NCBI RefSeq assembly: GCF_003351785.1
Contig: NZ_CP031230.1
Span: 248,001 to 312,000 of the forward strand
Source of the DNA: Sporosarcina sp. PTS2304
GTDB taxonomy: Bacteria > Bacillota > Bacilli > Bacillales_A > Planococcaceae
Direction: 5' to 3'
Length of the DNA stretch: 64,000 nucleotides
Below the pieces are notes generated by a model. That model was not told the origin of the DNA, ran no database searches, and saw only the letters and a list, made by a program, of their open reading frames with translations. The translations under genes were made by a program, and so were the position numbers. Below are positions 1-64,000 of the stretch, one piece after another (within the stretch, counting starts at the first letter, position 1; every line of letters begins with the position of its first letter).

Positions 1-1
1 A

Positions 2-622
2 TTATGTGATGCACAAGGCTATGTTGGTCAAGTCCACTTTTCCAAAGATGACCGGTATATCGCCTATGTCGGATCTGATTTGACGCATATAAATGCTACG
101 CAAGCAGATGTATTTGTATACGATGAAGCAGACGGGCTGACGATGAATATGACAGCGGCTCTCGATGCACCTGTTGGGAATGAGAGTATTGCCGTTCACT
201 TACAGCAAGCAGCAGCGCCCGGTGTAGTATGGACGGAAGATGAACAGCTGTACTTTCAACTGTCTGTTATGGGAGATGTCCGGTTATACGCGGCCACGCT
301 TGACGGTGCTATGTATCCTGCGACAGGAGAAGATGAGCATGTGTATGGATATGATGTATCGTCCACTGGAGAGTTTGCGCTATTGACAGTGAGTACACCG
401 ACACATCCAGGCGAATTATATTACCAGACGATCGCGACGGGTGAACGAATCGCACTTACTTCATTGAATGAACGATGGTTGAACAAAGCGAAGCCGGACA
501 CTTTTCATTATTCAAACAGCGAAATAGATTTGGAGGGGTGGCTCATGCGGCCGACAGAGTATGATGAAAACACCGATTATCCAGTAAAAGAAATTATCGG
601 GTGGTTTGAACGCTATCTTTAA
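2..622 (+). pseudogene. S9-family peptidase remnant: beta-propeller part joined to the extreme C-terminus, catalytic domain missing
   Basis: The frame is open from the window edge, so the gene starts upstream. The visible protein has propeller-like repeats typical of acylaminoacyl-peptidase / YuxL-type S9 peptidases, such as QVHFSKDDRYIAY and GELYYQTIATGER. At the point where the family has the hydrolase domain (YPV followed by an IHGGPH-like motif), the sequence runs from DYPV straight into KEIIGWFERYL and a stop. That ending resembles the usual last residues of these enzymes. The GxSxGG nucleophile region and the Asp and His of the triad are absent. An in-frame deletion of roughly the whole alpha/beta-hydrolase domain explains this best, and the product should have no peptidase activity. 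Confidence 0.7.
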
Positions 623-646
623 TGTAAGATAGAAGACGTACACAAT

Positions 647-675
647 TTGTCCACACTTGGCGAATCATGTATAGT
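647..675 (+). promoter_or_regulatory. Probable SigA promoter of aspA
   Basis: TTGTCC (647-652) and TATAGT (670-675) are separated by 17 bases, close to the SigA consensus. The site lies 45 bases before the aspA start, in the only gap between the peptidase remnant and aspA. Confidence 0.5.
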
Positions 676-719
676 AAGTACTAGTAAATGAAAAAATATT
701 TGAGAAGAGGTTCTGCGTG

Positions 720-2162
720 ATGGTAGAAGAGACGCTGTATAGAATTGAGAAAGACTTTATTGGAGAAAAGAAGGTTCCGCACAACGCTTACTATGGTATT
801 CAGACATTACGGGCTGCTGAAAACTTTCCCATTACAGGCTATCGTGTAAACCGGGATCTAATCCGTGCGATTGCGATTGTTAAAAAATCTGCAGCACAAG
901 CAAACCGTGACATTGGCCAATTGGATGAAAATTTAGCAGATGCGATTATTCAAGCGTCTGAAGAAGTAATAAACGGTGCGTTACGTGACCAATTTTTAGT
1001 CGATCCAATTCAAGGAGGAGCAGGGACTTCGGTGAACATGAATGCCAATGAAGTCATTGCGAATCGAGCGCTTGAAATTCTCGGTCATAAAAAAGGGGAA
1101 TACGACATTATCAGTCCGAACTCCCACGTCAATATGGCGCAGTCCACAAATGATGCGTTCCCTACAGCAATTCATATCGCAACGTTGATGAAAGTAGATA
1201 AATTATTAGGCGTTATGGAATCGCTTCATAAAACATTCTTGAAAAAATCTATCGAATTCCAATCGGTTTTGAAAATGGGTCGTACCCACTTGCAAGATGC
1301 TGTTCCGATTCGTCTCGGACAAGAATTTGAAGCGTATGCGATGGTGTTACGCCGCGATATCGAGCGTGTCCGTGTATCCCGTGTCTATTTATATGAGATT
1401 AATATGGGAGCGACTGCGGTCGGAACTGGCTTGAACGCAGATCCATTATATATTGAAAAAGTAGCAACGTATTTATCAGAGAACAGCGGATTCGAATTGA
1501 AGTCTTCTACGCATTTAGTAGATGCTACACAAAATACGGATTCTTACGTTCAAGTATCTGCTGCACTGCGCGGAACGATGTTGAATATGTCTAAAGTATG
1601 TAATGACTTGCGTCTAATGGCTTCCGGTCCACGTACAGGGCTGAATGAAATTTCATTGCCGGCAAGACAGCCAGGTTCTTCGATCATGCCAGGTAAAGTG
1701 AATCCAGTCATGGCGGAAGTGATGAACCAAGTGTCGTTCCAAGTCGTTGGAAATGATATGACGATTGCATTGGCTTCAGAAGCAGGACAGTTTGAGTTAA
1801 ACGTAATGGAGCCTGTGCTTGTCTTTAACTTATTGCAGTCACTGAAAATCATGACGAATGTCTTCGGTGCATTCCGTGACTATTGTTTGGATGGCATCAC
1901 AGCGAACGTTGAGCACTTGGAAGAATATGTAGAGAAGAGTATCGGTGTCATTACAGCGATTAATCCGCACGTCGGCTATGAAGTAGCATCACAAATTGCG
2001 AAAGAGGCGTTGTTGTCGAACAAGTCGATTCGTGAGTTGTGTATTGAGAAGAATGTGTTGACGAAGGAAGAGCTGGATCAGATTTTGCATCCGTTTGAAA
2101 TGACGAAGCCGGGTATTTCGGGTAAAGAGTTATTGAAAAAGAAAATCATTTTATCGAAGTAA
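720..2162 (+). CDS. aspA: Aspartate ammonia-lyase (aspartase)
   Basis: This enzyme deaminates L-aspartate to fumarate and ammonia in the cytoplasm. The 480-residue product has the fumarase/aspartase layout. GTSVNMNANEVIANRA lies near residue 100, the SPNSHVNMAQSTNDAFPTA block follows, then GRTHLQDAVP. The family signature GSSIMPGKVNPV is near residues 320-331, and its serine loop is the catalytic lid. The GSSIMPGKVNPV motif is common to fumarases and aspartases. The overall form (start EKDFIGEKKVPHNAYYGIQT) is that of aspartases. GTG at 717 is immediately followed by ATG at 720, and I take the ATG with AGAAGAGG upstream. The gene looks monocistronic or cotranscribed with the ComFB-like gene 32 bases downstream. 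Confidence 0.93.
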   Translation: MVEETLYRIEKDFIGEKKVPHNAYYGIQTLRAAENFPITGYRVNRDLIRAIAIVKKSAAQANRDIGQLDENLADAIIQASEEVINGALRDQFLVDPIQGGAGTSVNMNANEVIANRALEILGHKKGEYDIISPNSHVNMAQSTNDAFPTAIHIATLMKVDKLLGVMESLHKTFLKKSIEFQSVLKMGRTHLQDAVPIRLGQEFEAYAMVLRRDIERVRVSRVYLYEINMGATAVGTGLNADPLYIEKVATYLSENSGFELKSSTHLVDATQNTDSYVQVSAALRGTMLNMSKVCNDLRLMASGPRTGLNEISLPARQPGSSIMPGKVNPVMAEVMNQVSFQVVGNDMTIALASEAGQFELNVMEPVLVFNLLQSLKIMTNVFGAFRDYCLDGITANVEHLEEYVEKSIGVITAINPHVGYEVASQIAKEALLSNKSIRELCIEKNVLTKEELDQILHPFEMTKPGISGKELLKKKIILSK

Positions 2163-2194
2163 TTTTATTTTGAAGTGGTAAGGGGTTGGTCCTG

Positions 2195-2485
2195 ATGAAG
2201 GTGCATAACATTATGGAAGTTGTTGTGGTGGATGTACTGAAGAAGTATAAAGACCAACTGCATATGCCGTGTACGTGTGAGCAGTGCATGAATGATGTGC
2301 TTGCGATGACGTTAAATCATTTGAAGCCGCAGTATATTGTGAAGGATTCGAATAGTGCGTATGTGCGTGCGCTGCATGAGGCTGACCGTCAAGGTTCGAC
2401 TGCTATTTTGACGAAGGTTGCTTGGGCGGCTCGGGTCGTGGCAGAGAATCCGCGGTGTGATAAGTTGAGAGGTCCTTCCGAATGA
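2195..2485 (+). CDS. comFB: ComFB-like late competence development protein
   Basis: A 96-residue protein of the ComFB family. The family pattern is visible: an N-terminal helix with V-x-x-V-L-K-K-Y, then the cysteine cluster CTCEQCMNDVLAMTLNHLKPQY, which is the hallmark region and may bind metal, then a helical end. ATG at 2195 is chosen over TTG at 2186 because AAGGGG at 2180-2185 sits 9 bases before the ATG and would abut the TTG. In Bacillus subtilis comFB lies between comFA and comFC. Here it stands apart from them, 3.9 kb upstream, behind aspA. The biochemical role of the family is poorly defined, although related proteins bind cyclic di-nucleotides in cyanobacteria. Confidence 0.75.
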   Translation: MKVHNIMEVVVVDVLKKYKDQLHMPCTCEQCMNDVLAMTLNHLKPQYIVKDSNSAYVRALHEADRQGSTAILTKVAWAARVVAENPRCDKLRGPSE

Positions 2486-2504
2486 GTTTTCGGAAGGACT
2501 TTTT
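2472..2504 (+). terminator. Intrinsic terminator after the ComFB-like gene
   Basis: A perfect 9-bp stem, GTCCTTCCG (2472-2480) with CGGAAGGAC (2491-2499), is followed by TTTTT. The left arm overlaps the last codons, and the stop codon lies in the loop. Confidence 0.85.
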
Positions 2505-2555
2505 ATATCGTTGGATTGTTAGTTCTAGATGGTTGGGATTCGACGGATGAGTGAG

Positions 2556-3443
2556 GGAGATGGAGTGACGCTGACTTAGAGAGTCTTGCGGCTTGCGCTT
2601 CCAGACGATACGCTTTCCGGAGGGGACGCGATGGACCTCGCAAAAGTACGCTGCGAGTTACACCTGTCGTCCTTGATCCTCCCGGAGTCGATCGTCTTCC
2701 AGCTTCAGCCGAAACTTAGTGTGTGCAAGACAGGTCGATCATTCTTTGTATGTGGTGAAAGACTACGTGGGCTTGTCTGCTACTTCATGTTCGTTTATTA
2801 GATGGAGTGAAGCTGACTTGAAGAGTCCTGCAGCTTGCGCTTCCAGACGATACGCTTTCCGGAGGGGACGCGGTGGACCTCGCAAAAGTGCGTTGCGAGT
2901 TACACCTGTCAAATGCAAAGATGTGCTCCTTCTCGCTGCGCTTCACTCGCAAAAGCCGTCCTTCGCTACGGCTTTTCCTGATCCTCTCGGAGTCGATCGT
3001 CTTCCAGCTTCAGCCGAAACTTAGCGTGTGCAAGACAGGTCGATCATTCTTTGTATGTGGTGAAAGACCAACTAAATAGACTTGTCTGATACAATGCGAC
3101 CGTTTTGAAGTTGAAAAGCGGTGAAGTGTTGCTAGCTACTATGACTGTTTCGACGAACTGAGTGAAAAAAGCAATGACTCTATATGTATTCAATCAGGCA
3201 ATCCAAAGCTTTATCTACACTGTTCAGGAAGTAGAGCTTACCATACTCTATTTCTGGACGAACACAAACTGACTTACGAACACAAATTCAAGGATTCTCC
3301 CGGAAGAACCGGCGACTCCTGGGGGATCAGTACGAAAGGCGTAATCACCAACGCACTTTTGGCGAGTCCGCCGCGTCCCCTCAGGAAAGCGTCCGGTTTC
3401 TCTCGGGAGAATCCTAGCACGTCCACCCATTTTCTACACTACA
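2556..3443. repeat. Composite non-coding repeat, copy 1 (two plus-strand units, spacer, one inverted unit)
   Basis: This gene-free stretch contains two tandem units (about 2559-2765 and 2805-3070). Each has GCTTGCGCTTCCAGACGATA, then CTTTCCGGAGGGGACGCG, and ends with GTGTGCAAGACAGGTCGATC. A spacer (about 3075-3250) carries GCTAGCTACTATGACTGTTT. An inverted unit (about 3250-3440) contains CGCGTCCCCTCAGGAAAGCG, the near-exact reverse complement of the plus-unit core. The same order recurs at 4.8-5.3 kb and 12.15-12.9 kb. The short open frames inside have no ribosome binding sites and are not conserved as proteins. Internal complementary arms (GACGAT with ATCGTC, TCCGGAGG with CCTCCCGGA) suggest strong secondary structure. 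Confidence 0.8.
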
Positions 3444-3452
3444 GAACCTAGT

Positions 3453-4262
3453 TTATTTCAAAAGTGACACAGCGTCTTGCAAATTATTATTCACAGACTT
3501 AATCAGCATTTGATCACCTTTTTGACGAATATCTTGCTGGACAAAATTCATCATTTCCTTTGCCATGTCTGTATCAGCCAGCATGGAAAGTGATTGAGTG
3601 ATATTGCCTTCAAACACAAGAGCGTTTTCTAAATGGTGCTCAATTCCGCTCATTTCTGACCCTACTTTCGTTAGCTGACCGCTAATAGTTTCAATCGCTT
3701 TGTCGAGAGTAGAGATGAGTTCGGAGGCGTCTTGTCGAGTAGCGATCGATGCGCCGTCCAAGCCGAGTGCTGATGTGCTGACGTCGATGTCGCCAATGGT
3801 CATTTTTTGACCTGGATTGGCACCGACTTGCAAATTGAGTGGATTGTCACCGCCGAGAATCTTCATTGTGTTGAATTCCAGTTTTCCCGCTGTGTCGTTG
3901 ATCGCCTGCATAATTTGATCGAGTTCCATCGTACTGGATTTGCGATCGTCGTCTGTTAACGTATCGTTGGCGGCGGCTACTGCCATTTCTCGTCCACGTT
4001 GGAGTAAGTCGTTAATATTGTTTAACCCTTCGTTGGACAATTCGAGTACAGAAAGACCGTCTTGCATATTGCGTTGCGCTTGGGAAAGTCCCTTGATTTG
4101 AGCACGCATCGTTTCAGAAATGGCTAGACCTGATGCACTTTGGCTGGCGGTCGCTACTTTTGAACCGGTACTGAGCTTCATGAGCGTCTTTTCCATGTCC
4201 GTCGCATTCCTTTGCGTACGATTCGTTGAAAACGCAATATTTTCTGAGCTGTGTATTCGCAT
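3453..4262 (-). CDS. Short second flagellin (flagellin paralogue)
   Basis: A 269-residue flagellin with conserved D0/D1 ends. The N-terminal part has RIHSSENIAFSTNRTQRN, LSTGSKVATASQSASGLAISETMRAQIKG and DGLSVLELSNEGLNNI. The C-terminal part has DTDMAKEMMNFVQQDIRQKGDQMLIKSVNNNL. The variable D2/D3 region is very small. The first residues (MRIHSSENI) and the last (DAVSLLK) differ from the canonical MIINHN and VLQLLR of the main Hag at 14579. It may therefore be a minor or alternative filament subunit, or a decaying paralogue. It is divergent from a FliS-like gene and the pair lies between two copies of the composite repeat. Its strand is opposite to all other flagellar genes here. Confidence 0.85.
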   Translation of the reverse strand: MRIHSSENIAFSTNRTQRNATDMEKTLMKLSTGSKVATASQSASGLAISETMRAQIKGLSQAQRNMQDGLSVLELSNEGLNNINDLLQRGREMAVAAANDTLTDDDRKSSTMELDQIMQAINDTAGKLEFNTMKILGGDNPLNLQVGANPGQKMTIGDIDVSTSALGLDGASIATRQDASELISTLDKAIETISGQLTKVGSEMSGIEHHLENALVFEGNITQSLSMLADTDMAKEMMNFVQQDIRQKGDQMLIKSVNNNLQDAVSLLK

Positions 4263-4303
4263 CCCTTCACCTACTTTAGCTATTCTTTTTGATTTCCTTT
4301 TTT

Positions 4304-4311
4304 ATATCGGT
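4304..4311 (-). promoter_or_regulatory. Possible SigD -10 element of the second flagellin gene
   Basis: On the minus strand this reads ACCGATAT, one base from the SigD -10 consensus GCCGATAT, about 45 bases before the start codon. A good TAAA -35 element at the usual 15-base spacing is not visible, so the call is tentative. Confidence 0.35.
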
Positions 4312-4376
4312 CACTTTTATTCAAAATCCACTCATTCAGACGATAATAAAATAAAAGTATTGTGAGGGGGAGCGGC

Positions 4377-4775
4377 ATGTATTTGAAGCGTGCGATCGAA
4401 GTATATCAAACGACAGCCAGCGCTACGACCCCGATGATTGATAGTATCATTCAGTTGCTTAGTGAAATGAGCGATTTATTAGTGGATGTGCAAGCAATGA
4501 TTGAACGTGGCGAGAGCTCGGACGTGTCCGATTCATTGAAGAAGCTGCAGCAAGTATTGTTTGAGTTAATTGGTGTTGTAGATCACCAGTCGGAAGAAGG
4601 GAAGCGGTTGGTATTGCTGTATGTCATGCTTAATCAGCATCTTGTGACGGTGCAGTTACATAAGCGTTATGAATTATTACCTAGTATCCAATTACACGTA
4701 CAACAACTTGCCGAAGCGTGGATTTCAGCACGTCAACAACAGCGTCGTCAGCGATTTACAACGGATACGTTATAA
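4377..4775 (+). CDS. fliS: FliS-like flagellar export chaperone
   Basis: A 132-residue, mainly helical protein. The start resembles FliS: a short N-terminal helix (YLKRAIEVYQTTASATTPMIDSIIQLLSEM) matching the family pattern of an A-Y-Q motif followed by a helix that packs against flagellin. FliS normally has 120-135 residues and binds the flagellin C-terminus in the cytoplasm. ATG at 4377 is chosen because GAGGGGGAG lies 5-12 bases upstream. It is divergent from the short flagellin, which could be its client. Similarity is moderate, so it could instead be another small four-helix chaperone. The usual fliD-fliS-fliT block is not present beside the main hag. Confidence 0.6.
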   Translation: MYLKRAIEVYQTTASATTPMIDSIIQLLSEMSDLLVDVQAMIERGESSDVSDSLKKLQQVLFELIGVVDHQSEEGKRLVLLYVMLNQHLVTVQLHKRYELLPSIQLHVQQLAEAWISARQQQRRQRFTTDTL

Positions 4776-4792
4776 GAAAATGACGTTGGCGA

Positions 4793-5345
4793 TTGGATGG
4801 AGTAAGACTAACTTAGCGTGTCTTGCGGCTTGCGCTTCCAGACGATACGCTTTCCGGAGGGGACGCGGCGAACCTCGCAAAAGTACGCTACGGCTTTCCC
4901 TGAACCTCCCGGAGTGATCGTCTGTAAGCCGCAAGCCGGAATTAGTGTGTGTAAGACAGTTTGATCACACTTTGTACATGGTTTTTGAAGTTAGAAAGTA
5001 GCGAAGTGTTGCTAGCCGCTATGACTGTTTCGATGAACTGAGTGGAAAAGCAATGACTATATACGCATTCGTGAGGCAATCTAAAGCTTCACCCACACTG
5101 TTCAGGAAACGGAACTTACCATACTCTATTTTTGGACGAACACGGACTGACTTACGAACACTAACTCAAGGATTCTTCCGGAAGAACCGGCGACTCCTGG
5201 AGGATCAGGACGACAGGCGTAATCGCCACGCACTTTTGGCGAGTCCGCCGCGTCCCCTCAGGAAAGCGTCCGGTTCTGTAGGAAGAATCCTCACACGTAC
5301 ACTCATTTTCTACACTGCAAAGGAGAAGTTCACTTACCCTACTCC
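4793..5345. repeat. Composite non-coding repeat, copy 2
   Basis: A plus-strand unit (about 4795-4985) has GCTTGCGCTTCCAGACGATA and CTTTCCGGAGGGGACGCG. A spacer (about 4986-5130) has TGTTGCTAGCCGCTATGACT. An inverted unit (about 5130-5315) has CGCGTCCCCTCAGGAAAGCG. The order is the same as in copy 1, but with only one plus unit. The region 5346-5470 after it looks like a further weak decayed piece (TCTGGACGAACCCCAACCGA) and then nothing recognisable before degV. Confidence 0.8.
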
Positions 5346-5491
5346 AACTTCTGGACGAACCCCAACCGACTTATGAACCCTAACACATACACTACTTTAC
5401 TCCACCGAACAAACACACATAACGGAAATGACCAATTTACAGATGCCAACAATCCTTATTTCAGGTAGAATAGGGGCAGGAGTTGATCATA

Positions 5492-6340
5492 TTGAAAACA
5501 GCAATCGTAACAGACAGCACGGCGTATGTGCCGGATGATATAAAAGCAGAACTAGAAATTTACACCATCCCCCTACTCGTAACAATCGATGACCAATCAT
5601 TCGCGGAAGAAGTAGACCTGACAACAGACGCATTTTATGAAATGGTGCGTGGAAAAGGTCCGTTACCAAAAACATCCCAACCAGCGCTCGGGGACTTTGA
5701 GGCGTTGTATGAAAAGTTGGCGGGAGAGTATGACGCAGTGATTTCCATCCACCTATCAAGCGGTATTAGCGGTACGTATATGGGCGCTAGACAAGCGATC
5801 GACATGGTACCGGACATCGAGATTTTGCCATTTGACTCAGAAATTTCAGCTTATCCCCAGGCGTTATATGCGATCCGCGCAGCTCAGCTAGCGAAAGAAG
5901 GCATGGATCCGCACGCCATACTGGAAGAATTAAAAGAAATGAAAAAAACGATGAAAGCCTATTTCATGGTAGATAACTTATCACATCTGCAACGCGGTGG
6001 CCGATTGTCAGGCGCACAAGCACTCGTCGGTGGGTTACTGCAAGTGAAACCGATTTTGCATTTTGAAGAAAAAGTCATCGTCCCTTTCGAGAAAATCCGA
6101 ACGACGAAAAAAGCGATGAAACGCATTGCAGAGTTATTGGCGGAAGACGCAAAAGACCAGTTGCTTGACGCAGTAGTCATTCACGGCAATCGCTATGAAG
6201 AAGCGGTTGAATGGAAAGAAATACTTGAGAAAAAACATCCGAACGTCGATTTCACGATCAGTCATTTTGGCCCGGTCATCGGCACACATCTTGGTGAAGG
6301 GGCGATGGGACTCGGCTGGGTGAAACGGCGCGGAACATAA
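5492..6340 (+). CDS. DegV-family fatty-acid-binding protein
   Basis: A 282-residue DegV-fold protein. The N-terminal domain has KTAIVTDSTAYVP (the TDS motif that opens the family), then the KTSQPALGDF loop and the HLSSGISGTYMGA motif, which contribute to binding the fatty-acyl carboxylate. The C-terminal domain has LSHLQRGGRLSG, and the protein ends with IGTHLGEGAMGLGW. Members bind free fatty acids, in Gram-positives as FakB-type partners of an acyl kinase, although not all are proven FakBs. TTG at 5492 is preferred to TTG at 5483 because GGGGCAGGAG ends 9 bases upstream of it. The gene heads the comFA-comFC run, as yviA does in B. subtilis. Confidence 0.88.
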   Translation: MKTAIVTDSTAYVPDDIKAELEIYTIPLLVTIDDQSFAEEVDLTTDAFYEMVRGKGPLPKTSQPALGDFEALYEKLAGEYDAVISIHLSSGISGTYMGARQAIDMVPDIEILPFDSEISAYPQALYAIRAAQLAKEGMDPHAILEELKEMKKTMKAYFMVDNLSHLQRGGRLSGAQALVGGLLQVKPILHFEEKVIVPFEKIRTTKKAMKRIAELLAEDAKDQLLDAVVIHGNRYEEAVEWKEILEKKHPNVDFTISHFGPVIGTHLGEGAMGLGWVKRRGT

Positions 6341-6354
6341 GGGAGGAATCCTCT

Positions 6355-7725
6355 ATAGCCGATTACACCGAACTACAACAATTTTTGGCAGGGCGTATAT
6401 GGCTTCGACGTGTCATGCCGTTTTCTAAAGAACTAGTGAACCATGCAGTTGCAGAAGGGAAAATTCAAACAATAGAAGGAATTACAGCGAAATCGACATG
6501 GTACGGTAAGCGGTATACATGCAACCGTTGCCTGAACACAGAACCGTCGAGATTTACAGTGTTTGACTGTGCACAATGTGAGACAAGCTGTGCTTACTGC
6601 AGAAATTGTCTGAATATGGGTCGTGTATCCCGCTGTTCAGAATTACTGCTTTGGATTGGGGAAGAACCTGCCTATCCAACGACTCATCGCATGAACTGGC
6701 AAGGGAATTTGACGCTCTCGCAACAGCAAGCGACTGGCGAACTGCTCGAAAGTACGAAACAAGGCATTTCGCATTTACTCTATGCGGTCTGCGGTTCAGG
6801 TAAAACAGAAATGCTGTTTCAACCGATCCACTACGTATTAAGTGAAGGGAAACGAGTCTGCCTCGCTGCGCCGCGTGTGGACGTCATATTGGAACTATTG
6901 CCACGACTGAAAACCGCATTTCCTGATACGATCGTAGAAGCGCTGTATGGCGGAGCAGAAGTGGAACATGCCGATGCGCAGTTAATTCTTGCGACAACGC
7001 ACCAGCTATATCGATTCCATGAAGCATTCGACGTCATATTCGTTGACGAAGCAGATGCGTTTCCTTATACAGCGGACAAAACATTGCAACAAGCTGTACA
7101 GAAAGCAGCGAAACGAAAAGCACCCATTCATTTCGTCACTGCCACACCGTCCGCACAACTACTCGCGATGAATAAAAAGGCAGGCAACAGATCTATCCTC
7201 GCGAGGCGCTATCATGGACAACCATTGCCCGAACCACGCAACGTCCCATTGTGGAATTATGAAAAACAACTACAGAACAAAAAGATTCCTGCTATATTAT
7301 TGCAATGGACGAAAGAACGTCTCGAACAACAGCAACCATTTCTCATCTTCTTTCATCAGATCGAATTAATGGAACTGGCGGAAACTCTATTCCAACAACT
7401 AGATGAAAGGATTTGTGCAGTTCATGCGGAACATGATGACCGCAAAGAACGCGTGCAATTGCTTCGCGATCGAGCGATACCGGGCTTGTTAACGACAACG
7501 ATTTTAGAGCGGGGTATTACGATTCCTAACGTTCAAGTGGCGGTCGTCGGAGCAGAGCAAACGATTTTCAACAAAGGGGCACTCATTCAAATTGGCGGCA
7601 GAGTCGGGCGTTCTGTACCGAATACTTCTGGTGATTTCGTCTTATTTCATCACGGGGTTACTCGGGCGATGGACGAAGCCAGAAGAGAAATCCGTAAGCT
7701 CAATCAAACAGAGGTGCCGTTATGA
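6355..7725 (+). CDS. comFA: ComFA, DNA-uptake DEAD-box translocase/helicase
   Basis: This ATPase helps drive transforming single-stranded DNA into the cytoplasm. Four-cysteine zinc motifs come first (YTCNRC near residue 55, then CAQCETSCAYCRNC at about 64-77). Walker A CGSGKTE is near residue 147, the DEAD-box variant VDEADAF near 228, TATPS near 261, and helicase motif VI-like GGRVGRS towards the end. The gene begins 14 bases after degV and overlaps comFC by 4 bases. The start is odd. GGGAGG (6341-6346) is 8 bases before an in-frame ATA at 6355, which gives IADYTELQQFLAGRIW. The first conventional codon, TTG at 6385, has no ribosome binding site. ATA initiation or a recent start-codon mutation is likely. 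Confidence 0.9.
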   Translation: MADYTELQQFLAGRIWLRRVMPFSKELVNHAVAEGKIQTIEGITAKSTWYGKRYTCNRCLNTEPSRFTVFDCAQCETSCAYCRNCLNMGRVSRCSELLLWIGEEPAYPTTHRMNWQGNLTLSQQQATGELLESTKQGISHLLYAVCGSGKTEMLFQPIHYVLSEGKRVCLAAPRVDVILELLPRLKTAFPDTIVEALYGGAEVEHADAQLILATTHQLYRFHEAFDVIFVDEADAFPYTADKTLQQAVQKAAKRKAPIHFVTATPSAQLLAMNKKAGNRSILARRYHGQPLPEPRNVPLWNYEKQLQNKKIPAILLQWTKERLEQQQPFLIFFHQIELMELAETLFQQLDERICAVHAEHDDRKERVQLLRDRAIPGLLTTTILERGITIPNVQVAVVGAEQTIFNKGALIQIGGRVGRSVPNTSGDFVLFHHGVTRAMDEARREIRKLNQTEVPL

Positions 7726-8336
7726 ACTGCTTACTGTGCGACAAGCGAATGGACGATCAACCGACATGGCAACAATTACTTGGAATAATGAGAGATGCTA
7801 CAGTTTGTCCGCCATGCTTCGAACGATTCGATAGGATTGATCGCATTGAAGAAGACGACATACTAGATTCTGTTCATTCGCTCTATGCATATAATGAACA
7901 AGCGCGTGACTATGTACATCAATTTAAATTCATGCAGGACATTGCGCTCGCTAATGTATTTGCAGGTGAACTACGCAGCGTACTACGTGACTCGAAAAAG
8001 ATCATCGTGCCGATTCCGATGCACCCGAACAATAAAAAGAATCGTACGTTTTCGCAAGTGGATGCCTTGCTTGATGCGGCTAAACTGCCGTATGAACACT
8101 ATATCCGAAAGACGACAGAATCGGTGATGGGAGAAAAAACGCGAGCACAACGTCTAGAGATGACTGAACTATTTGAAGCGACTGCCGATATAATACGTAA
8201 TGAGAAAATTTTCATACTCGTCGATGATATTTATACGACGGGTACTACGTTGCGGCATGCTGCGACTGCGCTCAAAAGTAAAGGAGCCGAGCGAGTGGAA
8301 GCTGTAACGTTATTCAGACCTATAAGAGAGAAGTGA
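7722..8336 (+). CDS. comFC: ComFC, phosphoribosyltransferase-like competence protein
   Basis: A 204-residue ComFC/GntX-type protein needed for natural transformation and thought to act with ComFA in ssDNA uptake or integration. The N-terminus has a zinc-binding pair (CLLC, CPPCF). The C-terminus has the type I PRTase loop ILVDDIYTTGTTLRHAA (near residues 166-182) and the preceding IVPIPMHPNNKKNRTFSQ segment with basic residues. The start overlaps the comFA stop as ATGA, so translation is probably coupled. Confidence 0.92.
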   Translation: MNCLLCDKRMDDQPTWQQLLGIMRDATVCPPCFERFDRIDRIEEDDILDSVHSLYAYNEQARDYVHQFKFMQDIALANVFAGELRSVLRDSKKIIVPIPMHPNNKKNRTFSQVDALLDAAKLPYEHYIRKTTESVMGEKTRAQRLEMTELFEATADIIRNEKIFILVDDIYTTGTTLRHAATALKSKGAERVEAVTLFRPIREK

Positions 8337-8755
8337 TGAAAATGGCGGAAGCAAGAAATTGTCCGACATGTGGTGAAATATTTAATTTTACAGGCCTTCG
8401 AGAGGTATGTGCTACATGTGCAGCTAAAGAAGAAAAATTATATGAAGACGTCTACCGTTTTCTGCGGAAGCGCGAAAACCGTGCAGCCAATATCGAACGA
8501 ATCGTCGAAGTAACAGGAGTCACAGAATCGTTACTCCATCAATGGGTACGTAAAGGCAGACTACAACCGGCACTATTCCCGAATCTCGGCTATCCGTGTG
8601 ATAAATGCGGCGCCCTTACTACGACAGGGAAACTATGCGACAGCTGTACAGAAGAGATCAAGCGCGAACTTAGCGTACACGACGCAGCGACAGAACTGCG
8701 TGAAGCGTTAGCTGAAAAAGAACGTGGCACTTACTATGCGCAAAGAAAAAAATAA
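8336..8755 (+). CDS. yvyF: YvyF-type flagellar operon protein (TIGR03826 family)
   Basis: A 139-residue protein with a zinc-ribbon start (CPTCGEIF, CATC), a central helix-turn-helix-like stretch (ERIVEVTGVTESLLHQWVRKGRL) and a second pair of cysteine knuckles (CDKCGALT, CDSC). The order comFC-yvyF-flgM is conserved in Bacillales. It is probably a small regulator or assembly factor of the flagellar operon, but its function is not settled. Starts at 8333 (GTG), 8336 and 8342 are possible. ATG at 8336 overlaps the comFC stop. A terminator follows. Confidence 0.8.
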   Translation: MKMAEARNCPTCGEIFNFTGLREVCATCAAKEEKLYEDVYRFLRKRENRAANIERIVEVTGVTESLLHQWVRKGRLQPALFPNLGYPCDKCGALTTTGKLCDSCTEEIKRELSVHDAATELREALAEKERGTYYAQRKK

Positions 8756-8774
8756 CAACAGGCAGTAATGTTCA

Positions 8775-8806
8775 AACCGTGCAGTTAGTCCTGCTCGGTT
8801 TTTTTC
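8775..8806 (+). terminator. Intrinsic terminator after yvyF
   Basis: AACCGTGCAG (8776-8785) pairs with CTGCTCGGTT (8791-8800) with one internal mismatch, followed by a run of T. It separates the comF part from the SigD-driven flgM operon. Confidence 0.75.
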
Positions 8807-8819
8807 ATTCCAAAGACTC

Positions 8820-8846
8820 TAAATAAAACTTGAAATGTGCCGACAT
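8820..8846 (+). promoter_or_regulatory. SigD promoter of flgM
   Basis: TAAA (8820-8823), exactly 15 bases, then GCCGACAT (8839-8846). This matches the SigD consensus TAAA-N15-GCCGATAT with one change in the -10. It lies just upstream of flgM, where B. subtilis also has a SigD promoter, giving feedback of the anti-sigma factor on its own sigma. Confidence 0.8.
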
Positions 8847-8893
8847 AAAGAATAGGACGTATAATAAGTCTGAATATGAAAGGAGCGAGACGT

Positions 8894-9157
8894 ATGAAAG
8901 TCGAAGGATTCAAAACACCTATGGTAAACCCTTACCGCAATCAACAAATGAAGATTGACCAAACGAAACAAGCCAGTCAGATGAAAACTGACAAGCTGGA
9001 AATATCATCGGAAGCAAAAAAGCTATCTGCCACTTCACCAGTTGAGACAGAACGCCAGCAACGCGTACAACAGCTAAAAGCTCAAGTACAGTCCGGTGAG
9101 TATCAAGTAGACGCGAAAACACTCGCTTCAAATATGTTGTCATACTTCAATAAGTAA
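8894..9157 (+). CDS. flgM: FlgM, anti-SigD factor
   Basis: An 87-residue FlgM. The C-terminal half carries the sigma-binding helices: RQQRVQQLKAQVQSGEYQVDAKTLASNML, with the family pattern V-x-x-L-K-x-x-[VI]-x-x-G-x-Y-x-V/I-D. The N-terminal half is polar and probably unfolded. It binds SigD until the hook is complete and is then released or exported. ATG at 8894 is chosen because AAAGGAG lies 9 bases upstream. It starts the run flgM-flgN-flgK-flgL behind a SigD promoter. Confidence 0.88.
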   Translation: MKVEGFKTPMVNPYRNQQMKIDQTKQASQMKTDKLEISSEAKKLSATSPVETERQQRVQQLKAQVQSGEYQVDAKTLASNMLSYFNK

Positions 9158-9176
9158 GCAGAAAGTAGGAATACGA

Positions 9177-9680
9177 ATGTCCATTGAACCGATTTTGACA
9201 ATGCTCAATCACCTAGAAAAACTGCATATGAGCTTGCTCCGTCTGTCCAACGACAAGACCGCACTGCTGAAAAGTGGAGATATCGACGGGATTGACCAAC
9301 TGTTGAAAGAGGAGCAAGCCCACTTAGCGGCCATTGTGCAAATGGATCAAAAGCGCGTGCACGCAGTCAAGCAGTACTTAACTGAACAAGGAAGTCCAGT
9401 ACCTGCCGAACCAACGATGACGCAACTGATCGAGCTAGCCGACGAACCGGACAAAGAACCGTTAGCAGAGGCGAGGGAACGTCTCCTGCATGCGATTCAT
9501 GAGTTGAAACGGCAGAACGAACTCAACCAACAAATGACGTACCAATCGCTTCAATTTGTGAATCTATCGCTGGACATGATCCGTCCGCGTCCGGAAACCG
9601 TCAACTACTCGAAAAACGAAGTACAAGGGCAGTCACCAGGAGCGAAGCCAAAACTCTCCTCGTTCGACTCTCAAGCTTAA
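9177..9680 (+). CDS. flgN: FlgN-like chaperone for hook-associated proteins
   Basis: A 167-residue, strongly helical protein in the fixed place between flgM and flgK. FlgN chaperones FlgK and FlgL to the export gate through its C-terminal helix. The visible pattern fits: an N-terminal long helix (LEKLHMSLLRLSNDKTALLKSGDIDGIDQLLKEE), a Q/N-rich central helix (NELNQQMTYQSLQFVNLSLDMI) and a disordered tail with SPGAKPK. Position supports the call more strongly than sequence. Confidence 0.8.
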   Translation: MSIEPILTMLNHLEKLHMSLLRLSNDKTALLKSGDIDGIDQLLKEEQAHLAAIVQMDQKRVHAVKQYLTEQGSPVPAEPTMTQLIELADEPDKEPLAEARERLLHAIHELKRQNELNQQMTYQSLQFVNLSLDMIRPRPETVNYSKNEVQGQSPGAKPKLSSFDSQA

Positions 9681-9692
9681 GGAGGCCACACT

Positions 9693-11258
9693 ATGCGTTC
9701 GACATTTATGGGATTAGAAACGAGCAAACGCGGATTGTATACACAGCAATCCGCTCTTTATACGACAGGGCATAATATCGGAAATGCCAATACAGAAGGC
9801 TACTCGAGACAACGTGTCAACATGCAAGCGACGTCAGGCTTCCCGGGAATCGGCTTAAACGCTGGAACGACACCAGGATTTCTCGGAACCGGTGTAGAAG
9901 CGGGCTCGATCCAACGAATTCGTGACACGTTCGTTGACCATCAATACCGTAGCGAAGCGAATAAGCTAGGCTACTGGGAATCACGCACAAAAGCGATTGC
10001 ACAAATGGAAGACGTCTTAGCAGAGCCTTCCGAATATGGACTGCAACAATCACTAAGCGACTTATGGCAATCCCTGCAAACACTCGCGACGAGCCCTGAA
10101 AATGGCGGAGCGCGCGCAGTAGTCGTAGAGCGTGGAGTTGCGATATCCGATTCATTTGGCTACATCCATAAATCACTATCTGAAATTAGAAACAACCATG
10201 CAGACGAAATCGAATTTACTGCGAACGACATCAATTCCATATTAGAACAGATCAGCAGCTTGAACCGTCAAATTGCGGACGTAGAACCGAACGGCTACTT
10301 GCCGAATGATTTATACGACGCGCGAGACGGTTTACTAGATAAATTGTCTAGCTATGTTCCGATTGATGTCAGTTATGAAAAGACAGGTGGACGTGCCTTA
10401 GCGATCGCGGAAGGTACGGTAACGATCAATATTAAAACAACAGGTGCCCCGATTACGGTATTGCAGAAGCTAGAATACTCTACCGTGACAGTAGACGGTA
10501 CGAATGCAGACGGCAAACTACCTGATTTCATTACAGGATTTACATTTAACGGTTCACCTGCGACAAATACTGGCGATGGAAAGTTGCCGATAGACAATAT
10601 GGTGAAAAGCGGAGAATTGAGATCACTTGTCGAGTCGTACGGCTATTTAGACGCTGGAACACCGAAGGGTCTATATCCTGATATGCTAGCAAAACTAGAT
10701 AAAATGGCTGAGGAATTTACGACAGAGTTCAATAAAATTCATATGGGCGGATCTGCGGGAACTCCTCCATACGCAACAGATTTGGAAGGGAACCAAGGGG
10801 AAGCGTTCTTTATATCAAAAGATGGCGGTCCGATTACAGCGAGTAATATGATCGTCAACCCGACATTGGTTGAAAATCCAAACAAAGTGGCGGCTTCAAC
10901 GTCAGAGCCAGGCAAACCAGCAGAAATCGGTAACGGAGAAAACGCTAAAAAATTAGCAGATGCTTTGTTTACGAAATTACCCGGTCTTGGCGGTTCAAGT
11001 GTCCAGACGTACTTTTCGCAAGCGATTGGTGAGCTTGGGGTAGCTGGACAGCAAGCAGTGAAAATGACGGAGAATACAGCTACGTTAATGCTGGCGGTCT
11101 CTAATCGTCGTGACTCGATCAGTTCGGTGTCACTCGACGAAGAAATGACTGACATGATTCGCTTCCAGCAAGCATACAACGCATCTGCCCGCATGATTAC
11201 GGTAATGGACGAAGCAATCGATAAAATTGTCAATGGAATGGGACTAGTCGGTAGATAA
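9693..11258 (+). CDS. flgK: FlgK, hook-associated protein 1
   Basis: A 521-residue junction protein between hook and filament. The N-terminus has MRSTFMGLETSKRGLYTQQSALYTTGHNIGNANTEGYSRQRV, the classic rod/hook N-terminal domain with NIxNANTEGYSRQ. The C-terminal helix pattern is SLDEEMTDMIRFQQAYNASARMITVMDEAIDKIVN, as in all FlgK. The start has AGGAGG 8 bases upstream. Codon use is like its neighbours. It is translated between flgN and flgL with short gaps. Confidence 0.95.
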   Translation: MRSTFMGLETSKRGLYTQQSALYTTGHNIGNANTEGYSRQRVNMQATSGFPGIGLNAGTTPGFLGTGVEAGSIQRIRDTFVDHQYRSEANKLGYWESRTKAIAQMEDVLAEPSEYGLQQSLSDLWQSLQTLATSPENGGARAVVVERGVAISDSFGYIHKSLSEIRNNHADEIEFTANDINSILEQISSLNRQIADVEPNGYLPNDLYDARDGLLDKLSSYVPIDVSYEKTGGRALAIAEGTVTINIKTTGAPITVLQKLEYSTVTVDGTNADGKLPDFITGFTFNGSPATNTGDGKLPIDNMVKSGELRSLVESYGYLDAGTPKGLYPDMLAKLDKMAEEFTTEFNKIHMGGSAGTPPYATDLEGNQGEAFFISKDGGPITASNMIVNPTLVENPNKVAASTSEPGKPAEIGNGENAKKLADALFTKLPGLGGSSVQTYFSQAIGELGVAGQQAVKMTENTATLMLAVSNRRDSISSVSLDEEMTDMIRFQQAYNASARMITVMDEAIDKIVNGMGLVGR

Positions 11259-11274
11259 GTAAGGAGGAATCTTC

Positions 11275-12150
11275 ATGCGCGTAACACAATCAATGCTGTC
11301 GCAAAATATGTTGCGAAACTTATCAAGCAGCTATACAAAAATGGGAAAACTACAAGAACAACTAAATACAGGGAAAAAAGTAAATCGCCCGTCTGATGAT
11401 CCAGTCGTCGTCATGAAAGGATTAGGCTACGGTATGCAAGTAGACAAAGTCGCTCAATTCCAAAAGAACTTAGGTGAAGTAAATAACTGGCTCGATAGCT
11501 CAGATGACGCGCTTGACGGTGTAGGGGGCGTCCTGCATCGTGCGCGAGAATTAGTGGCCAATGCGGCAAATACAGGAACTATGACAGGTAAAGACCGTGA
11601 AAAAATTAAAATTGAATTGGAACAACTGCAATCACAGCTCCAAGACTTGGCGAATACTAAAGTCGGTGACAAGCATATTTTTAGTGGGAAAATGACCGAT
11701 CAGCCGTTATTCGATAAAGCGACGGGTTCGTATAATTCAGATGCGCCATTTAAAGAACATGTCACGATTGAAGTGTTTGACGGAGTCGATCTTCGCGTCA
11801 GCACGAACGTCTCCGATATGTTCAATAATATTAACCAGCTATTTGCCGATATTAAAAATAATACAGACGATACGTATGACTTTAGTGGAGCGCTTGAGAA
11901 AGTAGATATGTTATTTGACGATGTGTTAACGAAGCGTGCAGATATCGGGGCGCGTTCCAATCGTGCGGAGCTTATGCACAACCGTCTGGAAATGCAAGAA
12001 GGCGCGGCGAAAAAACAACGTTCTGAAAACGAAGACGTCGATTATGAAAAAACCATTACTGATTTAATCACATCGGAATCGATCCACCGTGCGACATTAT
12101 CCGTCGGAGCACGTATTATCCAACCTTCACTGGTTGATTTCTTGCGATAA
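11275..12150 (+). CDS. flgL: FlgL, hook-associated protein 3
   Basis: A 291-residue FlgL. The N-terminal flagellin-like domain has MRVTQSMLSQNMLRNLSSSYTKMGKLQEQLNTGKKVNRPSDDP. The C-terminus has ENEDVDYEKTITDLITSESIHRATLSVGARIIQPSLVDFLR, the FlgL form of the flagellin C-terminal helix. It lies 16 bases after flgK with AAGGAGGA before the start. The downstream yviE-fliW-csrA part, normally contiguous, is pushed 0.8 kb away by the third composite repeat. Confidence 0.95.
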   Translation: MRVTQSMLSQNMLRNLSSSYTKMGKLQEQLNTGKKVNRPSDDPVVVMKGLGYGMQVDKVAQFQKNLGEVNNWLDSSDDALDGVGGVLHRARELVANAANTGTMTGKDREKIKIELEQLQSQLQDLANTKVGDKHIFSGKMTDQPLFDKATGSYNSDAPFKEHVTIEVFDGVDLRVSTNVSDMFNNINQLFADIKNNTDDTYDFSGALEKVDMLFDDVLTKRADIGARSNRAELMHNRLEMQEGAAKKQRSENEDVDYEKTITDLITSESIHRATLSVGARIIQPSLVDFLR

Positions 12151-12151
12151 A

Positions 12152-12925
12152 ATGTGAGGCTGACTTGAAGAGTCTTGCGGCTTGCGCTTCCAGACGATAC
12201 GCTTTCCGGAGGGGACGCGGTGGACCGTCAAGCACTGCGAGTTACACCTGTCAAGTGCAAAGATGTGCTCCTTCTCGCTGCGCTTCACTCGCAAAAGCCG
12301 TCCTTCGCAACGGCTTTTCCTGAACCTCCTGGAGTCGATCGTCTTCCAGCTTCAGCCGAACTTAGTATGTGCAAGACAGGTTGATAACTCTTAGTAGATG
12401 GTGAAAACCAAGTAGAATTGTCTGATACAATCTGACCGTTTTTTAAGTTAGATAGCGGTGAAGTGTTTTAGCTACTATGACTGTTTCGATGAACTGAGTG
12501 GAAAAGCAATGACTCTATATATATTCAGTCAGGCAATCTAAAGCTCAACCCACACTGTCCAGAAAGCGGAACTTACCACACTCTATTTCTGGACGAACAC
12601 CAACTGACTTCCCGACACAAACTCAAGGATTCTCCCGGAAGAACCGGCGACTCCTGGAGGATCAGGACGACAGGCGTAATCGCCAATGCACTACTGGCGA
12701 GTCCGCCGCGTCCCCTCAGGAAAGCGTCCGGTTCTGTAGGGAGAATCCTAACACGTACACTATTTTTCTGCACAGTACAGGAGAAGTTACTTCCCATACT
12801 CTATTTCGGGACGATCAGGACGACAGGCGTAATCGCCAACGCACTTCTGGCGAGTCCGCCGCGCACCCTCAGGAAAGCGTCCGGTTCTGTAGGGAGAATC
12901 CTAGCACGTACACTACTTTACGACA
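12152..12925. repeat. Composite non-coding repeat, copy 3 (one plus unit, spacer, two inverted units)
   Basis: A plus unit (about 12155-12410) again has GCTTGCGCTTCCAGACGATA and the extra segment GATGTGCTCCTTCTCGCTGC also seen in copy 1. The spacer (about 12411-12580) has AGCTACTATGACTGTTTCGA. The inverted units are at about 12580-12770 and 12790-12920; the second is shorter and carries CGCGCACCCTCAGGAAAGCG. It sits inside what is usually one flagellar operon. Confidence 0.8.
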
Positions 12926-12944
12926 CAAAAGGAGAGTGATAGAC

Positions 12945-13496
12945 GTGAACATCCCACAGCTTCAAATTCAAACAACGCCCGCAAAAATCGGCTTGCAAGT
13001 AACGAAGCCTGTGCAAGAAATCGAGCAACCGCGAGCGTCATTATCGATTCAACAACCGGCAGCGATTCTCGATATTTCGACGACACGTCCACAACTATCA
13101 CTCGACACAACCGAAAACCGTGCCGATTTAGATTTAAAAAGTGCCTTTCGACGGATAGCCGAAAACGCACAATACGGCCATCAAAAAGTGCAAGAAGGAA
13201 TCGGCCGCCGTGCGCAAGAAGGCTCTCAATTGATGAAAATCGAAAATGGAGCATCGATCGCAGACATCATTAAACAATCAACGGAGCGACCGATGGCACA
13301 GCTACAAGTGAAATTCGTCGGAGACCGCACGAAAATAAAAACAGACGTTACTGCGGGATCACTCGACATTCAAGTGAAACCACAGAAACCGATCATCGAT
13401 GCACAAATTAATAAACCGATCCATAACTACACGCCTGGAAAAGTAGATGTCGTGATGGAGCAGTACGGTTCGATTGATATTGATTGGAAAGTATAG
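12945..13496 (+). CDS. yviE: YviE-like flagellar operon protein (DUF6470)
   Basis: A 183-residue protein in the conserved place between flgL and fliW. It opens with IPQLQIQTTPAKIGLQ, the typical start of the YviE family, and has repeated short beta-like segments rich in Q, P and I (RASLSIQQPAAILDI, RPQLSLDTTENRADLDL, MAQLQVKFVGDRTKI). No catalytic motif or membrane segment is visible and the function is unknown. GTG at 12945 is preferred to GTG at 12936, because AAAGGAG at 12928-12934 leaves about 10 bases to the former and only one to the latter. Confidence 0.75.
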   Translation: MNIPQLQIQTTPAKIGLQVTKPVQEIEQPRASLSIQQPAAILDISTTRPQLSLDTTENRADLDLKSAFRRIAENAQYGHQKVQEGIGRRAQEGSQLMKIENGASIADIIKQSTERPMAQLQVKFVGDRTKIKTDVTAGSLDIQVKPQKPIIDAQINKPIHNYTPGKVDVVMEQYGSIDIDWKV

Positions 13497-13550
13497 AGAG
13501 CCATTAAGTTTTTTATCACACAAATAAGGGTATTGGACAAAATATGCAGA

Positions 13551-13576
13551 AAGAACGATATACTGTCGTTCTTTTT
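13551..13576 (+). terminator. Intrinsic terminator after yviE
   Basis: A perfect 8-bp stem, AAGAACGA (13551-13558) with TCGTTCTT (13566-13573), ends in a T run. It suggests that fliW-csrA has its own promoter in 13577-13688. Confidence 0.7.
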
Positions 13577-13688
13577 AATTTGCCTCAAAGCAAGCACCCA
13601 CTTTTATCTTAACGCTTTGCGTGCTAATGTATAAAGATACTACTAGAAAAACATCTCTTGCGAAGCGACAAAAAAGGAGAGAATGCGT

Positions 13689-14171
13689 ATGACAACGAAC
13701 GTAAAAGAAATTGAAACAAAATTCCACGAAACGGTGGAAGTAGACTTGGCGAAAGCTTGGCATTTCCCACAAGGTCTTCCGGGATTTGAAGATGAGGAAG
13801 AATTCGTCTTGTTGCCGATCGGAGACAATCCTGGATTCCAAGTGCTTCAATCTACAAAAGAAGCAGGCGTCGCATTCGTCGTAGCCAATCCATACAAACT
13901 TGTTGACGGCTATGACTTCATAGTGAACGACGCTACAATCGACTTACTCGAAGTAAAAGACCCAGAAGAGCTAATGGTACTCGGCATCGTATTCATCAAA
14001 GAACCGTTTGAAGAGTCTACGATCAACCTGCAGGCGCCATTGCTGTTCCATACGGAAAACAGAAAAGCGAAGCAAATGATTTTAAATGACAAACGATATT
14101 TAATCAAACACCCGATGAATGCCAATAAGCTAAATGAATTGAAAGAGAAATTGTCTAACGGAAAGAAGTGA
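13689..14171 (+). CDS. fliW: FliW, flagellin-binding CsrA antagonist
   Basis: A 160-residue FliW. The family features are F-P-x-G-L-P-G-F-E near residue 25, PIGDNPGFQVLQS and VLGIVFIK. FliW binds either flagellin or CsrA. When flagellin is exported, FliW sequesters CsrA and hag mRNA is translated. ATG at 13689 is chosen over ATG at 13683 because AAAAAGGAG lies 9 bases before the former but only 3 before the latter. csrA follows after 4 bases, as in B. subtilis. Confidence 0.93.
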   Translation: MTTNVKEIETKFHETVEVDLAKAWHFPQGLPGFEDEEEFVLLPIGDNPGFQVLQSTKEAGVAFVVANPYKLVDGYDFIVNDATIDLLEVKDPEELMVLGIVFIKEPFEESTINLQAPLLFHTENRKAKQMILNDKRYLIKHPMNANKLNELKEKLSNGKK

Positions 14172-14175
14172 TAAG

Positions 14176-14397
14176 ATGTTAGTACTTTCACGAAAAAGCG
14201 GCGAAACGATCCAGATTGCCGACAACATAGAAATTACAGTGCTCGAAATCAAAGGCGACACGGTACGCATTGGCATCGAGGCACCGAAGACAATCGACAT
14301 CGTGCGCGGTGAGCTCGTCCAGTCTGTTAAAGACACCAATGCCGAATCCGCCACATCAGACGTCAACTGGCTCTCCTCGCTAACAGACGATCGTTGA
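14176..14397 (+). CDS. csrA: CsrA, RNA-binding repressor of flagellin translation
   Basis: A 73-residue CsrA. It has MLVLSRKSGETIQIADNIEITVLEIKGD and VRIGIEAPKTIDIVRGEL, including the conserved LSRK and the RGE near residue 45 that forms the RNA-binding surface. The C-terminal tail is longer than in E. coli CsrA, as usual in Bacillales, where it meets FliW. Its likely target, a GGA hairpin plus the ribosome binding site of hag, lies 135 bases downstream. Confidence 0.95.
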   Translation: MLVLSRKSGETIQIADNIEITVLEIKGDTVRIGIEAPKTIDIVRGELVQSVKDTNAESATSDVNWLSSLTDDR

Positions 14398-14447
14398 CAT
14401 AACTTCTTCACATTTTTAAAAAAACTAAAAAACTTTTAAAAGAATGC

Positions 14448-14474
14448 TAAACACTGCACATACCCGTCCGATAT
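14448..14474 (+). promoter_or_regulatory. SigD promoter of hag
   Basis: TAAA (14448-14451), exactly 15 bases, then TCCGATAT (14467-14474). This is a near-consensus SigD promoter about 105 bases before the hag start. The leader is therefore long enough to hold the CsrA sites. Confidence 0.85.
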
Positions 14475-14531
14475 TAGTAGTGTAAGCGGGAGAAAGAGTT
14501 CGGCCGGCTCTCGACACCGCCACAAAAATAA

Positions 14532-14570
14532 GGGTCACATGGACGTGAACCCAACAAACACTCAAGGAGG
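14532..14570 (+). promoter_or_regulatory. CsrA-binding leader of hag (hairpin with GGA loop plus GGA in the ribosome binding site)
   Basis: GGGTCAC and GTGAACCC enclose the loop ATGGAC (14532-14552). The loop context CACATGGACGTG fits the CsrA consensus ACA-N-GGA-N-GU. A second GGA lies in the ribosome binding site AAGGAGG (14564-14570), 8 bases before the ATG. Two such sites, one in a hairpin and one on the ribosome binding site, are the known arrangement for CsrA repression of hag in B. subtilis. Confidence 0.7.
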
Positions 14571-14578
14571 AAACAATC

Positions 14579-15565
14579 ATGATTATCAATCACAATATGG
14601 CAGCGATGAACACACATCGCCAACTAGGTTCAAACAACGCAGCAGCAGCTAACAACATCGAGAAATTGTCTTCAGGTTTGAAGATCAACCGTGCAGGAGA
14701 CGATGCAGCTGGTCTAGCAATCTCTGAGAAAATGCGTGGACAGATTCGTGGTCTAGATATGGCAGCGAAAAACTCACAGGATGGTATCTCCATGATCCAA
14801 ACTGCTGAGGGTGCTTTGAACGAAACACACGATATTCTACAACGTATGCGTGAGCTAGCTACACAAGCAGCGAACGATACTAACGTTAAGTCTGACCGTA
14901 GTGAAATTCAAAAAGAGCTTAACTCATTAACTTCCGAAATCAACCGTATTGCTAATACAACTGAGTTTAACACTCAGAAATTGATGGACGGTGCTGGAAT
15001 GAGTGGAGGAGCAGCTGGTGGTGGAAAAGCATTCTCAGCTAACTTACAAATTGGTGCGAACACTGGACAAGCAATGAATGTTGAAATTCAAGATATGTCT
15101 GCTAAAGCACTTGGTTTGACTTCGAGTGGTGCTGGCGCTACTCACAGTGCTGGTACATCCGTAACGTCATTAACTGGTGAAGCTGCAGGAGTAGCCAATG
15201 CAAAACATACAAGTGGAGCTGCTGGTGTAACTAACGGTACTACAAATGTTGCAAATGAACACGGTTTAGATGTTTCTTCACATGCTAACGCCACTGCAGC
15301 GATCAAAGCAATCGATAATGCGATTGAAACTGTTTCTGCACAACGTTCTAGCCTAGGTGCATTCCAAAACCGTCTAGAACACACAATTAACAACTTAGGT
15401 ACTTCATCTGAAAACTTGACTGCAGCTGAATCTCGTATTAGAGATGTTGATATGGCCAAGGAAATGATGGACTTTACTAAGAACAACATCTTAACTCAAG
15501 CAGCACAAGCAATGCTTTCTCAATCGAATCAGATGCCTCAAGGTGTTCTTCAACTCCTTCGGTAA
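14579..15565 (+). CDS. hag: Flagellin Hag (main filament protein), upstream reading frame ending in its own stop
   Basis: A 328-residue flagellin. The N-terminal D0/D1 part has MIINHNMAAMNTHRQLG, SSGLKINRAGDDAAGLAISE and NSQDGISMIQTAEGALNETH. The variable centre (about residues 140-235) is small and rich in A, G, S and T, which suits O-glycosylation. The C-terminal part has RIRDVDMAKEMMDFTKNNIL and ends in PQGVLQLLR. The gene has a SigD promoter, a CsrA-type leader and AAGGAGG. The oddity is that the last 15 codons (15518-15562) and the stop lie upstream of a group I intron core, and a second coding version of the same C-terminus follows that core at 15889-15936. The mature 3' end may therefore depend on splicing. 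Confidence 0.95.
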   Translation: MIINHNMAAMNTHRQLGSNNAAAANNIEKLSSGLKINRAGDDAAGLAISEKMRGQIRGLDMAAKNSQDGISMIQTAEGALNETHDILQRMRELATQAANDTNVKSDRSEIQKELNSLTSEINRIANTTEFNTQKLMDGAGMSGGAAGGGKAFSANLQIGANTGQAMNVEIQDMSAKALGLTSSGAGATHSAGTSVTSLTGEAAGVANAKHTSGAAGVTNGTTNVANEHGLDVSSHANATAAIKAIDNAIETVSAQRSSLGAFQNRLEHTINNLGTSSENLTAAESRIRDVDMAKEMMDFTKNNILTQAAQAMLSQSNQMPQGVLQLLR

Positions 15566-15888
15566 CTGGTTCAGGGACGCCTATTCGGTAACGGATAGGA
15601 CGCATAACTGGGTGAATTGCTGGAACATCCTGAAGTCTACTTTCCTACAACGCAGCTGGAAACGGCAAACGTGAATGGTTGAAAAAAAGTAGAATTGGAC
15701 AATCAGCAGCCAAGCTCCTGTGAAGAAATTCTGGAGAAGGTTCAACGACTAGGATATACCGTCTAAGGCATACGCTATGACGATGAAATCCGTAGGGCGT
15801 CAAAAGACGTTCGAAGTGCCCAGCATCCTAGGTATTTAGATACAAGGATGGAGATATAGTCTGACCCTATTAGAGACAATAGGACTAG
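15518..15888 (+). ncRNA. Group I intron in or at the 3' end of hag (5' boundary uncertain)
   Basis: Core elements are present in order. P2 is a hairpin CCTATTCG-GTAA-CGGATAGG (15580-15599). P3 pairs GACGC (15599-15603) with GCGTC (15797-15801). P4 is formed by AATTGCTGGAA (15615-15625) with AATCAGCAGCCAAG (15701-15714), the conserved P and Q strings. P7 pairs GACTA in TTCAACGACTA (15741-15751) with TAGTC in GATATAGTCTG (15853-15863). P9 pairs CCTATT with AATAGG (15866-15883). The terminal G would be 15888. The 3' end is supported by resumption of flagellin codons at 15889. The 5' splice site is unclear: 15517/15518 restores a perfect flagellin, but UCCUU (15555-15559) with AGGGA (15573-15577) makes a better P1. 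Confidence 0.8.
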
Positions 15889-15936
15889 TCGCAAGCGAAT
15901 CAACAGCCTCAGGGCGTACTACAATTACTACGTTAA
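15889..15936 (+). other. hag: Second coding copy of the flagellin C-terminus (putative 3' exon of hag)
   Basis: Directly after the presumed last G of the intron, the sequence encodes SQANQQPQGVLQLLR and a stop. The upstream frame ends SQSNQMPQGVLQLLR. The two versions use largely different codons, so this is not a recent duplication. Joining 15517 to 15889 would give a normal flagellin end. Confidence 0.8.
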
Positions 15937-15953
15937 TAGTTAATTGGAACTAT

Positions 15954-15985
15954 AAAAGAGACTTCTTTCGAGAAGTCTCTTTTTC
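15954..15985. terminator. Bidirectional terminator between hag/intron and the homing endonuclease gene
   Basis: AAAAGAGACTTCT and AGAAGTCTCTTTTT form a 13-bp stem around TTCG. T runs flank it on both strands. It serves the convergent hag transcript and the minus-strand gene. Confidence 0.9.
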
Positions 15986-17892
15986 TATAACTTTTTTTGC
16001 TGTCGCAATTCACGTATTTTATAGACTACTGACCAATAACTTCTATTTAAAACGTCTGCAATTTGCTGGTCTGTTCTTCCAGCTCGTTTCATACATAACA
16101 GCTTTTCTACTTCATTTGGTGTGTAGGGGCGCATACGTTTCCTATCGCTAACTAATAATTGATAATCAGGATACTTCTTATGCCATTTTTCTTTTTCTAA
16201 ATAAAATCGGTAATTCCAGTTAGTTTTATAACTCATAGAAGGACAAGTTATTATCGCTGGCTCGATGTCGTGAAGAAATTTTAGCGAATCCGCAGTTCTA
16301 TTAGTTCGAAGATAATAGCCTTGTCCATCAGGTCGTTTAATAGTTGCAAACTCGGCAGAAGATAGTGATTTCAAATGTTCTTTTAACATTTCAAGTTCCT
16401 GATACGTAAAGTTTTGCAAATAAAGAGCTATATGTGGGGTTACATATATCTTTTTATAATTATGGTTTATTCGATTACTCAGTAGCAATGATCCGTCATC
16501 CATATAAATGGTAGCTAAGCTGTAGATATCCGTTAAATTAATAAGTTGTTCAGAAGGTAATTGTTTGATTCTATACCCTCTGTTCTTTTCTTTCCTGTAA
16601 AATTGGTTTTCAAGTATACTCCATAAATTATTTACTCTTGAGTCAATTGTATTGCCTTTAGAATTAAAATAAAAATAAGGCAGCATTTTCATGACTTTCC
16701 AAGCTCGATAATCTTGTTGTTTTATAGAAAAATGTTCATGGTAAGTGCTTCTTATTCCGTATTGTTTTGTTGGGATATGTGTTAGCATTCCATCTCCCAT
16801 AATTGAACCCAACACAATATTTTGTTGCGTAGTCGAAAGGTCGTCCAATGTATGAAGCGGCCGTGGGTAAATGCTGTTATGCTGATGGAAACACTCCTGC
16901 GCAATCTCACCTAATGTCAAACCTGTTTGTGCTTGTAGACGACAAAGAGTGGCTTGGTTCTCTTCCGTCAGGCTGATTTGGTAGCGAGAGGAGTCGTTCT
17001 GTTCTTGTCGAGCGTAGTTCAGTCGCTGGAAGTTCTCGTCAGTAATCTCGACATTACCGGCGTGTTGTTCAATAATTTTATTGATTTCTGCGGTAGGTTT
17101 TGTCAATTTTATATGGTTCGGCAGGCGCAGAGTAGTCCGCTTTGCTATTGATTTTAGAGCGGTACTATTTTTGCGTTTGTAGTGAAATAATGGGTGGATC
17201 CATGGATTGACTAGTGAAAGAAAATGATTGATTTGTAATTGATCGTAAAGTAACAATCTTTTCTGTCCGTCAATTGCAAATAGTAAATTGAATTTACTGT
17301 TCAAGACATACTGCAATAGCGCGAGTTCTTCTTCACTCCATTGTTCTGTAGAGAGAATTAGCTTCTCAAGCGTGCCGTTCTTTTTTACTTTCAGATGGCC
17401 ACATTCTTGGTACCACCATGCAAGTGTTTGTTCATTCATATAATGTTCTATAAAAAATAGCGGTAATTCTTTCTGCCCCGTCGGATACGAGAGATCACGC
17501 AGTTCATTTGTTAGAGGGCATAGATTTGATTTCAGGACGATTCGTTTAGTGGAATGGTCTTGTATGTCACGAACATTCTCTATGCAGAACTTAATAGACG
17601 CTAGTGTGCTCTTCAGTTGCCGGTGACAAGCAACAGCCCAGTCATACTGTGTGTAACGGTAGAGGAAACGGATAGAAGGCTGACCATCAACATCGGCATT
17701 TATGCTGCCATTGCCGAGTAACTTTGCGCACAACAAACTGTATGACGTAGAGTTTGTATCTTTTGCGATAAAAGGGGATAAAGAGTTTTGAGCTACATAG
17801 TCTTTTTGTAAACTATACTGAGCTTCTTGATCTTCGTAAAGATACAAAGATGACCTCCGACAAGCTGTATAAAAAGTAACTCGATTAGCCAT
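15985..17892 (-). CDS. LAGLIDADG homing endonuclease, double-length, with C-terminal helix-turn-helix
   Basis: A 635-residue protein made of two LAGLIDADG units. Unit 1 has LLCAKLLGNGS (about 53-63) and LAWWYQECGHL (157-167), where acidic active-site residues are replaced, so it looks inactive. Unit 2 has VLGSIMGDG (about 360-368) and LATIYMDDGSL (459-469), with the catalytic Asp in both motifs and the typical family ending. The last 48 residues (PNEVEKLLCMKRAGRTDQQIADVLNRSYWSVVYKIREL) form a Myb/HTH-like DNA-binding segment. ATG at 17892 is chosen because AGGAGGGG lies 5 bases upstream. The gene faces hag across one terminator and does not lie inside the intron. It probably cuts intron-less flagellin alleles and mobilises the intron. 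Confidence 0.85.
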   Translation of the reverse strand: MANRVTFYTACRRSSLYLYEDQEAQYSLQKDYVAQNSLSPFIAKDTNSTSYSLLCAKLLGNGSINADVDGQPSIRFLYRYTQYDWAVACHRQLKSTLASIKFCIENVRDIQDHSTKRIVLKSNLCPLTNELRDLSYPTGQKELPLFFIEHYMNEQTLAWWYQECGHLKVKKNGTLEKLILSTEQWSEEELALLQYVLNSKFNLLFAIDGQKRLLLYDQLQINHFLSLVNPWIHPLFHYKRKNSTALKSIAKRTTLRLPNHIKLTKPTAEINKIIEQHAGNVEITDENFQRLNYARQEQNDSSRYQISLTEENQATLCRLQAQTGLTLGEIAQECFHQHNSIYPRPLHTLDDLSTTQQNIVLGSIMGDGMLTHIPTKQYGIRSTYHEHFSIKQQDYRAWKVMKMLPYFYFNSKGNTIDSRVNNLWSILENQFYRKEKNRGYRIKQLPSEQLINLTDIYSLATIYMDDGSLLLSNRINHNYKKIYVTPHIALYLQNFTYQELEMLKEHLKSLSSAEFATIKRPDGQGYYLRTNRTADSLKFLHDIEPAIITCPSMSYKTNWNYRFYLEKEKWHKKYPDYQLLVSDRKRMRPYTPNEVEKLLCMKRAGRTDQQIADVLNRSYWSVVYKIRELRQQKKL

Positions 17893-18024
17893 AAAAACCC
17901 CTCCTAAACGGGAATATATGTTCTTATTATATGTTGTGATCATTAATAAAGCTATAAATAACTTGCTATTATGACATATGAAAAACAGCTAAAACATAAA
18001 ACATTTTGTACAGCCTAATCACAC

Positions 18025-18051
18025 TTCAAAAATTGTCCTTTCGTCCGATAT
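18025..18051 (+). promoter_or_regulatory. Tentative SigD-like promoter before the glycosylation island
   Basis: TCCGATAT (18044-18051) is identical to the -10 element of hag. The -35 position 15 bases upstream reads TTCA (18025-18028), which matches TAAA at only two of four positions. Confidence 0.4.
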
Positions 18052-18106
18052 AATGATTATGAATATGATACACTTTACACAACTATATGAATCGGAGGGG
18101 TTCCCC

Positions 18107-18709
18107 TTGAATCTAGTATTTCAGCAGCAATCAATAGAGCTTGATGATAGAGCTACGACACAAGAAATTATAGACGCCATTAATCAATTGGTAAGCGATG
18201 GCTATTACTTCAGCCATTTTCTCGCAGACGGTGAGGAAGTATTTGAGGCACCAGAACAGTACTTGAACAACCGTAGAGGAACGATTCAACGACTTGAAGT
18301 AATCGCAAAAACAGAAAAAGAATTTACAAATGACATTTTACTCTCAGTTGAAAATTATACGTCAAACGCATTGCCGCTTTTAGAAACTTTGTCAAATGAG
18401 TTCTATAATAATCCAAGTACAGAAACGTGGGAGCAGTTTGCACAATTGATGGAGAGCCTTCAATGGGTCAACGGTGTCACTGAATTGCTCCGTAGCCAAG
18501 AAGAAAAAGTAGTGAATTGGATGCAATATGAAGAAATCGCTGACAACATCCAACAAGAGCTAGTAAACTTAGAAGAAGCCGTGGGAAATGAGGATTTTGT
18601 ATTGATTGGAGATATTATTCAATATGAAATTTTGCCGAGTTTTGAAGCTCTTCACGATGCGGCGAAAACAACAATTGATACAGAAGGTACTAGACCGAAC
18701 ATAAACTAG
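18107..18709 (+). CDS. Protein of unknown function, helical, possibly flagellum-associated
   Basis: A 200-residue acidic protein with no family I recognise. TTG at 18107 is taken as start because CGGAGGGG (18093-18100) is 6 bases upstream; ATG at 18053 would overlap the -10 element. The N-terminal 60 residues look like a small alpha/beta part (LVFQQQSIELDDRATTQEIIDAINQLVSDGYYFSHFLADGEEVF). The rest is predicted-helical with long amphipathic runs. No signal peptide or membrane segment is visible. It stands between the hag region and pseB, separated from pseB by 18 bases, so it may be the first gene of the glycosylation transcript. Confidence 0.65.
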   Translation: MNLVFQQQSIELDDRATTQEIIDAINQLVSDGYYFSHFLADGEEVFEAPEQYLNNRRGTIQRLEVIAKTEKEFTNDILLSVENYTSNALPLLETLSNEFYNNPSTETWEQFAQLMESLQWVNGVTELLRSQEEKVVNWMQYEEIADNIQQELVNLEEAVGNEDFVLIGDIIQYEILPSFEALHDAAKTTIDTEGTRPNIN

Positions 18710-18727
18710 TGGATGGTGGAAAAGTAA

Positions 18728-20675
<1,948 letters not shown>

Positions 20676-20679
<4 letters not shown>

Positions 20680-21623
20680 AACAAATTATCGTCACAGGTG
20701 GAGCTGGTTTTATCGGCTCTCATCTAATCGATCAATTACTCGCGCAAGGACATTACGTAATTTGTATCGATAACTTCCAAACTGGTTCGCGTAGAAATAT
20801 AGCACACCATATGCAAAATCAAAGATTCAAACTAATTGAGCAAGATATTATACATCCTTTACCTACATTTGATCATGTCGATGAAATTTATAACTTAGCT
20901 TGTGCAGCTAGTCCAGTTCACTATCAGGCAGATCCTATTCATACATTCAAAACAAATGTCATAGGAGCATTACATGTATTAGAATTGGCTACACGTCATC
21001 ATGCGAAAGTGTTACAAGCCTCTACTTCAGAAGTATATGGTGATCCACTCGTTCATCCACAACCTGAAAGTTATTTGGGACATGTGAATCCTATAGGTAT
21101 TCGTAGTTGTTATGATGAAGGAAAACGAGGGGCAGAAACACTATTCTTCGATTATGCTAGACAATACGATACGAAAATTAAAGTGATACGAATTTTTAAT
21201 ACATATGGACCACGCATGGATCCGAAAGACGGAAGAGTTGTCAGTAACTTTATCATGCAGGCATTACAACATGAACCGATTACGATATACGGGGACGGCA
21301 AGCAATCTCGTTCGTTCTGTTATGTCGATGATTTAGTAGATGGAATCATGAAAATGATGTACTCAGCTGATGACGTACAAGGTCCAGTGAATTTAGGGAA
21401 TCCTTATGAATTTACGATGCTCGAATTAGCAGAACAAGTACTATCGAAAACAGCAAGTGAATCAGCATTACAATTTCAACCGCTTCCATCTGATGATCCT
21501 AAACAACGCCAACCAGTGATTGAAAAGGCAAACGAAGTATTACACTGGCAACCAACGATTCAGTTAGATCAAGGATTAGAACGAACGATAAAGTATTTCA
21601 AAACTACTTGTGAAAAGGTGTGA
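20676..21623 (+). CDS. UDP-glucuronate decarboxylase (UDP-xylose synthase)
   Basis: A 315-residue extended SDR of the UXS type. It has [28 protein letters not shown], the characteristic [42 protein letters not shown], the YDEGKR active-site motif and [24 protein letters not shown]. The enzyme turns UDP-GlcA into UDP-xylose in the cytoplasm. Its substrate is made by the neighbouring galU and ugd products, so the trio forms a complete Glc-1-P to UDP-xylose route. UDP-xylose is uncommon in Bacillales, and it probably supplies a xylose residue for the flagellin glycan. Confidence 0.85.
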
Positions 21624-21627
21624 AAAT

Positions 21628-22518
21628 GTGCGAAAAGTTACGAAAGCTGTTATACCAGCAGCAGGACTAGGCACACGCTTCCTACCTGCTACAAAAGCGC
21701 AACCGAAAGAAATGTTACCGATTGTAGACAAACCAGCGATTCAATACATAGTCGAAGAAGCGGTCGCGTCAGGAATTGAAGACATTATCATTATTAGTGG
21801 TCGAAACAAGCGTTCCATTGAAGATCATTTTGACAAATCAGTTGAACTGGAAACGAGCTTACAAGCGAAAGAAAAATACGATGTACTAAAAGAAATTGAA
21901 GCGATTTCTTCCCTTGCAAATATCCACTACATCCGTCAAAAGGAAGCGAAAGGATTAGGTGATGCGATTTATTGCGCAAAAAGTTTTATAGGAAATGAAC
22001 CTTTTGCCGTACTGTTAGGTGACATTGTCTTGCAATCAGAACAACCTGTATTGGCTCAGCTACTCGACGTCTATGAGCAACAGCCAGTGTCTGTTATTGG
22101 AGTGCAAGACGTACCTAAGACAGAGGTAGTCCATTACGGCATTATAGATCCTTTGACGATTGACAGTGATTCAGGAATTATTGAAGTGAACAAGTTCGTT
22201 GAAAAACCGACAGTGGAAGAAGCACCGTCCACATTAGCTATTATGGGGAGATATATTTTGACACCGGCTATTTTTGACATACTGAAAGAGACAACTCCTG
22301 GTGCTGGCGGAGAAATTCAATTAACAGATGCAATTGAAAAACTTAAAGAAACAGAGCGTATTGTTGCGTGTGATGTGAAAGGAATCGTTCATGACGTAGG
22401 AAGCAAGCTAGGCTTCGTCAAAGCGACGATTGATTTTGCGTTAGAACGCCCAGAACTCCGTGACGATGTTTTTGCTTATATTCAATTATTAGCAAAGAAA
22501 GAAGAGGGAACGAGATGA
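21628..22518 (+). CDS. galU: UTP-glucose-1-phosphate uridylyltransferase
   Basis: A 296-residue GalU/GtaB enzyme making UDP-glucose. The start has [20 protein letters not shown] (nucleotide-binding signature), then [20 protein letters not shown], and the sugar-binding region includes [21 protein letters not shown] and [15 protein letters not shown] at 21628 is chosen because AAAAGGTG lies 7 bases upstream. It is followed by ugd with a 4-base overlap. Confidence 0.93.
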
Positions 22519-23792
22519 AAGTAGCAGTGATCGGCACTGGATATGTAGGGCTTGTCACAGGTACAGTATTGGCAGAAATCGGCCATTGCGTGACATGTAT
22601 TGATCTAGACGAAGCAAAAATTAGACAACTTCAGTCAGGTGAACCAACGATCTACGAGCCTGGACTAGAAGAACTTCTTGTGAAAAATATTGCACGAAAC
22701 AACTTACACTTCACTACTAATCATGCCGAAGCTTTCCAACATGCAGACGTTATATTGTTAGCAGTCGGCACACCACAAGGGACGAATGGCGAAGCAGATT
22801 TATCGTATATTCAAGCAGCAGCTCAGACGATTGCGACTACAGTTACGAAAGATGTTGTCGTGATGATCAAAAGCACAGTCCCGCCTGGAACGAATGACCA
22901 AGTAGAGCAACTCATTCGCCAGCAACTAATCCAAGATGTAAAAGTAGATGTTGTATCGAACCCAGAGTTTTTACGTGAAGGTCATGCCGTAGAAGATGCA
23001 TTTCACGGAGATCGGATTGTCATAGGCAGTGAGTGTGCAAAAGCAGGAGAAGTTGTTGCTACGCTATACGCTGGCCTACAAATGCCTGTTCTTCATACGA
23101 ACCGTCGCAGTGCAGAAATGATTAAGTATGCCGCCAATGCTTTCCTAGCCGTGAAAATTAGCTATATCAATGAAATCGCTAACCTTTGCGACGCGATTGG
23201 AGCTGATGTTAGCGATGTGGCAGACGGTATGGGGATGGATAAGCGCATAGGACGAGCATTTCTCAATGCAGGAATTGGTTATGGTGGATCTTGTTTCCCG
23301 AAAGATACAGAAGCGATTGCTCATTTAGCAAAAGAACGACAAACTCCATTAACAATTGTTGAATCGGCAATACATAGTAATCAAAAACAACGCCAACGAT
23401 TCATCGATAAAATAGAGCGCTACTTTCACGGACAAGTAGCGAATAAAAAAATTGCCATACTCGGATTGGCTTTTAAGCCGAACACGGACGATTTACGTGA
23501 AGCGCCATCACTTGAAATCATTGACGCACTAGAGAAGAAAGGCGCGCTCATCAGCATTTATGACCCGATTATTACACACCCAAAAAGCGCTCTAAGTATC
23601 ATCGAATGTGTGACCGAAGCAGACGCTGTCGTACTCGTAACAGAGTGGCAAGAGTTCATAGAGTCGGACTGGACAGCTATAGGGGCGAGCGTAGCGAATC
23701 GAGTACTATTTGACGGTCGAAATGCATTGCCTGCAAATAAGCTACAACAAGCAGGCTGGACATACATAGGGATCGGAAAAGAAAGGAAGTAG
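22515..23792 (+). CDS. ugd: UDP-glucose 6-dehydrogenase
   Basis: A 425-residue enzyme oxidising UDP-Glc to UDP-GlcA with two NAD+. It has the Rossmann start [48 protein letters not shown], the catalytic cysteine in [11 protein letters not shown] (near residue 262) and the C-terminal [19 protein letters not shown]. It belongs with galU and the UDP-xylose synthase gene upstream. The next gene starts 5 bases later. Confidence 0.94.
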
Positions 23793-23796
23793 GAAT

Positions 23797-26616
23797 ATGG
23801 TATCTATGAAAGTAGAAGTACTAGAAAGTAAAAGTGGACTGCCAACGCTGCAAGTAGAGCAAGAAGGAAAAAAAATCTTCATTCACAGCAAGTATGATCC
23901 CATAAAGGAAGCAAGGCAGATCATCGAGCGTAATAAGGAACAGATCGAACAGCACCAGCATATTTTCTTCTATGGTGTCGGGCTTGGCTATCATCTACAA
24001 GCTTTCATAGAGCAATATCCTGAAAAACTCGTCTCTGCCTACGAACCAATTGCCGAATTGGCAACCGTATGTAACTCGCTAACAGACCGTACGGCATTTG
24101 ATGCGGAAAGACTTCGGCACTTATTCATAGAACAGGAACCCACAGACAGAGAAACGCATCTGCGGACACTTTCCAATCATCTGACGCAGAAAGTAGCACT
24201 AATCATCTTGCCGAGTTACGAGCGATTCTTGAAAGAAGATATTTTAGCATTTTTGGCAGAGTACAAAGAAATTATAGAAGAAAAACAAATCACTAGAGGT
24301 GCGAATACCGTATTCTCGAAGCGTTGGACAGTAAACGCGCTGTTGAATGTGCCGTCAACATTTGAAACACCGAACTTCTTGCTTGAGCATGCTCGCACTT
24401 TCTGTGACAAACCCGTACTGTTAGTAGCAGCAGGACCTTCACTAAGCGAAGAAATGGACAACTTACGGCTGATCAAAGAACAAGGCACAGCATATATATT
24501 TGCAGTAGGATCGGCGAATAAAGCGCTGATCGCCAACGATATACATCCTGACGCCGTATTTACTTATGATCCACAAGCGCACAACTATGCCGTCTTCCAA
24601 CCGATTATGGACGAGAAGATCACCACCATTCCGATGGTCTACGGAACGAGTGTAGGATTCGAGACAATCCAACTGTATCCCGGCCCGAAGCTTCACTTCG
24701 TCACAAGTCAAGACACAATTACGCAGCAGTTCCACGAAACCGAACTGCCCGTCATCAGCGACGCCTATTCCATAGCTATTGTGACTATGGAACTGCTCCA
24801 CCAACTGCAAGTAAAAACGATCATACTAGTAGGGCAGAACTTCGCTTTCAAAAATGATTTGTTTTACGCAAAAGAAATTAAACGTTACGACAAAGACACT
24901 CGAGAACTGTCGGATGCGAGCGTGCAAAAAAAGGATACAGAAGGCGCGTTCTATGTACAAGACGTCTACGGTAACGACATTTTGACAAACGACGGCTTCA
25001 ACAATATGCGCAAAGCAATGGAAAAGCAAATTGCCAAGCATCCAGCCATACCTGTCATCAATACGACGAGAGGCGGAGCAGCGATTAACGGTACGACATT
25101 CCAGTCGCTAGCGGAAGTCATGAAGCAACGACTAATCGAAAAAGTGACAGAAGACGACTGGTACACGAAAGGGAGCAGTCTCCCAGCAACGAAAAAGACG
25201 GAAGACCAAATCCGCGAACTGCGTAAAAGTATAGCAGACTACCGCAAGCAAGACGTTGCTCTTTTCGCGCACTTCAAAGAAGTAGAGCAGGTGATCGACA
25301 GCCTGAACATGAACCAACTACAGAAGCGATTCGAAAAGACCGACGAACTAGTACGCAAACTGACATCAAACAAACTATACGACCTAGCGATCCGTCCGAT
25401 CACCCGAAATACTTTGGAAACGCTAATGGCCGAAGTCGAACTGTTGCGTAAGATGGAGATTTCCAAAGAAAAGCTAGTCATCATCCTAAATTTATTTGCT
25501 GAATACTTCAACCGCTGTCGCATAGTCTATCGAGAAATTGCACCTATTACTCAAACGACGATCCGATCGATTATACTTCACACAAGCGATAAAAAAGAAT
25601 ACATCGCAACAAGTGGTGTATTTCAATATGAAGGACAATGGGAAAAGCAATTCCCCCCAGTCGACATTATGCCGGACGGGTTAACAGAAGAAGAAAAGCA
25701 AGTGTGGTACGAAAAAAAGGCACTGCTCGACAGAATCGAACAACCAGTCAGTTCAGTACGGACGAAAGAAAAGAATGCTTCCTTTACATTCAAGATGACA
25801 GGAACTTCGCTCAGAATATATGGTACGAACCATTCGGAAACCAACTTAAAACTACGTGTGTCAGTCGATCATAGAATTCTGAATGTAACTGTTCGGGAGC
25901 GGGTGGATGAAGAACTGTTTGGGACTGGATCTCGGCAATTAGTAGTTAAAATCGAAAAATTACCGGACGTAATGCATGAAATCAAAATAGAAGTTCTTTC
26001 CGACCATCCAGACTTTTTAGTAGAAGCAATAGAAATTGATAAAACCGCGCGCGCCTATCATATTCATGAAGTCGAAACAGTAGACGAGCTCGCAATCGGC
26101 AAGCGTATTAGATGTAATTACAAAGCCACCTATAATACAGTGGGGGAGTTTTCTAGCTTAGGTAAGGAAAGTAAGAATTTTTTGCCTGTTGAAGCATCTG
26201 CTGAGCCGGATGGGGATTTTTATTTTATTATGGTGGATGAAGTTGATGGGGAGAAGAAGTTGATTGCGGATCGGAATGTGCAGAATTATATTTCATGGGT
26301 GACTATCGAATCATCCCTTGAAAAGATAGAGATTGAAGAAATAGTTTTAGCTTTTAGAACATTAATTGATAGTGAAAATCCAAGTGATAATCTAAGCGAA
26401 TGGAACAAGTACATTGTGAATGCAACTACTTCTTCGTTATTGAATTGGAATTACTATTCTTCCTCCTCGTGGACTATGACAAAAAAAATAAATGATAAAA
26501 ACTTTAATGTTTCAAGAGGTGGCGGGATTTTAAATAACTACCTAGTGAATCAATATAATCAAATAGACACAGTTATTAAGCAAAGAGGATTTAGACCTGT
26601 AATTATAAAGAATTAG
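23797..26616 (+). CDS. Maf-type flagellin glycosyltransferase (DUF115 / MptE-like), extended C-terminus
   Basis: A 939-residue motility-associated factor. Such enzymes transfer nonulosonic acids to Ser/Thr of flagellin in the cytoplasm. The N-terminal domain includes HIFFYGVGLGYHLQAFIE. The central DUF115 domain begins with KPVLLVAAGPSLSEEM (near residue 207) and continues with AVGSANKALIANDIHPDAVFTYDP and ILVGQNFAF. A helical segment follows. The last about 300 residues look beta-rich and are not part of the usual Maf. From about 26140 the DNA becomes markedly more T-rich, so the last 155 codons may have come by recombination with a different allele. This gene marks the border to the AT-rich island core. 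Confidence 0.85.
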   Translation: MVSMKVEVLESKSGLPTLQVEQEGKKIFIHSKYDPIKEARQIIERNKEQIEQHQHIFFYGVGLGYHLQAFIEQYPEKLVSAYEPIAELATVCNSLTDRTAFDAERLRHLFIEQEPTDRETHLRTLSNHLTQKVALIILPSYERFLKEDILAFLAEYKEIIEEKQITRGANTVFSKRWTVNALLNVPSTFETPNFLLEHARTFCDKPVLLVAAGPSLSEEMDNLRLIKEQGTAYIFAVGSANKALIANDIHPDAVFTYDPQAHNYAVFQPIMDEKITTIPMVYGTSVGFETIQLYPGPKLHFVTSQDTITQQFHETELPVISDAYSIAIVTMELLHQLQVKTIILVGQNFAFKNDLFYAKEIKRYDKDTRELSDASVQKKDTEGAFYVQDVYGNDILTNDGFNNMRKAMEKQIAKHPAIPVINTTRGGAAINGTTFQSLAEVMKQRLIEKVTEDDWYTKGSSLPATKKTEDQIRELRKSIADYRKQDVALFAHFKEVEQVIDSLNMNQLQKRFEKTDELVRKLTSNKLYDLAIRPITRNTLETLMAEVELLRKMEISKEKLVIILNLFAEYFNRCRIVYREIAPITQTTIRSIILHTSDKKEYIATSGVFQYEGQWEKQFPPVDIMPDGLTEEEKQVWYEKKALLDRIEQPVSSVRTKEKNASFTFKMTGTSLRIYGTNHSETNLKLRVSVDHRILNVTVRERVDEELFGTGSRQLVVKIEKLPDVMHEIKIEVLSDHPDFLVEAIEIDKTARAYHIHEVETVDELAIGKRIRCNYKATYNTVGEFSSLGKESKNFLPVEASAEPDGDFYFIMVDEVDGEKKLIADRNVQNYISWVTIESSLEKIEIEEIVLAFRTLIDSENPSDNLSEWNKYIVNATTSSLLNWNYYSSSSWTMTKKINDKNFNVSRGGGILNNYLVNQYNQIDTVIKQRGFRPVIIKN

Positions 26617-26639
26617 TATAGATTTGAGGTGGAGAAATA

Positions 26640-27644
26640 TTGGATATTCTTGCGGTTATACCTGCACGTTCTGGATCTAAAGGGGTTAGAAATAAAAATA
26701 TTAAACTTATCAATGGAAAGCCACTACTCGCTTATTCGATTGAACACGCAAAGGAATCACCTTTAATTAATCGAATAATTGTCAGTACGGATAGTCAGGA
26801 ATATGGAGAAATTGCCAAAAGGTATGGAGCAGAAGTACCTTTTATTAGACCATCTTCAATATCATTAGATGATTCTTTAGATATTGAAGTATTTCAACAT
26901 GCTTTAGGATACTTAAAAGAAAAAGAGTCTTATGTACCGGACTTGGTTGTCCAATTACGACCTACATATCCAATTAGAAACAGTGGGGATATTGATAATA
27001 TGATTGAATTACTTATTGAAGATCCTCTTGTAGATTCAGTGCGAGGCATTGTGCCTGTAAAAGAAACACCTTATAAAATGTGGCGAATGAACAGTGAAGG
27101 TATATTAGAACCCATATTGTCGGATATTTATGAAGCGTACAATGAACCTAGACAGAAACTTCCGCAAGTGTACTCACAAAATGCTTGTATTGATGTCATA
27201 AGGACAGAAACTATAGTAAATCATAACTCTATGACTGGAAGTAAAGTGAAAGGTTATTTAATGAAAGAAAACTTTGATATTGATACAAAAGAAGATTTTC
27301 TAAAAGCTAGTCAATATATAAAGCTAATAGCTGGAAGCAATCGGTTTGTTATTGATATTGACGGCGTCGTAGCAAGCTTTGTAGATAGTTTAGATTATGT
27401 TCAAGCAAAACCAAATCGAAAAATGATAGATGTAATCAATAAATTATATGATTCTGGGAATTATATTGTTTTATTTACTGCTAGAGGATATGTTACAAAG
27501 TTAGATTGGTTAGAGTTGACAAAAAGTCAGATGGATAATTGGGGACTTAAATATCACGAGTTGCATATGGGGAAACCAAATGCTGATTTCTATATCGACG
27601 ACAAAATGTTAGAAGTAGAAGAACTTTATAAATACTTTGAATAG
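26640..27644 (+). CDS. CMP-sugar (nonulosonate) cytidylyltransferase fused to a HAD-like phosphatase domain
   Basis: A 334-residue two-domain protein. Residues 1 to about 225 are a CMP-NeuAc-synthetase-like cytidylyltransferase: IPARSGSKGVRNKNIKLINGKPLLAYSI, VSTDS, QLRPTYPIR. Residues about 235-334 form a small HAD domain with FVIDIDGVVASF (the DxD nucleophile pair), FTARGY and NADFYIDDK (motif IV). Such fusions occur for NeuA-type enzymes whose phosphatase makes the free ulosonic acid from the 9-phosphate or acts on a related intermediate. The start is TTG with GAGGTGGAG upstream. The next gene is a NeuB-type synthase, so the pair probably makes and activates a nonulosonic acid other than pseudaminic acid. 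Confidence 0.85.
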   Translation: MDILAVIPARSGSKGVRNKNIKLINGKPLLAYSIEHAKESPLINRIIVSTDSQEYGEIAKRYGAEVPFIRPSSISLDDSLDIEVFQHALGYLKEKESYVPDLVVQLRPTYPIRNSGDIDNMIELLIEDPLVDSVRGIVPVKETPYKMWRMNSEGILEPILSDIYEAYNEPRQKLPQVYSQNACIDVIRTETIVNHNSMTGSKVKGYLMKENFDIDTKEDFLKASQYIKLIAGSNRFVIDIDGVVASFVDSLDYVQAKPNRKMIDVINKLYDSGNYIVLFTARGYVTKLDWLELTKSQMDNWGLKYHELHMGKPNADFYIDDKMLEVEELYKYFE

Positions 27645-27657
27645 GAGGAATAACTAG

Positions 27658-29148
27658 ATGAATATATTTGATGATTTAATTATATTTGAAATGGCAAATA
27701 GCCATCAAGGAAGTGTTGAGCATGGTATAAATATTATAAAAAAAATGGCTGAGATCTCTCGAACATATAATGTCAAAGCTGCTGTCAAACTTCAATATAG
27801 AAATCTGGATACGTTTATACATCCTGACTTTAAAGATAGAGAAGATGTAAAGCATATTCCTAGATTCATGACGACTAGATTAACATACGATCAATTTAGT
27901 GAACTAGTACATGCAATTAGAAATGAAGGAATGATAGCAATTAGCACACCTTTTGATGAAGAAGGAGTCGCTTGGTGCTTAGATCAAGAACTGGATATTA
28001 TTAAAATTGCTAGTTGTAGTGCAATGGATTGGCCGTTGCTTGAAGTGGCAGCAAAATCAAATAAACCTTTAATTGTTTCAACAGGTGGAAAAACATTATC
28101 AGACATTGATAAAATCTATAACTTTTTGACACATAGACATTGTCAGTTTTCATTATTACATTGTGTTGCAGAATATCCAGCACCATTGGAAAGGTTGCAG
28201 TTAGATTTCATTGATCGTATGAAAAAACGTTATCGCGATATTCCTATAGGATATTCCGGACATGAAAATCCTAATGATAATAGTGTTTCTATGATAGCTG
28301 TTGCGAAAGGTGCAAAAATACTAGAAAGACATGTTGGATTACCCACAAAAGAAATAGCGCTGAATGAATACTCAATGAATCCAGAACAAGCAGAGAAATG
28401 GGTAAAATCAATTGTTGATGCAAGAAAGATTTGTGTTTTACAGAATGAGGATACAAAATATATAAGCCAAGAAGAATTTCAGTCTTTACGTTTGCTGTCA
28501 AGAGGAGTGTATGCTAGTCAAAATATAAAAATAGGAGAGAAAATCTCTAAAGAAGATATATATTTTGCTATGCCCTACCAAGAAGGGCAAACAACTAGTG
28601 GACAGTACTATGAAGGAATGATTGCAACTAGAAATTACACAGTAAACGATGCAATCTATGAAAAAAAGTATACTTCTGATATAAAAAGTACTCGAAGTGT
28701 AATTCATGATGCGAAAGGCATGCTATTTGAGGCAGCAATTGCTCTTGGTGCAGACTTTGAAGTTGAATTATCTCATCACTATGGAATGAAAAACTTTCGT
28801 CAAATAGGGGCGGTAATCATCAATATAGTAAACCGCGAGTATTGTAAAAAACTTATTATTGTTTTACCGGGACAAAGACATCCAAAACATTTACACAAAC
28901 AAAAAGAAGAAACATTTCAATTACTTTATGGTGAATTAGAAGTAGAAATTAATGGTCAAAAAGAAAATATGAAGCCAGGGGATATGAAGACTGTTATGAG
29001 AGGTCAAATTCATTCGTTTTCTTCTGAAAAAGGTGCTATTTTTGAAGAAATTTCAACAACTCATATAAAAGGAGACTCTTATTATTCAGATAAAAATATT
29101 TCAGCTTTAGATTTAATTGAAAGAAAAACAATCCTCAAGGAATGGTGA
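27658..29148 (+). CDS. NeuB-family nonulosonic acid synthase with C-terminal cupin domain
   Basis: A 496-residue protein. Residues 1 to about 270 are a NeuB TIM barrel condensing PEP with a hexose: FEMANSHQGSVEHGI, KLQYRN, STPFDEEGV, IKIASCSAMDWPLLE, VSTGGK, LLHCVAEYPAP, GYSGHE and ERHVGLP. A SAF-like antifreeze segment follows (SRGVYASQNIKIGEKISKEDIYFAMPY). Residues about 355-496 add a cupin (PGQRHPKHLHKQKEETFQLLYGELEVEI), whose His/Glu cluster is typical of sugar isomerases or epimerases of the lyxose-isomerase type. The fusion suggests that the enzyme also isomerises its substrate or product. It is distinct from PseI at 57842. Confidence 0.85.
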   Translation: MNIFDDLIIFEMANSHQGSVEHGINIIKKMAEISRTYNVKAAVKLQYRNLDTFIHPDFKDREDVKHIPRFMTTRLTYDQFSELVHAIRNEGMIAISTPFDEEGVAWCLDQELDIIKIASCSAMDWPLLEVAAKSNKPLIVSTGGKTLSDIDKIYNFLTHRHCQFSLLHCVAEYPAPLERLQLDFIDRMKKRYRDIPIGYSGHENPNDNSVSMIAVAKGAKILERHVGLPTKEIALNEYSMNPEQAEKWVKSIVDARKICVLQNEDTKYISQEEFQSLRLLSRGVYASQNIKIGEKISKEDIYFAMPYQEGQTTSGQYYEGMIATRNYTVNDAIYEKKYTSDIKSTRSVIHDAKGMLFEAAIALGADFEVELSHHYGMKNFRQIGAVIINIVNREYCKKLIIVLPGQRHPKHLHKQKEETFQLLYGELEVEINGQKENMKPGDMKTVMRGQIHSFSSEKGAIFEEISTTHIKGDSYYSDKNISALDLIERKTILKEW

Positions 29149-29154
29149 AGAGTG

Positions 29155-30024
29155 ATGCCTAATTGTATGATATGTAAAAATGATGATTTATCTTTAAGAC
29201 ATCCGCGTGTTAGAGATAAAGAAAATATAGAAGTACTAGAATGCAAAAATTGTGGTTTGGTATTTTTATCCTCTTTTGCGCATATAACTGATAATTTTTA
29301 TGAAAAGTCAGGAATGCTTAATTGGAAAGTTGAAATTGACGAATACAGGGGAAAATCATTTAAAGATGATCACAGAAGGTTTTCTGAATTAGATGAAAAG
29401 ATTTTAGGGAAGAAAGTTTTAGATTTCGGTTGCGGTGCGGGAGGATTTCTTCATCTTATAAAAGATCGATGTGTATCTGTTGCGGGTGTTGAACTAGATA
29501 ACACACTCAACAAAATTATAAATGAGGAAGGAATAGAATGTTTTGATAATCTATCTTCTATTAAAGGGAAGTATGATGTTATTACGCTCTTTCATGTATT
29601 AGAACATTTGATAAATCCGCAAGAAATATTAGTAGAGTTACAAAATTATTTAAATCCAAATGGAATTATAATAATTGAAGTTCCAAATGCAGATGATGCA
29701 TTATTAACTTTGTATAAAAGTGAGGAATTTGCAAACTTTACATATTGGAGTTGTCATGTAGTACTTTATAATGCAGCTACATTAAAGATGCTTATAGATA
29801 AATGTTCTTTAAATGTAAACTATATTAAGCAAATACAAAGATATCCTTTAAGTAATCATTTATATTGGCTCTCAAAAAAGTCCCCAGGCGGTCATCAAAA
29901 GTGGTCATTTTTAGACAAAGTGATTTTGAACACTGAATATGAAAGCATGCTTGCTGCTATAGGGAAATGTGATACATTGTTTGCGGAAGTTAAAATTGGA
30001 ACTCATCTTAATTTATTAAAGTGA
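29155..30024 (+). CDS. Class I SAM-dependent methyltransferase with N-terminal zinc ribbon
   Basis: A 289-residue protein. Two cysteine pairs (CMIC near residue 4, CKNCG near 31) form a zinc ribbon as in sugar C- or O-methyltransferases. The SAM site is VLDFGCGAGGFLHL (near residue 86) followed by VAGVELD and the FHVLEHLINP motif. The fold is Methyltransf_11/23-like. It sits 6 bases after the NeuB-cupin gene and probably methylates a sugar of the flagellin glycan. GTG at 29152 is an alternative start. The exact substrate cannot be read from the sequence. Confidence 0.8.
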   Translation: MPNCMICKNDDLSLRHPRVRDKENIEVLECKNCGLVFLSSFAHITDNFYEKSGMLNWKVEIDEYRGKSFKDDHRRFSELDEKILGKKVLDFGCGAGGFLHLIKDRCVSVAGVELDNTLNKIINEEGIECFDNLSSIKGKYDVITLFHVLEHLINPQEILVELQNYLNPNGIIIIEVPNADDALLTLYKSEEFANFTYWSCHVVLYNAATLKMLIDKCSLNVNYIKQIQRYPLSNHLYWLSKKSPGGHQKWSFLDKVILNTEYESMLAAIGKCDTLFAEVKIGTHLNLLK

Positions 30025-30132
30025 ACTGTTAACAATTACATTTTGTTAATTAGAAGAAAAGTGGAGTTATTAAAATAAGAGATGATTTTTTTGATTTGAT
30101 GAAATATTTATTTTAAATAATAGAGGTGTAAA

Positions 30133-30978
30133 ATGAGCGGAGTATATATTTTTGGAGCTGGACAAAAGGGCGTTGAGGTTTTGAACGAACTTAAAAGCGA
30201 AGGAGTAAATATAATTGGTTTCCTAGAAAATGATCCCTTGAAACATAATAAAAAAGTAGAAGGTATATGTATTTTGGGTGACGCATCGTACTTAAAAGAC
30301 AATGAGTTTTCGAAAGTCATTATAGCATCTATACTTGGATATCGAATTATGATCGAGCAATTAAAGAGAGTAGGAGTAACCGCAGATAAAATTGAAACTA
30401 AATTTGTAGAATATCATGTAAGAGCAAGAGAACAGTTTTTGATTGATTACGCTAAGATATGGAGAGATGTACCTGGAGATGTTGCAGAAGGTGGAGTTTT
30501 TCAAGGGGAATTTGCTAAACAAATAAATATAGAGTTCCCCAATGACCCGTTGTATTTATTCGATACATTCACAGGATTTGACGAGAGAGATCTAGCTACA
30601 GAATATAAAAATAGTTATTCTAAAGGGAAGAAAGATGACTTCCACTTTACTAATATCTCTCTAGTAATGGATAAAATGATTAATCCTCAAAATGTAATTA
30701 TAAAAAAAGGATACTTTCCAGAAACGACGTTAGGTTTAGAAGGAAATTCATATAAGTTTGTTAACTTAGATTTTGATTTATATGAACCAATTTTAGCGGG
30801 TATAAAATATTTTTACCCAAGAATGATTCCTGGAAGTGTGATATTGATTCATGATTACTTTAGTGAAGGATATAAAGGTGTCAAACGAGCAGTTGATAAG
30901 TTTAATGAAATTGAACCAAATTTGTTAATTATGCCAATTGGTGATAATTATAGTATTAGTATAGTCAAAAGCTATTGA
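30133..30978 (+). CDS. Rossmann-like add-on domain fused to a TylF/MycF-type O-methyltransferase
   Basis: A 281-residue protein. Residues about 4-90 are the recurrent island domain (VYIFGAGQKGVEVLNEL, IIGFLENDPLKHNKKVEGI, SKVIIASILGYRIM). Residues about 105-281 resemble macrocin-O-methyltransferase TylF: DYAKIWRDVPGDVAEGGVFQGEFAK, YLFDTFTGFDERD, VNLDFDLYEPI and VILIHDYFSEGYKGVKRAVDKF. TylF enzymes methylate sugar hydroxyls. The gene has AGAGGTG before the ATG. It is followed by 2.6 kb of decayed insertion sequences that separate it from the next methyltransferase. Confidence 0.8.
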   Translation: MSGVYIFGAGQKGVEVLNELKSEGVNIIGFLENDPLKHNKKVEGICILGDASYLKDNEFSKVIIASILGYRIMIEQLKRVGVTADKIETKFVEYHVRAREQFLIDYAKIWRDVPGDVAEGGVFQGEFAKQINIEFPNDPLYLFDTFTGFDERDLATEYKNSYSKGKKDDFHFTNISLVMDKMINPQNVIIKKGYFPETTLGLEGNSYKFVNLDFDLYEPILAGIKYFYPRMIPGSVILIHDYFSEGYKGVKRAVDKFNEIEPNLLIMPIGDNYSISIVKSY

Positions 30979-31004
30979 ATAGTAATGGATTTTAACTTAT
31001 AAAA

Positions 31005-32020
31005 TGTAATAAATAATACGGGATGTTTTCTTAATGTAAATTATCAAATCGAACGCGGCAGATAATTCATGCATAGATTAAAGGGCGTATTGAAATTAAG
31101 TAATTTTCTAGGGACTTGATTGAAGTGTAACAAGAACTCTATGATCTCATTTTGAGTCAACTTACTGAAGTCTGTATACTTAGGATAGGTGCGCCGTATT
31201 CGACCATTTGTATTTTCGTTAATACCACGCTGACCATGAACACCAGGTTCGGAGAAGTAGAAGGGTAGCTCAAATCCTTTTTCAACTTCAACCCACATAT
31301 GAAATTCCGTTCCTCTGTCAGCTGTAATGGATTTCACCAGCTTCTTAGGCAAGTGTTTCAAAAAAGATATGATCTCTTCGGCTGTTTCACTTGCCGTCTT
31401 GGATGCCAACTTTTGAATGATTGTAAAACAACTCGTTCGTTCTGTGAACGTAAGAATTAGGCTTTTATGTGCTTTACCGATCACTGTATCTACTTCCCAA
31501 TGTCCTATTTCATTTCTAGAAGCCTAACGTGCATGAATTTTTTTCAACTGGGGCATCTTTCCACGTGTCTCTTGTTCATTGTTTTTCAGTTTCTTGCCTT
31601 TACGAATGAGAAGCTTTTGGGATAGTTGAAATAGCCCTGCAGCAGCGTAACGATAAATGCTTGAAATGCTTATAGGGAATGGATTTCCAGTCTTTTTTCA
31701 TATCGACCTACAATCATTTCAGGTGACCAGTCCTTCTTCAAATGAACAAGAATGCGCGCAATATCTTCAAGGTTAACCTGATGTTTACAGCCACAGTTTT
31801 CACGCTTATTGCCGTAGCCTACGTGCGCTTGAAACGAATTATAAGGAGAAGCGCGTTGCAGTTCATAGTGAATCGTACTTTCACTTCTCTTTAACTGTCA
31901 TGCAATATAGCCTAGTGTCTTGTTGGCGATCATATATTCTTCGATTAAAACACATTCTCGTGGTAATGTGTATAGCTCATCGGGAGCACTCTTTTATTAG
32001 TGGATTTAACTACTGTGTAC
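31005..32020 (-). pseudogene. Decayed IS30-family transposase gene
   Basis: The minus strand encodes pieces of an IS30 transposase. The N-terminal region (from about 31950) has IANKTLGYIA and an HTH-like stretch, broken by stops. A middle piece has EDIARILVHLKKDWSPEMIVGRYEK. The DDE part (31044-31484) has VDTVIGKAHK, SITADRGTEFHMW, FYFSEPGVHGQRGINENTNGRIRRTYPK and FLLHFNQVPRKLLNF. Several stops and frameshifts interrupt it, the last near 31065, after which the typical end AAFDLIIYIKK is in another frame. No intact copy could be expressed. Ends and target duplication were not identified. Confidence 0.8.
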
Positions 32021-32160
32021 CCGATTGAGCTAATTTTATTTATCTGGTGTTCGACCTAAAATAATAATCTACATAATCAAAGAAAGTTATGGATCTATGT
32101 CAACATCTTGGACACAAAAAGGTTAGGTCTTTGTCAGGAACAACATCCATTCAAGAAGTG

Positions 32161-32224
32161 TCCTGTATCCAGCGAAACCCGTCAAGAGACAAACCACTCT
32201 TGACCGCTTTCGCTGGATACAGGA
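32161..32224. repeat. 64-base near-perfect palindrome inside the IS3 element
   Basis: TCCTGTATCCAGCGAAA (32161-32177) and TTTCGCTGGATACAGGA (32208-32224) are exact complements. The stem continues inward with GTCAAGAG (32181-32188) and CTCTTGAC (32196-32203) around a loop ACAAACC. It could act as a strong terminator or insulator, or be a small inserted repeat. Confidence 0.85.
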
Positions 32225-32296
32225 AGGACAACTCATGGATATCGTTCTGAAAAATGTGTAGGAAAGATCACTCGTATATCATGCGGGTCTCTTCGA

Positions 32297-33200
32297 CTAT
32301 GCAACCTCTTGTCTGCACAAGTCTTCCAATTCCTGTGGTGTTAAATAGTCAATCGATCCATGAATTCGCGTCCGATTGTACAAGGACTCAATGTATTGAA
32401 ATAGAGATAAACGAGCCTCTTCAAAATCGATATAGTTTGTTTGATACACTTCTTCTTTCTTTAACGTGGCATGAAAAGATTCGATACAAGCAATGTCGTA
32501 CGGGCATCCTTTTCGGCTAAATGAGTGTTTGATTTCTGCTGCTTGTATAGCTTGGCCAAATTCTTCGCTCGTGTACTGGCTACCAAGATCCGTATGTAAA
32601 ATTAGACCGTCTTCAGGCTGCTGAACCTCTATCGCGTTGGCCAAAGCGTGTAGAACAAGTTCCGTCGTCATGGAAGTAGAGAAGGAATAACCCCCAATCT
32701 TTCTTGTATGCAAATCCAAAACTGAAGCCAAATAGCACCAGCCGTTACGTAGTGTATGAATATAGGTAATGTCCGCCGCCCATTTTTCATTAATCGTTGT
32801 CGTTGTAAAGTCTTGTTCAAGTAAGTTTTCGCGTTCTTCTATCACTGAATTTGAAGGGGCAGGGCGTGATGATGGATCGGATATCCGCTTCTTTCATCAG
32901 TCGTTGGACACGTTTCAAGCTGACGATATAGCCTTTCTTCAGAAGCTCTCTATGAATTTTGGGCGCACCGTACCGGCCCTTGCTTTTCTCATGAATAGCC
33001 AGAATGGTCGCTGTAATTTCCTCGTTCTCGATTTCATAGGCTGATTTTACTTTACGGAACGACTGATAATAAGTACTTCTTGGCATGTCGAGCACCTGAC
33101 ATAGTAGTTGAATAGGGTGGTTTTCCTGCTCCTGTTCGATTAATTCAATGATCTCCTGGTCTGTTACTTTTTCGCGAATATGGTCATAGCCTTTTTTAGG
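32297..33200 (-). pseudogene. IS3-family transposase OrfB, frameshifted
   Basis: The upstream piece includes DQEIIELIEQEQ, LCQVLDMPRSTYYQ and GRYGAPKIHRELLKKGY (HTH_21 part). The downstream piece has the rve integrase core: NEKWAADITYI (first D), ILHTDLGSQYTSEEF (second D) and ACIESFHATLKKEEVY (catalytic E). The two pieces are in different frames, with the break near 32845-32865 just before ERENLLEQDF. The catalytic residues are intact, but the protein cannot be made in one piece. Confidence 0.85.
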
Positions 33201-33424
33201 ATGTCTACCTCCTGCTTGAGGCGCAAGTTTTCCTTTTGGATTTCTGCGATTTCGGCAGGTGTGAGTCCTTCTTTTCCGTTGATCGGTGACAAGGCTTTGA
33301 TCCAATTATAGATAGTAACTTCAGATACCCTATATTCGCGGTGGAGGTCATTGACAGATGTGCCGGATTGGTAAAGATCGACGATGGTTTGTTTGAATTC
33401 TTGATTGTAGCGTTTTTGTTTCAT
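33164..33424 (-). CDS. IS3-family transposase OrfA
   Basis: An 86-residue HTH protein: KQKRYNQEFKQTIVDLYQSG, VNDLHREYRVSEVTIYNWIK, and a leucine-zipper-like end (IQKENLRLKQEVDILKKAMTIF). ATG at 33424 is used, with AGAGGA upstream. AAAAAAGG on the minus strand (33190-33197) is a typical -1 slippery site that would make the OrfAB fusion, but orfB is broken. Confidence 0.85.
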   Translation of the reverse strand: MKQKRYNQEFKQTIVDLYQSGTSVNDLHREYRVSEVTIYNWIKALSPINGKEGLTPAEIAEIQKENLRLKQEVDILKKAMTIFAKK

Positions 33425-33614
33425 GTGGGACACGTCCTCTCTATTTAGTAGAATAGAGACTTAACTAAGTTATGTCCATAGATCTATACTAGCTCCATTA
33501 TATACGTATTTCAATACCTTAGAACTATTTAAGTTGCATTGAATATTGAAAACTATAGATACTATTAAGTGTTTACACATAAGTTAGCTAATAATTAAAA
33601 GGAAGTGATTTAAA

Positions 33615-34505
33615 TTGGAAAAGCTATCATTATTAAAAGTTATAAGTGAAATTTATTCTAAGAACGAAAATATTATTTCCTATTTAAAAAGTATTGATAA
33701 TAGGAAAAATAATTCAATAGAAGATATACTAATCAGTTATGATTTTCAAGCAGGATCTTATACAGAATGGTATAAGAACGACCCTCATCTCCGAGATGAA
33801 ACCGTTTCTTATTTGTCGGAAGTTATCAATAAAATTGGAGAGTATTCTACGATTTTAGAAGTAGGTGTTGGTGAAGCTACAATACTAGGTCTTTTAATTC
33901 AAAAGTTAAATAAGAAACCCGAAAGATCTTACGGTTTTGATATTTCATGGTCAAGAATTAAATATGCACAAAAATTTATTAAAGAGTTAAAGTTAGAGAA
34001 TGTTAATCTTTTTACGGGCGATTTATTTACTGCTCCACTAAAAGATAACTCCGTAGATATTGTGTATACTTCCCAAGCAATAGAACCAAATGGTGGTAGA
34101 GAAGAAGAAGCGCTAAAAGAATTATTTCGTATTACAAGAAAATATTTAATTTTATTAGAACCAGCTTATGAATTGGCAGATGAAAAAGCTAAAGTAAGAA
34201 TGAAGGAACATGGTTACATTACAAAATTACATACAACTGCTAAGAAACTTGGATACAAAATAATAGAATATCGATTATTTGAAGTCAACTATAACCCGTT
34301 AAATCCAGTTGCTATTATGATTATTGAAAAGAATAGTAATGAAATGATAGACGATCCTATGTGTTGTCCTATAACAAACACAAACTTTATATTAAGTGAT
34401 ACTGCTTACTACTCCCCAGAAAGCATGCTTTTATATCCGATTGTTAATAACATTCCATGTCTATTGCCGCAAAATGCGATAGTAGCTACTAAGTTTTTAG
34501 AATAA
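33615..34505 (+). CDS. SAM-dependent methyltransferase
   Basis: A 296-residue class I methyltransferase. The SAM motif is ILEVGVGEATILGLL (near residue 79), followed by YGFDISWSRIKYAQ and DIVYTSQAIEPNGGREEEALKEL (post-motif region). The C-terminal 50 residues (DPMCCPITNTNFILSD, LLYPIVNNIPCLLPQNAI) look like a Trm112-type zinc-binding or small beta domain, as found at the end of some sugar methyltransferases. The start is TTG with AAAGGAAGTG upstream. The substrate is unknown and likely a glycan residue, judging from its neighbours. Confidence 0.75.
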   Translation: MEKLSLLKVISEIYSKNENIISYLKSIDNRKNNSIEDILISYDFQAGSYTEWYKNDPHLRDETVSYLSEVINKIGEYSTILEVGVGEATILGLLIQKLNKKPERSYGFDISWSRIKYAQKFIKELKLENVNLFTGDLFTAPLKDNSVDIVYTSQAIEPNGGREEEALKELFRITRKYLILLEPAYELADEKAKVRMKEHGYITKLHTTAKKLGYKIIEYRLFEVNYNPLNPVAIMIIEKNSNEMIDDPMCCPITNTNFILSDTAYYSPESMLLYPIVNNIPCLLPQNAIVATKFLE

Positions 34506-34557
34506 TTTCATATGCATGATTTTGGATATCTATTGTATATTACCGATTGGAGATAAA

Positions 34558-35661
34558 ATGATGAGAGTTTTTAAATATTATGTCTGTTTAGGCGCAGCTA
34601 GTCTTGCGGAAAGAATTATTGAAAAATGGCATACAATAAGTGGACAACAGCCAAGATTGATATTTGATAGTGATAAAAGTAAGGAGGGGAAATCTATCAA
34701 TGGCGTTCAAATTTTCCATACATCTAAATTGAAAGAAATGATTTGTTCTAACGAAACAATAATTATTACTAGTTCTTTTGTAGATGAAATAGTATCTGAT
34801 CTTGAGAAATTAGAAATAACAAATAATATATTGGATTATAAAACTTTTGACTTTTTAATAGTACAACAAAACTTACTTAATAAAAATAATAAGTTAAAAG
34901 ATAAATATCAAGGTGAAAGATGCTTTGTAGTAGGAAATGGACCGTCATTGAATAATCAAGACCTTTCCTATTTAAAAGATGAAGAAACAATTATGATGAA
35001 CAATTTTCAAAAAAATGAAGAACTAGTAAAACTAAATTCAAAATATTGGATGCTAGCTGATCCTGCATATTGGGATAAAGAGGAAACGCGTGATATGTTA
35101 TTAATACCAATATTAGAAACGCTAGATGAAAGATTGAAAAATACAACTTTGTTTATGCCACAGGAAAGTATAGTCAATATTAGCAATTTAAATCGTCCTG
35201 TTGTCTCTGACAAAGTTAATTTTTACTATATGGATATAGATCGTTCAGTATATACAGAAGACGAGAAAATAGTTGATCTTATTGATTTTACAAGAAGGGT
35301 TCCACCTTACTCTCAAAACGTCTTGAGTCCCTCTCTAATGTTGGCAATGCACTTAGGTTTTAAAGAAATATATATTATTGGTTGTGATCATAGTTGGTGG
35401 GATTTTAGTGAAAAAGATATAGAAACAACGTATGTAGGACATCACTATAATAAGTCGGAAAAAGATATGAAACATTCAATGAATATTTTTAAAAGTTTAG
35501 GGTATGAGGGACTGCGACGTACGATAGATAGACAACTTTATGAATACAACAAGTTGAATGAATACGCAATAAGTAATGATATAAAAATATATAATGCAAC
35601 TGAAGGTGGGCTTTTAGAGAATTTCGAAAGAATAGATTATAACTCGATTTTTAATAAATGA
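34558..35661 (+). CDS. Rossmann-like add-on domain fused to a DUF115/MptE-like (Maf/sialyltransferase-type) domain
   Basis: A 367-residue protein. Residues about 4-95 are the recurrent island domain ([48 protein letters not shown]). The rest begins [21 protein letters not shown], the GNGPSL motif shared by DUF115 proteins and GT42-like transferases. It then has [37 protein letters not shown] and a His-rich segment ([11 protein letters not shown]). It could transfer a nonulosonic acid within the glycan, distinct from the large Maf. ATG at 34558 has TTGGAGAT upstream. Confidence 0.75.
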
Positions 35662-35677
35662 AAGAGAGTTGATTTAT

Positions 35678-37635
<1,958 letters not shown>

Positions 37636-37693
37636 ATTTTCTTTAAATAAAGATTGTTAGATTTTCACCAAAAACTGTTTAATACTCTATAGT

Positions 37694-37713
37694 ACAACAT
37701 AGAATTATGTTGT
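37694..37713. terminator. Small hairpin after gmd, weak terminator candidate
   Basis: ACAACATA and TATGTTGT pair exactly around GAAT; the downstream bases are TGTATTT rather than a clean T run. The rest of 37636-37815 is AT-rich with nothing recognisable. Confidence 0.35.
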
Positions 37714-37815
37714 TGTATTTAAAATAATGTGTTAAGTGTATTTCAGGAAACACTAAGCTTATCATTCGTAAATTCAATGTCTAATATGTTCAATAAATAG
37801 AATGGAGAATATCTA

Positions 37816-38574
37816 GTGAGAATAGTATTTTGTGGTTTTGGTAGAGCAGGAAAAGAATGTTTACTTGAACTCTTGCGGAATGATGAAGTGAATAAAAGTA
37901 ATCTCTTTGTATATACATATGATACAAAAGATAATATGGAGTTCATTAATCTAATAAAAAGCCTAAATATTAGCTTTTCATATAATAATATAAATCGTTC
38001 TATTTGTGAAGTGAAAGATTTTAATCCAAATTTATTGATATCAGTCTACTATAGAAATATAATCAGTGCAGAAATTTTACAAATAGTAAATTATAAAGCA
38101 TTTAATCTACATCCCTCTTTATTGCCTAAATATAAAGGTTGCTTTTCAAGTGTGTGGGCACTATTAAATGGCGAAGTAGAAACAGGCATAACTTTTCATT
38201 ATATTGATAATGGAGTTGACACTGGACGAATAATATTGCAAGAGAAAGTTGCAATAAATAAGGATGATACCGCCTATTCTTTATATCATAAATTAATCAC
38301 TCGATTCGTGCAGAATTTTAATTTGGCTTTCGGTCTAGTTAAAAAAAACTACCAAGGGTATTTACAAAGTAAACACGATGGTTCGTACTATTCAAGAGAT
38401 TTACCATTCGATGGTATGATTGAAGCTAAAACATGTACTTATGATTTTGCTTCTAGGTTTATTAGAGCAATGTATTTTCCGCCTTATCCATACGCTAAAA
38501 TTAAATTTAGTAGAGATATAATAGAGTTTGACTGTGTGAAGAAATTAGAAGATTATACTGATGAATTTATTTAG
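37816..38574 (+). CDS. Formyltransferase-family protein (sugar N-formyltransferase)
   Basis: A 252-residue protein of the formyl-transferase fold. It has the start VFCGFGRAGKECLLELL, then the N10-formyl-THF site region FNPNLLISVYYRNIISAEIL, the catalytic stretch AFNLHPSLLPKYKGCFSSVWALLNGE (Asn and His of the N-x-HPSLLP motif) and FHYIDNGVDTGRIILQEK with the conserved Asp. tRNA-fMet formyltransferase has a further C-terminal domain that is missing here, so a sugar amine is the more likely acceptor. GTG start at 37816 follows ATGGAGA. No dedicated amino-sugar aminotransferase accompanies it in the AT-rich core. Confidence 0.8.
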   Translation: MRIVFCGFGRAGKECLLELLRNDEVNKSNLFVYTYDTKDNMEFINLIKSLNISFSYNNINRSICEVKDFNPNLLISVYYRNIISAEILQIVNYKAFNLHPSLLPKYKGCFSSVWALLNGEVETGITFHYIDNGVDTGRIILQEKVAINKDDTAYSLYHKLITRFVQNFNLAFGLVKKNYQGYLQSKHDGSYYSRDLPFDGMIEAKTCTYDFASRFIRAMYFPPYPYAKIKFSRDIIEFDCVKKLEDYTDEFI

Positions 38575-38644
38575 GTAGATTCTAGCGAAGTGATTAGAAA
38601 GATATTTGTTACTTGTCTATAAATTTAGGAAGTGTTTTTCTAGT

Positions 38645-38672
38645 AAAAGAACTGACCTATTCAGTTCTTTTT
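38645..38672 (+). terminator. Intrinsic terminator after the formyltransferase gene
   Basis: An 11-bp perfect stem, AAAAGAACTGA with TCAGTTCTTTT, around CCTAT, ending in a T run. Confidence 0.85.
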
Positions 38673-38686
38673 ATTTTGGCCGATAT
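38660..38686 (+). promoter_or_regulatory. Tentative SigD-like promoter before fcl
   Basis: GCCGATAT (38679-38686) is an exact SigD -10 element. At 15 bases upstream stands TTCA (38660-38663), the same weak -35 as at 18025. It lies directly behind a terminator and 33 bases before the fcl start, so a new transcript start here is plausible. Confidence 0.45.
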
Positions 38687-38718
38687 AAAGTAGAGAACTG
38701 TAGAAAAAGGTGTGTACA

Positions 38719-39663
38719 ATGGAAAAGAAATCGAACATATATGTAGCAGGTCATCGTGGCCTCGTAGGTTCAGCAATTCTTCGTAAATTACATACAGACG
38801 GCTATACGAATTTACTTACACGAACGAGTAGCGAACTCGATTTAAGGTCGCAACAAGAAGTAAATGATTTCTTTAAAAAAGAACTTCCAGAGGTTGTATT
38901 TCTAGCCGCAGCTAAAGTGGGAGGTATTTTAGCGAATGCTACGTATCCTGGTGATTTTTTATATGATAATTTAATGATTCAATCGAATGTAATCGATGCT
39001 GCAAGACGTTACGGTGTGCAGAAGCTACTGTTTTTAGGCAGTACGTGCATCTATCCAAAATTAGCTCCACAGCCACTGAAAGAATCATACTTACTCACTG
39101 GTGAACTCGAGCCAACGAATGAGCCATATGCACTTGCGAAAATCGCTGGGATTAAATTATGTGCAGCCTATAACAAACAATATGGAACGAATTTCATGAG
39201 TGTCATGCCGACGAACTTATACGGACCGAATGATAATTTTGATTTGCAAACGTCTCATGTATTACCAGCATTAATGCGTAAAATTCACAAAGCAAAAGTA
39301 CAAGAAGAACCAACTGTAACGATTTTAGGCACAGGATCTCCTTTACGTGAATTTTTACATATTGATGATTTAGCGGCTGCTTGTGTGTATTTGATGAGCC
39401 GTTATGAAGCCGAAGATCTTGGCGAATTCGTTAATATCGGTACAGGTCTTGAAATTACAATTAAAGCGCTTGCTGAAAAGTTATGTGAGGTAGTTGGATA
39501 TGAAGGCGAACTGGTTTTTGATACGACAAAGCCAGATGGAACGCCACGGAAGCTGACAGATGTTAGTAAGCTTGCTAGTTTGGGTTGGCGCTATGGAATT
39601 GATTTTGAAGACGGCTTACGTGATACATATGCGTGGTATGTGAAAAATGAGGTGGGGAAATGA
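38719..39663 (+). CDS. fcl: GDP-L-fucose synthase
   Basis: A 314-residue epimerase/reductase that converts GDP-4-keto-6-deoxymannose to GDP-L-fucose. It has IYVAGHRGLVGSAILRKL, the catalytic-region AAAKVGGILANATYPGDFLYDNLMIQ, FLGSTCIYPKLAPQPLKE, EPYALAKIAG (Tyr-Lys) and MPTNLYGPNDNFDLQTSHVLPALMRK, all typical of Fcl/WcaG. Together with manC and gmd in this window it completes Fru-6-P or Man-1-P to GDP-L-fucose, apart from the phosphomannomutase step. ATG at 38719 has AAAAAGGTG upstream. It overlaps the following glycosyltransferase by 4 bases. Confidence 0.94.
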   Translation: MEKKSNIYVAGHRGLVGSAILRKLHTDGYTNLLTRTSSELDLRSQQEVNDFFKKELPEVVFLAAAKVGGILANATYPGDFLYDNLMIQSNVIDAARRYGVQKLLFLGSTCIYPKLAPQPLKESYLLTGELEPTNEPYALAKIAGIKLCAAYNKQYGTNFMSVMPTNLYGPNDNFDLQTSHVLPALMRKIHKAKVQEEPTVTILGTGSPLREFLHIDDLAAACVYLMSRYEAEDLGEFVNIGTGLEITIKALAEKLCEVVGYEGELVFDTTKPDGTPRKLTDVSKLASLGWRYGIDFEDGLRDTYAWYVKNEVGK

Positions 39664-40772
39664 AACTGGCTGGACCGAAAATCACTATTATTACGGCTTG
39701 TTATAATAGCGAAGATACAATCGAGCAAACGATTCAAAGTGTGTTAAGTCAAACGTATGAAAATATTGAATATATTATTGTCGATGGTGCTTCTACGGAT
39801 GGAACGATGGACATTGTTGAGAAGTATCGCGATCGGATAGATGTAGTGGTTTCTGAGAAGGATCGTGGCGTGTATGATGCGTTTAATAAGGGGGTAGAGC
39901 TTGCTACTGGTGAGTATATTATATTTTTAAATTCGGATGATTATTTTTATAAAACGGATGTTATGGAGAAATGTAGTGATTTTATCGTAAGTCACGAGTA
40001 TCCGATCGGAATTTACGGTGATATTTTTATACTTAACGAAGAAACAGGGTTTGTTGACAGGTATAGTCGTGAAATAAGTATTGATGAAATGAAAAAAGGT
40101 TTTATGCCACCCCATCCGGCAACATTATTGAAAAGAAATGTTATAAAAGAGTATGGTGGATTTGATTTACAGTATAGAATTGCTGCTGATTTTGATTTGA
40201 TATCCAAACTTTTCTTGAATTATGAAGAAGATATTCTACATATTGAACGAGTTTTAACAAACTTTCGGCTAGGAGGTTTATCTAGTCATATAGATACTAT
40301 GCATATAACTAAAAGTGAAACAAACCAAATACTACATCAACACTTTCCAGGCAATGAAATAAATTACGGTCCACCAGCTTTACATAATAATGAATATTAC
40401 TTGATGAAATGGGTGGAAATGATTATACATCATAAGAAATCCATAGGTGCTATATTAAAGTCTAAACAAGTAAATTCAGTTGCGATTTTTGGAAGTGGTG
40501 AAATGGCAGTATTGATAGCTACTGATCTCCAAGCATATGACATTAAAGTTGTTGGATATTTAGATAACGATATTAACAGACAAGGAATTGTAATGAATAA
40601 TAGCGAAGTTTTCTCACCAAAATGGCTTATTGAAAATTTAAATTCAGTGGATTTGGTGCTATATGGTTTCCAGGGTAATCATGACAAGGACATTGATGCG
40701 CAACTAGCATTACTCTTAGGGGAAAATAGGAAAATACCTTGTTTAAGTTGGCGTGAAATTATCAGTCAATGA
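39660..40772 (+). CDS. GT2 glycosyltransferase with C-terminal Rossmann-like add-on domain
   Basis: A 370-residue protein. Residues about 6-225 are a family 2 GT-A domain: ITIITACYNSEDTIEQTIQSVLSQTYENIEYIIVDGASTDGT, FLNSDDYFY (DxD-type) and ADFDLISKLF. Residues about 273-365 are the recurrent island domain (SVAIFGSGEMAVLIATDL, VVGYLDNDINRQGIVMNN, VDLVLYGFQGNHDKDID). The first about 80 codons have a normal genome composition like fcl, and the rest is AT-rich, suggesting a recombination border within the gene. It is probably a cytoplasmic glycan-extending enzyme, because there are no membrane segments. Confidence 0.85.
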   Translation: MKLAGPKITIITACYNSEDTIEQTIQSVLSQTYENIEYIIVDGASTDGTMDIVEKYRDRIDVVVSEKDRGVYDAFNKGVELATGEYIIFLNSDDYFYKTDVMEKCSDFIVSHEYPIGIYGDIFILNEETGFVDRYSREISIDEMKKGFMPPHPATLLKRNVIKEYGGFDLQYRIAADFDLISKLFLNYEEDILHIERVLTNFRLGGLSSHIDTMHITKSETNQILHQHFPGNEINYGPPALHNNEYYLMKWVEMIIHHKKSIGAILKSKQVNSVAIFGSGEMAVLIATDLQAYDIKVVGYLDNDINRQGIVMNNSEVFSPKWLIENLNSVDLVLYGFQGNHDKDIDAQLALLLGENRKIPCLSWREIISQ

Positions 40773-41026
40773 ATCTGTTTTAATTTGTTGAAATTTATCG
40801 AAACATTATTATTTTAAAGTACTGGAAATAATTATAGATAATTTATCAGAGGTTGCTTCAAATAATTACAATATAATAAAGTCTACAACTATTGACTCAG
40901 TTAATAGTCTTTTGATAGAAAGCTGTCAACTATGTAAGCAAGCCTTGTAAATCGGGAGTATATAAATCTTACAATATTAAAGATTAAAGTAGTTGCACTA
41001 AAGTTTTGAAGCTGAGGAGTTTATTG

Positions 41027-42037
41027 ATGATTAAGTTAAGCGTATTAACCACGATATTTAATGGTGAAGATTTCATTGATGAAATGTTTGAAAGTATAAT
41101 TTCACAAACATTTAAAGATTTTGAGTGGATAATTATTGATGATGGTTCGACTGATAGTACTTGGGAGAAATTAAAAAAGTATAACGATAAACGAATCAAG
41201 CTATTTCGTTTAGATTCTAATAGAGGTGTGGGTTTTGCAAGTCATTATGCTTTATCTTTAGCTAGAGGTGAATACATAGCTAAAGTAGATGTAGATGATT
41301 TAAGTATGCCAACAAGATTTGAAAAACAAATTAGTTTTTTAAATGACAATCCGACTATTGATTTGATAGATACATTTGTTCAATACTTTCCCGACAATAA
41401 AAGCGTTAGTGAATCAGCTAGATATAAATTTTATGAAGAAGTACATGAAAAGTATGTTAATCAATACTTATCTGTTGATGAAATATCAGAAGAATTATAT
41501 TGGAATTGTATCATTATAAATAGTGCTATGATGGCGAGAAAAGATAGTGTGTTATCAGTAGGATATTCTTGTGATTTAAAACAAGGTGAAGATTATTTAC
41601 TATATTATGAAATGAACAAAGCTGGTATGAAATTTTATAAAATAAATGAAATTCTTGTCAAAGTAAGAATATCTGGAGTATCAACAACATCTTCAAATTG
41701 GGATAAAATAGATGATATTAAGTTGAATATAAAATCTGTAGAAAGAAATAGTTTTTTAATTAATGATAAAAGACCGCTTATCATATGGGGAGCAGGAAAA
41801 AATGGGAAAGATACTTTAAATTATATTCATCAAATTTATGGGATAAAGCCATCTATTTTCTTTGATTCTGACAAAACTAAAGCGGGGAAAAGTATTGAAG
41901 GGATAGCTATAGAACAACCTAGAAATTTTAAAGGGTATAAAATTTGCGTAGCTTCATCGTATGGACAAAATGAAATCATTAAAACACTTAAAGAACAAAA
42001 TTATAAACCGTTAATTGACTACTACGTTGTGCTTTAA
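41027..42037 (+). CDS. GT2 glycosyltransferase with C-terminal Rossmann-like add-on domain
   Basis: A 336-residue protein. The N-terminal GT-A domain has KLSVLTTIFNGEDFIDEMFESIISQTFKDFEWIIIDDGSTDST, ANRG-like SNRGVGFASHYALSLARGEYIAKVDVDD and GEDYLLYYEM. Residues about 248-336 are the recurrent domain (RPLIIWGAGKNGKDTLNYI, SIFFDSDKTKAGKSIEGIAI, KICVASSYGQNEIIKTL). ATG at 41027 follows TGAGGAG at a normal distance. The 254 bases before it (40773-41026) are AT-rich and hold nothing I can name. Confidence 0.85.
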   Translation: MIKLSVLTTIFNGEDFIDEMFESIISQTFKDFEWIIIDDGSTDSTWEKLKKYNDKRIKLFRLDSNRGVGFASHYALSLARGEYIAKVDVDDLSMPTRFEKQISFLNDNPTIDLIDTFVQYFPDNKSVSESARYKFYEEVHEKYVNQYLSVDEISEELYWNCIIINSAMMARKDSVLSVGYSCDLKQGEDYLLYYEMNKAGMKFYKINEILVKVRISGVSTTSSNWDKIDDIKLNIKSVERNSFLINDKRPLIIWGAGKNGKDTLNYIHQIYGIKPSIFFDSDKTKAGKSIEGIAIEQPRNFKGYKICVASSYGQNEIIKTLKEQNYKPLIDYYVVL

Positions 42038-42084
42038 TATCCTTAAGGGTATATTTCCAGGTTTTATATAAGGGAGATAAGGTT

Positions 42085-43176
42085 ATGAATGACTGTATAA
42101 ATATAATACTTGCCAGTGATGATGGATATATTCCACACGCTGCAGTGATGATGACATCTGTTTTAGAAAATACAAGAACGCCCGATAAAATACACTTTTT
42201 TTTATTAGATGCTGGTGTTAGTGTAACTAACCGTAAAATATTAGATGATATATCTACTAAATATAATGCAGCTATTGATTTTTTAACTATAAACAAGTCA
42301 TTATTTACTGATTTTTATGTAAGCCATCATATTAATCATACATCCTATTTTCGAATAGTGGCTCCAACAATATTACCTAAGACTGTTGAAAGAGCTATAT
42401 ACTTAGATTGTGATTTGATTGTTACAAAAGATATTAATGACATGAGTGTGATTGATATAAAAGGTGCAACATTAGCGGCTGTTTCAGATCCTTATGGTTC
42501 CGAAAGAGTAACAGAACTTGATATTAAAAATAAAAGATATTTTAATGCTGGTGTTCTTTTAATAGATATTACTAAGTGGAATGAAAATAATTTAACAGAA
42601 AAGATTATTGATTATATTAAAGAAAATAATAATCTTTTGAAATTCTGGGATCAAGATGCCATTAACGGTGTAGTACAAGGTGAATGGTTTGAATTAGATT
42701 ATAGATGGAATGCGCAAAAAAGGCATTTTGACGATATGAATGAAAGTAATCTCTTAAATCCTTTTATCATCCATTATACAAGCGACACTAAACCTTGGCA
42801 TATACACTCAAAACATCCATTGAAGAGTAAGTATATAGAGTATAGTAATAAAACTGTATTTGGTAGACCTGATTTTTTAGCACCTAGTTTGAAAAAAAGA
42901 ATGCTTAAAACTAAAAATGTGGTTTTTGGTGCCGGTGAATTGGCAAAGTCTTTTATAGAATACACTGATGCTGATATTGCTTATGTAATCGATAACAATC
43001 CACAAAGGTATACAGAAAAATTTAATAATTATTGTATTAAATCGCCTACAGTACTACAAAATGAACTAAAAAGCAAACTAACAATTCTTGTATGTAGTAT
43101 GTATTTTAAAGAAATTAGTGAACAATTAAATGCAATGAGTTTTGTGGAAAACGAACATTACTATCAAGTTCGTTAA
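42085..43176 (+). CDS. GT8 glycosyltransferase with C-terminal Rossmann-like add-on domain
   Basis: A 363-residue protein. Residues 1 to about 265 are a family 8 GT-A domain (LPS glucosyl/galactosyltransferase type): INIILASDDGYIPHAAVMMTSVLENT, YFRIVAPTILP, RAIYLDCDLIV (the DxD metal site), YFNAGVLLIDITKW, DQDAINGVV and IIHYTSDTKPWH. Residues about 273-363 carry the recurrent domain (NVVFGAGELAKSFIEY, IAYVIDNNPQRYTEKFNN, ILVCSMYFKEISEQL). Retaining transfer of Glc or Gal is likely, and galE/galU upstream could supply the donor. Confidence 0.87.
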   Translation: MNDCINIILASDDGYIPHAAVMMTSVLENTRTPDKIHFFLLDAGVSVTNRKILDDISTKYNAAIDFLTINKSLFTDFYVSHHINHTSYFRIVAPTILPKTVERAIYLDCDLIVTKDINDMSVIDIKGATLAAVSDPYGSERVTELDIKNKRYFNAGVLLIDITKWNENNLTEKIIDYIKENNNLLKFWDQDAINGVVQGEWFELDYRWNAQKRHFDDMNESNLLNPFIIHYTSDTKPWHIHSKHPLKSKYIEYSNKTVFGRPDFLAPSLKKRMLKTKNVVFGAGELAKSFIEYTDADIAYVIDNNPQRYTEKFNNYCIKSPTVLQNELKSKLTILVCSMYFKEISEQLNAMSFVENEHYYQVR

Positions 43177-43355
43177 TGGCAAAAAGAATATTCATACTTA
43201 TGGAAAAGTAGCGTGCTTTTAATTGTATTATTAGTGATTGAATCTATTATTCGTAAAATAATCGTAAAGCTATGCAATAATTTTATAGGAAAAGGTAAGT
43301 AATGTGAAAAATATTTACTAAAATATTACGATTCAATAAGAAAAGAGGAATATGA

Positions 43356-44498
43356 ATGGATAAAAGGGAATTTATTTCTTCTCTTAAAAATAACAAAATA
43401 GTTCTTTTCGGAGCTGGAGAAGCAGCAATCAATCTTTTAGATGCATATCCATTTCTGCCTGTAGACGCATTTTGGGATAATGACCCGACAAGATGGGGGA
43501 CAGACTTTTGTGACAGAAGAATTACCCAGCCAGTTGCGTTAGATTCAATAAAGAATGAAAAACTATTTATACTCGTTACCTCAATGTATTGGATAGAAAT
43601 CTCTTCACAACTGACGGAGATGGGATATGCAGAAGGTGAAGATTTTCAATCAATCAATCAATTTAATAGCTTGTTTGGGAAAAACCAATATTTTCAACCA
43701 GGCCATTTTTATTCTCCAATCCCTGATGTAGCTGAAATTAAACAAAATCACTATTTTGAAAACCTGCCTACAAATCTCAATGAAATACAATTAAATAGTG
43801 CTAAGCAAATTCAGTTATTTAAACAACTTGGTCCATATATAGTAGACTTTCAAAAGAATTATTCTAGTAAACAGTTTACTCGTTTTTATTTAAATAATAA
43901 TTATTTTGATTTATTAGATGCAACAGTTCTTTATTCGATGATTTTGTTTGATAAGCCTACTCGGATTATTGAAATAGGATCTGGATTTACATCTGCGCTA
44001 ATGTTAGATGTGAAAGAACTTTTTAATATAGACGATTTAGCACTAACCTTTATAGAACCGTATCCAGAAAGATTAAAGTCGCTACTAGATTCTAAAGATT
44101 ATAAAAATGTAATAATTCATGAACAGAAAATTCAAGATGTAGATAAAAATATTTTTTCTGCACTGGAAAAAGACGATATTTTATTTATAGATAGTTCACA
44201 TGTCAGCAAAATTGGTAGTGATGTAAATTATATTTTATTTGAAATATTACCAATGCTAAAAAAAGGAGTGAAAGTTCATATTCATGATATTTTCTATCCG
44301 TTCGAATATCCAGAAAAGTGGGTGTATGAAGGGCGTTTTTGGAATGAAGCTTATATACTCCGAGCATTTTTACAATACAATGATATGTTCGAAATTGAAT
44401 TATGGAATCACTATTTAGAAGAGAATCATAAAGATTTATTTGTCGAGGAAATAGACGGTATTTCTAATGGTGGTAGTATATGGCTCCGGAAAAAGTGA
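43356..44498 (+). CDS. Rossmann-like add-on domain fused to a class I methyltransferase
   Basis: A 380-residue protein. Residues about 9-100 are the recurrent domain (KIVLFGAGEAAINLLDAY, AFWDNDPTRWGTDFCDRRI, FILVTSMYWIEISSQL). Residues about 165-380 form a methyltransferase: LDATVLYSMILFDKPTRIIEIGSGFTSALML (SAM loop IEIGSG), LTFIEPYPERL, DILFIDSSHVSKIGSDVNYILFEILPMLKKG and KVHIHDIFYPFEYP. This resembles Methyltransf_24-type enzymes of glycan clusters. AGAGGA precedes the ATG. The gap 43177-43355 is AT-rich without recognisable content. Confidence 0.78.
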   Translation: MDKREFISSLKNNKIVLFGAGEAAINLLDAYPFLPVDAFWDNDPTRWGTDFCDRRITQPVALDSIKNEKLFILVTSMYWIEISSQLTEMGYAEGEDFQSINQFNSLFGKNQYFQPGHFYSPIPDVAEIKQNHYFENLPTNLNEIQLNSAKQIQLFKQLGPYIVDFQKNYSSKQFTRFYLNNNYFDLLDATVLYSMILFDKPTRIIEIGSGFTSALMLDVKELFNIDDLALTFIEPYPERLKSLLDSKDYKNVIIHEQKIQDVDKNIFSALEKDDILFIDSSHVSKIGSDVNYILFEILPMLKKGVKVHIHDIFYPFEYPEKWVYEGRFWNEAYILRAFLQYNDMFEIELWNHYLEENHKDLFVEEIDGISNGGSIWLRKK

Positions 44499-44559
44499 AT
44501 CATTTATAGTTCATTTTTTAAAAAAACAACAATAATATTACTATAAAAGTGGTGTTTCT

Positions 44560-45684
44560 ATGAAAGCTTCTGTATTAATTAATAATTATAATTACGGCCG
44601 ATTTTTAAAAGTCTGTATTGAATCTGTTATTGACCAAACGTATCCTGATGTCGAAATGATTGTTTATGATGATGGTTCTACAGATGAATCAATCAGTATA
44701 ATGGAAGAATATAAAGAACAAATTCAAATAATAGCTCATGAAAATCATGGGAAGACGCCGAATATAAATCAAATGAATGCAATAAATAAAGCTTTTGAAT
44801 TATCAACAGGAGATGTAATTTTACTGTTAGATAGCGATGATTTCTTTATGAATAATAAAATAGAGGAAGTCGTTTGTATATTTACAAAAGATTCTACAAT
44901 TGAAGCGATTCAACATCCTCTGAAGACTGTTGATGCTGAAGGAAAGCCTACTGGAGTAATTGAACCAATCCTAAAATATAATGAAAACCCAATTGAATCG
45001 ATTTATGCTACAAAAAATTTATTTCATCACTTTTCCATAACGAGTGGGCTTTCTTTTAGAAGAAGCTTTTTAAAAAATGTTCTTCCGTTAGTAGAAGATG
45101 AAAGAACTAAGCTTTTCTCAGATACTCGATTAATGCTATTAGCAGCCTTAGACACAAAAATCGCTACTATTTTTAGTCCGTTAGCATATTATCGTCGTCA
45201 TGGAAAGAATGCTTGGGGGAGTATCGGAGATCCAGCTGTACATAAACAATACACCGAAGAACTGTATTCGTTCTTTAATGAAGTTACTAAGGTTAGAAAT
45301 AAGAAACCAATCTATTACTCTGAGGAACTATTCCTAGAGAGTACGTACTTTTACGATAAAGTAAATTTGAATACGTGTAGGGAGTTTATTACTTCCGATA
45401 GTAATCAGGATTTCTGGATTTGGGGAGCAGGTGAAGCAGGACGAAGTGTTTTGCATGCATTAAGTGAATTTAAGCCTAGCTTTAAAGGATTTATAGATAG
45501 TGATAAGAATAAACAAGGAACTGTTGTCTCTGGGTACCCTGTATATTCACCAGAAGAAATTGTTAAACGTGAAAGTATGAAGTTACTTATTTCACCGTAC
45601 CATGCATACGAAACGATTGCTATTCACTTAAAAGATTTACACATTAAAGAAGGTCTCCACTTTATCTATCCGTATAGTAAATGA
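44560..45684 (+). CDS. GT2 glycosyltransferase with C-terminal Rossmann-like add-on domain
   Basis: A 374-residue protein. The GT-A domain has KASVLINNYNYGRFLKVCIESVIDQTYPDVEMIVYDDGSTDES, VILLLDSDDFFM (DxD-type) and a central acceptor part with LAYYRRHGKNAWGS. Residues about 285-374 are the recurrent domain (DFWIWGAGEAGRSVLHAL, FKGFIDSDKNKQGTVVSGYPVYSPEEI, LLISPYHAYETIAIHL). This is the eighth and last protein of the window with that module. The next glycosyltransferase has a TPR end instead. Confidence 0.86.
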   Translation: MKASVLINNYNYGRFLKVCIESVIDQTYPDVEMIVYDDGSTDESISIMEEYKEQIQIIAHENHGKTPNINQMNAINKAFELSTGDVILLLDSDDFFMNNKIEEVVCIFTKDSTIEAIQHPLKTVDAEGKPTGVIEPILKYNENPIESIYATKNLFHHFSITSGLSFRRSFLKNVLPLVEDERTKLFSDTRLMLLAALDTKIATIFSPLAYYRRHGKNAWGSIGDPAVHKQYTEELYSFFNEVTKVRNKKPIYYSEELFLESTYFYDKVNLNTCREFITSDSNQDFWIWGAGEAGRSVLHALSEFKPSFKGFIDSDKNKQGTVVSGYPVYSPEEIVKRESMKLLISPYHAYETIAIHLKDLHIKEGLHFIYPYSK

Positions 45685-45721
45685 TTCTGTGAAGAAAGGC
45701 GGTTAATTTGTTTAGTGTTCT

Positions 45722-46921
45722 ATGAAGAATGGGGAGATTTGTATCATTAGATATGATGTGACAGTAGTTATGCCTGCTTATAATGCAGAAGATTTTATTG
45801 AATTAGCGATTGCGAGTATTAAAAATCAAACATATCCCGTTAAAGAAATAATAGTAATTGATGATGGTAGTACAGATAGTACATATGAAATTGTAAAAGA
45901 ATTAATGAAAGATCATAAAGCTTTAAAAATAATTAAACAAGATAATAAAGGTGCTTCTGCTGCTAGGAATATTGGAATTTCAAAGTCTAATAGTGAGTGG
46001 TTACTATTTATGGATGCGGATGATGAATGTTCTTCAAGATTAATAGAAATATATATTAAAGAAATAAGAAAGTCCGGAAAACATAACGAAATATCTGCGG
46101 TTTATTCGGCTTATCAGCAAATAGATGAACAGTCTACTATTATTTCTACTGTTTTACGGGGTGAAAAATTTACTGGTAATGAGGGATTTTGCAATATAAT
46201 TAAAAGAAATACTATCATATCCCCATCAGGTGTATTAGTAAAAAAGTCAGCTATTATAGAAATGAATGGTTTTAATACATCTATTAAATATGTAGAAGAT
46301 GTTGATTTATGGACACGCTTACTCGGGAATAATCATATAATTGAATATATAGATGAACCCCTTTCATTTATACGAAGACATAGTAGTAATATCACTTCTA
46401 GTATGGGTACTTCCCATGAAGCAGAGAAAGTTATTTTAAATCAATACGGACTAGAAATAATTAAAGAGAAATTATTTAGTAGAGATTACTCACCACTAGA
46501 AAATATACTAGATTATGCTGACTTTTTACTTCGTTATAAAGAGTGGAGCGAGTGTTTGGAATTATTAAATGAATTAGTAGTTGAAAAGACATCTACATAC
46601 TATATAACGTACAGTTTCTTACGTTCAATTTGTCACGTCGAACATAAGGAGTATGGCAAAGCGTTAGAGTTATATGAAGACATATTAACAATTAATCCTG
46701 AACATGGTTCGTCATTAAATAATGCAGGTGTTTTATATAGTGTGAATGGTTTGCAAGAAAAAGCTAAAGAAGCGCTTCTCCGAGCATTACAGTTGTATCC
46801 TAATTATCTTGATGCGCAATATAATGCGCAGCTAATTGAAAACTGTGAAAGTGAGCTGTCACACTATCGTTTTACCATGCGTGAACTACGACCAGTATTG
46901 CTTTCGTATAGTACAGATTAA
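45722..46921 (+). CDS. GT2 glycosyltransferase with C-terminal TPR-like repeats
   Basis: A 399-residue protein. The GT-A domain (about 10-250) has VTVVMPAYNAEDFIELAIASIKNQTYPVKEIIVIDDGSTDST, KGASAARNIGIS, WLLFMDADDECS (DxD) and VEDVDLWTRLL. The C-terminus holds TPR-like helical repeats (YGKALELYEDILTINPEHGSSLNNAGVLYSVNGLQEKAKEALLRALQLYPNYLDA), often used for protein docking, here perhaps to flagellin or another transferase. The start is uncertain. ATG at 45722 lacks a close ribosome binding site, while AAAGGCGG near 45694 serves an out-of-frame TTG at 45708 that stops after five codons. A small frameshift at the 5' end is possible. Confidence 0.82.
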   Translation: MKNGEICIIRYDVTVVMPAYNAEDFIELAIASIKNQTYPVKEIIVIDDGSTDSTYEIVKELMKDHKALKIIKQDNKGASAARNIGISKSNSEWLLFMDADDECSSRLIEIYIKEIRKSGKHNEISAVYSAYQQIDEQSTIISTVLRGEKFTGNEGFCNIIKRNTIISPSGVLVKKSAIIEMNGFNTSIKYVEDVDLWTRLLGNNHIIEYIDEPLSFIRRHSSNITSSMGTSHEAEKVILNQYGLEIIKEKLFSRDYSPLENILDYADFLLRYKEWSECLELLNELVVEKTSTYYITYSFLRSICHVEHKEYGKALELYEDILTINPEHGSSLNNAGVLYSVNGLQEKAKEALLRALQLYPNYLDAQYNAQLIENCESELSHYRFTMRELRPVLLSYSTD

Positions 46922-46939
46922 AGAGTTGAGGTGAATCTA

Positions 46940-48307
46940 ATGAAACTAATTCTGCTATCCGGTGGTTCCGGAACACGTCTATGGCCATTGTCGAATGACT
47001 CGCGTGCGAAGCAGTTTTTAAAAGTGTTGAAAAATGAAGAAACAGACGAATTTGAATCGATGTTGCAACGTGTGTTTCGACAGTTGGCTTCGGTCGTTTC
47101 TAAAGAAGATATGATTGTCGCTACGAATGCGGCACAAACAGATATGCTGCGTAGTCAAATTGGTTCGATTCCGATTGTAGTGGAACCAGAGCGACGAGAT
47201 ACGTTTCCAGCGATTGCGCTTGCGTGTGTCTATTTGTACTCGAAGCTAGGAATTGCACGTGATGAAGTAGTTAGTGTTGTGTCGGTCGATTCATTTGTGG
47301 ATCCAGTATTTTATGAACGAGTGAGCGAGTTAGGAGAGCTTGTGGTGGAGACTGGAGCAGAGATGGGCTTACTTGGTGTGAAGCCAACGTACCCTTCTTC
47401 GAAATACGGGTATTTGCTGCCAAAGCGTAATGCAGAGTATATGGAAGTCGGTCGTTTTGTGGAGAAGCCAACGGAAGAAGCTGCTGAAGAGTTAATTGAG
47501 CAAGAAGGAGCCTATTGGAATAGCGGGGTATTTGCTTTTCCTTTGTCTTTAATACTTAATTTACTTGTGGAAAAAGGTTTTTCTGTTGAATATGATGTAT
47601 TGCTGGAGAAGTTCTCTTCATTACCTAAAAATAGTTTTGACTATGAAGTTGTGGAGAAGCTGTCTAAGATTGTGGCATTAACGTATGATGGGTACTGGAA
47701 AGATTTAGGGACATGGAATACGTTGACGGAAGAGATGTCAAGCGAAATTGTCGGCAATGGTGCGGTAAGTGATGATTGTGTTAATACACATATCGTCAAT
47801 GAGCTGGTGTTGCCAGTGAAAGTGCTTGGTGTTTCAAATGCAGTAGTTGCGGTAAGTGCAGATGGGATTTTAGTGACGGACAAGCCAGCTAGTTCGCGTA
47901 TGAAAGATATGTTGCTTGATGGATTATTTTCACGACCGATGTATGAAGAGCGACGATGGGGTTGGTATCGTGTGCTAGATGTGACGAAAAAAGAGAACCG
48001 TGAAATTTTGACGAAGCGTTTATGTGTTCATCAAGGCAAAAACTTGAGCTATCAATATCATAATCATCGAGAGGAAACATGGACGATTATTTCGGGATTA
48101 GCAATTTTTGTGTTAGATGGTGTGCAGAGATTAGTCCATGCAGGTGATGTGTTGCAAATTCCAGCCGGTGCGAGGCATGCGCTGTATGCTGAGACCGAGA
48201 CGGAGTTTATTGAGGTGCAGATTGGAGCACCGCTTGTGGAAGAGGATATTGTGAGAGTGACGGAAGACTGGCAAGAAACGATTTCACAATGTGCAGAGTT
48301 TAAATGA
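46940..48307 (+). CDS. manC: Mannose-1-phosphate guanylyltransferase / mannose-6-phosphate isomerase
   Basis: A 455-residue bifunctional type II ManC. The N-terminal GTase has KLILLSGGSGTRLWPLSNDSRAKQFLKVL (GSGTRLWPLS signature) and VEKPTEEAAEELI. The C-terminal cupin isomerase has RPWG-like RRWGWYRVLD, then LSYQYHNHREETWTIISGLAIF and GDVLQIPAGARHALYAE. The middle beta-helix is present. It makes GDP-mannose for gmd/fcl. ATG at 46940 follows TTGAGGTGA. Base composition returns to the genome type exactly here, ending the AT-rich core. Confidence 0.93.
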   Translation: MKLILLSGGSGTRLWPLSNDSRAKQFLKVLKNEETDEFESMLQRVFRQLASVVSKEDMIVATNAAQTDMLRSQIGSIPIVVEPERRDTFPAIALACVYLYSKLGIARDEVVSVVSVDSFVDPVFYERVSELGELVVETGAEMGLLGVKPTYPSSKYGYLLPKRNAEYMEVGRFVEKPTEEAAEELIEQEGAYWNSGVFAFPLSLILNLLVEKGFSVEYDVLLEKFSSLPKNSFDYEVVEKLSKIVALTYDGYWKDLGTWNTLTEEMSSEIVGNGAVSDDCVNTHIVNELVLPVKVLGVSNAVVAVSADGILVTDKPASSRMKDMLLDGLFSRPMYEERRWGWYRVLDVTKKENREILTKRLCVHQGKNLSYQYHNHREETWTIISGLAIFVLDGVQRLVHAGDVLQIPAGARHALYAETETEFIEVQIGAPLVEEDIVRVTEDWQETISQCAEFK

Positions 48308-48523
48308 GAAGAAACTTGTAAGAATACAGAAAAATTAAGGAGAATTTATTTTTGATTGGATTCCCATTGCTTAATTTAGGGTACACAATAGTTAGAATAG
48401 TCTAGTTTAACCTTATACATTTTAGTATACTAGTAGTAGAGCAAACGTGATAAATAGATTTTCTGATGAATTTTAAAGTCGCTAGTAAATATAATAATGC
48501 TACATACAAAGGCGGGTTGGTCT

Positions 48524-49084
48524 ATGGAACTTAAAGAAGTAAAAATAACAATTAGTCATAAATTTAATTTCTTTGAGAATAAGGAAATAGATCGCATTAT
48601 TTCTAATATTCCATTTAATAAACTTGAAACACAAGTTTCAGAAATGAATAAGTTAGCTATTATTAAAATGGAAAACAATTTTTATATGATTATTAGTGAT
48701 AAAAGTATTCAATTTAGAATGCGTCAATTAGATGTGTTGAATAGTAATTTAGAGATTTTAAATGTCTTTGATGAAAATATAAAAGAGTATTTTCGATTAG
48801 AGTTGATATCATTTAACGGAATATTACATGAAACATCTAATGAAGAAACGTATAACCAATCATTTGGCGATAATTTTCCTAGTTGTTATAAAGTGAGAAT
48901 GCTAGGTATAGATATTGAATCTGATAATTTTATGTATCGCTTATCTTTAAACAAAAAGAAGAAATTTACTAAAGTAATGGTTAATACGTTAGTGAATAGT
49001 AATATTCAAAAAATCGAGCAAAATTGTAAGGGTGCGTATGAAGAGTTTATAAAGAAATTGGAAATTTTATATCCGCTTTTATAA
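48524..49084 (+). CDS. Protein of unknown function, first of a three-gene cassette
   Basis: A 186-residue AT-rich gene whose product I do not recognise. It is predicted alpha/beta without membrane segments or cysteines of note. Visible parts are ITISHKFNFFENKEIDRIISNIPFNKLE, NFYMIISDKSIQFRMRQLDVLNSN and a basic end (NKKKKFTKVMV). ATG at 48524 is chosen because AAAGGCGGG is 9 bases upstream. The 216 bases before it carry no clear gene. It is followed after 18 bases by another unknown gene, and neither looks sugar-related. They probably arrived as a unit. Confidence 0.6.
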   Translation: MELKEVKITISHKFNFFENKEIDRIISNIPFNKLETQVSEMNKLAIIKMENNFYMIISDKSIQFRMRQLDVLNSNLEILNVFDENIKEYFRLELISFNGILHETSNEETYNQSFGDNFPSCYKVRMLGIDIESDNFMYRLSLNKKKKFTKVMVNTLVNSNIQKIEQNCKGAYEEFIKKLEILYPLL

Positions 49085-49102
49085 TATGAGGGAGTGATTG
49101 AC

Positions 49103-49597
49103 ATGGTTACTATGCCTAGTTATGAAGACCAATATGCAAATGAATCAGGAATTGAAGTTGATCATAAGATAGAGCATGCAGGGTTAATTTCTTCTTTTTT
49201 GCATTTGGAGGATTATTTAAATACAGAAAGTAATTATTTTCTTGTGGAGGGTTTAGAAAGAGATCCAATAGAGAAGTCTGTCTTTAATATATTGAACAAT
49301 ATAGAAAAGAGGGATAGCTTGGATAAGGATTATTCGAGTACTTTACCAAATGAACTATTGGCAAACTACAATGAAATGATGAATGCTAGTAAAAGAAATC
49401 CACTGAAAATATTATCAACGAATGAAGAACAATTAGCCTATATCCTGAAAATGGAGAAAGTGTATAATCGCTCTACTCAAGAACATATTAGCTTCATGAG
49501 AGCAAAAGAATATGAAGGCAGTGTTGAAGAAAGAACATGGTACAATATTGCACGGCAGTTAAAAAGAAATGGCGTGCTTCCAGAGTTGGAGGTTTAA
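49103..49597 (+). CDS. Protein of unknown function, second of a three-gene cassette
   Basis: A 164-residue acidic, helical protein with no family I recognise. Notable stretches are VDHKIEHAGLISSFLHLEDYL, RDSLDKDYSSTLPNELLANYNEMMNASKRNP and EEQLAYILKMEKVYNRSTQEHISFMRAKEYEGSVEERTWYNIARQLKRNG. ATG at 49103 follows GAGGGAGTG. The stop is 2 bases before the start of the third gene, so coupled translation is likely. An antitoxin- or immunity-like small partner is one possibility, but nothing proves it. Confidence 0.6.
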   Translation: MVTMPSYEDQYANESGIEVDHKIEHAGLISSFLHLEDYLNTESNYFLVEGLERDPIEKSVFNILNNIEKRDSLDKDYSSTLPNELLANYNEMMNASKRNPLKILSTNEEQLAYILKMEKVYNRSTQEHISFMRAKEYEGSVEERTWYNIARQLKRNGVLPELEV

Positions 49598-49599
49598 TT

Positions 49600-50277
49600 T
49601 TGTCAATTCAAGTAAAATCAGCTTTAGAAAGTGATCGGATTTCACATTCTTATCCTTATATTGAATTATTACAAGCTTATTCCGAAAATGAATATAAAGG
49701 GTTCTATGAGTTGGCGCAAGAAATAGAAGAACAGGTTGGCGGTGCATTGGAGGGCGCTTCTTTAGAGTATATACGCTATCCAGAAAGTGCATCGCTTTTT
49801 CATGTGATTGAAGATAACTTTCCTGTGTTTATGCATATGAATCCAACAAGTAGCGAAGTCGATTATTATAAGTTGGGGAGTCTTCAAACTTGTTATCCTT
49901 ATTCACACACAGAAAAGCCAAGTGGTATTATACTTGAAGATCAGTCATACTTGCAAATTGACTTTACTTTTGCTCATCATATTAAAAGCATGAAAATGTT
50001 TCTTCTATATTCCAGTTTTCATTATGGTCGATGTAATTCAGATAAAGAAGAGTTCTATTTCTTTAGATTCGATAAAGAAAGTGACTTTATGTTTAGAGTT
50101 AATACTGATCCCGAATACCTTAATTATAAACCAGTCTATCATTTTCACGGTAATTGTGACGAACCTCATTTTAGTGTAAAAAGATTTGGAGTTATAGATA
50201 AATTAGATTACATTATAGACTTGTTAAAAATAAATCTAGAAAGAATAGAAAGCAAGACAGCTAAAGCACACTTTTAA
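49600..50277 (+). CDS. Protein of unknown function, third of a three-gene cassette
   Basis: A 225-residue protein beginning at TTG 49600, preceded by TTGGAGG 7 bases upstream. The end, KPVYHFHGNCDEPHFSVKRFGVIDKLDYIIDLLKINLE, has a His-rich HFHG-x5-PHF pattern faintly like the DUF6516-type small proteins linked to toxin-antitoxin loci. The earlier part includes SHSYPYIELLQAYSENEYKGFYELAQEIEEQVGGALEGA and QIDFTFAHHIKSMKMFLLYSSFHYG. No signal peptide is seen. The link to DUF6516 is only a pattern impression. Confidence 0.6.
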   Translation: MSIQVKSALESDRISHSYPYIELLQAYSENEYKGFYELAQEIEEQVGGALEGASLEYIRYPESASLFHVIEDNFPVFMHMNPTSSEVDYYKLGSLQTCYPYSHTEKPSGIILEDQSYLQIDFTFAHHIKSMKMFLLYSSFHYGRCNSDKEEFYFFRFDKESDFMFRVNTDPEYLNYKPVYHFHGNCDEPHFSVKRFGVIDKLDYIIDLLKINLERIESKTAKAHF

Positions 50278-50328
50278 GTACATAATAAGTACTTTTTATA
50301 TGGCTATTAGAACAGTAGGAGGATCACC

Positions 50329-50568
50329 ATGAACACAAAAAAACTAAAACAAGTTTTCGCAGAAAGTTTGAATATCGACCCATCTATCGTAGTAGACGAT
50401 CTCACATTCAATTCCATACCTGAATGGGATTCGATTGCGCATATGGCGTTAGTCACGGAGATTGATGATGTGTTTGATATTATGCTAGATACGGATGATG
50501 TGCTCGATATGAGTTCGTTTGCGAAAGCGAAAGAGATTTTGTCGAAGTATGATATTTCATTTGAGTAG
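50329..50568 (+). CDS. Acyl carrier protein
   Basis: A 79-residue acidic carrier protein. The phosphopantetheine serine is in IPEWDSIAHMALVTEIDDVFDI (near residue 33), where W-D-S replaces the G-A-D-S-L of housekeeping AcpP. That form is common in carrier proteins dedicated to secondary pathways. It has AGGAGG upstream and starts a tightly packed set with an SDR, an AMP-ligase, LuxE and LuxC homologues, so it probably carries the acyl group that those enzymes load, reduce or release. Confidence 0.9.
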   Translation: MNTKKLKQVFAESLNIDPSIVVDDLTFNSIPEWDSIAHMALVTEIDDVFDIMLDTDDVLDMSSFAKAKEILSKYDISFE

Positions 50569-50577
50569 GTGACTGCT

Positions 50578-51315
50578 ATGTTAAAGGGGAAGGTCATTTT
50601 AGTGACCGGTGCGACTCGCGGAATTGGGCAAGCTACGGCTGTTGTGCTTGCGGAGCGTGGGGCGCAAGTTGTGCTGCATGGACGTACTGCTGAAGGGCTA
50701 GCTGAAACAGTTGCTGCTGTGGAGGCGATAGGATACAAGCCGTTTACAGTGCTTTATGATGTGACTGATGAGTTAAATATGAAGCAGGCAATTGTAGCGA
50801 TTAAGAAAGAATTCGGGCGCTTGGACGGTTTGGTGAACAATGCAGGCATCATGCAAGAAGGTTTGCTTGGTATGCTGAAGACTGCGTCTGTTCAGGAGAT
50901 GATGACTGTCAATGTGACGTCTGCGCTCGTTCAGATGCAGTATGCGTCGAAGCTAATGATGAAAAATGACTCCAGTTCGATTGTCAATGTCAGTTCAGTT
51001 ATCGGGCTACATGGCGCAGAAGGTAGCGCGGCGTATGCAGCGAGCAAGGCAGCGGTTGTCGGCTTTACGAAGTCTGCGGCGAAAGAGTGGGCGGCTAGGG
51101 GAATTCGTGTAAATGCTGTAGCACCTGGGTTTATCGAAACGGATTTGACCGCGCATTATGAAGGGACTCGTAAGGAAGGCGTGCTTTCGACTATTAAGAT
51201 GCAACGGTTCGGACAAGCGCGTGAAGTGGCGAATGTTATCGCGTTTTTGTTATCGGATGATGCTTCATACGTAACGGGTCAAATTATTGGAGTGGATGGA
51301 GGCATGGTGATTTGA
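50578..51315 (+). CDS. SDR oxidoreductase, FabG-like 3-ketoacyl reductase
   Basis: A 245-residue classical SDR. It has the VTGATRGIGQATAVVLAERGA cofactor loop, LVNNAGIMQEG, the Ser of VNVSSVIGLHGAEGSAAYAASKAAV with the YxxxK motif, VNAVAPGFIETDL and the C-terminal YVTGQIIGVDGGMVI, all as in FabG. It follows the ACP gene by 10 bases. It may reduce a 3-keto group on the ACP-bound chain. No ketosynthase is present here, so the keto substrate would have to come from elsewhere. Confidence 0.88.
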   Translation: MLKGKVILVTGATRGIGQATAVVLAERGAQVVLHGRTAEGLAETVAAVEAIGYKPFTVLYDVTDELNMKQAIVAIKKEFGRLDGLVNNAGIMQEGLLGMLKTASVQEMMTVNVTSALVQMQYASKLMMKNDSSSIVNVSSVIGLHGAEGSAAYAASKAAVVGFTKSAAKEWAARGIRVNAVAPGFIETDLTAHYEGTRKEGVLSTIKMQRFGQAREVANVIAFLLSDDASYVTGQIIGVDGGMVI

Positions 51316-51349
51316 CCATGTCTTTTTGTCTTAGAAAGGGGAATGGATG

Positions 51350-52681
51350 ATGTCTTTCTTTTCGCTTACTAGTGAGCGTATTGCAGTGGTCACGAAAAAC
51401 CGGACGTATCGTTATTGTGATATTCCATGTATGGAGTTTGACAGTCCGTCTAAAGAATTGATCGTAATTTTGTGCGAGAATACAATAGAAGTGCTCGGGG
51501 CTTATGTGAGCGCAGTAAATAGTGGTCATGCGACGATGCTTCTTTCAAATGACATGAATCGCGATCTTTTGGCTGATCTCCTAGACACTTATAAGCCGAA
51601 GTGGATTGTCGGGCTGGACGCTTTTGAAGGCTATGCATGGCAAAAGGACAAGTTGGTACGTGCGCAAGATATTTCTCAAGTAATTCATAAGGAGTTAGCC
51701 GTGTTGTTGAGCACGTCAGGAACGACGGGTAGTCAGAAGTTTGTGAGGCTGTCATATCGGAATCTGAAAGCGAATGCTGAGTCGATCATTACGTATTTAT
51801 CAATCGATGCGAGTGAGCGTGCGGTGATGAATTTGCCTCTTTCCTATTCGTACGGTTTGTCGATCGTCAACAGCCATTTCCTTGCCAGTGCTTCCATTGT
51901 ACTGACAGATGAGAGTGTGATGGCACAGTCGTTTTGGTCATTAGTGAATGAACAGAAAGCGACGTCCCTTGCAGGTGTACCGTTTACGTATCAAATGCTT
52001 CAGCGGATTGGTTTCCTTACGATGGATCTCCCTCACTTGCGGACATTGACAGAAGCAGGCGGACGTTTGCCAGTAAAATTGGTGGAGCTGTTCGCAGATT
52101 ATGCGAAAAAGCATGACAAACGATTTTTTGTCATGTATGGGCAGACAGAAGCTGCGCCGCGCATTTCCTATATTCCGCACGATCGGGTGCTCGACAAGCC
52201 AGGTTCGATCGGTATTGCCGTTCCAGGGGGCGAATTGTCGATTGATGCCGAGACAGGTGAACTCATTTACTATGGTCCCAATGTCATGATGGGATACGCT
52301 GAATGTCTTGCAGATTTAGCTAATGCTGATGAGATGCATGGTGTCCTTCACACGGGCGACACCGCGGTTATGGATGACGAAGGGTATTTTACGATTACGG
52401 GGCGCCTGAAGCGTTTCATTAAATTATTTGGCCTGCGTCTGAATTTGGATGAAATTGAGCGTACGTTGGAGAAAGAGTTCCATATCGCTGTAGCTTGTGT
52501 AGGGAATGACGATAAACTAGTTATACTAGTAGAAGAAGAGTCGGCTGTGGAGCCAGTGAAGCAAGCGGTAGCAACACTGTATAAATTGCACAGAACGGCA
52601 TATAAAGTAAAAGCCCAAGATATCCCGCGTCTGCCGAATGGGAAAATAAATTACGTAGCTATAAAGGAGACGTCCGTATGA
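51350..52681 (+). CDS. AMP-dependent acyl ligase (acyl-ACP/CoA synthetase-like)
   Basis: A 443-residue ANL-superfamily adenylating enzyme. It has the P-loop-like LLSTSGTTGSQKFVRLSYRNL, NLPLSYSYGLSIVNSHFLA, the YGQTEAAPRI motif, the HTGDTAVMDDEGYFTITGRLKRFIKLFGLRLNLDEIE hinge region (TGD and GRxKR) and a final lysine in LPNGKINY. It is shorter than standard acyl-CoA synthetases at the N-terminus. ATG at 51350 is chosen on the spacing to AAAGGGG. It likely activates a fatty or small acid and loads the ACP at 50329 or LuxE. Confidence 0.86.
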   Translation: MSFFSLTSERIAVVTKNRTYRYCDIPCMEFDSPSKELIVILCENTIEVLGAYVSAVNSGHATMLLSNDMNRDLLADLLDTYKPKWIVGLDAFEGYAWQKDKLVRAQDISQVIHKELAVLLSTSGTTGSQKFVRLSYRNLKANAESIITYLSIDASERAVMNLPLSYSYGLSIVNSHFLASASIVLTDESVMAQSFWSLVNEQKATSLAGVPFTYQMLQRIGFLTMDLPHLRTLTEAGGRLPVKLVELFADYAKKHDKRFFVMYGQTEAAPRISYIPHDRVLDKPGSIGIAVPGGELSIDAETGELIYYGPNVMMGYAECLADLANADEMHGVLHTGDTAVMDDEGYFTITGRLKRFIKLFGLRLNLDEIERTLEKEFHIAVACVGNDDKLVILVEEESAVEPVKQAVATLYKLHRTAYKVKAQDIPRLPNGKINYVAIKETSV

Positions 52682-53739
52682 TTGTTCCTTTTCATCTGGC
52701 ACAACAAGAAAAAGAGCGTATGTTGACAGGGAAGTTGAACGAGCTGACGAAGTGGCATATGGAGAAGTGTCCCGAGTACCGGGCGATGCTTCAGAAGAGT
52801 GGTGCGATCGTTGAAGCGGAGACGATCGGTGCTGTACCTTATTTGCCGGTGCAGTTATTTAAGTTGATGGATTTGAAATCTGTTGCTCATGACGAAGTTG
52901 TAAAAGTGCTGACTTCAAGTGGGACTACTGGACAGCAAGTGTCGAAGATTTATTTGGATCGAGAAACCGCTGTGGCTCAGACGAAGACACTCGTCGATGT
53001 GATGAAGCCCATTTTAGGTAGTAAGCGGTTGCCAATGATTATTTTGGATACGAAGTCGGTATTGAAAGATCGAAAGTCTTTTAGTGCGCGTGGTGCGGGA
53101 ATTCTAGGGTTTTCTAATTTTGGACGCAAACATTTTTATGCATTGCATGATGATATGTCGCTTGATCTGGAAGGCTTGCAGGCGTATTTGAAAGAGTATG
53201 AAGGGCAAAGAATATTGTTATTTGGGTTTACATTTATGATATGGCAGTATGTTTATAAAGAAGCTGTGGCGCGTAATGTCCAATTGGATTTTGGGGATAG
53301 TGTGTTAATTCATGGTGGAGGGTGGAAGAAGTTGGCGGATGAAGCGGTTGACACGCAAACGTTTAATCGTCTACTTTCTGAGAGGCTCGGGATTCGTCAT
53401 GTGCATAATTATTATGGCATGGTGGAACAAGTAGGTTCTATCTTTGTCGAGTGTACACATGGATATTTGCATGCACCGAGCTATGCAGATGTGCTGATCC
53501 GTGATCCAATTACATTTGATGAGTTACCACTAGGTGAAAAAGGTTTGATCCAAGTAGTGAGTGAGTTACCTAAGAGCTATCCAGGACATTCTTTGCTGAC
53601 GGAGGATGTAGGGACGATCATTGGTATCGATGATTGTGCTTGTGGTTGGAAAGGAAAATATTTCACTGTAGCAGGTCGTATTCCTAAAGCTGAGATAAGG
53701 GGATGTAGTGATACGTTTCAGGAAGGTGATCGTAGATGA
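52678..53739 (+). CDS. LuxE-like acyl-protein synthetase
   Basis: A 353-residue protein of the LuxE (acyl-protein synthetase) family. It has the adenylate-forming loop KVLTSSGTTGQQVSKIYLD (near residue 78), ILLFGFTFMIWQYVYKEA, SVLIHGGGWKKLADEAVD and HNYYGMVEQVGSIFVEC, then a Cys-containing C-terminus (IDDCACGWKGKYFTVAGRIPKAEIRG). In luminous bacteria LuxE activates fatty acid to acyl-AMP and hands the acyl group to LuxC. Here it overlaps both neighbours by 4 bases in the order ligase-luxE-luxC. Confidence 0.88.
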   Translation: MIVPFHLAQQEKERMLTGKLNELTKWHMEKCPEYRAMLQKSGAIVEAETIGAVPYLPVQLFKLMDLKSVAHDEVVKVLTSSGTTGQQVSKIYLDRETAVAQTKTLVDVMKPILGSKRLPMIILDTKSVLKDRKSFSARGAGILGFSNFGRKHFYALHDDMSLDLEGLQAYLKEYEGQRILLFGFTFMIWQYVYKEAVARNVQLDFGDSVLIHGGGWKKLADEAVDTQTFNRLLSERLGIRHVHNYYGMVEQVGSIFVECTHGYLHAPSYADVLIRDPITFDELPLGEKGLIQVVSELPKSYPGHSLLTEDVGTIIGIDDCACGWKGKYFTVAGRIPKAEIRGCSDTFQEGDRR

Positions 53740-54926
53740 AGATGTTTTGGCCAAAAGACGTTGATTGGACGCATGCACTTGCCCGATTAGAAAAACAACA
53801 ATCTAACCAGCCATTTGATGAAGTTGTTCTTTCATTCATGCAGGTGCTCTCGAAGCGCTTTGTGCGGATGAATCAAATGCCTGAAATAGTTGCGCTCGGG
53901 TTTTGGTTGAGGAAAGCAAATATCCAGAAGTTGCGCGAGTCATTTGGAGATAGTGGTCGTGTCGTGAAAGCGAGAGGAACGGTATTTCATATTGCTCCTT
54001 CTAACGTAGATACGATCTTTGTTTATTCGTGGATGCTGTCGCTTTTAGCAGGAAATCGTAATGTGATCCGTGTGTCGAGTAAAGAACAAACTGGGATGAG
54101 TGTTCTTTTGCGAACGATTGTGGAGGAGTTAGAAGATCCTCAGTTTACTTCGATTGCAAAAGGGACGATTATTTGTACATATGGCCACGAAGAAAATATG
54201 ACTGCTGTAATTAGTGAAATATGCCATACACGAGTCATTTGGGGCGGAGACGAAACTATTCGAGCGATACGACAAATACCTTTGGCGCCACTTGCCAATG
54301 AACTAACGTTTCCAGATCGTTTTTCATTGGCGTTAGTGAGTAGTGAAGCGGTTTTTGCATTGACTGAAGTAGAGTTGGATCGGTTGACAGATCGTTTTTA
54401 TAATGATGTGTTTTGGTTTGATCAGATGGCTTGTTCTTCTCCTCGATTAGTCATCTGGACAGGTAGCTGTCACGATTTAGCGAAGGATCGTTTTTGGTCT
54501 GCTTTCAAGAAGAAAATAGAAGCGAAAGACTATGAATTAGCGGCGGCAACTCAGGTGATGAAATTGACGACTACGTTACAAATGGCTACTGACGACTCGG
54601 TGTCTACAGTTCGCCCTACTACTTATTATTCGCGAGTGCAGGTAGAAGAAATGCCGTCAAGGGCACGAGAGAGACATTGTGGCGGTGGCTTGTTTTATGA
54701 GTATGATGCAATAGATGTATTAGAAGCAGCTACATGTTTGGTAGATAAAGATCAAACGGTGTCATACTTTGGTTTTACTAAAGAAGAGTTGGAACAATTT
54801 TTACATGCTATTACTACACGTGGAGTAGATCGAATTGTACCTGTTGGGCAAGCATTAGATTTCAGTGGCGTGTGGGATGGCCAGAACTTTTTGACTTCAT
54901 TTACTAGGGAAGTTGTGATGAGATGA
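53736..54926 (+). CDS. LuxC-like acyl-CoA/acyl-protein reductase
   Basis: A 396-residue LuxC-family NADPH-dependent fatty-acyl reductase that makes an aldehyde. It shows FHIAPSNVDTIFVYSWMLSLLAGNRNVIRVS (aldehyde-dehydrogenase-like cofactor region), RVIWGGDETIRAIRQIPL, NDVFWFDQMACSSPRLVIW with the expected catalytic Cys, and the C-terminal TTRGVDRIVPVGQALDFSGVWDGQNFLTSFTREV. No luxA or luxB is present, so the aldehyde is not for light. It may be a precursor for an unusual amino- or acyl-sugar modification. Confidence 0.9.
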   Translation: MKMFWPKDVDWTHALARLEKQQSNQPFDEVVLSFMQVLSKRFVRMNQMPEIVALGFWLRKANIQKLRESFGDSGRVVKARGTVFHIAPSNVDTIFVYSWMLSLLAGNRNVIRVSSKEQTGMSVLLRTIVEELEDPQFTSIAKGTIICTYGHEENMTAVISEICHTRVIWGGDETIRAIRQIPLAPLANELTFPDRFSLALVSSEAVFALTEVELDRLTDRFYNDVFWFDQMACSSPRLVIWTGSCHDLAKDRFWSAFKKKIEAKDYELAAATQVMKLTTTLQMATDDSVSTVRPTTYYSRVQVEEMPSRARERHCGGGLFYEYDAIDVLEAATCLVDKDQTVSYFGFTKEELEQFLHAITTRGVDRIVPVGQALDFSGVWDGQNFLTSFTREVVMR

Positions 54927-54952
54927 AATGGATGAAAGGTCGGGGATAAAAG

Positions 54953-55606
54953 ATGGAGAAAGTTTATACACGTGAACAAATACGATTCCTGAGGGTAGTG
55001 CTGGAAGATCTACAATATTTAGCAAATGACTGGAAAGAGGGTATTGAAGAAAGTAAAATCCGAAGAGATAGTGTGATTTTAAGAAGGCTTTTAGTAAATG
55101 GTGATTACGGAAATGCTTGGCGATTATGTGGTTATAACAAAAGCCCGAAATTAAGGGTGCCGATAAAAGATAATATAAAAGAAGATAGCCTCATTTTCTA
55201 TCAAGATGGTGGTGGATCTTCAAATGGAATAGAAATTCAGAATTTTGCTGTATATAATGAAGTATTAAATCCAGATACTAAAATATCGAAAATTGATAAT
55301 GTAAAGCAGACACTTCATCTTGATCAATTTTTAAATAGCGATTGTTTAGTATATAAAGGGATTAGATATAATAGACAGCAAATAATAAAGTTTGTATGTA
55401 ATAAAACTGGTGGAGCACATATTAGTTCGAATAAGAATAAAGATCCAAAAGATGACTCTCTATATGACTTAATTGATGACGAGCTTAACATACTTAGTAA
55501 AAATGTAGTTTATTATGAAATGTTATCAATAGGTCAATCCTTAGTAAATTCAAAAGATATTTATAAGCTAATAAAAAAAATAAAAAATATTATTTATTCA
55601 GGTTAG
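54953..55606 (+). CDS. Protein of unknown function
   Basis: A 217-residue protein, AT-rich (especially the 3' half), that interrupts the run between luxC and pseH. I do not recognise the family. Visible parts are a helical start (YTREQIRFLRVVLEDLQYLANDWKEGIEESKIRRDSVILRRLL), NAWRLCGYNKSPKLRVP, a gly-rich bend (YQDGGGSSNGIEI), VYKGIRYNRQQIIKFVCNKTGGAHISSNKNKDP and a basic C-terminus. The middle RYNRQQIIKFV...GGAH pattern resembles a DNA- or ligand-binding region of phage-type proteins. It probably entered by insertion, as with the unknown cassette at 48.5-50.3 kb. Confidence 0.6.
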   Translation: MEKVYTREQIRFLRVVLEDLQYLANDWKEGIEESKIRRDSVILRRLLVNGDYGNAWRLCGYNKSPKLRVPIKDNIKEDSLIFYQDGGGSSNGIEIQNFAVYNEVLNPDTKISKIDNVKQTLHLDQFLNSDCLVYKGIRYNRQQIIKFVCNKTGGAHISSNKNKDPKDDSLYDLIDDELNILSKNVVYYEMLSIGQSLVNSKDIYKLIKKIKNIIYSG

Positions 55607-55612
55607 TTCAAT

Positions 55613-56149
55613 ATGAAATGGATAGACATTCAAGATAGCCACTTGCAACAAATTTTGGATTGGCGAACAAGTGATGCGGTGACGCGCTACATGTATACGG
55701 ATATTGACTATAGTTTAGAAAATCAGAAAAAATGGTTTGCTTCAATTCAAGCAGATGAGACTGGACGATATTGGTTAATGGAGCATCGCGGCGAGTTAGT
55801 TGGCTTTATTTCGATTACGGATATTGATTGGCGACATAAACGAGGATTTTGGAATTTTTATATAGGGAATCCAAAGTATGCGATGATCGCAGGACTACTT
55901 GGAGCGTATATGTATAATTATGCGTTCTATACGCTCGGTCTCGAGAAGTTATGTGGCGAGGTGTTAGATCGTAATGAAGGTGTACGTGCATTACATCAGA
56001 AGTTAGGAGCACGGGAAGTGGGTGTGCTTGAACATCATATTTTAAAACATGAAACTTGGCATGATGTACACCTATTTGAGATGACGAAAAAGCGTTGGCA
56101 AGACGTTGGCCAGAAGTTTAGTAAATATGTTCCGGAGGTGGAAGTATGA
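55613..56149 (+). CDS. pseH: PseH, N-acetyltransferase of pseudaminic acid synthesis
   Basis: A 178-residue GNAT enzyme that N-acetylates the 4-amino group of UDP-4-amino-4,6-dideoxy-beta-L-AltNAc. Visible are the GNAT-type core WLMEHRGELVGFISITDID, the FWNFYIGNPKYAMIAGLLGAYMYNYAFYTLGLEKLCGEVLDRNEGVRALHQKLG stretch (acetyl-CoA binding and the N-x-x-V/A-x-x-L-H/Y-x-K-x-G motif) and the WHDVHLFEMTKKRW ending typical of PseH. It overlaps pseF by 4 bases and lies in the block pseH-pseF-pseG-pseI. Confidence 0.9.
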   Translation: MKWIDIQDSHLQQILDWRTSDAVTRYMYTDIDYSLENQKKWFASIQADETGRYWLMEHRGELVGFISITDIDWRHKRGFWNFYIGNPKYAMIAGLLGAYMYNYAFYTLGLEKLCGEVLDRNEGVRALHQKLGAREVGVLEHHILKHETWHDVHLFEMTKKRWQDVGQKFSKYVPEVEV

Positions 56150-56868
56150 AAACGATCATCATTATCCAAGCACGCATGGGTTCTACGAGATTGCCAGGCA
56201 AAATTTTGAAACGACTAGGAACGACAGACGTGCTAACATATGTGACTGCACGCTGTAAGAAAGTTCAAGGCGTGGCTGAAGTGATTGTTGCGACATCTAC
56301 TTTACCTCAAGACGATGCAGTTGCAACTTGGTGTCACGAACAGAACGTAACGTGTTTCCGTGGTTCAGAAGAAGATGTATTGGATCGCTACGTTCAGTGT
56401 GCGAAAATGTATGAACCGGATTATATTATGCGTGTGACAGCGGATTGTCCGTTCGTAGATTATGAGTTAGCGAGTGTTGGGATTGCTGCGATGGCTGAAC
56501 AGCGTCGAGATGTACTGCGTTTTGTCGGGCAGATGCCTAGAGGATTAGCGGTTGAAATGATTTCGTATAAGGCACTTTTGCGGATTCATGAGATCGGTCT
56601 GGAGCCAAGACACCGCGAGCATGTGACGTACTATGCGTATGAGTATGCGAATGAGTTTACTTTTGCACAATGTGTTGTACCTACGAATCGTTTGCATCCT
56701 GAATTGCGTATCACGTTAGACACCGATGAAGATTATGCGCTTTGTGTGGCGGTTGCAAATCATTTTGACGATGAGTTGGTGTCGAGTGCAGAAGTGATTC
56801 AGTATTTACTAGATCATCCAGAAGTAGCTATAGTAAATGCACATATTGAACAGAAGCCGGTGAACTGA
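56146..56868 (+). CDS. pseF: PseF, CMP-pseudaminic acid cytidylyltransferase (SpsF-like)
   Basis: A 240-residue cytidylyltransferase: IIIIQARMGSTRLPGKILKRLG (nucleotide loop), ATSTLPQDD, FRGSEEDVLDRYVQCAK, MRVTADCPFVDYEL and LRITLDTDEDYALC. It is the short SpsF-type form found in Bacillales rather than the NeuA-like form of Campylobacter. It activates pseudaminic acid to CMP-Pse, the donor used by Maf. It is coupled by overlaps to pseH and pseG. Confidence 0.87.
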   Translation: MKTIIIIQARMGSTRLPGKILKRLGTTDVLTYVTARCKKVQGVAEVIVATSTLPQDDAVATWCHEQNVTCFRGSEEDVLDRYVQCAKMYEPDYIMRVTADCPFVDYELASVGIAAMAEQRRDVLRFVGQMPRGLAVEMISYKALLRIHEIGLEPRHREHVTYYAYEYANEFTFAQCVVPTNRLHPELRITLDTDEDYALCVAVANHFDDELVSSAEVIQYLLDHPEVAIVNAHIEQKPVN

Positions 56869-57845
56869 TGAAGAGTGTATTGATTCGTACAGATGCGTCG
56901 GTTGCGATGGGCTCTGGACATGTGATGCGTTGTGTAACGGTTGCGGAATGTTTGCGAGATCGTGGGTGTGACGTCATATTTATGATGGAGCCATTACCCG
57001 GTAATTTAATCGAGTGGGTGAAAGCTAAAGGCTTCTTAGTCGTGCAAAATTTTCAACCTGTAGACGTATGTATTATTGATCATTATGGAATTGACGAGGG
57101 GTGGGAACGTTCGATTCGTGACGACGTCAAGAAGATTGTTGTTATTGACGATTTAGCGAATCGCCGCCACGATTGTAATATGTTGATCGATCAAAATATG
57201 GTGCCAAATTTTGAGAGCCGTTATGATACGCTTGTTCCTGACCATTGTCACAAGTTATTAGGGCCAATATATTTGATCATGCGTGACGAATTTATACAGG
57301 CTAGACGGCAGGCAAAAGTTCGCGACGGTCGTGTACATAATGTACTAGTGTTCATGGGAGGTAGTGATCCGACAAATGAGACGATGAAAGTGCTGAACGC
57401 TTTGAACGGATCAAGCTTCACCAAAGTGGACGTAGTCGTGGGAGCGTCGAACGTCATGAAACAGGATATTGAATTGTTATGTGCGGAAGCAGGTTATACA
57501 TTTTATTGTCAAATAGATTATATGGCTCGCTTGATGGAACAAGCGGACTTTTCTTTTGGAGCTGGTGGAAGTACAACGTGGGAAAGATGTTACGTTGGGT
57601 TGCCATCGTCAAGTACGATTGTGGCAGATAATCAATTGATTACGACAGAGACGGCTGCAAACCTTGGCGCTGTATACAATGTTGGCTGGCATGAAGAAGT
57701 AACGGTGGAGACGTATAGAACGCTTATTCAATCGTTACAGACAGAACGAGTAAAGTGGAAACAGATGAGCGAGCGCGGAATGGAGTTAACAGAAAGTCCA
57801 CGTCCCAATCCTTGGATAGATACGATAATGGAGTTGATGGAATGA
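56868..57845 (+). CDS. pseG: PseG, UDP-sugar hydrolase of pseudaminic acid synthesis
   Basis: A 325-residue GT-B-like hydrolase that removes UDP from UDP-2,4-diacetamido-2,4,6-trideoxy-beta-L-altrose. It has the start IRTDASVAMGSGHVMRCVTVAECLRDRG (with the His of GSGH proposed as catalytic), VIDDLANRRHDCNMLIDQN, VFMGGSDPTNETMKVL and FGAGGSTTWERCYVGLPSSS (the usual UDP-contacting GGxT/STWE segment). It overlaps both neighbours by 1 and 4 bases, so pseH to pseI are probably translated together. Confidence 0.92.
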   Translation: MKSVLIRTDASVAMGSGHVMRCVTVAECLRDRGCDVIFMMEPLPGNLIEWVKAKGFLVVQNFQPVDVCIIDHYGIDEGWERSIRDDVKKIVVIDDLANRRHDCNMLIDQNMVPNFESRYDTLVPDHCHKLLGPIYLIMRDEFIQARRQAKVRDGRVHNVLVFMGGSDPTNETMKVLNALNGSSFTKVDVVVGASNVMKQDIELLCAEAGYTFYCQIDYMARLMEQADFSFGAGGSTTWERCYVGLPSSSTIVADNQLITTETAANLGAVYNVGWHEEVTVETYRTLIQSLQTERVKWKQMSERGMELTESPRPNPWIDTIMELME

Positions 57846-58888
57846 TAAACATAGCAGGTCGAGAAATCGGTGTACATACGAAACCATTCATCATTGCAGA
57901 AATGTCGGGTAATCATAATCAGTCGTTAGAACGTGCATTGCATTTAGTAGATTTGGCGGCTAAAGCAGGAGTGGATGCGGTGAAGTTGCAAACGTATACG
58001 CCCGATACGATGACACTCGATATACATACAGGTGAGTTTTTCATCGAAAGTGATACGAATTTATGGAAAGGACAGTCACTTTACAGTTTGTATGAAGAAG
58101 CGTACACACCGTGGGAATGGCATGAAGCGATTTTTGCGCGTTGTCGGGAACATGGCATAGTAGGGTTCAGCTCGCCGTTTGACGAGACGGCAGTAGACTT
58201 TTTGGAGACATTAGACGTACCGGCATATAAGATAGCTTCGTTTGAGAATATTGATTTGCCGTTAATTCGAAAAGTAGCGGCTACTGGAAAGCCAATTATT
58301 GTTTCGACAGGCATGGCAAGTGTGGCGGAGTTGGATGAAGTCGTTCAAACGGTTCGTTCGCAAGGAAATGAGAAATTGATTTTATTGAAGTGTACGAGTA
58401 CATATCCTGCAACACCGGCGAATTCCAATCTATTGACGATTCCTCATTTACAACATTTGTTCGGGACAGAAGTAGGGTTGTCAGATCATACGATGGGGAT
58501 TGGGACTTCTGTTGCGGCAGTCGCACTTGGCGCTTCGGTTATTGAAAAGCATTTCACGACTTCCCGTGCAGATGGTGGAGTAGATGCGGCATTTTCTATG
58601 GAGCCGCAGGAGTTACAATTGCTGGTGGAAGAGTCTGAACGAGCGTGGCAAAGTCTTGGGAATATACAATATGGGCCAACGCGTGCAGAAGTGGATTCTT
58701 TGGAGCATCGTCGTTCGTTGTATATCGGGGAAGATGTACAAGCTGGTGATGTCTTGACGAAAGAAAACGTCCGTATTATCCGACCAGGGTATGGACTAGC
58801 GCCTAAGTATTTGGATTTGGTTGTAGGGAAGACGATTAAAAAGGATGCTTTGAAAGGTACGCCACTTAGTTGGGAGTTGTTGTTATGA
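57842..58888 (+). CDS. pseI: PseI, pseudaminic acid synthase
   Basis: A 348-residue NeuB-family enzyme condensing PEP with 2,4-diacetamido-2,4,6-trideoxy-altrose. The TIM barrel has FIIAEMSGNHNQSLERALHLVDLAAKAGVDAVKLQTY, FSSPFDETAVDFLE, YKIASFENIDLPLIRKVA, IVSTGMAS, LLKCTSTYPA, GLSDHTMGIGTSVAAVALGASVIEKHFT and the AFSMEP segment. The C-terminal SAF domain has RRSLYIGEDVQAGDVLTKENVRIIRPGYGL. ATG at 57842 overlaps the pseG stop. It clearly differs from the NeuB-cupin protein at 27658, so two nonulosonic acids are probably made. Confidence 0.93.
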   Translation: MINIAGREIGVHTKPFIIAEMSGNHNQSLERALHLVDLAAKAGVDAVKLQTYTPDTMTLDIHTGEFFIESDTNLWKGQSLYSLYEEAYTPWEWHEAIFARCREHGIVGFSSPFDETAVDFLETLDVPAYKIASFENIDLPLIRKVAATGKPIIVSTGMASVAELDEVVQTVRSQGNEKLILLKCTSTYPATPANSNLLTIPHLQHLFGTEVGLSDHTMGIGTSVAAVALGASVIEKHFTTSRADGGVDAAFSMEPQELQLLVEESERAWQSLGNIQYGPTRAEVDSLEHRRSLYIGEDVQAGDVLTKENVRIIRPGYGLAPKYLDLVVGKTIKKDALKGTPLSWELLL

Positions 58889-59652
58889 ACCCGTACATAA
58901 GTATAGTTGAAGCTTTCGAGTTAAAAAAAGGCGATATCGTATTAGTTGCTTCAAATCTCATAAAACTTGTAATGCAAGCGAGGAAAAGAAAAGAGAGATT
59001 TCAAGTAGATATATTAATTGATTGTTTAATTAGTGCGATAGGCCAGGAAGGAACATTGTTGTTTCCCACGTACAATTGGGACTACTGCAATGGAGTTGCT
59101 TTTGATTATCATAAAACTATTTCAAAAACTGGCTCACTGAGCAATGCAGCTTTGAAAAGAGAAGATTTTCTTCGTACAAAACATCCTATTTATTCATTTG
59201 CAGTTTGGGGAAAGGATCAGGAGAAGTTAGTAAATTTGCAAAACAAAAGTGCTTTTGGTAAGGACTCGCCATTTGCGTACCTCCACAAGCACCACGCTAA
59301 AATGATTATGATAGATGTAGATTATCAAAATTCCTTTACTTTCGTTCACTATGCAGAAGAAATGGCCGCTGTCACTTATCGTTACATGAAGGAGTTTACA
59401 GCTGATTATATCGATGAAAATAATCAAATGCATAAGACAACTTATTCAATGTTGGTGCGAAATTTGGACATGGGAGTGCAAACGAAAGTTAATCCGATTG
59501 GAGAAGAGATGGAGAAAAAAGGAGTCGCTACTGTAACAGATGTACATTCTATCATATGCAGGGTGGTGGATTTAAATAAGGCATACGGAGTAATAATGGA
59601 TGATATTGAAAGTAATGCCTCTAATAAATTGTATAGTACAAGGAGCGACTGA
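58885..59652 (+). CDS. AAC(3)-family N-acetyltransferase, probably acting on a sugar
   Basis: A 255-residue antibiotic-acetyltransferase-fold protein. It has KGDIVLVASNLIKL, a central LIDCLISAIGQEGTLLFPTYNWDYCNG (G-x-G-T-L-x-x-P-T), the SKTGSLSNAALKREDFLRTKHPIYSFAVWGKDQEKLV segment with the conserved R-x-x-H-P and FAYLHKHHAKMIMIDVDYQNSFTFVHYAEE with the family His. In pse operons such proteins replace or add to PseH as sugar N-acetylation enzymes and do not imply aminoglycoside resistance. It overlaps pseI and abuts the DUF4910-type gene. Confidence 0.82.
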   Translation: MNPYISIVEAFELKKGDIVLVASNLIKLVMQARKRKERFQVDILIDCLISAIGQEGTLLFPTYNWDYCNGVAFDYHKTISKTGSLSNAALKREDFLRTKHPIYSFAVWGKDQEKLVNLQNKSAFGKDSPFAYLHKHHAKMIMIDVDYQNSFTFVHYAEEMAAVTYRYMKEFTADYIDENNQMHKTTYSMLVRNLDMGVQTKVNPIGEEMEKKGVATVTDVHSIICRVVDLNKAYGVIMDDIESNASNKLYSTRSD

Positions 59653-60948
59653 ATGATTAATGTAGACGAAGGAAAAGAAATGTATGAATTGATGAAAAGA
59701 TTGTTTCCGATCTGTAGAAGTATTACAGGAGACGGCGTAAGAAAAACGCTACGTATTTTACAAGAACATATTCCTATAACGATAGTGGAAGTCCCCACCG
59801 GAACTCAAGTATTTGATTGGGAAATACCGAACGAATGGAATATTCTGGACGCCTATGTCATGGATGAATACGGGACGAAAGTGATAGACTTTAAAGAAAA
59901 TAACTTACATGTGATGGGCTATTCAGTTCCAGTGAATCAAGAAATGTCGCTTGATGAACTTCAGGAATATTTGTACTCGTTAAAAAAGCAACCTGATGCT
60001 ATACCATATATAACCTCCTATTACAAAGAACGTTGGGGTTTTTGTCTTGCGCATACTGAGCGCCAACGTTTAAAAGATGGAATGTATAAAGTATATATTA
60101 ATAGTGAGCTAAAACCCGGAAGTTTAACATATGGTGAATTAATAATTCCAGGAGAAACAGAAGAAGAGATTTTTCTATCTACTTATATATGTCATCCTTC
60201 CATGGCCAATAATGAACTGTCTGGTCCAGTGTTGGCAGTTGCTTTAGCCAAATGGCTACTTGCAAGAAAAAATAAATATACGTACAGAATCGTATTTATA
60301 CCTGAGACAATAGGTTCTTTGACATATCTGAGCAGAAATTTGGAGCACATGAAGAAAAATATTGTAGCGGGCTTTAACTTGACTTGTGTAGGTGACGATC
60401 GAACATATTCTTATTTGCCATCTAGACAAGGTAATACACTAGCGGATAAAGTAGCCATAAATGTTTTGAAAAACCACTTTCCCGAGTTTGTAGAATATAC
60501 ATATTTGGATAGAGGCAGCGATGAACGTCAATATTGCAGTCCAGGCATCGATTTGCCAGTTGCGAGTCTTATGCGGACAAAATATGGTCAGTATACAGAA
60601 TATCATACGTCTTTGGATAATTTAGATCTTGTCACGCAAGACGGTTTGCAAGGTTCTTTTACTTTATACAAAGATTGTCTCGAGTTGCTGGAATGGAATG
60701 AATATTACCAAATAGCTTGTTTAGGAGAGCCGCAACTCGGTAAGCGTGGGTTGTATCCGACGCTTAGTACGAAAGAGTCGGGGAGCATGGTTCGTGAAAT
60801 GATGAATTTTATTGCATATGCAGATGGATCTAATGACTTGGTCGATATAAGCAATATTATCGATGCACCTGCAAAAAGATTAATACCTATAGTTGAAAAA
60901 TTGATCGAAAATAATTTGCTGTTAGTCAACAGAGGTGAAAAAGAATGA
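59653..60948 (+). CDS. DUF4910 / M28-like metallopeptidase-fold protein
   Basis: A 431-residue protein of the DUF4910 family, found in flagellin- and polysaccharide-glycosylation clusters. The M28-like core shows LSTYICHPSMANNELSGPVLAVALAKWLL (His and Asn-Glu in the position of zinc ligands), RIVFIPETIGSLTYLS, FNLTCVGDDRTYSYLPSRQG, YLDRGSDERQYCSPGIDLPVASLMRTKYGQYTEYHTSLDNLDLV, and a C-terminal winged-helix-like tail. It follows the AAC(3) gene directly and overlaps pseC by 4 bases. It may remove or transfer an amino-acid or acyl group on the sugar. Its substrate is not known to me. Confidence 0.82.
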   Translation: MINVDEGKEMYELMKRLFPICRSITGDGVRKTLRILQEHIPITIVEVPTGTQVFDWEIPNEWNILDAYVMDEYGTKVIDFKENNLHVMGYSVPVNQEMSLDELQEYLYSLKKQPDAIPYITSYYKERWGFCLAHTERQRLKDGMYKVYINSELKPGSLTYGELIIPGETEEEIFLSTYICHPSMANNELSGPVLAVALAKWLLARKNKYTYRIVFIPETIGSLTYLSRNLEHMKKNIVAGFNLTCVGDDRTYSYLPSRQGNTLADKVAINVLKNHFPEFVEYTYLDRGSDERQYCSPGIDLPVASLMRTKYGQYTEYHTSLDNLDLVTQDGLQGSFTLYKDCLELLEWNEYYQIACLGEPQLGKRGLYPTLSTKESGSMVREMMNFIAYADGSNDLVDISNIIDAPAKRLIPIVEKLIENNLLLVNRGEKE

Positions 60949-62099
60949 AAAAAAGAAAAGATTTTTTATCGTACGGCAAACAATCAATAGACGAGTCAGA
61001 CATTGCGGCTGTAGTGGAAACATTACAGTCGCCTTTTTTAACACAAGGACCGAAAGTGGAGCAGTTTGAGCGTGCTGTGGCGGATTATGTTGGCGCGAAG
61101 TATGCGGTGGCGTTTGCGAATGGTACAGCGGCTCTGCATGGGGCTTGTTTTGCGGCTGGCATTAGTAAAGATGACGAAGTGATTACGACACCGATTACGT
61201 TTGCGGCTACAGCGAATGCGGTTCTTTATTGTGGCGGTATGCCGGTTTTTGCGGATATTGACGCAACGACGTATAATCTCGATCCGGTGGCAGTTCGGCA
61301 AAAAATTACCTCTCGTACGAAAGCGATTATGCCAGTAGATTTTACAGGACAGCCAGTGGATTTAGATAAGATGATGCAGATTGCAAAAGAACATAATTTG
61401 GTAGTGATTGAAGATGGCGCACATTCTCTAGGGGCTTCATATAAGGGACAGAAAGTAGGCGCTCAAGCACATATGACGATGTTCAGTTTTCATCCGGTAA
61501 AACCGATTACGACAGGTGAAGGCGGTATAATTACGACAAATTCTGAAGACTATTATGAGAAGTTAAAGGTATTTAGAAGTCATGGAATTAGCAAAACTCC
61601 TTATTCAATCGAGCAAGGGGATTGGTATTATGAAATGACGGATTTAGGCTTTAATTATCGGATGAATGATATACAAGCGGCCCTCGGTTTGTCACAATTA
61701 TCTAAAGTAGATAGTTTTATTGCACGCAGACGTGAAATCGCTTCGTTGTACAATAAAAAATTAGTGAATGTACCAGGTGTAGTTGTGCCGAAACAGCTAG
61801 AAGAAACGGAGTCTGGGTGGCATTTGTATATGATTCAATTGGATGAACGGATTACCGGTAAAACTAGAAGAGAGATATTTGACGAGATGCGAGCGCGGAA
61901 TATAGGGGTACACGTTCATTATATTCCGGTCTATTGGCATCCATATTATCAGTCGCTAGGCTATGAAAAAGGAATGTGTCCGATCGCAGAGCAATGGTAT
62001 GAACGTGCGTTGACATTGCCGATTTTTCCACAGATGACGAATGAAGATGTCGATGATGTGGTGGAGTGTTTGAAGTCCGTGTTACATCCACTTAAATAA
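60945..62099 (+). CDS. pseC: PseC, UDP-4-amino-sugar aminotransferase of pseudaminic acid synthesis
   Basis: A 384-residue DegT/DnrJ/EryC1/StrS aminotransferase. It has FLTQGPKVEQFERAVADYVGAKYAVAFANGTAALHGACFAAGI, PITFAATANAVLYCGGMPVFADID, VIEDGAHSLGASYKGQKVG, MFSFHPVKPITTGEGG (PLP lysine near residue 183), NYRMNDIQAALGLSQL and HVHYIPVYWHPYYQ. The last two are typical of PseC. It transaminates the 4-keto product of PseB, closing the route. It is the last gene of the right arm, with no strong terminator before pgi. Confidence 0.93.
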   Translation: MKKRKDFLSYGKQSIDESDIAAVVETLQSPFLTQGPKVEQFERAVADYVGAKYAVAFANGTAALHGACFAAGISKDDEVITTPITFAATANAVLYCGGMPVFADIDATTYNLDPVAVRQKITSRTKAIMPVDFTGQPVDLDKMMQIAKEHNLVVIEDGAHSLGASYKGQKVGAQAHMTMFSFHPVKPITTGEGGIITTNSEDYYEKLKVFRSHGISKTPYSIEQGDWYYEMTDLGFNYRMNDIQAALGLSQLSKVDSFIARRREIASLYNKKLVNVPGVVVPKQLEETESGWHLYMIQLDERITGKTRREIFDEMRARNIGVHVHYIPVYWHPYYQSLGYEKGMCPIAEQWYERALTLPIFPQMTNEDVDDVVECLKSVLHPLK

Positions 62100-62164
62100 C
62101 AGCTTTTTGTGTCGATATATAAAACATCACGTAATCTAACGGAATGAAGGGATTTGGATGCACT

Positions 62165-63475
62165 ATGAAACAGTTAAAACTAGATCTTTCATTAGTAGAG
62201 ACCTTTTTACAACTAGATGAAATTCCTTCTTTTAGCGAAAAAGTACTAGCTACCCACCACTATATGCTAGAGGGGGCTACTAGCAAAAATCAGTTGCTTG
62301 GCTGGCATAATTATCCGATGAAGGATCATCGGGGATTACTGTCTGCGATAAATGAATTGGCGACAGAAGTGAAGTTGCAAGCGAATCTTTGTGTAGTAAT
62401 TGGGGTAGGAGGTTCGTTTCTTGGAGCTCGTGCCGTGCAGGAAGCGTTAACTCCTTATTTTGGCGTGCATGAAAATGGCGTAGAAGTCGTATATGCGGGA
62501 CAGAATATGAGCGGTCCCTATTTGAAGCAATTACTTCGCTTTATGGATACGCGAGAAGTCTATGTCAATGTAATTTCAAAGTCGGGTACAACGATGGAAC
62601 CTGCGCTTGCGTTTCGTGTGATGGAAGAGTATATGATTGCGCGCTATGGTGAGGAAGCGAAACAGCGAGTCATTGTGACAACTGATGCTGTGAAAGGTGC
62701 GTTGCGTGAAACAGCTGAGAAAAAAGGCTATCGGACGTTTTCAATTGAGGAGACGATTGGTGGTCGGTACTCGGCTTTGACAGCTGTTGGATTATTTCCA
62801 TTAGCGGTAGCGGGTATGGATATTTCTGCGCTGTTGGATGGAGCAAGGCAAGCTGCGCTAGAGTTGACTTCACCGCAGTTACACGATAATGATGCCTATC
62901 GCTACGCAGTGATCCGCCACATTTTACATAAAAAAGGCTTTGACGTAGAGTTATTAGCATCTTACGAACCGGGACTTGCTTCTTTCCATGAATGGTGGAA
63001 ACAGTTATTTGGGGAAAGTGAAGGCAAGGAACAGAAAGGAATATTCCCTTCTTCGGTAGTGTTTTCCACAGATTTACATGCGATTGGTCAGTATATTCAA
63101 GAAGGACGTCGTATTATATTTGAGACGTTGATTCATTTTAACGAGCTAGAATGTGATTTGCCAGTTCCGTATTTGAGTGAAGATACCGATCAGTTGAACT
63201 ATATAGCTGGGCGTACGTTTAATGAAATTAATCGTTTATCTAAAGAAGGAACAGCTTTAGCTCACCATGAAGGTGGCGTACCGATCATTCAAATGGAGCT
63301 GGCTAGACTGGATGAATATCATATAGGGTACTTGATTTATTTCTTTATGAAGGCTTGCGCGATGAGTGCGTATTTACTGGAAGTCGATCCGTTTGACCAA
63401 CCAGGTGTAGATGCTTATAAACAGAAGATGCTGGACTTGTTGAAAGCGCCAGTTGTGACGCATGGAGGGAAGTAA
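62165..63475 (+). CDS. pgi: Glucose-6-phosphate isomerase
   Basis: A 436-residue Pgi of the compact Gram-positive type. It has NLCVVIGVGGSFLGARAVQEAL, the active-site signature NVISKSGTTMEPALAFRVMEEYM, GGRYSALTAVGLFPLAVAGMDI and HEWWKQLFGESEGKEQKGIFPSS. It interconverts Glc-6-P and Fru-6-P, which links galU/ugd and manC branches of the island. ATG at 62165 (MKQLKLDLSLVETF) is preferred to ATG at 62144 on family length. The phosphoglucomutase gene begins 1 base after the stop position. Confidence 0.95.
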   Translation: MKQLKLDLSLVETFLQLDEIPSFSEKVLATHHYMLEGATSKNQLLGWHNYPMKDHRGLLSAINELATEVKLQANLCVVIGVGGSFLGARAVQEALTPYFGVHENGVEVVYAGQNMSGPYLKQLLRFMDTREVYVNVISKSGTTMEPALAFRVMEEYMIARYGEEAKQRVIVTTDAVKGALRETAEKKGYRTFSIEETIGGRYSALTAVGLFPLAVAGMDISALLDGARQAALELTSPQLHDNDAYRYAVIRHILHKKGFDVELLASYEPGLASFHEWWKQLFGESEGKEQKGIFPSSVVFSTDLHAIGQYIQEGRRIIFETLIHFNELECDLPVPYLSEDTDQLNYIAGRTFNEINRLSKEGTALAHHEGGVPIIQMELARLDEYHIGYLIYFFMKACAMSAYLLEVDPFDQPGVDAYKQKMLDLLKAPVVTHGGK

Positions 63476-64000
63476 GTGAATACGTATAAAGAACGTTTTG
63501 AAAAGTGGAACGCATGTGAAAATATGCCGGAAAATTTACAGCTTGATCTGCAAGCGATTGCAAATGATTCTAAAGAAATTGAAGAACGTTTTTATCAATA
63601 TCTTTCGTTTGGAACAGGTGGAATGCGAGGGATTCTTGGCGCTGGAACGAACCGCATGAATGTGTTTACGATTCGAAGAGTAGCTGAAGGGTTAGCTTTA
63701 TATTTTGCTTCTATTGGAGAAGACGCCAAGAAGCGTGGAGTAGCGATTGCTTATGATACACGACACTTTTCACGGGAATTTGCGGAAGAGACAGCGAAAG
63801 TTCTAGGCAAGCACGGAATTGTGACGTATGTATTTGATGAAAGTCGTCCGACACCGGAATTGTCATTTGCGGTGCGCCATTTGGGTGCTTTTGCGGGGGT
63901 AGTCATTACCGCTAGTCATAATCCGAAGCAATATAACGGTTTTAAAGTGTATGGAGCTGATGGCGGGCAGTTGACCCCTGACGCAGCACGTACTATTACG
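63476..64000 (+). CDS. pgcA: Phosphoglucomutase / phosphosugar mutase (5' part, continues beyond the window)
   Basis: The open frame runs off the window after 175 codons. It begins with GTG, GGAGGGAAG just upstream, and reads NTYKERFEKWNACENMPENLQLDL. The alpha-phosphohexomutase features seen are FGTGGMRGILGAGTNRMN (sugar-ring region), IAYDTRHFSREFAEE, FDESRPTPELSFAVRHL and the phosphoserine loop GVVITASHNPKQYNGFKVY. It likely interconverts Glc-6-P and Glc-1-P, giving the substrate of GalU, and could serve as a phosphomannomutase too. The metal-binding and C-terminal domains lie outside the window. Confidence 0.93.
   Translation, partial: MNTYKERFEKWNACENMPENLQLDLQAIANDSKEIEERFYQYLSFGTGGMRGILGAGTNRMNVFTIRRVAEGLALYFASIGEDAKKRGVAIAYDTRHFSREFAEETAKVLGKHGIVTYVFDESRPTPELSFAVRHLGAFAGVVITASHNPKQYNGFKVYGADGGQLTPDAARTIT

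Follow-up and report, generated by a model that had tools for sequence, protein, structure and literature searches.

Introduction

Group I introns have been reported in the flagellin genes of Geobacillus stearothermophilus and of thermophilic Bacillus (Hayakawa and Ishizuka 2009, 2012, as cited in PMC3984707 and PMC4853749). Earlier work, as related in PMC4853749, found that the splicing of flagellin introns is temperature-dependent and suggested a regulatory role for it. A copy of the flagellin C-terminus inside the intron is not mentioned in the accounts that PMC3984707 and PMC4853749 give of these introns. Group I introns are otherwise scarce in bacterial protein genes, and the usual reason given is the coupling of transcription to translation (PMC3984707, PMC3073962). 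A ribosome may arrive at the 5' junction while the 3' site is still untranscribed, splicing can be helped by the translation of exon 1, and an in-frame stop soon past the 5' junction is present in most group I introns (PMC3073962; similarly PMC3984707). In such phage and bacterial introns run-in translation is halted ahead of the core, and the stop leaves a truncated protein (PMC3073962, PMC3984707).

Mobile elements that carry a host C-terminus have been described in mitochondria, in the atp6 gene of Allomyces and in the atp6, atp9, cox2 and nad3 genes of Glomus (PMC3630166). These elements bring an in-frame version of the host C-terminus beside an endonuclease gene, and their copies differ mostly synonymously. 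The foreign end replaces the native one there, and the native end of atp6 or cox2 was not found in mRNA (PMC3630166). The WHO homing elements of yeast carry the 3' end of their target gene, FBA1, and leave the old end downstream; the replacement takes place at the DNA level, no intron is involved, and the displaced fragment need not stay open (PMC7282813). In yeast HAC1, the intron of which is not group I, a tail encoded by the intron in the unspliced message sets the fate of the protein by marking it for destruction (PMC5114014).

Here we describe the flagellin gene hag of Sporosarcina sp. PTS2304, which lies in a 64,000-nucleotide stretch of DNA that is called the window below. Like the Geobacillus and Bacillus examples, it has a group I intron in a flagellin gene of the Bacilli; they probably belong to the same intron family, because Geobacillus jurassicus (L182) holds an intron with the same kind of tail at the same site. 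The hag intron resembles the early-stop introns in that run-in translation would be halted ahead of the core, but its frame first completes the host protein. It resembles the Allomyces and Glomus elements in the in-frame copy, the nearby endonuclease gene and the mostly synonymous differences. In hag, by contrast, splicing by the ribozyme should bring back the native end, both ends appear to be under selection, and the copy forms part of the predicted P1 helix. The likeness to the WHO elements lies in the carried gene end with the old end downstream. HAC1 finds its parallel in introns at a second site in the flagellin genes, described below, whereas the hag tail would complete the protein. A literature search, with most subscription papers beyond its reach, returned no description of a C-terminal copy inside a flagellin intron. 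We know of no described bacterial case of an intron that carries a copy of its host's C-terminus.

Results

The hag locus has two complete C-terminal endings

The features of the locus are listed below by position in the window, with strand and basis.

14579-15565, forward: hag ORF in the unspliced reading, ending SQSNQMPQGVLQLLR and a stop.
14579-15520, forward: hag (flagellin) exon 1, ending ...QAMLS (ORF, Pfam, boundary set by relatives).
15518-15521, forward: predicted 5' strand of P1, UCU/C, spanning the 5' splice site; pairs with 15574-15577, with a U15520-G15575 wobble (fold).
15521-15891, forward: group I intron, 371 nt, final base G15891 (RF00028 match and junctions from relatives).
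15521-15565, forward: in-intron copy of the flagellin C-terminus, QSNQMPQGVLQLLR and TAA, in the exon 1 frame (ORF, conservation, purifying selection).
15526-15532, forward: predicted 5' strand of the P1 extension, GAAUCAG, within the tail codons; pairs with 15566-15572 (fold, swap tests).
15538-15883, forward: predicted catalytic core, taken as the span of the group I model match (RF00028).
15566-15577, forward: predicted 3' strand of P1, adjoining the tail stop, with the extension at 15566-15572 and the guide GGGA at 15574-15577 (fold, pairing tests).
15892-15936, forward: hag exon 2, QANQQPQGVLQLLR and TAA (direct repeat; conserved in relatives).
15954-15983, forward: terminator-like perfect 13-bp inverted repeat, 3' of hag (sequence).
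15985-17943, reverse: free-standing LAGLIDADG endonuclease, 652 aa, two halves fused (Pfam PF03161, two stretches).

A first-pass annotation of the window, made from the sequence and its reading frames, had proposed a group I intron in the flagellin gene and two complete flagellin endings, and both proposals hold. A covariance-model search matched RF00028 at 15538-15883 on the forward strand with 92.1 bits (E 2.5e-22, gathering score 50), covering model positions 1-253 of 253; P4, P7 and P9 are contained in this match as a whole. The sequence thus places the intron in group I, and catalysis is predicted. The intron interrupts hag 14 codons ahead of the stop. The two endings are 14-codon copies, at 15521-15565 and 15892-15936, within a direct repeat of 48 nt and 73% identity (15518-15565 and 15889-15936), and the second copy of the repeat translates to SQANQQPQGVLQLLR followed by a stop. 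In Pfam searches the unspliced hag ORF matches Flagellin_N and Flagellin_C, the latter over its full length. None of 200,000 random 45-mers with the composition of the intron yielded such a tail. The double C-terminal ending of hag is real and is no local oddity, for the layout recurs in relatives.

Compared with its own genome, the intron DNA matches itself and a single 25-nt stretch (E 0.11), the surroundings of which are unlike flagellin. The flagellin-type ORFs of this genome are hag, a divergent ORF at 3453-4262 and a more weakly matching ORF at 11275-12150, which we take to resemble FlgL. The divergent ORF is on the reverse strand, encodes 269 aa ending ...LQDAVSLLK and has no intron match.

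Splice junctions and the P1 helix

Relatives place the junctions of the intron at 15520/15521 and 15891/15892. The first-pass annotation had spliced 15517 to 15889, with a final G at 15888; it had set both junctions 3 nt too far upstream. With the cut placed behind an Ala or Ser codon, all 140 tail-bearing introns have T at base -1, and all 134 that have a locatable exon 2 end in G. In the earlier register these bases are found in only 4 of 140 and 23 of 134 introns. A 5' splice site at 15517/15518 is ruled out by these base registers and by the pairing in P1.

Folding of 15512-15606 gives the conserved P1 as the minimum-free-energy structure (z -3.9), and in the window this fold contains both of the pairings listed above. 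The Rfam alignment draws another P1, with its 5' strand at 15542-15550. The exon triplet and the guide are GCT and GGGC in 134 introns and TCT and GGGA in four, which is a compensatory pair; the latter combination belongs to the window and its nearest relatives (L001, L003-L005). Two further introns were scored as GCT with GGGA under a first-match rule, and both also contain GGGC.

The first codons of the tail pair with the strand that lies between the tail stop and the guide. In comparisons uncorrected for kinship, this P1 extension has a native mean of -5.81 kcal/mol over 122 distinct pairs against -3.83 for swapped strands (0 of 1000 permutations as good), and -5.74 against -3.81 kcal/mol over 91 distinct 3' strands (0 of 2000 as good). 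Taken singly, and again with kinship uncorrected, the native extension is at least as good as the median swap in 96 of the 122 and beats the mean of its synonymous recodings in 108 of the 122. The predicted P1 pairing covaries with the tail. A long P10, formed by exon 2 with the guide extension, is unsupported: the native mean is -2.75 kcal/mol against -2.68 for shuffled pairs, and 495 of 2000 shuffles were as good. For the first 10 nt of exon 2 alone against the guide extension, 54 of 2000 shuffles were as good, and this pairing too is unsupported.

Distribution of the introns and of the tail

With queries that include the tail, and may therefore favour tail-bearing introns, DNA searches found matches in 146 of the 261 genomes of the family (19 genera), many of them spanning the whole intron and both endings, and in 108 of the 398 genomes of a class sample, in which the full-length arrangement is present in other families. 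The order-level search spanned as many genomes, 261, in the one family and its 19 genera, as the family search did and added no taxa. A pattern scan of named genomes, which used the guide and the core only and left the tail untouched, returned at least 117 stretches, of which 80 were made into loci. Among the matches listed, 76 of these 80 loci hold a site-2 intron with a full tail, under at least 37 name groups. The other four are L195 and L198, which hold a site-2 intron without the full tail, and L213 and L219, which gave no intron-profile hit.

The hosts of site-2 introns are nearly all Bacilli. They include Geobacillus, Anoxybacillus, Exiguobacterium, Oceanobacillus, Planococcus, Sporosarcina, Brevibacillus and Paenibacillus, with one host from the Tissierellia, Caloranaerobacter, among the matches listed. 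The label of one record, Pseudomonas sp. ISL-84, is probably wrong.

In the fetched loci, introns are inserted into flagellin genes at two places, site 1 (RIRDVD/MAKEM) and site 2 (AML[AS]/QANQQ). Many flagellin genes hold introns at both sites; the window has one at site 2 only. Sorting of 122 fetched introns assigned 61 to site 1, one of which (L011) is really a site-2 intron, and 56 to site 2, with 5 unplaced. The intron-less flagellins of four other genomes (L314-L317) have both sites empty and a continuous frame across them.

Over all fetched loci, an in-frame C-terminus copy of the kind that the Allomyces and Glomus elements bring, here a 14-residue tail with an in-frame stop, is present in 140 of the 145 distinct site-2 introns. 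In the tail-independent pattern set the full tail is present in 77 of 79 site-2 introns, among the matches listed. There are five exceptions. L021 has a frameshift, L195 has two in-frame stops, and L161, L169 and L198 have short leaders (QFEQVA, QLLVA and QFEQIAA, respectively, each followed by a stop). L195, from Oceanobacillus arenosus, has an intact exon 2 and looks like natural decay of the tail; its two stops suggest that the tail is dispensable there at least. The genome with the frameshifted tail of L021 (G181) has an intact tail in a second flagellin gene (L033). In L177 (G313) roughly 1 kb, which may be an endonuclease ORF, splits the core of the site-2 intron, and both tails end in LLG. 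A search for further short-leader introns near G292, in four genomes, found no site-2 intron besides that of the query.

In a quick tree of 108 cores, with strong support for only 17 of its 105 inner branches, separating the two sites takes two changes, and for the tail label at least six are needed. L161 and L198, with their short leaders, fall among the tail-bearing introns in this tree, so it is probable that a tail can disappear and be replaced.

Selection on the two tails

Over codons 6-14, most of which lie outside the P1-pairing segment, pN/pS is 0.151 for the in-intron tail and 0.133 for exon 2; over all 14 codons the values are 0.218 and 0.098 (distinct sequences, kinship uncorrected). 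The first five codons of the tail are less constrained, with a pN/pS of 0.423 (kinship uncorrected). The other two frames of the in-intron DNA, where they are stop-free, give 1.02 and 3.99. These values indicate that the in-intron tail is under purifying selection at the protein level, and that in codons 6-14 this selection is about as strong as on the true exon. The disused native end of the Allomyces and Glomus elements has no counterpart here, as exon 2 is itself subject to purifying selection and its residues change together with those of the tail.

At codon 8 the two copies have the same residue in 119 of 134 genes (shuffled mean 86, maximum 95), and at codon 14 they do so in 130 of 134 (shuffled mean 109, maximum 116), although the shared ancestry of lineages inflates these counts. 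LLG, QAV and LLQ are examples of ends that are alike in tail and exon. Codon identity at like residues in codons 6-14 is 0.357 between the tail and the exon of the same gene and 0.356 between the tail and the exons of other genomes; the corresponding references are 0.449 between tails and 0.503 between exons. Lineage-specific residues thus match within a gene while codons match no more than they do between genomes. This speaks against a relic and against gene conversion, and conversion between the copies is unsupported by these values. The copies track each other as proteins without sharing codons, and we take this to indicate that one organism translates both. If so, spliced and unspliced RNA would both be in use. 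The tail also keeps residues that are absent from the exon, S at codon 2 and M, L or T at codon 5. Together with the weaker constraint on codons 1-5, these tail-specific residues count against regarding the two ends as proven equivalents.

The adjoining endonuclease

The endonuclease gene at 15985-17943 is free-standing and adjoins the intron-bearing hag, as expected for collaborative homing, in which an intron that has no ORF is served by a separate endonuclease for its site, and its LAGLIDADG product is probably the homing partner of the introns. The window protein is fused; in many relatives the two halves are separate genes, and several of these halves contain stops. Matches to the window endonuclease were found in 33 of 68 genomes of the same genus. 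In a table made by hand for 27 of the 33 genomes, with halves near hag, 10 of 11 genomes that have the N-half only and 1 of 7 that have the C-half only carry an intron at site 1 (p 0.002), an association that is uncorrected for kinship. Site 2 is occupied in 8 of 11 and 7 of 7 of these genomes, respectively (p 0.25, kinship uncorrected). The table leaves out G192, where the match is on another contig, G201, where it is 10 kb away, and four genomes that yielded no flagellin intron, G195, G185, G193 and G231. The window itself combines a fused endonuclease with an empty site 1 (around 15445-15460), so that one would expect the N-half, or else its target, to be inactive. In viral contigs, 11 pattern stretches were considered as possible relatives of the window endonuclease, and none of them is a relative by tblastn.

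Site-1 introns and ssrA-like endings

At site 1 the unspliced frame lacks the rest of the C-terminal region and stops within 5-6 codons. Among 67 distinct site-1 leaders, defined as shorter than 12 residues and keyed on the first 24 nt, 64 end in AA and three in VA immediately before the stop; the commonest ending is YALAA. Endings such as YALAA, YAEAA and YVLSAA, in the site-1 introns of L003-L091, L146-L180 and L181-L260, resemble ssrA degradation tags. The tag of E. coli tmRNA also ends in YALAA. The tmRNA tag is GKQNNNLAFAA in the genome of the window and GKTNNNLAFAA in 11 relatives of the same genus (12 of 21 fetched tmRNA loci scanned). In a control set of 16 non-flagellin introns the run-in frame ends in VA in two and in AA in none. 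Loci L298-L313 hold group I introns in other protein genes of the same family, several of these genes being presumably ribonucleotide reductase genes, and the in-frame leaders of these introns end in varied residues. The Ala codons of many site-1 leaders can lie in the P1 hairpin, so a structural cause of these endings is possible. In the three short site-2 leaders, read by eye, the last codons lie in the P1 loop.

We tentatively suggest that the flagellin introns of the Bacillota have two ways of encoding what becomes of the unspliced product. Near the end of the gene a spare C-terminus would complete the protein, and upstream, or where the tail is absent, an ssrA-like tag would direct it to degradation. 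This is a possibility that we rate somewhat short of probable. If true, it would mean that group I introns carry their own protein quality control.

Discussion

A probable fail-safe intron

We consider it likely that the site-2 intron of hag is a fail-safe intron, a group I intron that splices and in which the stem-loop of P1 has turned into a reserve final exon. If a ribosome arrives at the end of exon 1 while the intron is still untranscribed or unspliced, it would enter the intron, add a near-identical 14-residue C-terminus and halt at 15565, ahead of the catalytic core. The unspliced message would thereby yield a complete flagellin. P1 would then form, with the first tail codons serving as one of its strands, the intron at 15521-15891 would be excised, and translation after splicing would give the canonical tail. 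The cost of the intron would thus be hidden in a highly expressed, polymerising protein. A C-terminally truncated flagellin would harm filament assembly. The anatomy of the locus, its recurrence, the selection on both tails, the covariation of P1 and the match between the residues of the tails are present in the sequences themselves. From them we infer that both RNAs exist and are translated, that events follow in this order, and that the benefit is the avoidance of truncated flagellin.

Other readings of the locus

An unlikely alternative to this fail-safe role is a regulated switch between isoforms, in which splicing follows temperature or growth and the two tails make functionally different flagellins. 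The consensus of the tail does differ from that of the exon at codons 2 and 5, and the temperature-dependent splicing and suggested regulatory role reported earlier (PMC4853749) would agree with a switch. The differing codons, however, sit in the less constrained part of the tail that pairs in P1, and the remainder, lineage-specific residues included, matches the exon, so that equivalence fits better than functional divergence. It is very unlikely that the intron no longer splices, with the tail as the sole C-terminus and the core and exon 2 as relics. Pfam does show the unspliced ORF as a complete flagellin, but the low pN/pS of exon 2 over its 14 codons (0.098), the way exon 2 follows the residue changes of the tail, a core that still scores 92 bits and the invariant U and G at the junctions all speak for splicing. 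Many of these genes also hold a site-1 intron; its core is similar, and at that site the frame of the unspliced message makes no complete flagellin. The first-pass annotation had offered, as one option, that the start of the intron had come to encode the host C-terminus, so that splicing was no longer needed and two flagellin forms were made. The coding part of this option agrees with our analysis, and two forms would be expected; the loss of need for splicing does not agree with the conservation of exon 2 and the core.

Even less probable is that the tail is conserved only as RNA, in P1, or as homology for homing. Its first codons do pair in P1, but codons 6-14 vary mostly synonymously, the position of the stop is fixed, and the residues coevolve with those of exon 2 despite dissimilar codons. 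The first-pass annotation had also raised recombination with an intron-less allele, which would have restored the end of the gene and left a dying intron behind. Two 48-nt copies with 73% identity are what two alleles might look like, but a local accident of this kind is highly improbable when the identical layout recurs at the identical site in 76 of the 80 named loci, under at least 37 name groups among the matches listed, and in several other families. Least credible of all is the last of its options, a 5' splice site after 15559 that would give a flagellin with a duplicated end. The P1 of the Rfam alignment, with 15542-15550 as its 5' strand, would suit such a site, whereas the U at -1 in 140 of 140 introns and the conserved, covarying P1 fix it at 15520/15521.

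Implications

The proposed fail-safe intron seems to solve the problem of coupled transcription and translation by encoding the end of the host protein within its own P1. One stretch of RNA would serve as the substrate helix of the ribozyme, as coding sequence and as stop. A tail-bearing intron would leave flagellin unsilenced when unspliced, and the regulatory proposal for flagellin introns therefore needs checking for the presence of a tail. Where such introns go unrecognised, the predicted C-terminus of the flagellin would be that of the unspliced form. The arrangement makes it testable how a selfish ribozyme may turn harmless in a highly expressed gene.
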